A stretch of 39,951 nt of DNA from Arenicellales bacterium (GTDB taxonomy: Bacteria; Pseudomonadota; Gammaproteobacteria; BMS3Bbin11). The position numbers were made by a program, and so were the translations under genes. Below the pieces are notes generated by a model. The model was not told where the DNA came from, did no database searches, and saw nothing but the letters and a program-made list of their open reading frames with translations. Positions 1 through 39,951 of the stretch are shown piece by piece. The stretch is taken from contig JARFQI010000072.1 of NCBI GenBank assembly GCA_029287855.1, forward strand, positions 1 through 39,951. Reading direction: 5' to 3'. Position 1 is the first letter of the stretch. Every line of letters starts with the position of its first letter.

Positions 1-9
1 GGTTAAGGT

Positions 10-51
10 CAAGATTAAAGACGAAAGACCAAGGACCAAAGACTAAAGATT
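10..51. repeat. Degenerate tandem heptamer array (consensus AAAGACN, about 6 units)
   Basis: Read directly: CAAGATT|AAAGACG|AAAGACC|AAGGACC|AAAGACT|AAAGATT, in uninterrupted 7-nt phase at 10-51. Confidence 0.75.
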
Positions 52-61
52 CGCCCTTCAT

Positions 62-136
62 CGTCATTCCGGCATGTCTTTAGCCGGAATCCATTCTTTT
101 AAAGACTCTGGATACCGGCCTTCGCCGGTATGACGG
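62..136. repeat. REP/BIME-like pair of hairpins
   Basis: ATTCCGGC(66-73)/GCCGGAAT(83-90) and ATACCGGC(112-119)/GCCGGTAT(124-131). The outer ends CGTCATtCCGGC and GCCGGtATGACG also form a larger near-palindrome. Confidence 0.7.
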
Positions 137-237
137 TTGCATGATTGAAATGATGTACTTTTATGTCAGGTGCTAGTTAGCAGGTGTTGACCTGGATTTT
201 GATCTTACTACCCCTTTTGTGTTGTCGAGCACTGGAA

Positions 238-403
238 GTTTAGAGCGGAATACAGCGAGGACTGTCTGAGCGATAGCGAGTTCCGCAGCGCCGCTCTACG
301 CTGAAGCGCACAGAGACGCCGTAGGCCAACACGGCAGGATGGCATTTCTTTTGGACCCTTTTCTTTGGTCACTCAAAGAAAAGATACTCGCCCAGAAAGG
401 GCG
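238..403. repeat. Multi-hairpin intergenic element
   Basis: Perfect 10-bp stem CTTTTCTTTG(358-367)/CAAAGAAAAG(374-383) with loop GTCACT; CGCCC(389-393)/GGGCG(399-403); GCGGAA...TTCCGC arms near 244-284. No plausible ORF. Confidence 0.5.
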
Positions 404-495
404 AAAAACTAAGCGGTGCGTTAGCACAAGAAAACTAAAGAAACCTAATCAGCCGTGCGTCAACAAATAAAATAAAAAAACCCAAATCCCCCCAA

Positions 496-1398
496 GTGTA
501 TAATATGAAAAACCAACCAGCAGAAACAACGATGAAACTCTCAGACTGTATAGATAATGCCGCTAAACAAATGGATGCAGCAGAGCTTGTTTACGGTCAT
601 GGTACTGATAATTCATGGGACGAGGCTGCATGGCTGGTGCTGCACGCCCTTGGTATGCCGGTGACTGAAGAAGCCGACCTTGAGCTCACCATCGAACCTT
701 CACAATTAACCGTGATCAACCAAATAATTAAGCAGCGAATTGAAACCCGGAAACCTGCTGCCTACCTGACTGGCACCGCATGGTTTTGCGGACTGCCCTT
801 TCATACCATGGAAGGCGTTATTGTCCCGCGTTCCCATATCGGTGGTTTTCTTCTTGATGCAGGACAACCCTGGATAAATCCGAATTCTGTTAAACGGATT
901 CTAGACCTTTGCACTGGCAGTGGCTGCATAGCTGTCGCTGCAGCCATGACATTTCCTGACGCCAAAGTTGACGCATCAGACATTGATCATCTTGCCCTGA
1001 CTCTCGCTGAAAAAAATATCGCTGAGTACGACCTTGATGGTAGGATTAACTTGATTAAATCAAATCTTTACCAGAACCTGTCTGCTACGTACGACCTGAT
1101 CCTGTCAAATCCACCCTATGTCCCACAGGCTGAAATAGACCATTTCCCTGCTGAATATCAACATGAACCTGCAGCTGCCTTCGATGGCGGGGCTGACGGA
1201 CTCGACCTTGTCCATATAATCCTTAAGGATGCAGCCGGCTTCCTCTCAGACGGCGGTCATATTGTGGTCGAAGTTGGTGAAAGCTGGACCACACTTGAAC
1301 AGGCTTACCCGAAGATTCCATTTAACTGGTTAGAAACCGGTGTTGAGGATTCCGGACTATTTATAATGGATAAATCGGAATTGGAAAGGTATTTTTAA
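496..1398 (+). CDS. prmB: N5-glutamine methyltransferase, PrmB/HemK family (ribosomal protein L3 type)
   Basis: SAM-binding motif LDLCTGSGCIAVAAA and catalytic NPPY (LSNPPYVPQAEID). The start may be the internal ATG at 532. Confidence 0.85.
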   Translation: MYNMKNQPAETTMKLSDCIDNAAKQMDAAELVYGHGTDNSWDEAAWLVLHALGMPVTEEADLELTIEPSQLTVINQIIKQRIETRKPAAYLTGTAWFCGLPFHTMEGVIVPRSHIGGFLLDAGQPWINPNSVKRILDLCTGSGCIAVAAAMTFPDAKVDASDIDHLALTLAEKNIAEYDLDGRINLIKSNLYQNLSATYDLILSNPPYVPQAEIDHFPAEYQHEPAAAFDGGADGLDLVHIILKDAAGFLSDGGHIVVEVGESWTTLEQAYPKIPFNWLETGVEDSGLFIMDKSELERYF

Positions 1399-1448
1399 CC
1401 AGTTTTCACCCTTTACGGAAAAAAAACTACTCAGATTGAGGCAGCAAC

Positions 1449-3185
1449 CTAAGCTTCATCTGAATCAACGATTGATTGCCGACCAGAGAAGAAACGCCAT
1501 ATCCAGCTGTCTGATGCCTGTTCCCCTGTCTGAACATAATGGAGGGCATTGCAGTTATTGAGTACCCATGCTACCTCATCCCTGACGCCTTCGCGTGAAC
1601 AAAACAAAATCTCGTCTCCCTCCTCTAGTGGGCGATCATCTTCAGGCAAAGTGATCAGTTTGTAGCCAGCACCCTTATCTTCGTCAGCCCGCGAGATCAT
1701 CAAAACCATTAGATGCAGTTTTTCTTCCCGGTTCAGGTGGTTTCTGTTTAAATCTCCCACCACTACCTGGTCGCCCTGTTGAAGAACTCGAACGACTGCT
1801 GGAGCCTCCCTATCATTGATGTTTATTCCCCAGGTATCAGGGGTTGTTTCACCTACTACTGCGATGAGGCGGCTAACCAGTTCACAGGACCACTGATTGC
1901 CATGTGACTGTACCTGCTGAAGAAAGCTTGCCAGTAGTGGAGCCAGGATTACCGACAGGATTTCATGAGCAATAATGTCACTCCGTTCCATAACGATATC
2001 AAGTTCCGCATTTTGAAACAGTTTCTTATTATCACCAAGGTTCTGACGGGCTACGGTAAACAGATCCTGTTTTTGCTCCTTGGCCGTATAAATTATTGAG
2101 AGATTATTGGTATCGTTATTAGTGCCTGCAACAATTCCTACAGCTTCAGAGATCCCCGCATTTCTCAATGTTACTGCTTCTGTTCCACGGCCTTTTATAC
2201 TTCCTTCAGGTGGTTCAGTAAGTTCATGGTCTGATTCAATGATACGTGTGGTAATGCCTTCAAAAGTTAAAAACCGGTGTACGGCTTTACCAAATCGGCC
2301 AAAGCCGCACAACAGCCACAGCCCGCGTGGAGGTATCACGGGCTCTAACAGCCGCGTGCCGGGGACGCCGGTCAGCCACTGATTAATCAGATAGCTACTG
2401 GGTGAATGCAGCGCCATTGCCAGACGTGAGGCAAAGCTTTCAAACGGATTAACAATATAGTCAGTACTGAATGAGCGCATATTCGCTTCTGTATCAAGCG
2501 ACTCCGCACGACAAATGACTTTCACTGTTTTCTTTAACAGCCGGCAGGTTATCGCAATTTTTAGATTTACTTCGTCTGAATCTGTGAGTGCGACCACGCC
2601 CTGACAGTTATCATTGAACAAGCCTGCTTCAATAAGTATTCTGCTATTTGATGCATCTGCCTCCAGAGCAGGGACAAATTGTGGGATATCAGTCATTGAC
2701 AGCTCATCAATTCTTTCACTGTCGCTATCAATCACAACGGTACGAAACCCACGGTTGTTTAACGAGTACACAAGCAGGCTCGCGGTTTCTCCATATCCAC
2801 AGATGATGAAAAAATTTTCACCCAGTTTCTTTACGCTGCGGGTAAACCTTCCCTCTTCTATTGCACGTTTAAGCAGATTATTCTGCACCAGCGAAAGAAT
2901 TGAGCCAATGGCATAGACCCAGCTGACTACAGACAGATAGATAGTGATGGTCGCCCACATCCGCTGAGCAACAGAAAAAGGTTGAGGCAGTTCACCAAAT
3001 CCTATTGTAGTTGCCATATAACTGACAAAGTAAATCGAATCGAAGAAGGTCATATGCCAGCGCTGGCCATTCTCATCGATGCCTGGTATCACAACAAAAC
3101 CCAGGATAGAAATGGAGTAACTAGCTATCAGCACCAGCAAAGGTATACGCATGCGGCGCAAGATCAGCGAGGTGACCTTTGTCAT
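1449..3185 (-). CDS. Two-TM potassium channel with tandem RCK (TrkA-N) domains
   Basis: Pore loop TTIGFGE; two Rossmann motifs (FIICGYGETAS, WLLCGFGRFGKAV). Confidence 0.85.
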   Translation of the reverse strand: MTKVTSLILRRMRIPLLVLIASYSISILGFVVIPGIDENGQRWHMTFFDSIYFVSYMATTIGFGELPQPFSVAQRMWATITIYLSVVSWVYAIGSILSLVQNNLLKRAIEEGRFTRSVKKLGENFFIICGYGETASLLVYSLNNRGFRTVVIDSDSERIDELSMTDIPQFVPALEADASNSRILIEAGLFNDNCQGVVALTDSDEVNLKIAITCRLLKKTVKVICRAESLDTEANMRSFSTDYIVNPFESFASRLAMALHSPSSYLINQWLTGVPGTRLLEPVIPPRGLWLLCGFGRFGKAVHRFLTFEGITTRIIESDHELTEPPEGSIKGRGTEAVTLRNAGISEAVGIVAGTNNDTNNLSIIYTAKEQKQDLFTVARQNLGDNKKLFQNAELDIVMERSDIIAHEILSVILAPLLASFLQQVQSHGNQWSCELVSRLIAVVGETTPDTWGININDREAPAVVRVLQQGDQVVVGDLNRNHLNREEKLHLMVLMISRADEDKGAGYKLITLPEDDRPLEEGDEILFCSREGVRDEVAWVLNNCNALHYVQTGEQASDSWIWRFFSGRQSIVDSDEA

Positions 3186-3220
3186 ACTGGCTTATCCATA
3201 TCTTATTTAAACAAACCTGC

Positions 3221-3616
3221 TTATTTTCTTAGTGACATGGTTTCTACAACCAGCAGGACTACTGACGTAATATTGGCCAATAATGCACCGGCGGAGAGTG
3301 ACACTACGATACCTAGTACATCATTTCCCATATCCAGAACATATAAACCTACGCCCCAGGCTACTGCCGCTGCAATTAAGTGTAAATCAGCTACCAGCGA
3401 TGTCGCCAGCAAGACAGCCCCTATATGGGTCCGGTCACCGAATTTTAGAACGGTTGCAATCAGATTAACCACGATTGCCGCATACAATTCATAGACATTA
3501 TGATGTAAAGGATCATTCATATCGCCGACAAAAAAACCAAAATTCATTGTCAGGGCAAGTACAATAAAGAAAGCAAAAACGACTTTTTCCAGATTCATTT
3601 TTTTTATCCCGTACAT
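3221..3616 (-). CDS. Small conserved multi-pass membrane protein (possibly DUF6394-like)
   Basis: About four hydrophobic segments; same strand and 35 bp upstream of the channel gene. The family assignment is from memory and is tentative. Confidence 0.65.
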   Translation of the reverse strand: MYGIKKMNLEKVVFAFFIVLALTMNFGFFVGDMNDPLHHNVYELYAAIVVNLIATVLKFGDRTHIGAVLLATSLVADLHLIAAAVAWGVGLYVLDMGNDVLGIVVSLSAGALLANITSVVLLVVETMSLRK

Positions 3617-3917
3617 TGTTAATTACAGGAAATATTGTGATCTCTTACTACACAGGTAGCAAGCCCTGAATTAAACTGCGATCCTCAATAATCCTTAGTC
3701 ATGGATACCGATATTGTTTTTGCTGCTTCATTGATTAATGGCAGGCAATGTTGCAGGGCGTATTCATCCAAGTTAAAGCTACCTTAGCTGCAGGGGTCTC
3801 CTGGTAAAGAAGTTAATTTCAATATGACATGCCAGGAAATACCGAATATTTTGTTAAGCTTGCGCCGGATGTTTTTCTCGGCTAAGTTCAACCCCCACAA
3901 CCGCGGTACAGATAAAA

Positions 3918-4304
3918 TTGCAAAACGAATCAGCAGATGCTCAAGAGTCACAGCCACTAAGTACTCAAACTCAATCACTCGATATCAGAAGGCTTGTTTA
4001 CCCTCTTTATCAAAGCCTGCTATGGATACGACTGTTTGCTGCCTGCCTGATCTTTTACGGGGCATTGATTACTGTAACTGGCGTTGGTGTACTTGTTGCG
4101 TGGCTACCTATGTGGATCGGTGTAATCCTGTTGCTAGCCAGCAAATCGATAGCCACTGCCTATAAGGAAAATGATGAACATGCCTTTATGCACTCCATTT
4201 CCCGCCTGAAAACAATTTTTATCACTCTCGGCTTATCTTCTATTGCGCTGATTATTGCCAGTATCTATTTAATAAAGTATGCAATCGATAAATCACTTTT
4301 CTAA
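3918..4304 (+). CDS. Small membrane protein (possibly DUF5362-like)
   Basis: 128 aa with hydrophobic segments; TTG start. The family assignment is tentative. Confidence 0.55.
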   Translation: MQNESADAQESQPLSTQTQSLDIRRLVYPLYQSLLWIRLFAACLIFYGALITVTGVGVLVAWLPMWIGVILLLASKSIATAYKENDEHAFMHSISRLKTIFITLGLSSIALIIASIYLIKYAIDKSLF

Positions 4305-4446
4305 GACATGTCATTATTCCTGATAATCCATCTCTTATGGCAAAGGACATGAAAATTCGCCAGACATACTCCGGAATAGCAGCTGCAGCACTGATTCTGT
4401 TTAGTCAGCCCGGTGATAATCTTTATACAGATACCCCTTGCAGAGA

Positions 4447-5580
4447 ATGGTGACTGCATTGAACACGTCAATAGCTCAAAGTGATCCCCGTTATCATATA
4501 CTCACTCTCGCTGCGCGCATCAAGCCTGACGAGCAGGATAAAGAAAATCTGCGACAGGCAATAAAGTCTTTCGATGACTGGGACACACTGGTCACCGAAG
4601 CAGAAAACTATTCCGTCGCACCCCTGCTTTTTACCAACCTGCGTGAAAGTAATATAGAGATACCGTCGACATCAAAGCGGCAGCTCTACGCGCTGGTTCA
4701 ACGCCATCGTTGGGCAAATGATGCCCGTGCCAAGGCACTCATTGAAATTACCGAAGCCTGCCAAGCACGTTCTATACAATTAATCGTTTTAAAGGGCGCA
4801 TTTCTTGCTCACACCATCTATCCACACCCTTCGTTGCGCCCAATGAGTGATATAGACCTGCTTGCTCCAGCAGATAAGGCAGCAGAAGTTATAAAAATAC
4901 TACGGGAACTTGGTTATAGCGCCCCCGAACAGGCTAGTAGCCAGTATTTGAGCGAGCATCATCACTTGCCCGGAGCCCACACTACCCGGGATGGCCAGGG
5001 TATTCTTGTCGAGGTACATCATGATGCACTAAGTGGTGACGTTGATGCATCAATAACAACGCTGAACCTGACCGCCCCTTTACAGCAATTTACCATAAAT
5101 GGCACCAGCAACCTTGCCCTCGGTCATCAGGACCAGTTGCGTCACCTTTATCACCACATGGCTGAGCCTGCTACAAAATTAAAGTTAATATGGTGTGTGG
5201 ATATCGTCTACTATGCTAGTCATTTTGCCAATGAAATTGACTGGCAAGGACTCGAAAAAAATTACCCAAAGGTGATAAACGCTCTCAGGCTGGTTGACTT
5301 CATTATACCGCTACCTGCGAATGTACGTCCTCACGTAAGAGAAAACAAAGGTGGAATGCCTGCTGAAACTGGAATCAGCATCCTGCCTCTGAGTTCAATA
5401 CTACGTAAACCGGTTAAAAAGCGTATTAGCGATCTCCTCTATCCATCAAACTGGTGGTTGCATTTATACTACGGCATATCTCCCGATGACAGCTTGTTTT
5501 TAACCCGCTGGGCTCGACACCCCTGGCAGGTTGTTTTGTGGATTAGTAGAAGATTACGTGCTTCAAACAATCATTCATAA
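4447..5580 (+). CDS. Nucleotidyltransferase family protein (NTP_transf_5 / PF14907-like)
   Basis: LKGAFLAHTIYPHPSLRPMSDIDLL nucleotidyltransferase-like motif. The ORF track starts at TTG 4438; ATG 4447 is in frame. Confidence 0.7.
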   Translation: MVTALNTSIAQSDPRYHILTLAARIKPDEQDKENLRQAIKSFDDWDTLVTEAENYSVAPLLFTNLRESNIEIPSTSKRQLYALVQRHRWANDARAKALIEITEACQARSIQLIVLKGAFLAHTIYPHPSLRPMSDIDLLAPADKAAEVIKILRELGYSAPEQASSQYLSEHHHLPGAHTTRDGQGILVEVHHDALSGDVDASITTLNLTAPLQQFTINGTSNLALGHQDQLRHLYHHMAEPATKLKLIWCVDIVYYASHFANEIDWQGLEKNYPKVINALRLVDFIIPLPANVRPHVRENKGGMPAETGISILPLSSILRKPVKKRISDLLYPSNWWLHLYYGISPDDSLFLTRWARHPWQVVLWISRRLRASNNHS

Positions 5581-5702
5581 GTTACCTGTTTAATGCCTGT
5601 TGACCCATTAAAAGACACTGATTATCGGAAAACAGCAGTATTTACCATAAAAGAAAGCTAAATTAGATATGCTATATATAAATATCATCAGACAGCTGAT
5701 AA

Positions 5703-6164
5703 ATGAATATCGAGAAAGTACATCGTCCAATATTGATACCTGCTGACAGTCAACTGCGCAACAAATCGGTTGCGGCTGCGTCAATTCTAATTGTAGCTCC
5801 AGCTTTTTTAATATGGGCCTTACCCTCGTCACAAGAGTATCTGCTAAAACTATTTTCTGAAAATAACTCAAGAACAGTATTCAGCCTGCTAATTCTTTTT
5901 TACTCACTTTTCTCTATCCTCGCCATCATGCTCATAACAACCGGGACAACTTTAATCCAGACCGCACGAAAAATTCATCAGAGTCGACGATTCCCCGCGC
6001 CTGATATGCGGGTTATCAGGGATACATGGCTGGTCACAGGCGGGCGTGCTAAATATATTGCCTATCTGCTGACTGCTACAGGCTTATTGCTTTTTATAGG
6101 CGGTGCATCGGTACCCTATTATTTTCATAATCTGTTATTACAGCTGCTAGTGCCTATTAGCTAG
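5703..6164 (+). CDS. Hypothetical membrane protein
   Basis: 153 aa ORF with about three hydrophobic segments (SVAAASILIVAPAFLIWAL, VFSLLILFYSLFSILAIML, YIAYLLTATGLLLFIGG). Confidence 0.5.
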   Translation: MNIEKVHRPILIPADSQLRNKSVAAASILIVAPAFLIWALPSSQEYLLKLFSENNSRTVFSLLILFYSLFSILAIMLITTGTTLIQTARKIHQSRRFPAPDMRVIRDTWLVTGGRAKYIAYLLTATGLLLFIGGASVPYYFHNLLLQLLVPIS

Positions 6165-6220
6165 ATTCATTGTACAAATAATATTTGCATTACTGAAACT
6201 GAACACACAGCTCAGCTTAT

Positions 6221-7498
6221 CTATAGCGATGAAAATACTTTTTCTGCTGCATCAAGAGTAATACTAATTTCTTCCGGACCATGCGCTGCTGATACAAAAC
6301 CTGCTTCGAATGATGATGGTGCCAGGTTTCTCCCCGGATCCAGCATGCCATGGAAGAACCTGTTGAAACGCTCGACATCACAGGCCATTACATCGGCAAA
6401 GCAGGTAACATTTCCACTATCGGTGAAAAACAGGCCAAACATTCCCCCAACCTGGTTATAAGTCAGATCTATTCCGGCAGCCGCTGCACGTTCCTGAATA
6501 CCAGAAACCAGCTGTAGCGCCGTAGCTGAAAGTTGATCGTAAAATCCATCTTGCTGAATATTCTCAAGCATGGCCAGGCCAGCAGACATGGCGACGGGAT
6601 TACCCGATAGTGTTCCTGCCTGATATACCGGTCCATCCGGGGCAACTTGATCCATCAGCTCAGCTCTGCCACCGAATGCCCCTACCGGCAGACCACCACC
6701 TATTACTTTACCCAGAGTCGTCAGGTCGGGGGATACAGAGTAATGTGCCTGGGCTCCACCTAGTGCAACACGAAAACCTGTCATTACTTCATCAAAGATA
6801 AGCACAGTACCGTACTGGTCACACAGATCTCGCAGCCCCTGGAGAAAACCCGGAACAGGAGGCACGCAATTCATATTGCCTGCCACGGGTTCAACAATAA
6901 TACAGGCAATCTCATTGCCCTCTGCTGCCATTACCTCGGCAACCTGTTGCAGGTTGTTGTATTCCAGAGTTAATGTGAGTCTTGCCAGGTCCGCAGGTAC
7001 GCCTGGTGAAGTAGGTACACCAATCGTCAGTGCACCAGATCCAGCTTTCACCAGTAATGAGTCCGAGTGTCCGTGATAACAGCCTTCAAACTTGATCAGC
7101 TTGTCCCTGCCTGTGGCACCGCGTGCCAGGCGAATTGCACTCATTGTTGCCTCGGTGCCCGAGCTGACCATTCTTACTTTTTCGATAGACGGCACCAGCT
7201 CACAAACAAGATCCGCCATTTTTGTTTCCAATACTGTCGGTGCGCCGTAACCCAATCCTGCTTCCAGCTGTCGCTTAACAGCACTAATTACTGCTGGATG
7301 GGAATGGCCAAGTATCATCGGACCCCATGATCCTACATAGTCAATATATTCACGTCCTTGCTCATCCCATAGTCTTGCGCCTGCGCCGCGATTAAAAAAT
7401 ATTGGTGATCCACCTACTGACTTGAAGGCCCGTACCGGAGAATTCACGCCACCAGGTATATGCTTTGAGGCCTGCAGGAAAAGTTCTTCATTGTTCAT
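6221..7498 (-). CDS. hemL: Glutamate-1-semialdehyde 2,1-aminomutase
   Basis: Full-length class III aminotransferase; [45 protein letters not shown]. Start set at MNNEEL (the ORF track extends to 7534). Confidence 0.95.
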
Positions 7499-7619
7499 CT
7501 TTGTATCATCCTGTATATATTGTTTAATGCTCACTCTGGTGTGGCGTTATAGTCGATTTTCTATTCTCTATTCAGCGGGAATCGCATTATGAATGTAACT
7601 GGTATTGTTTGCTTAATGA

Positions 7620-8267
7620 CTATTCTCGATTTTGCCAGCTGAACATTGCACAGAACTCCTGACTGCTACGATAAGGGTCAGCAGTAGAAAATACACTGTT
7701 TATGACAGCAACAGCGCTGGCACCGGATGATATCAGAAGCGGAACATTTTCTACCATAATCCCCCCTATTGCGACCAGCGGACGATCGAACCGTTTGCTG
7801 GCCTTCTGCAAAGTTTCAATAGCTGCCGGTGTTGCACTCGGTTTTGTTGGTGAAGGATAAAAACTTCCGAAGGCAAGGTAATCAGCGCCATCATGAACCG
7901 CAAGTTCAGCACGTTCGAGACTGTTGTAGCATGTGGCGCCAATAAGTAAACCCGGGTACAGACGCCTGGTTTCGCTGACGCTAGCATCGTTTTTACCACA
8001 ATGCACACCATCAGCATTCACCTGCATGGCAAGTTCGACGTCATCGTTGACAATAAAGACAGCTCCGGAATCACTACATAATTTTCGTAATTCCCTGGCC
8101 TGTCTCAAGCGTTTTTCCTTATCAGAGCTTTTATCTCTGTACTGCAGTACGCTGCAGCCTCCGCTGAGGACTAAACGCACTTTATCGCACAATATATCAT
8201 CATCGATTGTTGCCGTATCCGCTATTGCATAGAGGCCACGGATGTTTGCTGCCTGTGGATGCACCAT
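7620..8267 (-). CDS. thiE: Thiamine-phosphate synthase
   Basis: GLYAIAD, VLQYRDK, FIVNDDVELA, VHCGKND, FGSFYPSPTKP, AIGGI. Start set at MVHPQAANIRG; its ATG overlaps the thiD stop (TGATG). Confidence 0.93.
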   Translation of the reverse strand: MVHPQAANIRGLYAIADTATIDDDILCDKVRLVLSGGCSVLQYRDKSSDKEKRLRQARELRKLCSDSGAVFIVNDDVELAMQVNADGVHCGKNDASVSETRRLYPGLLIGATCYNSLERAELAVHDGADYLAFGSFYPSPTKPSATPAAIETLQKASKRFDRPLVAIGGIMVENVPLLISSGASAVAVINSVFSTADPYRSSQEFCAMFSWQNRE

Positions 8268-9094
8268 CAGTCTTCGCTGCTTAATTCTGGCAAAGCGTAC
8301 ATTCTGTTCGGGAGATGCTGACCGTGTCCAGGTTTGAAACCTGACTGAAGTGAATTGATGACGAATCGTTGCGCATGATCTAATGCCTGTTCCATATCGA
8401 GCCCTTGGGCAATTCCCGCAGCAATAGCGGAAGCGAGGGTACAACCTGATCCATGATACTCGAACTGCAGACGCGGCCAGACCCATTGCCTTAGCATGCT
8501 ACCCTGTCTGTAATAGCGGTTTATCACCGCGCTGGTTTCAGCATGCGTGCCTGTGATCATACATTCACAGCGGCTGTCTGGAGAATATAATAGTGCAGCA
8601 CATTCATCAGCATCAACAGGGGCTGATGCTTCTTTCCCTGCGAGTAGCGCTGCTTCCGGGATGTTCGGGCTAATTAGCGATGCAATCGGCAACAACAGCT
8701 GATTAATTGAATATGTTAGTGAGTCTTCACTTAATCTGTCATTCTTATTGCTGCTGATTACCGGGTCAACAATCAGTGGAATGTCAGGCCGCCCCTTCAA
8801 CACTGACGCAATCACAGAAACAATTGCACTATTTCCCAGCATACCTGTTTTGACTGCTGAGATAGACATGTCGTTAAGCACCGCCTGCATCTGTGCCTGG
8901 ATCAAATCGGCTTCTAGCAGTTGAAATTTCTCAACCGCCGTCGTGTCCTGAATAGTTAAAGCCGTTACCACTGGTGCAGCATGGCAGCCCATAGCAGCTA
9001 GTGTCTGTATATCTGCACACAAGCCGGCACCACCTGATGGGTCCATACCGCCGACAACCATTACAACGGGTGGAGAGATTTCTTGCTTATTCAT
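8267..9094 (-). CDS. thiD: Hydroxymethylpyrimidine/phosphomethylpyrimidine kinase
   Basis: GGMDPSGGAGLCADIQTLAAMGCHA, VKTGMLG, VDPVI, GSGCTLASAIAAG. Confidence 0.93.
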   Translation of the reverse strand: MNKQEISPPVVMVVGGMDPSGGAGLCADIQTLAAMGCHAAPVVTALTIQDTTAVEKFQLLEADLIQAQMQAVLNDMSISAVKTGMLGNSAIVSVIASVLKGRPDIPLIVDPVISSNKNDRLSEDSLTYSINQLLLPIASLISPNIPEAALLAGKEASAPVDADECAALLYSPDSRCECMITGTHAETSAVINRYYRQGSMLRQWVWPRLQFEYHGSGCTLASAIAAGIAQGLDMEQALDHAQRFVINSLQSGFKPGHGQHLPNRMYALPELSSED

Positions 9095-9106
9095 TATTCT
9101 TAGGAG

Positions 9107-11137
9107 TTAATTAATTCGTTTCGGTCTAAAATTATCCACTGCCTGCCTGAGTTGTTGCTGCCGGTCCAGTCCTGTTTTTCCTGCATACTGAATAGCAATG
9201 TAAGCTTCCGTAACAGGTCTTACCATCTGCTGCAAATCCGGTCTTAACTTAATCACCCTTCTGGCAAGCTCAGCAGGCCCTTCTGATGGAGATCGAACAA
9301 TTCCAATACGTGACAGACGATGACAAAATTTCTGATACAGTATTTCTGTCGGGTCGACAATCTTTTTTCTGTGAAATAAAAACCATGCCTGAAGACTTAC
9401 CACCACAGATACCAGGGCAACTAAAAGGTATACAAGTTTACTCCAGTTTGTTTGAGCAAACCCTATCCACTTTAACAAACCAGTCTGGTTTTCAGCTCCG
9501 TAGTCAATTACCCACTTATACCAACGCGTATTCACACCATCCCAAAACAATCTTAGATCTTTTATTGTCTTATTTAACAAAGAACCGGACAAAACCGACT
9601 GCAGCTGATCACCGGTTAGATTACCAAGCTGCTGGCCTTGCTCAACAAGTTGGCGTATTGCTGACAGTCCATACTCAATTCTCTCCGGCGCTACTGCTGA
9701 GGTAGGATCCACCCTTATCCAGCCTCTTTTTTCATTCCATACTTCAGACCAGGCATGTGCATCACTCTGACGGACTATCATATAGCCGCCCTGTTCATTC
9801 CATTCTCCGCCCTGGTAACCGATAACAACACGCGCAGGGATACCTGCCAGACGCATCATCATTGTGAATGATGATGCGTAGTGTTCACAATATCCCTTTC
9901 TCGTATCTAGCATAAAGGTTTCTAGCGGATGCTCACCAAGTAAAGGAGGCTGCAGGCTATAGATAAAATTATTATTACGATAAAAGGATAATACACTGTT
10001 GATATACTCATTATTGCTGCTTGAATTGCTATAAAGCTCACGAGCCAGCTGCTTGACCCGCTCTCCGGTTACCGAGCTCGTATCCATGTTTCTTTGCCGT
10101 TCTTTCTCGGTAACACCAACAAATTCATAGTCGGTAGCTGATTGTAATTTTTGCTCCTTTCTTTCTCTCAGCGTGCCGATACTGCGTAAAGTTTGGCCGC
10201 GACCCCAAACGAGGTCAGCGGGCCTGGCCAGCGGTATGTCGAGTGCAAAAACCCATTTTTTATTTGATGCCTCCTGGAGTATCGAATACTCAACAACGTC
10301 ATCCGGGGAATAACGTATTTGATTTTCTATAACTTCATCTTCTCCATGCTCTTTCCATGTTCCCATCTGATACTGTTCAAGTACCAGCCCTCGCCAGTAT
10401 CGCTGTTTTGCTGCTGGTACCGAGGCTGAAAACTCTACCCTGAATGCTACATTTTCACTCATATTCAATTCATTGATGCTGCCCGGTTTCATCGTGTCTG
10501 ACATGCCTGTAAGACCGGAGTGGCTATCGCCGGGTAAACCAAACAGCCCCCCCGGCAAGCGAGGAAATAGAACAAACAATAATACGGCTATCGGCAACCC
10601 CATCATTACCAGTGATGCTGCCCGCTTAAGCATGCCGAGTAAATCATGCCTGACTCTATGGTTTAAATACATCATTACCGCGAACAGAATGATTACAACT
10701 GCCAGCAAATAAATACCAAGCCAGATACTTTGCGAATAGAGAAAACTAGTCAAAACAATAAACATGCACAGAAAAACTACAAGCATGAAATCTCGCTGGC
10801 TTTTTAACTCGAAGAACTTTAATAAGGTCAGCGCTATCAGCATTGCGACACCGGCATCGCGGCCAAGCAGCGTATGATAGTGTTTAAACAGAAAGAAGAT
10901 TACTGTGAATAGAAAAATTATGCGGAGAATGCTGCCAGGCTGACGCCCTTTCGCAGTCACTATTTTATAACTCCAGCTGAACACAATGATGGCAAGCCCG
11001 GCCAGCCATACCGGCAACCTTGTCACATGCGGACTGACTGCGAGTAGAAATGCACACATCAGAGCAATCAATGCCTGTTTGTCTGGTTGAATCTCCTGAC
11101 CCGCACTAATATGGAATTTTTTGCTTAATATGCTCAA
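9107..11137 (-). CDS. tgpA: Membrane transglutaminase-like protein, TgpA family (DUF3488 + transglutaminase core)
   Basis: N-terminal multi-TM region, then TRKGYCEHYASSFTMMMRLAGIPARVVIGYQGGE...HAWSEVW...RVDPTSAVAPERIE. Confidence 0.88.
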   Translation of the reverse strand: MSILSKKFHISAGQEIQPDKQALIALMCAFLLAVSPHVTRLPVWLAGLAIIVFSWSYKIVTAKGRQPGSILRIIFLFTVIFFLFKHYHTLLGRDAGVAMLIALTLLKFFELKSQRDFMLVVFLCMFIVLTSFLYSQSIWLGIYLLAVVIILFAVMMYLNHRVRHDLLGMLKRAASLVMMGLPIAVLLFVLFPRLPGGLFGLPGDSHSGLTGMSDTMKPGSINELNMSENVAFRVEFSASVPAAKQRYWRGLVLEQYQMGTWKEHGEDEVIENQIRYSPDDVVEYSILQEASNKKWVFALDIPLARPADLVWGRGQTLRSIGTLRERKEQKLQSATDYEFVGVTEKERQRNMDTSSVTGERVKQLARELYSNSSSNNEYINSVLSFYRNNNFIYSLQPPLLGEHPLETFMLDTRKGYCEHYASSFTMMMRLAGIPARVVIGYQGGEWNEQGGYMIVRQSDAHAWSEVWNEKRGWIRVDPTSAVAPERIEYGLSAIRQLVEQGQQLGNLTGDQLQSVLSGSLLNKTIKDLRLFWDGVNTRWYKWVIDYGAENQTGLLKWIGFAQTNWSKLVYLLVALVSVVVSLQAWFLFHRKKIVDPTEILYQKFCHRLSRIGIVRSPSEGPAELARRVIKLRPDLQQMVRPVTEAYIAIQYAGKTGLDRQQQLRQAVDNFRPKRIN

Positions 11138-11144
11138 AATTAAT

Positions 11145-12029
11145 TCAATACAAAGCTAGAATCTTCAGGCATTTTGCTACTTGCCTTTCATCACTAGACG
11201 GCTGGACTTGAACGCCAGGAAGATCAATTCCAAACCGTATTCCCAGTGCACCAGCTTCTATTACCCAGCGTGTTAACAAACTAATTCGCTGTTCCCTGTC
11301 ACCGCGTGTATCATCCCAGTTAAATACCATTTGCGGCATATCGCCACCCAGGAATTCCTTGCTGTAAAGCCCCTTCCCTCTCGCATAGGTTTTCCAGTCT
11401 ATGTGTTGCGGCGAATCGCCCTTTCGATATTGTCGCAACCCCGAATAATCATCATTACTGTTTCTGCTCTGCATCGGTTTATAACTATTTTCTGTGTATC
11501 TGGTCGGAAACTCCTGCCATTCAGCTGGCCTGGGATAAACCAGGCCCTTTCTACCTAATTCAGCTGGTCTACACCACGAAAAAAATAGCCCTAGAGGAAA
11601 GCGTGTATTCACTTGTACTGCTGGCAGCGTATACCATCCCCGTAATTTAACCAGTGTGTTGCACTCAATATTTAAACTTTCATTTGCAGTGAAATCTCTT
11701 CGCCGGCTTTGATTGTCCTTGATATCGATACCAATATCATAGCGGTCACGCGCTGTGTGGTTGGAAAGAATAAGCGTATAACTCAGTTTTTTACCGGCGA
11801 ATACGGGTCTACATTCACCATAAGATAAACATATGCCTTCAAGATTTCGATGGGTATATAACATCGATACCGATACTGTTGAAAACAATGTAAAACACAT
11901 TATGTATGCCAGAGAATTATTGTAATTCACTGCAACAAGTAACATCGCCAGAAGAACAAACGAAAACAGAATGCCATGCCGGGTAGGTAACATGTAAAGG
12001 TTTTTCCGTGAAAGGCAATATCCTTCCAT
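11145..12029 (-). CDS. DUF58 domain-containing protein
   Basis: DUF58-type motif LRQYRKGDSPQHIDWKTYARGKGLYSKEF; two N-terminal TM segments; lies between tgpA and moxR. Confidence 0.88.
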   Translation of the reverse strand: MEGYCLSRKNLYMLPTRHGILFSFVLLAMLLVAVNYNNSLAYIMCFTLFSTVSVSMLYTHRNLEGICLSYGECRPVFAGKKLSYTLILSNHTARDRYDIGIDIKDNQSRRRDFTANESLNIECNTLVKLRGWYTLPAVQVNTRFPLGLFFSWCRPAELGRKGLVYPRPAEWQEFPTRYTENSYKPMQSRNSNDDYSGLRQYRKGDSPQHIDWKTYARGKGLYSKEFLGGDMPQMVFNWDDTRGDREQRISLLTRWVIEAGALGIRFGIDLPGVQVQPSSDERQVAKCLKILALY

Positions 12030-12098
12030 TAAGCACCCTTTGTTATTTGCATGAGCTTGTTAACGACCTTGCAATTTCAGTATTGAACTATGGTCTTT

Positions 12099-13019
12099 TT
12101 ATACTGGTGTTAATTCCAGCAAACGATATGCCGGATTGATACCAATATTTGTCTGTCCTTCCTGTTCCATCACCAGGGTCAGTCGGTGTCCGATAATTGC
12201 GGGCAGCACTTCCTGGATGTCTTCTGGCAGCACATAATCTCTTCCTGCCAGCATTGCCCATGCCCGTCCACCGCTTACCAGATCCAGTGCCGCTCTCGGA
12301 GATGCTCCATTAATGAACTCTGGAGAATTTCTCGATTGATCAACCAGATCCTGGACATAGTCCAGCAGGGCGGGAGTAGTTTTTATCGAATTCACTTCTG
12401 CCTGCCAGCTAATCAACTCGTTGGTTGAAATTATTGGTTGCAGCTTATTCAAATAATCCCTGCGGTCTTCTTTTTCCATTAGAAGCCGTTCAGATTTTCT
12501 GTCCGGATAACCGAGGCTAATCCGCATATAAAAACGATCTAGCTGTGATTCTGGTAAAGCAAATGTGCCTGTTTGTTCTAGTGGATTTTGTGTCGCTATT
12601 ACAAAAAATGGATCAGGTAGTGGGTATGTTTCACCATCGATGCTTACCTGGCGCTCCTCCATAGCTTCTAGCAATGCACTCTGTGCCTTCGGCGATGCTC
12701 TATTGATTTCATCTGCCAACACCACACTTGAAAAAATCGGTCCCTTATGAAAACGGAAACTACTATCCCCTGTTTCAAAAACAGACACTCCTGTAATATC
12801 AGCTGGCAGCAGGTCACTGGTAAACTGGATCCTGCTAAAGCCAAGGCCCAGCGCCTTTGCCAGTGCATGTGCTAACAGTGTCTTACCCATTCCCGGCAGG
12901 TCTTCAATCAATAGATGGCCTTTTGCCAGAATACAGCAAAGGCACAAATCTATTTGTTTTTCCTTTCCAAGAACTATTTCGTTTAGAAACCTTCTAACTT
13001 CATAAAATCGCGTTTTCAT
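12099..13019 (-). CDS. MoxR family AAA+ ATPase
   Basis: Walker A EDLPGMGKTLLA; Walker B VVLADEINRASPKAQSALLEAMEE; ATQNPLEQTGTFALPESQLDRF. Confidence 0.93.
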   Translation of the reverse strand: MKTRFYEVRRFLNEIVLGKEKQIDLCLCCILAKGHLLIEDLPGMGKTLLAHALAKALGLGFSRIQFTSDLLPADITGVSVFETGDSSFRFHKGPIFSSVVLADEINRASPKAQSALLEAMEERQVSIDGETYPLPDPFFVIATQNPLEQTGTFALPESQLDRFYMRISLGYPDRKSERLLMEKEDRRDYLNKLQPIISTNELISWQAEVNSIKTTPALLDYVQDLVDQSRNSPEFINGASPRAALDLVSGGRAWAMLAGRDYVLPEDIQEVLPAIIGHRLTLVMEQEGQTNIGINPAYRLLELTPV

Positions 13020-13181
13020 TATTTACCTGGAATCTTCATAAGCTCCAAAAGGAAACTCTTCAATTGAAATTATTCATAAGGCACAGTATCGTTGTCATAT
13101 AATAAGATGTCTATCTGCATGAGACAATTTCGTGTCTTTTTTATGAACATCATTGAAACAAAATAATTAAAATTAAATAAA

Positions 13182-13925
13182 ATGAACAGGATATCTACCA
13201 GGTACCTAATTATGGCTGTGATAATACTCACTATGACAGCCTGTGCCACGACACAACAAAAAGATATTGATACTGAAGTTCAAACCCCGACTACTGATAT
13301 TGTTAACACTGATCCCTTTGAAAAGGTAAATAGAGGGATATTTAAATTTAATCAGGACTTCGATGAGGCAATCCTCGTTCCATTTGCAAAGGGATATCGC
13401 AAAAACCTTCCAAGACCTGCACGACTGGCAATCTATAACTTCTTTTCTAATGCAGCGGAAGGAAGGAATCTGGTCAACAGCCTGTTACAGGGTAAATTGA
13501 ACCATGCTGTCGATTCATTTTCTCGAATGTTTGTTAACACATTTTTTGGTATGTTTGGTTTTGTTGATATTGCTACACAAACCGGACTTGAAAGACGTGT
13601 TGAGGATATTGGCCAAACTCTAGCCGTCTGGGGAGCGGGCTTTGGACCCTATATCGTTTTACCCATCCTCGGGCCTTCCAGCGGCAGGGACATTTTTGGT
13701 CTATATAGTTATTTTTTCTACACAGATCCACTTGGCTACATTGATGATTCTACGTCCAGGTTCGCAATGCTCGTGCTTGATATGGTCGACACACGCTCAC
13801 GCTATCTGCGTGCATCTTCAGTATTTGGTTTCGCCTCAGTTGATCCTTACCTGTTTGCCCGTGAAAGTTACTTTCAACAGCGTCTAGATATGATTTATGA
13901 TGGAGCACCACCAGTAGATTATTAA
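13182..13925 (+). CDS. mlaA: MlaA/VacJ phospholipid-transport lipoprotein
   Basis: Lipobox-like LTMTAC; DPFEKVNRGIFKFN; FFGMFGFVDIA; GRDIFGL. Confidence 0.9.
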   Translation: MNRISTRYLIMAVIILTMTACATTQQKDIDTEVQTPTTDIVNTDPFEKVNRGIFKFNQDFDEAILVPFAKGYRKNLPRPARLAIYNFFSNAAEGRNLVNSLLQGKLNHAVDSFSRMFVNTFFGMFGFVDIATQTGLERRVEDIGQTLAVWGAGFGPYIVLPILGPSSGRDIFGLYSYFFYTDPLGYIDDSTSRFAMLVLDMVDTRSRYLRASSVFGFASVDPYLFARESYFQQRLDMIYDGAPPVDY

Positions 13926-13952
13926 AACACTCAGTCGTTCTTACTTTGCGAT

Positions 13953-14909
13953 ATGCGCCAACTATATCCTGACATCAAACCTAACCAGACATGGCAGCTG
14001 CAACGGGGCATACATAGCCTCTATATTGAAGAATGCGGCAATCCTGCAGGTATCCCCGTGGTTTTTCTCCATGGTGGCCCAGGTACCGGTTGTTCTCCGG
14101 CACATCGTCGTTTTTTTAATCCTGAAGAATATCGAATTATTCTTTTTGATCAACGCGGTTGCGGACGCTCAACACCGCACTGTTGCCTTGAAGAAAACAC
14201 CACTAAACACCTGATTGATGACATAGAAGCAATTCGCCTATACCTGAATATTAACAAGTTGGTTCTATTCGGTGGCTCGTGGGGCTCAACGCTTGCCCTT
14301 GCCTATGCACAAAGCTATCCCGATGTTGTTATGGCTCTAATACTCAGGGGGATCTTCCTCTGCCGAGAGGATGAAATTCAATGGTTTTACCAATCCGGGA
14401 CAAGCAAGTTATATCCTGATTACTGGGAGAACTTTATTTCTCCGGTTGACGAATCTGAACGGAGTGATATCGTTGGTGCCTATCATAAATTACTGACATC
14501 CGATAATGAGTTAACCAGGATGGCGGCGGCAAAAGCATGGGTACGATGGGAAAACCGCTGTTCTGAACTGACTTACCATGAAGCATCATCTCACAACGAC
14601 ACACGCAACTCTGCAGCCCTTGCGATGGCTTCAATTGAAAACCACTATTTTGTCAATAATTCCTTTTTATCCCCTAACGAACTAATTGATAACATTAAAA
14701 ATATTTCTGACATACCCTCTATAATTGTTCATGGACGATATGACACAATCTGTCCACTGCAAAATGCCTGGGAATTACACCAGTCATGGCACGAGTCGCA
14801 ATTAAACATTATCCCTGCTACAGGCCACTCTGCTTTTGAACCCGGAAACATCGATGCTCTTATTAAAGCGACTGACCATTTTTCATTATTGCTAAAAGGA
14901 AAAACATAA
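13953..14909 (+). CDS. pip: Proline iminopeptidase
   Basis: HGGPGTG, DQRGCGRSTP, GGSWGSTLALAYAQ, WVRWE, VHGRYDTICP. Confidence 0.92.
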   Translation: MRQLYPDIKPNQTWQLQRGIHSLYIEECGNPAGIPVVFLHGGPGTGCSPAHRRFFNPEEYRIILFDQRGCGRSTPHCCLEENTTKHLIDDIEAIRLYLNINKLVLFGGSWGSTLALAYAQSYPDVVMALILRGIFLCREDEIQWFYQSGTSKLYPDYWENFISPVDESERSDIVGAYHKLLTSDNELTRMAAAKAWVRWENRCSELTYHEASSHNDTRNSAALAMASIENHYFVNNSFLSPNELIDNIKNISDIPSIIVHGRYDTICPLQNAWELHQSWHESQLNIIPATGHSAFEPGNIDALIKATDHFSLLLKGKT

Positions 14910-14910
14910 A

Positions 14911-15732
14911 ATGGCAATTTATGTTATTGGTGATGTACAGGGTTGTTATAAATCTCTTCAAAAATTAATTAAAAATATCGGGTTTAAAGTTACTAGTGAT
15001 CAGTTGTGGTTTTGCGGTGACCTTGTAAATCGAGGTCCACATTCAGCTGATGTTTTGCGCTTCGTTATGGATCTAGGTGATTCTGCAAAATGTGTGCTTG
15101 GCAACCATGACCTCAATCTACTGGCTGTAGCAAATGGTACACGGCAAAGCAAAAACCTGGACACGCTTGATAATATCCTTGAAGCTCCAGATAGTCTCGA
15201 AATGCTTAACTGGCTGCGCCATAGGCCACTGTTCTACCGATCGAAAGAATATCGAACATGTATAGTGCATGCGGGAATTTATCCCGCATGGTCTATTGGC
15301 AAGACAAAAAAACTGGCAGCAGAAGTACAACAGGTATTACGCAGTAGTGACTATAAGGTTTTCCTTGAAAAAATGTATGGCAACTATCCTGTTTACTGGG
15401 AAAAAACTCTGCAGGGATGGGACAGGCTCCGCTTTATAACCAATGTTCTGACCCGTATACGCTACCTTGATTCATCCGGTGCTCTCGATCTGAATATAAA
15501 ATGTTCCCCCGGGAAACAGCCGCCCGGCTTTCAACCATGGTATGCGGTTGATGGAAAGCGTAAGGCATCCTGGAGGGTTTTCTACGGCCACTGGTCGACC
15601 CTTGGACTACATTGGCAAAATAATGCGATATGTCTCGATTCTGGCTGTCTCTGGGGAGGAAAACTGACCGCAGCTCGTATTGATACTGAAAAACTGCAGT
15701 TTATTTCAAATTCCTGCCCAAAATACACGTAA
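14911..15732 (+). CDS. apaH: Bis(5'-nucleosyl)-tetraphosphatase, symmetrical
   Basis: MAIYVIGDVQGCYKSLQKLI, FCGDLVNRGPHS, VLGNHDLNLLA, VHAGI, FYGHWSTLGL. Confidence 0.94.
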   Translation: MAIYVIGDVQGCYKSLQKLIKNIGFKVTSDQLWFCGDLVNRGPHSADVLRFVMDLGDSAKCVLGNHDLNLLAVANGTRQSKNLDTLDNILEAPDSLEMLNWLRHRPLFYRSKEYRTCIVHAGIYPAWSIGKTKKLAAEVQQVLRSSDYKVFLEKMYGNYPVYWEKTLQGWDRLRFITNVLTRIRYLDSSGALDLNIKCSPGKQPPGFQPWYAVDGKRKASWRVFYGHWSTLGLHWQNNAICLDSGCLWGGKLTAARIDTEKLQFISNSCPKYT

Positions 15733-15857
15733 CCTATTGATAATATTGAATAATTTAACGATATGTCGTGTACACTGATCGGCCTTTTAATAGTACCGCC
15801 AGGCTTTCTTTTAGAGAGCTCTCAGTAAGAAAAAACTGTATCTTAAACAAACAAAAG

Positions 15858-18275
<2,418 letters not shown>

Positions 18276-18464
18276 CTAAAACCCGTAGATGACTAATCAT
18301 AAAATTCTAACATTATCAGCCAGTAATATCAGGAATATAACTACGATATGTCGTTAATAACGATATCTATTGATTTTAATTTCCACAAAGCCAAACTGGA
18401 AAATATTTTATGGAGTCTGGTTTATGCTGCTATTGTGTTTCTGCGAGGTCGTATTTGGGGAACT

Positions 18465-18505
18465 ACATCATTATGTTGATTCAGGGTAAACCAACATAAT
18501 GATGT
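18465..18505. repeat. Perfect 14-bp stem inverted repeat in the dnaN-gyrB gap
   Basis: ACATCATTATGTTG(18465-18478)/CAACATAATGATGT(18492-18505), 13-nt loop. No following T-tract on the minus strand. Confidence 0.7.
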
Positions 18506-18546
18506 TTAAAAAAGCAGAGCAGATTTTACAGGGATAATTATTATTC

Positions 18547-18566
18547 TATGTTTCACGTGAAACATA
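18547..18566. promoter_or_regulatory. parS: parS-type ParB-binding site
   Basis: Perfect 20-bp palindrome TATGTTTCACGTGAAACATA containing TGTTTCACGTGAAACA (18549-18564), which matches the chromosomal parS consensus. Confidence 0.9.
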
Positions 18567-18570
18567 TTAT

Positions 18571-19680
18571 TTACAGCCGCATCGGCATTACAATATACAC
18601 AGTTTCCGCATCACCTGGTGCACGTAGCGTTCCGCTGCTGTTAGCGTCGCTTAAAAGTATCTCTACTTTTTCTGAATGTATTACATTCAGAGCTTCAAGC
18701 ATGTAGCCGACGTTAAAACCGATTTCTATATCCTCACCAGTGTATTCTATCTTGATTTCATCAAAGGCTTCTTCCTGGTCAGGGTTATTAGCAGAAACGC
18801 TCATTTTATCTTTAGAGATAATAAGCCTTACACCGCGGAATTTTTCATTAGTGAGTATTGCTGCCCTATTAAGTGTATTTTGTAATTCATGCCTGTCTAT
18901 CAAGACAGATTTGTCCTGATTTTTTGGTATGACTTTTTCATAGTCAGGGAATCGACCATCAATTAATTTTGATGTAAAAATAACAGAGTCCAATTCAACA
19001 CGCATATGATTTGCATTGAAACTGACACTGATTTCATCCTCTATGTCATCCATCATGCGATTAAGTTCGGTTATTGCTTTTCTCGGAACAATAGCCTGGA
19101 TATCTGAATCAGTTGATTTTGAAGATAGTTGAATTTCAGTTTTTGCCAGTCGATGTCCATCAGTAGCTACTGTTGTCATGTTTTCACTATCAGAGACGAG
19201 TAACAGCCCATTCAGGTAGAAGCGCACATCTTGTTGTGCCATTGCAAACGATGTTCTCGTTAAAGCCTGCTTGAATGTACTGGCAGGTAGTTTCCAGGTT
19301 TGATTCCACTGTTCGGTTTCAATTTTTGGAAAATCGTCGACCGGCAATGTTTGTACAGTAAATCGGCTTTTACCGGATCTTATTATTGATTTTCCGTTAT
19401 CTCCAGATGTAATCGATATTTCAGCATCATCCGGTAATGAACGGGTGATGTCATAAAGCTTTCTGGCATTAATTGTTAATTCACCAGTTTCACCCGTCAC
19501 CTGATCACAATAGGTAATCACTTCAACCTCTAGATCTGTACCAGTAAGTGACAGTCTATTTTTTCCATCAAATTGAATTAATACATTTGAAAGTATCGGT
19601 AGCGTTTGACGCTTCTCAACAACACTGCTTACATACGTAAGTGGTTTGAGTAATGCTCCTTTGGATAACTTAATGTTCAT
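18571..19680 (-). CDS. dnaN: DNA polymerase III subunit beta (sliding clamp)
   Basis: MNIKLSKGALLKPLTYVSSVVEKRQTLPILSNVLIQ... C-terminal YIVMPMRL. Confidence 0.97.
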   Translation of the reverse strand: MNIKLSKGALLKPLTYVSSVVEKRQTLPILSNVLIQFDGKNRLSLTGTDLEVEVITYCDQVTGETGELTINARKLYDITRSLPDDAEISITSGDNGKSIIRSGKSRFTVQTLPVDDFPKIETEQWNQTWKLPASTFKQALTRTSFAMAQQDVRFYLNGLLLVSDSENMTTVATDGHRLAKTEIQLSSKSTDSDIQAIVPRKAITELNRMMDDIEDEISVSFNANHMRVELDSVIFTSKLIDGRFPDYEKVIPKNQDKSVLIDRHELQNTLNRAAILTNEKFRGVRLIISKDKMSVSANNPDQEEAFDEIKIEYTGEDIEIGFNVGYMLEALNVIHSEKVEILLSDANSSGTLRAPGDAETVYIVMPMRL

Positions 19681-19888
19681 AGTATTACCTTATTTTTATA
19701 TATCTTACTTCTATTGCTATTAGCACATATTGATGCTGTGTAAAACTGAAATTAACTCTTATTAATCATTATGTTATGAAATATATATGCCTGTTAATAA
19801 ATACTGTTTAGAGTAAGAATACTTTGTGAATTAATGTGTGTAAGTCAGTAAGCATAAGCAAAAATAGAGTTTATCCCCAATTTATTCA

Positions 19889-21244
19889 TTAGTTACTTAG
19901 TATTTTCAACAGGTTTTCATAGTCTTCATTCAACTGAGGATTTTCACTAGTTAACTGAGAGACTTTTTTTACTGCATGAATGACTGTTGTGTGGTCTCTT
20001 CCACCAAAGGCATCACCAATCTCTGGTAATGAATGATTCGTTAATTCTTTAGATAATGCCATCGCAATCTGTCTGGGCCTGGTTATATTTCTTGTGCGCT
20101 TTTTTGATCTGATGTCTGAAACGCGGATTTTAAAATATTCAGCAACGGTTTTCTGAATATTTTCCAGACTTATCATCCGCTGCTGGAAACCGACAATATC
20201 CTTCAGTGCTTCTTTGGCTAGATCCAGGTCAATTTCTCTACCAGTAAACCGCATGCTGGCGACGATACGATTTAAACCGCCCTCAAGTTCACGTACATTG
20301 GAACGAATCTGTCTTGAGATAAAAAATGCCACTTCCTGTGGAAGATTGATCCCCATTTCAGTTGCCTTGGTGATAAGGATTGCAACCCTGGTTTCGAGTT
20401 CTGGAGGCTCAATGGGTACAGTCAGGCCTGAGCCAAATCGAGACACGAGCCTTTCTTCGAGTCCTTCAATTTCCTGAGGCATTCTATCACTCGTCATTAT
20501 TATCTGACGGTTGAGATCCAGCAGAGAATTAAATGTATGAAAAAACTCTTCCTGTGATTGATTTTTTCGTGCAAAGAAATGTATATCATCAATTAACAAT
20601 GCATCGACTGATCGATAGTGAAGCTTGAAATCATCAATGGTTCCATGTTGAAGTGCTTTAACAAAACCTTGAACAAAAAACTCAGAGCGTACATAGGCAA
20701 TAGTTGCCGTAGGCTGCTGTTGAAGAATGAGGTTCCCTGCAGATTGCATCAGATGGGTTTTTCCTACACCTGAACCGCCATAGATGAATAGAGGGTTGTA
20801 ACTCTGGCCTGGATTCTCACCGACCTGAAGTGCGGCTGCACGTGCCAGCTGATTTGATTTACCAGCAACATGGCTGTGAAATGTAAATTTTGGGTTTAAT
20901 ACAGTAGAAAATTCCTGACGAATTTTCTTCTTTCGAGCTTTCTGAGCGACTTTCTTATTAGAGGTTTTTTTGTCGGTTGCCTGTTCTGAGCGATCAGCAG
21001 TAGTGCTGCCAATTTTAAGGATTACTTCAAGATTACCCTTGCCAATTGAACCTGCTATTTCAGTAATTCGTTTTAAGTAATGTGAATCCACCCAGTCTTT
21101 AACAAAGCGGTTTGGCGCTAGAAGATATAATTTATTATGGTTTTTTTCAGCCTGCAAAGGACGGATCCAGGTATTAAAATGATTACTGGATAACTCTCCT
21201 TCCAAATGGAGAAGGCAGTCATTCCAAAAGGTTTTTCTAGGCAA
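19889..21244 (-). CDS. dnaA: Chromosomal replication initiator protein DnaA
   Basis: YNPLFIYGGSGVGKTHLMQSAGN, LLIDDIHFFARK, C-terminal FGGRDHTTVIHAVKKV. Confidence 0.98.
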   Translation of the reverse strand: MPRKTFWNDCLLHLEGELSSNHFNTWIRPLQAEKNHNKLYLLAPNRFVKDWVDSHYLKRITEIAGSIGKGNLEVILKIGSTTADRSEQATDKKTSNKKVAQKARKKKIRQEFSTVLNPKFTFHSHVAGKSNQLARAAALQVGENPGQSYNPLFIYGGSGVGKTHLMQSAGNLILQQQPTATIAYVRSEFFVQGFVKALQHGTIDDFKLHYRSVDALLIDDIHFFARKNQSQEEFFHTFNSLLDLNRQIIMTSDRMPQEIEGLEERLVSRFGSGLTVPIEPPELETRVAILITKATEMGINLPQEVAFFISRQIRSNVRELEGGLNRIVASMRFTGREIDLDLAKEALKDIVGFQQRMISLENIQKTVAEYFKIRVSDIRSKKRTRNITRPRQIAMALSKELTNHSLPEIGDAFGGRDHTTVIHAVKKVSQLTSENPQLNEDYENLLKILSN

Positions 21245-21430
21245 AATAAATCCCTGAATTTTATGATATAATTAAGCGTTTAATTATATAATTATTATCT
21301 TTTATAGCATTACTACTGGTAGTAATTTATATATTGTTGAACTCGTTAGTTTAACTAATAGGTTTGGAGTTATCCACAGGCAATGTTGGTAATAGCATGA
21401 TATTTTTAAATTTAAATAAAGCAATTTGCT
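21245..21430. other. oriC: Putative oriC (dnaA-rpmH intergenic)
   Basis: AT-rich; perfect DnaA box TTATCCACA at 21370-21378; inverted repeats at 21266-21289 and 21309-21326; sits at the dnaA/rpmH divergence point. Confidence 0.6.
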
Positions 21431-21431
21431 G

Positions 21432-21460
21432 TTGACATAGAAGCCAACAAAAAGTACATT
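21432..21460 (+). promoter_or_regulatory. Sigma70-type promoter upstream of rpmH
   Basis: TTGACA(21432-21437)-N17-TACATT(21455-21460). Confidence 0.65.
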
Positions 21461-21548
21461 TTCCGCCCTTTTACATCTTGACCGTAATTCCTTGATGGCT
21501 ATGGCCTGAATCAGGTTTTCGGCCTAGCTAAATTCGAAGACAGATATT

Positions 21549-21683
21549 ATGAAAAGAACATTTCAACCTAGCGTATTAAAGCGTAAACGTCGCCACGGTT
21601 TTCGTGCAAGAATGAAAACCCGCAGTGGACGCGCAATCATAAATGCTCGTCGTGCCAGGGGTCGTGCTTCACTCAGCGCCTGA
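21549..21683 (+). CDS. rpmH: 50S ribosomal protein L34
   Basis: Translated by hand: [44 protein letters not shown]. Absent from the ORF track because it is shorter than 60 aa. Confidence 0.97.
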
Positions 21684-21697
21684 TAAACTATGCCTTC

Positions 21698-22045
21698 GTG
21701 TCAGAGGCTTTTGACAAATCCTGTAGGCTGCTCGAAAAGGCAGATTTTTCACACGTCTTCTCTACTGGCAAACGGGATAATGGAAAATTTTTCCTTGTTG
21801 TATTCTGTGTAAATAAACCAGGATCTGCAAGACTGGGTATTGCAGTGTCTCGTAAAGTTTCAAAAAGAGCAGTAATAAGGAACCGGATTAAGAGACAAAT
21901 CAGAGAATCATTCAGGTTAAATAAAAAACTTCTTATGGGTATGGATTGTGTTGTCGTTGCAAAACAAGCTGCAGCCGTATCCGAAAAACCTGTTCTTCGC
22001 ACATCACTCGATACACACTGGCGGAAAATTTCAGAAAATGCGTAA
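21698..22045 (+). CDS. rnpA: Ribonuclease P protein component
   Basis: RLGIAVSRKVSKRAVIRNRIKRQIRESFR signature; GTG start. Confidence 0.94.
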   Translation: MSEAFDKSCRLLEKADFSHVFSTGKRDNGKFFLVVFCVNKPGSARLGIAVSRKVSKRAVIRNRIKRQIRESFRLNKKLLMGMDCVVVAKQAAAVSEKPVLRTSLDTHWRKISENA

Positions 22046-22274
22046 GTTTGCCGTTAGCATGCTGAAATTCTATAAGCGCTGGGTTAGCCCTTTATTTGGC
22101 CAACACTGTCGTTTCTATCCCACATGTTCCGAATACGCGGCAACAGCAATTACCGAACATGGTGTTATCAGAGGCGGCTGGATGTCGATTTACCGAATAA
22201 TACGTTGCAATCCGTGGAACGAGGGCGGCATTGATTATGTGCCCTGTAATCACAAGGAACACTTAGATGGATAA
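22038..22274 (+). CDS. yidD: Membrane protein insertion efficiency factor YidD
   Basis: FYKRWVSPLFGQHCRFYPTCSEYAATAI...RIIRCNPWNEGGIDYVP. Start set at MRKFAVSMLKF; overlaps both rnpA and yidC. Confidence 0.94.
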   Translation: MRKFAVSMLKFYKRWVSPLFGQHCRFYPTCSEYAATAITEHGVIRGGWMSIYRIIRCNPWNEGGIDYVPCNHKEHLDG

Positions 22275-23928
22275 TCAGAGATTGATACTTTTTGTTGTAC
22301 TGGGATTCCTGTTCCTTATGCTTTGGCAATCTTGGGTAGAATACAGCTCGCCTGAGCAACCAGTTGTAGAATCAACACGCGACAATGCAAGTCCAGAGAC
22401 TGCAGAAACTGCAAGTATTCCAGAAACACCTGCAATTAGCTCTGATACACCAGGCATGGCACAGGATTCTGCAACACTGTCAGCCAATAGAGGCCCGACA
22501 GGCGAAACGGTGTTCGTTGAAACAGACACCTATAAAGTTGAGCTCAATACCGTTGGCGCAGGTATCAATAAAATCTGGCTAAAGAAATATACCGTCGACA
22601 TTGATCATCCAGATGATTTGCTGCAATTAATGAATGATTCTGGCGAAGATATATTTACGGCGCAAGGCGGTTTGCTGGTACAGGGACGAGAATTTCCAAC
22701 ACATAAAACGCAGTTCACCAGTACAAATAAAAAATACAGCATGCCTGAGGGCAAAGACACACTGGACGTCGAATTTGTATGGAATTCACCTGATGGTATA
22801 ACTTATAAGAAAATCTATACATTCTCTCGTAATAGTTACATTATCGATATTAAATACAAAGTCTTTAATACAAGTTCTAAAGAGTGGGTTGGCTATCAAT
22901 ATAACCAGTTCAAGAGAACTCAGGTAGATGCGCAGAATTCATTCAATCCAGCAACCATGGTTCCAAGCTATACAGGCGGAGCAATCTATGATGAGCAGGA
23001 TAAATATAGAAAAATAAGCTTTTCAGATATGCAGGATGAAAACTTCTCTATTCTAACAACGAATGGCTGGGTTGGTATGTTGCAGCACTATTTTGTTGGC
23101 TCATGGCTGCTAGAAAAAAACAGCAAATATGAAATCTTTTCAAATAAGTTACCTGGCAACAATTTCTTCCTGGGCTATAAATCGCTAGCACCGGTAGTTA
23201 TTCAAGCTGGAAATGCTGGTGAACTTTCTTCTAGATTATTTGTTGGTCCGAAAGAGACAAAGAGACTGGAAGCAGCAGCTCCAGGGCTAGAATTAACAGT
23301 AGACTTTGGCTGGTTGACGCCTATTTCATCGCCCCTTTACTGGTTACTCGATAAGATTCATTCATTTGTAGGAAACTGGGGTTGGGCAATAATTATACTG
23401 ACCATACTGATTAAGCTTGCCTTTTTCCCTCTTTCTGCAGCAAGCCATAAATCAATGGCTAATATGAGAAAAATGACGCCAAGGATAAAGACCCTGAAGG
23501 AGCGTTATGGAGATGACAAGCAGAAGTTAAATCAGGCGATGATGAAGTTATACAAGGAGGAGAAAATTAATCCTCTTGGTGGCTGTCTGCCAATACTAAT
23601 TCAAATACCTGTATTTATCGCTCTCTACTGGGCATTACTGGAGAGTGTAGAACTACGCCAGGCACCCTGGATATTATGGATTAAAGATCTTTCAGCGCCT
23701 GACCCCTATTTTATATTGCCTATATTAATGGGCGTCTCAATGCTTGCTCAGCAATCCCTCAGTGCTGTTGCGATGGATCCTATGCAAAAGAGGATAATGA
23801 TGGCGATGCCGGTGGTATTTACTTTCTTCTTCCTGTTCTTCCCTTCTGGTCTGGTATTGTACTGGACTGTTAATAATCTGCTGACTATAGCCCAGCAATA
23901 CACAATTAATAAGAAGATGGGCGTATAA
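22267..23928 (+). CDS. yidC: Membrane protein insertase YidC
   Basis: N-terminal TM, periplasmic domain, NWGWAIIILTILIKLAFFPLS...KEEKINPLGGCLPILIQIPVFIALYWALLESVELR. Confidence 0.97.
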   Translation: MDNQRLILFVVLGFLFLMLWQSWVEYSSPEQPVVESTRDNASPETAETASIPETPAISSDTPGMAQDSATLSANRGPTGETVFVETDTYKVELNTVGAGINKIWLKKYTVDIDHPDDLLQLMNDSGEDIFTAQGGLLVQGREFPTHKTQFTSTNKKYSMPEGKDTLDVEFVWNSPDGITYKKIYTFSRNSYIIDIKYKVFNTSSKEWVGYQYNQFKRTQVDAQNSFNPATMVPSYTGGAIYDEQDKYRKISFSDMQDENFSILTTNGWVGMLQHYFVGSWLLEKNSKYEIFSNKLPGNNFFLGYKSLAPVVIQAGNAGELSSRLFVGPKETKRLEAAAPGLELTVDFGWLTPISSPLYWLLDKIHSFVGNWGWAIIILTILIKLAFFPLSAASHKSMANMRKMTPRIKTLKERYGDDKQKLNQAMMKLYKEEKINPLGGCLPILIQIPVFIALYWALLESVELRQAPWILWIKDLSAPDPYFILPILMGVSMLAQQSLSAVAMDPMQKRIMMAMPVVFTFFFLFFPSGLVLYWTVNNLLTIAQQYTINKKMGV

Positions 23929-23939
23929 CTGGTTATTCA

Positions 23940-25295
23940 TTGAATGTAAAAAATACAGACACCATTGCAGCCATTGCCACTCCCCGTGGCAATGCCGGTG
24001 TTGGCGTTATTCGTATCTCTGGTTCAGCGACAAAAGAAATCATACAAAAGTTATGTGCTACGGACCTTGAGCCGCGAAAGGCGACACTTGCAAAAATACA
24101 CGATCAGCAGAATCGACTGATTGACCAGGTACTACTAATTTTTTTTCCTTCACCTCACTCATTTACTGGTGAAGATATCCTTGAGTTGCAGGGCCACGGC
24201 GGAACCATTGTTCTAGATATGCTGCTCGAACATGTTCTTTCACTCGGATGTCGCCAGGCACGAGCAGGTGAGTTTTCTGAGCGTGCTTATCTTAATGGAA
24301 AGATTGACCTGGCCCAGGCGGAAGCAATAGCCGACATCATAGAAAGCCATACACGCTCTGCGGTCCGTGGTGCCATGCGCTCGCTTGAAGGCGAATTTTC
24401 GAAAGAAGTATATAAGCTCGTCGAAGACCTTGTGCATCTGCGAATGTTGGCTGAAGCCTATATGGATTTCCCGGATGAAGAAATTTCTGAAATCCCTCAG
24501 AAAGAATTTACCGATAAGCTTGATGATTTGACAAACGGTATTCGCCAACTGCTGGCAATGGCAAGTAAGGGTAATTTATTAAGAGATGGTTTTCACCTGG
24601 TCCTTGCAGGAAAGCCTAATGCAGGTAAATCCAGTTTATTGAATATACTGACAAAAAACGATACAGCGATAGTAAGTGAACAGGCGGGTACAACCCGCGA
24701 CATCATCAGGGACAGAATTGATCTGGATGGTTTAGTCATTGATATTACGGACACAGCAGGCCTGAGGCATACAACAGATGTCATCGAATCTGAGGGAGTC
24801 AGACGCGCGCAGAAGGAACTTGAAAAAGCAGACAGAGTTTTACTCATCATAGATGAAGCAGATTATGATCAGGAACTGGCAGGAGAATTACTGGATTTTG
24901 TTGATGATGAAACACCAGTAACTATCATTAGAAATAAAATTGATTTGCTTGGAAAACAACCTGAAATTATAAAAAACAATAATCAATACGAAATATTGCT
25001 TTCAATAAAAACAGGAATCGGTGTTGATTTACTGTATCAGCACCTAAGAGAAGTTGTAGCGACTGAATCGCTAACTGAAGGTGTGTTTACTGCCCGACGA
25101 AGACATCTAGAAGCACTGCAAGAGGCTCAGGCGTTATTATTAAATGCAGCAGGCCACCTGACACCATTTATTCAACTTGAATTACTGGCAGAAGATTGCA
25201 GACAGGCACAGAAATCTTTAAATACAATAACAGGCGAGTTTAGTTCAGAGGACCTGCTAGGCAGGATATTTAGTTCATTTTGCATCGGTAAGTAA
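23940..25295 (+). CDS. mnmE: tRNA modification GTPase MnmE
   Basis: TIAAIATPRGNAGVGVIRISG, GKPNAGKSSLLN, DTAGLRHTTDVIESEGVRRA, C-terminal IFSSFCIGK; TTG start. Confidence 0.97.
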   Translation: MNVKNTDTIAAIATPRGNAGVGVIRISGSATKEIIQKLCATDLEPRKATLAKIHDQQNRLIDQVLLIFFPSPHSFTGEDILELQGHGGTIVLDMLLEHVLSLGCRQARAGEFSERAYLNGKIDLAQAEAIADIIESHTRSAVRGAMRSLEGEFSKEVYKLVEDLVHLRMLAEAYMDFPDEEISEIPQKEFTDKLDDLTNGIRQLLAMASKGNLLRDGFHLVLAGKPNAGKSSLLNILTKNDTAIVSEQAGTTRDIIRDRIDLDGLVIDITDTAGLRHTTDVIESEGVRRAQKELEKADRVLLIIDEADYDQELAGELLDFVDDETPVTIIRNKIDLLGKQPEIIKNNNQYEILLSIKTGIGVDLLYQHLREVVATESLTEGVFTARRRHLEALQEAQALLLNAAGHLTPFIQLELLAEDCRQAQKSLNTITGEFSSEDLLGRIFSSFCIGK

Positions 25296-25776
25296 TTGTT
25301 ACTGACACACTAATAATATTCACCTCCTCAAGCGTTTCTCAAATCAATAACAAGTCAAATAGCAGTCAGTGCCTCCTTGCATGCTTAAATTGAAACTAGA
25401 GTGTATTACTTAACCTGCGACAGAATATATTCTATAGCAGAATAGTAATGTTGCGATGATAATTTGGCCTGAAGTAAGGAGAGTTATATGCCCGTCAAGT
25501 TAGTTCCTATTGTTTGCAACAAGTTTCAAGGGGTTCCAGGTTAAGGCGCTTCTGGATTTGTATAAAAAAAGCTAGTGATGAGAATTGCAGGTTACCGTGT
25601 CAACCATGATAAATATCAATATTGATAATTCATTAAAAAAAAATACTAAAGCAGGAAAAAGGCATTTGAAAATTTCAATCTTTCATCCGTATTAAGCAAC
25701 TTATATTTGAGTTTTAACCGTTGAAAACAATTTTCAATTATTCAACTAAGCAACAATATGAATATTTTTGAATGAA

Positions 25777-26472
25777 TTATTTTGTTTTTTTTGTAAAAAG
25801 ATTGCGGGTGATATAACGCACAGACCTTCCTGCCTTTCTTCCTATTTTTTCAGCGATTGAACGTGGGTGTTCCATTTTATCGATATCATCATCTGTTAGC
25901 AGATCTGGAGCCAGTCGTTTTTTTAGTTTTAGTACCGCGCCGTAATCAGCTTCAACGAATTGATCGAAGATCCACCGCCCAACAAAATTCCAGCGGCTGC
26001 TTTGATGAATACTGGCAACAAAATCAACCAGCCAGGGTTGATGATCAGGGGTGATCAAGGTGTTGCCGGCACTACGAAGATCGCAGTGAGTAACGCCTTT
26101 CTCATGAATGTTGTCTAAAACCTTTTTCATACGCTCAAAAAATTCATTATCGAGAGTGTTTTTTTGCACTTGACTGGCAGCCACCCCGTTGACAGATTCA
26201 ACCAGAAAGGCGTATCGGTTGTAGACAAAATAGAGTTGAGGTACACCAGTGACACCATTGAGTTGCTTAAGTGCACGAACCTCACGCAACACCAGTAGAG
26301 GCGCTATAAGTCTCCTGAACCATGTATCGCTGTAGGTATAATCTTTCAGAACTGCTTCGTCTCCTTCATACCTAATCTGCAAAACATCAGGCCTTGAACC
26401 ATGCGCCTTGCGGTGTGTCGCGGTTGCATGTTGCCGGATAACATCTAGATCAATCGATTGCCAGTCAATCAT
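25777..26472 (-). CDS. Small protein-kinase-fold enzyme (RIO/Kdo-kinase-like)
   Basis: Catalytic loop HCDLRSAGNTL and metal-binding VDF; overlaps the 3' end of waaF. Confidence 0.7.
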   Translation of the reverse strand: MIDWQSIDLDVIRQHATATHRKAHGSRPDVLQIRYEGDEAVLKDYTYSDTWFRRLIAPLLVLREVRALKQLNGVTGVPQLYFVYNRYAFLVESVNGVAASQVQKNTLDNEFFERMKKVLDNIHEKGVTHCDLRSAGNTLITPDHQPWLVDFVASIHQSSRWNFVGRWIFDQFVEADYGAVLKLKKRLAPDLLTDDDIDKMEHPRSIAEKIGRKAGRSVRYITRNLFTKKTK

Positions 26473-27502
26473 TTCTCTGACTTTCTAGTAAGGAATCAAT
26501 GGCATTAGTGGCGTCTTCTGGTTCAAGTTTATTCAGGCAGTCAAGGTGTCCTAGAGGGCACTGTCGTTTGAAGCATGGTGAGCAGGTAAGTGACAGGCTT
26601 AAAATTTTAGCCTTGTTAGATAAGGGCGGTGTGAACCCGGGGTCTGATGAACCATAAATGGCGACCAGTGGTTTATCAAGCGCGGCGGCAATATGCATAA
26701 GGCCTGAATCATTAGAAACTATTGCTGACGCGATAGACATCAAATCAATGACTTGTCCAAGTTCTGTCTTGCCTGCGAGATTATGGCAACGGCCTGCAGT
26801 AGATAAATTAATTTCTGCACTAATAGCATCATCTTTTGCTGAACCGAGCAGCCAGACCTGCCAGCCCAGATCAAGGTAATGATTGGCAAGTTTTGCGAAG
26901 TGCCTTGCTGGCCATTGTTTCGCTGGACCATATTCGGCTCCGGGGCATAAAACAAGAACGGGTGTAGTTGGGGCCGTTAAATTTAAGGCATTGAGACTGG
27001 AAAATGTACTCTTATCATCAGTTTCCAGGTGCGGCATTGGAATATTAATATTAAGCGGCTGCTCAGCAGGCAGTGCCAGTGAGGCAAACCGCATGACAGT
27101 TTTCGGTAATGCTTCACGGTCGAGTTTTCTGGCGTCATTAACCAGGCCATAGCGCATCTCGCCAATAAAACCCGTACGGCGAGGAATGTGGGCCCAATAT
27201 GGGACCAGGGCTGACTTGAATGAATTAGGCAGGATAATTGCCTGATCATAGTTATGGCCACGCAAAGATTTACCTAGTATGTAGCGTTGTCGAAGGCTGG
27301 CTTGTCCATGCTTGAATGGGGAAGCGATAGAGTCAGAAACTTGCGGCATGTGTGCGATTAAAGGTAATGACCATGCGGGGGCAAGTACATCAATGATGCA
27401 GTTCGGTTTATATTGTTTCAACAGGATGAAAAGTGACTGTGCCATCATCATGTCACCAACCCATGACGGGCCGACAACAAGAATCCGCTCAGCAGTATTC
27501 AC
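26465..27502 (-). CDS. waaF: ADP-heptose:LPS heptosyltransferase II
   Basis: RILVVGPSWVGDMMMAQSLF, RTGFIGEMRYGLVND, LCPGAEYGPAKQWPARHFA, SNDSGLMHIAAALDKPLVAIYGSSDP. Confidence 0.92.
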   Translation of the reverse strand: MNTAERILVVGPSWVGDMMMAQSLFILLKQYKPNCIIDVLAPAWSLPLIAHMPQVSDSIASPFKHGQASLRQRYILGKSLRGHNYDQAIILPNSFKSALVPYWAHIPRRTGFIGEMRYGLVNDARKLDREALPKTVMRFASLALPAEQPLNINIPMPHLETDDKSTFSSLNALNLTAPTTPVLVLCPGAEYGPAKQWPARHFAKLANHYLDLGWQVWLLGSAKDDAISAEINLSTAGRCHNLAGKTELGQVIDLMSIASAIVSNDSGLMHIAAALDKPLVAIYGSSDPGFTPPLSNKAKILSLSLTCSPCFKRQCPLGHLDCLNKLEPEDATNAIDSLLESQRND

Positions 27503-27522
27503 AAAGAGTAGCCCTCGCGGGA

Positions 27523-27738
27523 TCAGTCTTCTTTCTGCAGGATATAGACAGTGCTGCAGTAGGGACAGGTAGCTTTGCCTTCATCATCCAGTGCAAGGAA
27601 GACACGGGGATGGGCGTTCCACTGGCTTGCGCTGGGTAGAGGACACGACACAGGCAGGTCCTGTTTGCTAATGTTGTGAATCTGCGGCGATGTCATTTTT
27701 GTGCTTCCATTGCCCTGCTCGCTTATAGAATTTTGCAT
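27523..27738 (-). CDS. Zinc-finger (zf-CHCC) protein
   Basis: C-terminal HPRVFLALDDEGKATCPYCSTVYIL; lies between waaF and ilvE. Confidence 0.8.
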   Translation of the reverse strand: MQNSISEQGNGSTKMTSPQIHNISKQDLPVSCPLPSASQWNAHPRVFLALDDEGKATCPYCSTVYILQKED

Positions 27739-27753
27739 AGTAAAACTCCTGCT

Positions 27754-28680
27754 TTAATAAACCCTGGTCAACCATTCAGGATGGCTTTCTCTACGACCAT
27801 GAATCTGATCGAAATACATAGCCTGCAGTTTTGTTGTAATTGGGCCTCTACCACCGTCACCAATTTGCCTGTTATCTAGCTCGCGTATAGGTGTTACTTC
27901 TGCAGCTGAGCCGGTAAAGAATGCTTCGTCAGCGATATACACTTCGTCGCGTGTTATGCGCTTTTCAACTAGTTTTAGTCCCAGCTCATCAATGAAATGA
28001 ATGATGGTATCTCGAGTAATGCCATCCAGTGCAGAGGTCAGCTCTGGGGTATATACGACATTGTCACGCGTGATGAAAATATTCTCACCGCTACCCTCAG
28101 CAACAAAGCCTTCAGGGTCAAGCAATAAGGCTTCGTCATAACCATCTGCACGTGCTTCCTGCAGCGACAGTATCGAATTGGTGTAGTTGCCATTTGATTT
28201 TGCCTTGCACATGGTGATATTGACGTGGTGGCGGGTATAAGAAGAGGTGCGTATACGGATACCCTTCTCCAGCCCTTCTTCTCCAAGATAAGAGCCCCAG
28301 TCCCAGGCGGCGACGATAACATGTGTTTTCAGGTTATCAGCCCGCAGACCCATGCCCTCTGCCCCATAAAAGCACATTGGCCTGAGGTAGGCATTATTCA
28401 GGTTATTTTCGCGTACGACCTGGCATTGTGCATCATTCAACTCATCCTTACTAAAAGGAATGTCCATCTGCAGGATATGTGCTGATCGAAAAAGCCGGTT
28501 GGTGTGCTCATGCAGGCGAAATATCGCAGTTCCACCTTCTGCATCATAGGCGCGTACACCTTCAAAAACACCCAGTCCATAATGCAGGGTGTGGGTCAGT
28601 ACGTGGGTTGTGGCTTCTCGCCAGGGAACCAGTTGACCGTCATACCAGATGACACCGTCACGGTCAGACATCGACATCAT
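27754..28680 (-). CDS. ilvE: Branched-chain amino-acid aminotransferase
   Basis: THTLHYGLGVFEGVRAY, KANGNYTNSI-like KSNGNYTNSILSLQEA, EGSGENIFI, DGITRDTII, FTGSAAEVTPIREL. Confidence 0.95.
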   Translation of the reverse strand: MMSMSDRDGVIWYDGQLVPWREATTHVLTHTLHYGLGVFEGVRAYDAEGGTAIFRLHEHTNRLFRSAHILQMDIPFSKDELNDAQCQVVRENNLNNAYLRPMCFYGAEGMGLRADNLKTHVIVAAWDWGSYLGEEGLEKGIRIRTSSYTRHHVNITMCKAKSNGNYTNSILSLQEARADGYDEALLLDPEGFVAEGSGENIFITRDNVVYTPELTSALDGITRDTIIHFIDELGLKLVEKRITRDEVYIADEAFFTGSAAEVTPIRELDNRQIGDGGRGPITTKLQAMYFDQIHGRRESHPEWLTRVY

Positions 28681-28704
28681 TTATTCTCCTGTTAGGATGA
28701 TTTA

Positions 28705-31677
28705 TTACGACCCGTTATTCCGGGCAAACATATTGTTCCAGATCTCAGTTACCTGTTGACGCAAAGGCTTCTCATCGCTACCAGGAATGACCGCATCATG
28801 ATCGCTCAATTTCAACTGGTAGCTCTTCTCTAACCAGCTGGAAAGTGCGCCTGATAATATACGATGGTGATTCGGCTCTAATAATTCCAGACCTGCGAGA
28901 GTATCAAGCAGCTCTAGCGACTCAGTATGCCTGGTCAGCTGCGGATACTCATGTGCCCAGCGCAGAACCATATATTGCACCATAAATTCGATGTCAACGA
29001 TACCTCCATGGCCCTGTTTCAGGTCAAATTCATCACTATCAGAGGATATTTTTGCTGAGCGCAACTTTTCACGCATTTCAACGATGTCTTTTCGCAGTTT
29101 TTTATCGTCACGAGGCCGGCTGAGAATTTCCTTTCGCAGGACATTAAATTCCTCAGCCAGGGCCTGATCACCGGCGATTACACGTGCTCTTACCAATGCC
29201 TGGTGCTCCCAGGTCCATGCCTTCTTTCTCTGGTAGTTCTGCATGCGGCTGATTGTTGTAACCAGTGGTCCTGAATCTCCACTTGGCCTGAGGCGCATGT
29301 CTACTTCATATAGCCGCCCGGCCGGGGTACGTGTTGATATTATATGGACAAGACGTTGACCGATACGTGCAAAAAACTGCGGAATATATACCTTCCGCGG
29401 GCCGCTGGTCCTGTCAGAGTCAGGCAAACCGGCTGAAATAAAAACGAGGTCAAGATCTGAGCCAAAAAGCAGCTCCCGGCTACCAAGTTTGCCATAGGCA
29501 ATGACACAAAATGGCAGGGTATCCTGAGTATAGTTTGTCGGCGTTCCGTGGCTGGAAACAATGTCATGAATACTCAGCTTGAGGCTGGCTTTTACACATG
29601 CTTCTGCAATAGCTGATAGAGATTTACCGGTATCTTTGGCAGACAGCTTGCTTGAGATATCCAGCGAAGCAACACCAAGAAGTTTACTGTTATGAAACTC
29701 TCTCAGCAGGTTCATCTGTTGTTCAAGATCACCCTGCTCTGCAGTTGAAAGATGTTTCTCAAGGCTTTTATCAAGCGTCTCCAGATCAAAATCAGCAAGT
29801 GAATACCCAATAAGCAGGTCATCAAGCAGGATTGGGTGACGTGTTAGTAAAATCGATATGTAAGGGCTAGCACTGGTCAGGCGAATTAACTGGTGGCGTA
29901 AGGCTTCATTATCCAACAGCAGTGAAAGATAAACAGGCCGGCGTGCAATTGAAGTTAACAGATCAAGGCAGCGCAGAATGGTATCGTCTGTGTTTGCACA
30001 TTTGATGGCCTGTTTTTTTATTGCCGTTACTGTTGTACCGACCTCATGCAGCAAAACCGGAAGCAGGCGATCAAGTCGGTTTCTGGCCGAAGCGCTGAGG
30101 CTATTATAGAAAGAGCCGGTGCGCAGAAGCTGTAGTCTTGAATAAAGTTCAGCAGCCTGTTGATAATGGTTTTCTACCAGCAATGTTGTGGCAACATCAT
30201 CTTCAAGCTCATTGTTCCAGAGATGAGACAGGCTAAGTGTTTGAGAATTTTGATCCGGATTAGCCGTCGACATGAAAAGGTCATGAAAGATCCTATGAAT
30301 AAGCCGTGTATGTCGGTGCAGTTCTTCATAAAATGACGGCCAGTCTGTAAAACCCATAGAATGTGCAACAGCGATTTGCTGCTTTTTGTCCTCTGGAAGG
30401 TTATGGGTTTGCTGATCCGCATACATTTGCAGCCTGTTTTCACATCGACGTAGAAAATAATATCCGTTTCGAAGGCTGCTTAATTCGTCATCTTCGAGCA
30501 GACCAGAGTCATTGAGCTGGTTAAGTACAGTAAGCAAACTACGTTGCTGCAGATTTTTATTGCGACCGCCACGAATCAGCTGATGAGCCTGTGCTATGAA
30601 TTCAACTTCACGGATTCCACCGGGGCCAAGCTTAATGTTTTTCTCTAACTCTTTTTTTCTCATTAGTTCGCGTTCAATCATTTCTTTCATGTCACGAATT
30701 GATTCAACAGCAGCAAAATCAAGATACTTACGATAGACAAATGGCAACAAATTATTTAACAGTTGTTCTCCGCGTCTACTGTCACCGGCTACGATATTGG
30801 CCTTGATGAGGGCATATCGTTCCCAGTCCCTGCCATGTAGCTGATAGTAATTAACCATTGCTGCAAAAGACAGGCAAAGCGCTCCACTATCGCCATTTGG
30901 TCGTAATCTGGTATCGACGCGGTAGACAAAACCATCGGCTGTTTGAGTTGTTAGCAGTTTAATAAACAGTCGCGCCTGGCGAATAAAGAATTCGCTGTTG
31001 CTGATAGGCCTGCTGAATGTCGTTTTGCCGTTTTCAGGGAAGCAGAAGATCAGGTCGACATCAGAAGAAAAATTCAATTCGCTGCCGCCGAGCTTTCCCA
31101 TTCCGAGAACAACCATATGTTGTATATTGCCGGTTTCTTCACCAACTGGTTCACCCGATTTCATACTGGTCAGTCGGTAGCTGCATGCAAGTGTGGCGGA
31201 AAGGAGCACTTCAGCGGTCAGCGATATGCTGGACATGACCTCATCCAGAGATGCCCAGCCGGCAAGATCACGAAAGGCGATATGCAGCATAGCCTGGTTT
31301 CGAGTACGACGCAGGATATGCATGATTTCCTGTTCATCATCTGTCGCTGCAAGCGAGGTGGCTAGCACCGAAGCCATATGGTCGCTGTCGAGAAACGAGA
31401 ACAGGCTGCCATCATCAATGATTTCTGTTAGGTAGCTGGCATCCTTACGCAGTAAGCCGCTGATAAAACGGCTGGCACTTAAAACGGTTGGCAGTACACT
31501 GATCCAGTCAGTATTCATTGTTGCATCTACTGTTAAATCACCAGCATTTACCGCTGAAGTATCCGGCAGGTAACCAGATATTTCTTCAAATACCAGCGCG
31601 ACGCCGCCCTGCAACTGGTCCGGTAAGGAATAAAGATTTTCGTTGAAACGGTTAATTGAGTCCTGGTTCATTGGCAA
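28705..31677 (-). CDS. glnE: Bifunctional glutamine synthetase adenylyltransferase/adenylyl-removing enzyme
   Basis: Two nucleotidyltransferase motifs (GMGKLGGSELNFSSDVDLIF; AYGKLGSRELLFGSDLDLVF); KLGPGGIREVEFIAQ. Confidence 0.96.
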   Translation of the reverse strand: MPMNQDSINRFNENLYSLPDQLQGGVALVFEEISGYLPDTSAVNAGDLTVDATMNTDWISVLPTVLSASRFISGLLRKDASYLTEIIDDGSLFSFLDSDHMASVLATSLAATDDEQEIMHILRRTRNQAMLHIAFRDLAGWASLDEVMSSISLTAEVLLSATLACSYRLTSMKSGEPVGEETGNIQHMVVLGMGKLGGSELNFSSDVDLIFCFPENGKTTFSRPISNSEFFIRQARLFIKLLTTQTADGFVYRVDTRLRPNGDSGALCLSFAAMVNYYQLHGRDWERYALIKANIVAGDSRRGEQLLNNLLPFVYRKYLDFAAVESIRDMKEMIERELMRKKELEKNIKLGPGGIREVEFIAQAHQLIRGGRNKNLQQRSLLTVLNQLNDSGLLEDDELSSLRNGYYFLRRCENRLQMYADQQTHNLPEDKKQQIAVAHSMGFTDWPSFYEELHRHTRLIHRIFHDLFMSTANPDQNSQTLSLSHLWNNELEDDVATTLLVENHYQQAAELYSRLQLLRTGSFYNSLSASARNRLDRLLPVLLHEVGTTVTAIKKQAIKCANTDDTILRCLDLLTSIARRPVYLSLLLDNEALRHQLIRLTSASPYISILLTRHPILLDDLLIGYSLADFDLETLDKSLEKHLSTAEQGDLEQQMNLLREFHNSKLLGVASLDISSKLSAKDTGKSLSAIAEACVKASLKLSIHDIVSSHGTPTNYTQDTLPFCVIAYGKLGSRELLFGSDLDLVFISAGLPDSDRTSGPRKVYIPQFFARIGQRLVHIISTRTPAGRLYEVDMRLRPSGDSGPLVTTISRMQNYQRKKAWTWEHQALVRARVIAGDQALAEEFNVLRKEILSRPRDDKKLRKDIVEMREKLRSAKISSDSDEFDLKQGHGGIVDIEFMVQYMVLRWAHEYPQLTRHTESLELLDTLAGLELLEPNHHRILSGALSSWLEKSYQLKLSDHDAVIPGSDEKPLRQQVTEIWNNMFARNNGS

Positions 31678-31783
31678 AAAATATCAAATCAATAACTGTC
31701 TAACAGAGATATAATATTAGCATTCTGATCCAATACTATGTGGTCAATAAACAGTTATTTAACAGATGAATGATTTTTGAGAT

Positions 31784-32617
31784 GTGAGGTTTAGGAATAT
31801 GTCGCTATTCGGAAAAATTAGTTTAATTGCGTGCTTGCTGTCACCTTTACCGGCGATGGCTGAGATAGCTGTGTTAATTCACGGCTACCATAGTAGTGCC
31901 GCAGCATGGGAAAAAAGCGGTGTCTCGTCGATTTTGCAGGAAAATGGCTGGTCCAGGGCGGGTCTGTACACGACAGCCGGACCGGTTGTGCAATTTCTTC
32001 CGGCACCAGAAAGTACAGCTGAAAACCAGGTTTTTGTTATTGATTTGCCCTCTGAAGCACCAATTGCCCTCCAGGCAGGTCTCTTGACTATGGCATTAAA
32101 TGATATTCAATTGCGCTACCCCGACGAGCCGATAACTCTAATAGGTCATTCAGCTGGTGCCATCATAGCCAGGACCGTTCTGGTCAGGGGTACTGCTTCA
32201 GGTGTTGTAAGGCTAATTTCAGTAGCCGGGCCTAACCTGGGAACAGAAAGGACGATACAGGCTCTGAATGCCACCGATGTACCCTGGCCATTTAGTTATG
32301 TCGCTGATTTTTTTGCTGATAGCGACTATCACACCATAAAAAGATCGCGCCATTTACTGGTTGATCTTTTGCCAGCAACACCCGGCACCTATCTTGGATG
32401 GCTCAATGTGCAGCCGCATCCGGATCTGGAATACATTGCTGTCGTACGTGGGCACAACCTGACGATGTCAGGGGACTGGATGGTTCCAGGTATGAGCCAG
32501 GACCTGAACAATGTTGTCGCCCTGTCCGGACGTGCCAGGGTGATCACTGTTCCAGTTGGACATGAACTGTCACCGCTGGATGGTGCAACACTGGCAGGTA
32601 TTTTGAATGAAGATTAA
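31784..32617 (+). CDS. Secreted alpha/beta hydrolase (lipase-like)
   Basis: N-terminal signal peptide (ISLIACLLSPLPAMAE), LIHGYHSSA, nucleophile elbow GHSAGA. Confidence 0.75.
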   Translation: MRFRNMSLFGKISLIACLLSPLPAMAEIAVLIHGYHSSAAAWEKSGVSSILQENGWSRAGLYTTAGPVVQFLPAPESTAENQVFVIDLPSEAPIALQAGLLTMALNDIQLRYPDEPITLIGHSAGAIIARTVLVRGTASGVVRLISVAGPNLGTERTIQALNATDVPWPFSYVADFFADSDYHTIKRSRHLLVDLLPATPGTYLGWLNVQPHPDLEYIAVVRGHNLTMSGDWMVPGMSQDLNNVVALSGRARVITVPVGHELSPLDGATLAGILNED

Positions 32618-32619
32618 AA

Positions 32620-32967
32620 GTGCCTGTGGATACTGAGCAGTTCAAAGCATTACTGCTTCAACAACAGAAAAGTCTGATGGACGTGTTGGAAAGTGGAAAG
32701 AGTGCTGCTGGTATCGTAAAACTGGATCAGACCAGTGTCGGACGATTGTCACGCATGGATGCCATGCAGTCTCAAGCCATGTTGCAGGAAGCATCAAAAC
32801 GGCGACAACAATCCTTGCGTGATATCAGCAAGGCATTAGCAAGAATCGACTCCGGTGATTATGGTTTTTGTGAAGAATGCGGTGAACAAATTGCCAAGAA
32901 GCGCCTGCAGATAAATCCTGCTTCGCGTTACTGTATAGAATGCAGCAGTAACTTAGAGACAGCATAA
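32620..32967 (+). CDS. TraR/DksA-family zinc-finger protein
   Basis: GDYGFCEECGEQIAKKRLQINPASRYCIECS; GTG start 2 nt after the hydrolase stop. Confidence 0.85.
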   Translation: MPVDTEQFKALLLQQQKSLMDVLESGKSAAGIVKLDQTSVGRLSRMDAMQSQAMLQEASKRRQQSLRDISKALARIDSGDYGFCEECGEQIAKKRLQINPASRYCIECSSNLETA

Positions 32968-33015
32968 GCGAGCATTTTCTTTGTGATTATTTATTGATTC
33001 TGCTGAGAATGATGA

Positions 33016-33567
33016 TCAGCCATTTTTCTTAATTATATTCGTTGCAAAGCCATCCAGGCTTAGCTGGTTTTTATCTTCCCAGTATTTCCTGATCCCCTGC
33101 TCGCCTTTTTTTATTGCCCAGCTGTTTAACTGATCACGATCATCAATATATTCAAATAAAGGAACCCCTGTTCCGCATGATGTCTGGACCAGATCAACTT
33201 CGATATCGAATATCTGGCGGCAACCCGGCAGGGGTTTGAATAATGAATGAAGTCTTTCCCATTCTGAATCTTCGCGGGAGACTTCTCTGGCCTTGCCATA
33301 AAGGCGAAGTATCATCGGTGTGCCGGAGAAGGAGCAGAACATGATGGTTATCCGGTTCGCCTGCTGTAAGTGTGCCGAGGTCTCATTGCCACTACCAGTA
33401 AGGTTCAGCCAGATAACGCGCTTTTCATTTAGAACACGCAACGAATCCATGCCTTTTGGAGAGATATTTACCCTGCCCTGCTGTGCAGCAGTAGCTACGA
33501 AAAATATTTTCTGCTGTTCGATAAATGTGGAGAGCTTATCGGTGATTTCAGGGTGGATTTTTGACAT
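33016..33567 (-). CDS. Pyridoxamine 5'-phosphate oxidase family protein
   Basis: FFVATAAQQGRVNISPKGMDSLRVL...VIWLNLTGSGNETSAHL. Confidence 0.75.
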   Translation of the reverse strand: MSKIHPEITDKLSTFIEQQKIFFVATAAQQGRVNISPKGMDSLRVLNEKRVIWLNLTGSGNETSAHLQQANRITIMFCSFSGTPMILRLYGKAREVSREDSEWERLHSLFKPLPGCRQIFDIEVDLVQTSCGTGVPLFEYIDDRDQLNSWAIKKGEQGIRKYWEDKNQLSLDGFATNIIKKNG

Positions 33568-33579
33568 GTGAAAATGGAT

Positions 33580-34356
33580 TCAGGATTTTTGCCAGACTCT
33601 GACAGTTAGTGGCCATGCAACAGCTCTCTTTGTCTTTATATTACCCCAGCTCTGTCGCAGTTCATGATAGATAAGATCTACAGGATTTTGATTGTTACGG
33701 GTAATATAGGCATTGACGGCAGACCATGTTGATAAATATGAAATCAGTTGCTCTAGCGTCCATTCTGCAGACATATGAAATCTGGGTACGCTTAACTCCA
33801 CAAATGGAAAATTTACAGATTTGTAGCCATTTTCAACTATTTTCCGTTCTGCAGGCCAGTATTGATTGAGTATAGAGCCGTATAAATGATTGATGTGCAT
33901 GTCTATGTCGGGGCGTACCGTGAGTAAATTATAGGACCACACTGCAAGAATGCCGCGTGTTTTTAGAATGCGTGCAATCTCTGTAGTAAAAGCTGGAATA
34001 TCAAACCAGTGCAGGGCCTGAGCCACAGTGATCAGGTCAATGGATTTACTTTGTATAGCAGATTTATCTGCTGTAGCGGCATAGTAACGAATATTATCCC
34101 GTTTTTGTGCGCTTTTAATTTGTGACTCGCTGGCATCCGTAGCAATGACACTTTGGAAATACTTAGCCAGCCGTATAGCGGATTGACCGGAACCCGTCGC
34201 GCAGTCCCATGCTTGTTGAGGATGACTTATTGAGGCCAAATAGGAAAAAAGAGATTCCGGGTAGCCAGGGCGGTGTTTAGAGTATGACCTGGAATCATGT
34301 GAAAAGAGATCTTTAAAAATTGGGTTGCTAGCGCATGTATTCTGGGGTGTATTCAT
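33580..34356 (-). CDS. Class I SAM-dependent methyltransferase
   Basis: AWDCATGSGQSAIRLA, DLITVAQALHWFD. Start set at MNTPQNTC (the ORF track extends to 34419). Confidence 0.8.
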   Translation of the reverse strand: MNTPQNTCASNPIFKDLFSHDSRSYSKHRPGYPESLFSYLASISHPQQAWDCATGSGQSAIRLAKYFQSVIATDASESQIKSAQKRDNIRYYAATADKSAIQSKSIDLITVAQALHWFDIPAFTTEIARILKTRGILAVWSYNLLTVRPDIDMHINHLYGSILNQYWPAERKIVENGYKSVNFPFVELSVPRFHMSAEWTLEQLISYLSTWSAVNAYITRNNQNPVDLIYHELRQSWGNIKTKRAVAWPLTVRVWQKS

Positions 34357-35428
34357 TGATCTGACCTGTGGCCAAGTATGGCTGTGTGACCAAGTTAAAA
34401 TAGTCAGCACCTCTTTCAAACCAGCGAGTCCATGCTTCCTTCCAGTCTTGAGGCATCTCCTCGGGAATCCAGAATGCTTCAGGGATGGCCTCGGTGGGAG
34501 TAGGTTTGTCTACCAGTTTGATCTCTGCAGTGACCACACCTTCTGTTCGATTATCAGATATACGGGCTAACACGGTTCCATCGGCATCTACAATCATGGT
34601 TTCACCTAGATAGCTGGAGTGATAAGGAACATCAGGAAGTTCAGGGCTGAAAAAACCTTCAAAATTTCCAACATGGGAGGCATGAATAACTGGTACACCA
34701 AGCATTCTTGCCACTTTCTGTGGTGCATTCTGTAACATCTTAAGATTATCTGACCATCGTGGGCTATCGGGGTCAGCATCATCGGGCAAAGTCCACCAGC
34801 AGGAACCACTCACTACCATATTCACCTTGTTAAATAATCGTCTTGCGGTCTGTGATCGAATTAGCTCCCAGCATAGTACTGAACCCACTGGACCGATTGG
34901 TGTTGATAGGACTCCGTCATCATTACCCCCCTGGTAATAACAGTTTTCCCAGTAGGTCGGCATATCCTTGTCGTGTTGAAACATGGTTCCATCTGGAAAG
35001 ACCAGGACAAAGGTATTAAAGACCTGTTGTGACCTTGCAGCGAGAAACGAACCACCGATGACGACGTTGTTTTTATACGCGAGTTTTTTCAGTAACTGAA
35101 GAGGTGGGCCATCAAGGGGCTGTATAGCTTTCAACATACTATCATGGAAGGCAACTGCAGAGGTGAACATTTCGGGTAAGATAATCCATTCGGCACCCTG
35201 CTGAATTGCTTTGAGAATGAGTTGTTCTGCCTGATTCATGTTTGAAAACACATCACCCAGCGTTGGTAGCATCTGGATAGCGGCGACTTTTAATTGAACA
35301 GGGTGTCTGTTGCCAGGTAGCTGCTGTTGAGCCTGCACCGTTTGCCCGAATACCCCTGCACTCCCTGCCATCAGGCCGCTTGCCAACAACCTGTTGAACT
35401 GTCTCCTGGTGATAGAAGAAGCAGACAT
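34328..35428 (-). CDS. Carbon-nitrogen hydrolase (nitrilase superfamily) with Tat-type signal
   Basis: Tat-like N-terminus SITRRQFNRLLASGL; ILPEMFTSA (Glu), HDKDMPTY (Lys), VLCWELIR (Cys). Start set at MSASS. Confidence 0.82.
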   Translation of the reverse strand: MSASSITRRQFNRLLASGLMAGSAGVFGQTVQAQQQLPGNRHPVQLKVAAIQMLPTLGDVFSNMNQAEQLILKAIQQGAEWIILPEMFTSAVAFHDSMLKAIQPLDGPPLQLLKKLAYKNNVVIGGSFLAARSQQVFNTFVLVFPDGTMFQHDKDMPTYWENCYYQGGNDDGVLSTPIGPVGSVLCWELIRSQTARRLFNKVNMVVSGSCWWTLPDDADPDSPRWSDNLKMLQNAPQKVARMLGVPVIHASHVGNFEGFFSPELPDVPYHSSYLGETMIVDADGTVLARISDNRTEGVVTAEIKLVDKPTPTEAIPEAFWIPEEMPQDWKEAWTRWFERGADYFNLVTQPYLATGQINEYTPEYMR

Positions 35429-35585
35429 AAAGTAATTCTCCTGCAAAATACTACAGCATAATTGTATATATGTGAGCTGACAGCATAGATGTCAGTTGCA
35501 GCAATGACAAGCTTTACTAGTAATAATAAGTATTTATGGAGTAGTAATATTGATCTATTAAAAACAGACTGCAGTCATTTAAAGA

Positions 35586-35612
35586 ATAAAAAACCCCGCC
35601 ATAATGCGGGGT
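35586..35612 (-). terminator. Rho-independent terminator of the nap operon
   Basis: On the minus strand ACCCCGC-ATTATG-GCGGGGT followed by a T-tract: 7-bp GC-rich stem just past napC. Confidence 0.9.
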
Positions 35613-35638
35613 ACTTATTACTCGAGAATAGAGAAATC

Positions 35639-36199
35639 TCAGTGTTTCAGCAGTACCGCACTGGCGTCATCTTCAAACATATCTGGCAATTCATGGGCGA
35701 CACCTTTGTGGCAATCAATGCAGGTTTCACCGTTGGCAAAGCCCTTAACATGGTTGTCTACAGCGCGGCGGCCCTGTGATGGATAATCCATGTCGTCATA
35801 GTTGTGGCAGTTGCGACACTCACGCGAATCATTCTCCTTCATGCGGACCCACTCATGACGCGCCAGTTCGAGGCGCTTGGCTTCGAATTTTTCACGTGTA
35901 TCAATGGTACCCAGCGCCTTGTGATAAAGTTCATTAGAGGCCTGGATTTTACGCCTGATCTTGTAAATCCACTCCCTTGGTACATGGCAATCCGGGCATG
36001 TTGCACGGACCCCCGTCCGGTTTGCATAGTGAATAGTATCCTTGTATTCAACATAGACGTTATCGCGCATTTCGTGGCAGGAAATACAAAATTGTTCTGT
36101 ATTGGTTAATTCCAGGGTCCAGTTAAAAGCACCCCAGAATATGACGCCGATGATAAAACCAATGATCAGCACCGAAAGTGAAATTTTCTTTTTAGACAT
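35639..36199 (-). CDS. napC: Cytochrome c-type protein NapC (tetraheme quinol dehydrogenase)
   Basis: N-terminal TM and four CxxCH motifs (CISCH, CPDCH, CRNCH, CIDCH). Confidence 0.93.
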
Positions 36200-36241
36200 G
36201 CTGTCTCTCCCAATAATTTAGCTGCAGGAATTGCTTAATGA

Positions 36242-36688
36242 TCAATGACGCATCGCTTCCACTGGCTCGAAATCATTGGCGATCAATTCTTTAGCCTTGA
36301 CTTGCGGTACATGACACTGGCTGCAGAAATAGCGGCGTGGGGCTACGTTTGACATAATAGCTCCATCGCGGCTTTCGAAGTGTGTCTGGCTAATCTTGGT
36401 AGCACCACGAGCCTTGTAGTTGGTCCAGCTGTGGCAACTCAGGCACTTGTTATGTTTGATCGTGACACGGTAGCCATCAATCTTATGCGGTATAAGGGGC
36501 GGCTGCTGAAGATAGTCCCGCGCGATCGGTGCTTCATCCTTCTGGTACTGTTTAAGCGTCGGTGCGACAGAATTTTCTTCAAGTGAAAGATCTCCTCGCA
36601 ATGATTGTACATGCTCAGCGAAGGCATAAGGGTTGAGCCCGAACATCCCGGCAGTAATTACCATACTCATTAAAAATATTTTCTTCAT
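36242..36688 (-). CDS. napB: Periplasmic nitrate reductase diheme cytochrome subunit NapB
   Basis: Signal peptide and two CxxCH motifs (CLSCH, CSQCH); PPLIPHKIDGY. Confidence 0.93.
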   Translation of the reverse strand: MKKIFLMSMVITAGMFGLNPYAFAEHVQSLRGDLSLEENSVAPTLKQYQKDEAPIARDYLQQPPLIPHKIDGYRVTIKHNKCLSCHSWTNYKARGATKISQTHFESRDGAIMSNVAPRRYFCSQCHVPQVKAKELIANDFEPVEAMRH

Positions 36689-37587
36689 GACAGAACCTCA
36701 TGCTTGTTGGCGACACTCGTGGTTTTGGTATTGTTAAATCTAAAATCAAATTGAAAAACGTTTTCTGAGCAGACGTCGATACAACGGCCGCAGTTAGTAC
36801 ATTGACTGAACAGGATTACTGGCCCTGTTCCTGTTGGTATTTCCTTTAAAGCTGGTTTAATGACCTGATGCTCAGGACATACGACAAAGCAGTCCATGCA
36901 GTCGTTGCAATTTTCGCGGTGGGCCGCTGACACACGTAACAGGCTGGTATGTCCGAGCAGACTGTAGAAGGCGCCAACCGGGCAAAGGCTGCCGCACCAC
37001 GCGCGTTTACTAACAAGAAGGTCGAGTAAAAATATTGCCAGAACAATTCCCCACGCCATCCCCATGCCAAAGATGAGTCCGCGAAACACCATAGATACCG
37101 GGTTCACCAGTTCCCAGGCGATTGTTCCGCTCATCAAGGCCAGCAGCAAGGTGACACCAAGCAGCCAGAAACGCGAATTTTTTGAAAACGTTGCACCACC
37201 TTTCAAACTTAACTTATTTCTCAACCAGGCGGCCGCATCGGTAATGATGTTGATCGGGCAAAGCCATGAACAGTAGGTTCTGCCGCCAACCAATAAATAG
37301 AATACAGTGATAATTACGGCACCGGTAATTGCAGTCTGGATGGGCCTTTGTCCGGCCAGAACTGATTGAATGAGGACATAGGGGTCTGTTAGAGGCAGGA
37401 CATCAAGCGTCAGGCTGGAAGCTAGATTCCCTTTGATGATCCATATACCGGCCAATGGACCCAGCAGGAACAGGCCTAAAATGCCAAGCTGAGAAATTCT
37501 TCTCAAAATCAGCCATTTATGTGCTGCTATCCAACCCTTGGCAGCAATGGCGTCAGTGCCGGGTTGTACGGCTTTAGAATTAGCCAT
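36685..37587 (-). CDS. napH: Quinol dehydrogenase ferredoxin subunit NapH
   Basis: Multi-TM; CSWLCPINIITD, CGSLCPVGAFYSL; two C-terminal 4Fe-4S motifs. Confidence 0.93.
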   Translation of the reverse strand: MANSKAVQPGTDAIAAKGWIAAHKWLILRRISQLGILGLFLLGPLAGIWIIKGNLASSLTLDVLPLTDPYVLIQSVLAGQRPIQTAITGAVIITVFYLLVGGRTYCSWLCPINIITDAAAWLRNKLSLKGGATFSKNSRFWLLGVTLLLALMSGTIAWELVNPVSMVFRGLIFGMGMAWGIVLAIFLLDLLVSKRAWCGSLCPVGAFYSLLGHTSLLRVSAAHRENCNDCMDCFVVCPEHQVIKPALKEIPTGTGPVILFSQCTNCGRCIDVCSENVFQFDFRFNNTKTTSVANKHEVLS

Positions 37588-38435
37588 TACATACCCTCCT
37601 TAAGGCCGTTAAGGGTATCGAGCGGATTATCCGAAAACGGTACATCATTACCTTCGCCAGGAATTAGACCTTCTCCTTCGTAGTCGTAACGACTTCCTGA
37701 AGGCAGGTTGTATTCATGCTTATCTTCGGTATCAATCAAAGAACCGCCAGCCTTCTCTTTTTCTTCCCAGCCGAGACGATAGTGCCCCTGCATTTGTCCT
37801 TTTGCGAGACTCAGAGGCATAACCTTGATCGCTGCCTGTTCGAGAATACAGGCCTGCTCACATTTTCCGCATCCGGTGCATGCATCAGAGTGTACGATCG
37901 GAATGAACAGGGCATGTTTGCCGCTGCGAGCGTTATGTCGATAATCCAGGTCAATGGCCTTGCCACGGATCGGGCAGATATTAAAGCAGACCTCACAGCG
38001 AAGCCCCTGGAAAGCGATACAGGCTTCCTGGTCAATAACAACGGCGAGACCCATGCGAGCATCGTCAATTTTTTCCAGACCGTGGTCAAGCGCTCCGGTA
38101 GGGCAGGCTTTGATGCAAGGTATGTCCTGACACATTTCGCAAGGAATATTGCGTGCTGTGAAATAGGGTGTGCCGAGAGCCACATCATCACCCGCTGCAG
38201 CCAGGCTTAGTGTCTCATACGGACAGTCTATGACACATAAACCGCAACGAATGCAGGCGCCAAGAAAACTATCCTCGTCAATAGCTCCTGGCGGTCGTAT
38301 GGCATCAGCGGGCAAGGCTCGAGACTGACGGGTATAGAAGCCCATCATCAACGCAGCCACACCGACACCCGCTGCTGTCCTGGCGGTTTCGGTGAGGAAC
38401 TTTCTGCGTTTACCGGAGAACTTCATTGTTGACAT
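37587..38435 (-). CDS. napG: Ferredoxin-type protein NapG
   Basis: Tat-like RRKFL; multiple CxxCxxCxxxC clusters (CIRCGLCVIDCP, CEMCQDIPCIKACP, CEVCFNICP, CTGCGKCEQAC). Confidence 0.93.
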   Translation of the reverse strand: MSTMKFSGKRRKFLTETARTAAGVGVAALMMGFYTRQSRALPADAIRPPGAIDEDSFLGACIRCGLCVIDCPYETLSLAAAGDDVALGTPYFTARNIPCEMCQDIPCIKACPTGALDHGLEKIDDARMGLAVVIDQEACIAFQGLRCEVCFNICPIRGKAIDLDYRHNARSGKHALFIPIVHSDACTGCGKCEQACILEQAAIKVMPLSLAKGQMQGHYRLGWEEKEKAGGSLIDTEDKHEYNLPSGSRYDYEGEGLIPGEGNDVPFSDNPLDTLNGLKEGM

Positions 38436-38476
38436 CTCACCAGAGTAGACATTGCCCGATTTCGCTTAGCCTGCAG

Positions 38477-39951
38477 TTACACGCTAACTATTTTGACAGC
38501 ACACTTCTTGAAATCCGTTTCCTTGGAAAGCGGATCAGTAGCGTCAAGCGTCAGTTTGTTAATCAGGCGGCTGGCATCGAACCATGGAACATAAATCAGC
38601 CCCACAGGCACTTTGTTACGTCCGCGCGTTTCAATGCGTGCGCTAATTTCACCTCGACGGCTAACTGCCTTCACTTCCATGCCACGCTTAAGACCACGCT
38701 TCTTTGCATCTTCAGGATGCATAAAGATGACAGCATCCGGGAAAGCGCGGTACAGCTCAGGTACACGTCTGGTCATTGAACCGGAGTGCCAGTGTTCAAG
38801 TACGCGTCCTGTACACAGCCACAGATCGTATTCTTTGTCCGGGCTTTCTGCAGGTGGTTCGTAAGGTGCTGTAATGATGTTGGCGCGGCCATCCGGTTTA
38901 CCATAGAATTTCACGCCCTCACCGGCTTTGACATAGGGGTCATAGCCTTCGCGATAACGCCACAGTGTTTCCTTGCCATTAATGACAGGCCAGCGCAGAC
39001 CGCGTGCATTGTGATACGACTCGTATTCCGCCAGTTCGTGTCCGACCTTTGGACCTTCATGCTGGAAACGGCGATATTCTTCAAACAGCCCTTTCTGCAG
39101 GTAGTATCCGAAGTATTCCATTTCATCGTTGTCGTAAACATTGTCACGGTTATCTGTGACCTGCTGTTTGGGAAATTTGTCGACCTGGCCATTGGCGTAG
39201 AGCACGTCGTACAGAGTCTTGCCACGATACTCCGGCATACTGTTGATCAGTTCTTCCGGCCAGACGTCTTCAACCTTGAAATACTTGGAAAATTCGACCA
39301 CTTGCCAGACATCAGAGCGTGCTTCACCTGGTGCCTTGATCTGTTGACGCCAGAACTGGGTACGCCGCTCGGCGTTACCGTAGGCGCCTTCTTTTTCAAT
39401 CCACATGGCGGTCGGCAGGATCAGGTCAGCAGCCTGTGCAGAGACCGTCGGGTAGGGATCAGAAACAACGACAAACGCTTCAGGGTTGCGCCAGCCAGGA
39501 TAGGTCTCTTCATTCATATTCGGCGCAGCCTGCATATTGTTATTACACTGCACCCAGTAGCAATTCAGCTTGCCGTCTTTCAGCATGCGGCTTTGTAACA
39601 CCGCGTGATAGCCTTTCTTGCCAGGTATTGTGCCTTCAGGTAGTTTCCAGATCTTCTCAGCCAGGTCACGATGAGGTTTTTTCATGATCACATAATCAGC
39701 TGGCAGGCGGTGGGCAAAGGTGCCGACCTCACGTGCTGTACCACAGGCGGATGGCTGGCCTGTCAGAGAGAACGGGCTATTGCCAGGCTCAGAGATTTTG
39801 CCCATCAGCAGGTGGACATTGTACATCAGGCCATTTACCCAGACGCCACGTGTGTGCTGGTTGAAGCCCATGGTCCAGAAGGATGAAACCTTAATGTTCG
39901 GATCGGCATAAAGCTTGGCCAGTCGTTCAAGCTGTTCAGCTGCTGTCTCTT
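38477..39951 (-). CDS. napA: Periplasmic nitrate reductase catalytic subunit NapA (partial; 5' end beyond window)
   Basis: [56 protein letters not shown]...; the reading frame continues upstream of 39871 to the window edge (…[32 protein letters not shown]). Confidence 0.95.

Follow-up and report, generated by a model that had tools for sequence, protein, structure and literature searches.

Organisation of the dnaN–gyrB region

The window, by which we mean the whole 39,951-nucleotide stretch of Arenicellales bacterium DNA analysed here, contains the replication genes in the order dnaA–dnaN–gyrB (Table 1). It has no recF between dnaN and gyrB, a point absent from the initial annotation, and gyrB is therefore the next gene downstream of dnaN. 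The organism is an uncultured gammaproteobacterium, and its closest named relative is JARFQE01 (Arenicellales bacterium), with 89% DnaN identity. The cumulative GC-skew minimum falls at position 20504 and, together with the one perfect DnaA box in the dnaA–rpmH gap, indicates a likely oriC about 2–2.8 kb from the palindrome that follows dnaN. This agrees with the distance of about 2.7 kb from a putative oriC given in the initial annotation.

Table 1. Positions of genes and DNA features around the dnaN–gyrB junction of the window
Feature	Position	Strand	Evidence or remark
gyrB	15858..18269	-	Pfam; NF011501, 1275.8 bits
dnaN–gyrB spacer	18270..18570	.	recF's place in most Gammaproteobacteria; no detectable RecF coding remnant
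Strong, near-perfect hairpin CATCATTATGTTG...CAACATAATGATG	18466..18504	.	in the slot vacated by recF; -22.3 kcal/mol, z -7.2
parS, perfect 20-bp palindrome TATGTTTCACGTGAAACATA	18547..18566	.	16-bp core at 18549-18564
dnaN, DNA polymerase III beta clamp	18571..19680	-	Pfam; TIGR00663, 357.9 bits against a cut-off of 137.65
dnaA	19889..21244	-	ORF called from a TTG start; Pfam; TIGR00362
Perfect DnaA box TTATCCACA	21370..21378	+	dnaA–rpmH gap; part of probable oriC

The spacer also contains a strong hairpin, which occurs once in the window, has no terminator tail and is absent from Rfam; an Rfam search over positions 18200–22300 gave no match. It was rejected as an intrinsic terminator by the terminator scan, and is probably separate from parS.

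A single perfect parS site next to the origin

Scanning of the window placed the core of the 20-bp palindrome, TGTTTCACGTGAAACA, between dnaN and gyrB and near the origin. This 16-bp palindrome matches the chromosomal parS pattern TGTTNCACGTGNAACA with 0 mismatches, and is identical to the chromosomal consensus TGTTNCACGTGAAACA (PMC7022226). The initial annotation had reported a perfect 20-bp palindrome with a parS core after dnaN, and this is what the scan found. It had also put the start 6 bp past the dnaN stop codon, which occupies 18571–18573 on the minus strand; that distance is right for the 16-bp core, whereas the 20-bp palindrome begins 4 bp from the stop. The outer TA/TA pairs of the palindrome vary among relatives, so the meaningful part is the core of 16–18 bp only.

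As the initial annotation had stated, there is no second full site in the window, the next best match (at 35888) having 3 mismatches, a chance level. A degenerate second copy was also sought in the dnaN–gyrB gap, where the best match had 5 mismatches, similar to other stretches of the gap. The perfect match to TGTTNCACGTGNAACA is unique in the assembled genome (203 contigs, 2,329,436 bases), so that the genome-wide search proposed with the initial annotation yielded one perfect site adjoining the origin, and no scatter. The assembly of 2.33 Mb is 91% complete, and further parS sites could sit in the absent DNA.

The second-best match in the genome, TGTTTCACGTGCACCA, has one mismatch to the degenerate pattern TGTTNCACGTGNAACA; it lies inside ligA (G000:C165:9268-9283, L013), about 2 kb downstream of smc. 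It was rejected as a second parS, since it is within a coding gene and differs from TGTTTCACGTGAAACA at two positions, and it is probably a chance match.

The palindrome immediately follows a stop codon, a position typical of terminators, and could in principle be a dnaN terminator, the site of another regulator or a chance match, and no centromere. We consider this highly improbable. About 0.0008–0.0009 copies of the exact 16-mer are expected by chance in 2.33 Mb, that is some 0.001 perfect sites in the genome. The terminator scan found no terminator-like site here, and a palindrome without a loop makes a poor terminator. Moreover the same sequence is kept, together with ParB, in congeners and in the same slot across the class, as described below.

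Partner proteins

The window contains neither parA nor parB, in line with the initial annotation; both are on another contig (C185), which is not joined to the window contig in the assembly. A search for them elsewhere in the genome had been proposed, and it revealed a chromosomal-type parB in the gene order mnmG–rsmG–parA–parB–atp, the flanking genes being named from their translations. This arrangement flanks oriC in many bacteria. No second parS with two or fewer mismatches was found in contig C185 at this parAB locus.

The ParB protein is 286 amino acids long and aligns with Caulobacter ParB (6T1F) with an E value of 1.5e-55. In this alignment it keeps the Arg and Gly equivalent to R173 and G201, which are reported to be absolutely conserved in ParBs (PMC7383237). 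Three of the eight reported parS-contacting residues differ (equivalents of Q162H, G170S and K171R), as read from the 6T1F alignment with an inferred numbering offset. At the positions of the Noc recognition residues Q173, K179, K184 and R201 (PMC7383237) this ParB has R, L, S and G instead, and it scores 213 with the NCBIfam Noc model, under the cut-off of 315. The palindrome was therefore rejected as a nucleoid occlusion site (NBS) for Noc.

SMC is also encoded in the genome, and all the pieces of a ParABS–SMC system are thus present. In such systems ParB, once loaded at parS, spreads from there in the form of a sliding clamp that depends on CTP; the resulting complex is moved by ParA, and SMC is loaded by ParB. 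By analogy, the cognate ParB probably binds the window's parS, which would then act in chromosome segregation. ParB dimers would load at parS and slide outward over dnaN, gyrB and dnaA, ParA would separate the ParB–parS complexes directly after the origin is copied, and ParB would load SMC at parS. Two outcomes had been named beforehand as speaking against a centromere, namely a genome with no parB and parS sites scattered through it, and neither was observed. With ParA, ParB and SMC encoded on other contigs and a single perfect site by the origin, the proposal that the palindrome is the chromosome's origin-proximal centromere is well supported.

parS positions in recF-bearing relatives

In recF-bearing Gammaproteobacteria parS recurs at two positions, inside recF at about nucleotide 380–415, and in the recF–gyrB gap at a median distance of 54 bp upstream of gyrB. 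Among the 72 loci that have recF and gyrB, and with one mismatch allowed, 61 had both sites, 8 the internal site only, 2 the gap site only, and 1 neither. The window departs from this pair of sites about 600–670 bp apart, since recF is absent and there is one site.

The recF-internal parS encodes F-H-V-E/K. Its His codon is CAC in 71 of the 72 recF genes, against 45% of the remaining His codons of these genes, and its Val codon is GTG in 70 of 72, against 31% elsewhere. For Glu, GAA was found 60 times and GAG once at the internal site, compared with 613 and 692 times respectively elsewhere in these genes. The counts cover all 72 genes irrespective of the state of parS and, the genes being related, are not counts of independent events. 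The codon bias indicates that the DNA word is kept, and not the peptide alone. In E. coli, which lacks chromosomal ParABS, RecF reads WGCFHNEP at this position and the parS core is broken. In a Chromatiales metagenome-assembled genome (JAFIFS01, L197) the recF–gyrB gap is unusually long and holds four parS-like sites; with the one in recF, these make up an expanded centromere cluster.

In Pseudomonas aeruginosa, parS1 and parS2 have been described within recF (PMC5521831, PMC3909081). These share with the window's parS the consensus, the dnaA–dnaN–recF–gyrB neighbourhood and the proximity to the origin (PMC5521831, PMC3909081, PMC4368675). The two differ in that P. aeruginosa has the sites within recF plus eight more in the genome, whereas the window's genome has no recF and shows one perfect site. 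In P. aeruginosa one high-affinity parS of the oriC-proximal cluster is enough for segregation (PMC4368675), so that a single site should in principle do here as well. The chromosomal parS sites of other bacteria (PMC7022226) likewise have the same 16-bp core and a ParB-family partner, but differ in number and gene context from the single dnaN–gyrB site of the window.

Absence of recF from the genome and family

Neither this genome nor the 7 others of its family (8 in total), some of the 7 being only 60–81% complete, gave a RecF match above the family cut-off. RecR was found in all 8 genomes and RecO in 5 of 8; RecO was not detected in the present assembly, possibly because of an assembly gap. 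The family (f1, G000–G007; the window's genome is G000), with genomes of 2–3 Mb, thus has a RecOR pathway that lacks RecF. A remnant of RecF in the emptied gap was sought with the RecF profile in six frames in the gaps of G000–G005 and G007; the best match, with an E value of 0.04, was unconvincing and was rejected. The absence of recF from the slot explains why parS lies directly between dnaN and gyrB.

Perfect parS sites were present in all three congeners with a complete dnaN–gyrB junction, and incomplete contigs of two further congeners are consistent with this, so the site is kept at the same place in related genomes. Two gap sites were found in G003 and G004, one directly after dnaN and one before gyrB, again without recF; the two-site gap of G003 was read across two contigs overlapping at the dnaN-side site. 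The window's genome and G002 have the dnaN-side site only, and G001 has the gyrB-side site only. In G005, whose contig stops short of dnaN, a gyrB-side site was seen. G000 and G001, which are sister species, have therefore kept different copies. The simplest history for the family would be two ancestral sites followed by loss of either one, and never of both. The dnaN–gyrB gaps of G003 (L081, 1-976) and G004 (L083, 5343-6207) are about 0.9 kb long, and between the two parS sites contain repeat-like, G+C-rich non-coding DNA resembling mobile or repeat elements in the emptied recF slot.

Fate of parS after loss of recF across the class

Among 370 genomes of the class that are at least 90% complete, 73 gave no RecF match, and the regions downstream of dnaN were retrieved for nearly all recF-less genomes in which dnaN was found. 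In all, 39 recF-less dnaN–gyrB junctions were compared, including the window and three congeners. At least one parS with no more than one mismatch was present in the short gap of 30 of the 39 junctions, at one or two sites each. In the recF-less loci, the gaps, 7,005 bp in total, held 44 sites, and the 288,126 bp outside them held 0. The median spacing of paired sites was 621 bp (603–672) with recF, against 38 bp (25–722) without it. A site was kept at 16 of 16 junctions in the window's clade, which spans several families, at 4 of 4 in a second clade, at 9 of 10 in a third, and in the lone G077.

The nine junctions without a gap site fall into several kinds. No ParB match was found in three of them, G025 and G161 (genomes of 0.3–0.4 Mb) and G360. 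In G102, G208 and G293 perfect parS sites lie near parB instead of in the gap. G247, the sole miss of the third clade, has two sites with two mismatches. The remaining two, G103 (L272, L276) and G209 (L273, L279) of family f96, encode ParB, but nothing resembling parS was found near dnaN or parB in the stretches examined; the site of their ParB may have altered or shifted.

A tree of dnaN and gyrB from 129 loci requires seven changes of recF state, and branches with strong support force four of these. When the tree was reduced, each of the three main recF-less clades was well supported and separate, and a single recF loss for the three is disfavoured, though not formally rejected (AU test with the clades held together, p = 0.064). 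In genus g99, recF is present in G104 and absent from G360, which indicates a separate loss within that genus.

Sites might instead have arisen anew in the dnaN–gyrB gap after recF was lost, any spot near the origin being tolerated. This would account for the lack of any surviving RecF-coding flank around the sites, and relocation does occur, as the sites near parB in the recF-less G102, G208 and G293 demonstrate. The distribution of 44 sites in 7.0 kb of gap and 0 in 288 kb would nevertheless need sites to have arisen repeatedly in the same short gap, and the recF–gyrB gap copy is already present in recF-bearing relatives, so that retention requires no new event. Origin of the sites de novo is therefore unlikely.

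Discussion

From the comparison of sequences we are confident that the palindrome is the parS of a ParABS–SMC system and one of an ancestral recF pair, in a lineage that lost recF and kept the dnaN-side copy. The ancestral pair would have comprised one site inside recF and one in the recF–gyrB gap; an ancestor of the lineage would have lost recF while retaining parS in the remaining gap, and the present species would have only the dnaN-side copy left. A 16-bp palindrome alone cannot prove descent from the recF-internal copy, and parS has no flanking remnant of RecF coding sequence. Which ancestral copy the window's parS is, and whether its position is under selection, are matters that we infer from these patterns.

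The window's parS itself is an ordinary, textbook parS in an unusual setting. Added to this is the finding that the parS address survives the loss of recF. No published account of parS outliving recF was found in the literature searched, the main survey (Livny et al. 2007) being outside its coverage.

The retention of parS in recF's place suggests that the position itself matters. The dnaN–gyrB slot may be a selected centromere address, at which the parS pair is maintained independently of recF because ParB and SMC loading there is beneficial; we regard this as possible but put it a little short of an even chance. On this reading parS would constrain the RecF peptide FHVE for as long as recF exists, and would persist after repeated loss of recF. 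The benefit could be timing, with parS directly behind the replication fork, or an action of ParB on the replication–gyrase operon.

A plainer explanation, to which we give even odds and which is about as likely as one in which position matters, is that parS is required at some point close to oriC and seldom relocates, with no selection on its exact position. The recF-less genomes belong to few clades, and the value of p = 0.064 for a single loss in the three main clades is compatible with this, as is the finding that any one of the four oriC-proximal sites of P. aeruginosa suffices (PMC4368675). It fits less well with the turnover of the sequence around sites that are still perfect, with the different single copies kept by the sisters G000 and G001, and with the frequent retention of two sites although one should suffice.

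Also to be set against the plainer explanation is a preference seen in Caulobacter, where extra parS insertions in a Tn-seq experiment were enriched at the same two genes, recF–gyrB, by a mechanism stated as unknown (PMC5815017). That hot spot is artificial and in an alphaproteobacterium, with the genes at map positions +158 to +175 kb, whereas the window's site is native. Caulobacter recF–gyrB is far from the native parS; if the two phenomena are linked, the gene neighbourhood and not the distance to oriC would be the cause. Such a link is speculation, and the insertion preference and the slot pattern are possibly unrelated.

Whether or not position is selected, a 16-bp centromere has kept its place between dnaN and gyrB across many families of Gammaproteobacteria, its host gene surviving or not. 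The position of the centromere would thus be separable from the repair gene, and the recF-less lineages offer a natural experiment on why parS sits there. The pattern of retention may bear on the unexplained parS enrichment at recF–gyrB in Caulobacter (PMC5815017). Finally, the conserved RecF peptide FHVE, which could otherwise be read as a feature of the protein, gains a reason at the level of DNA.
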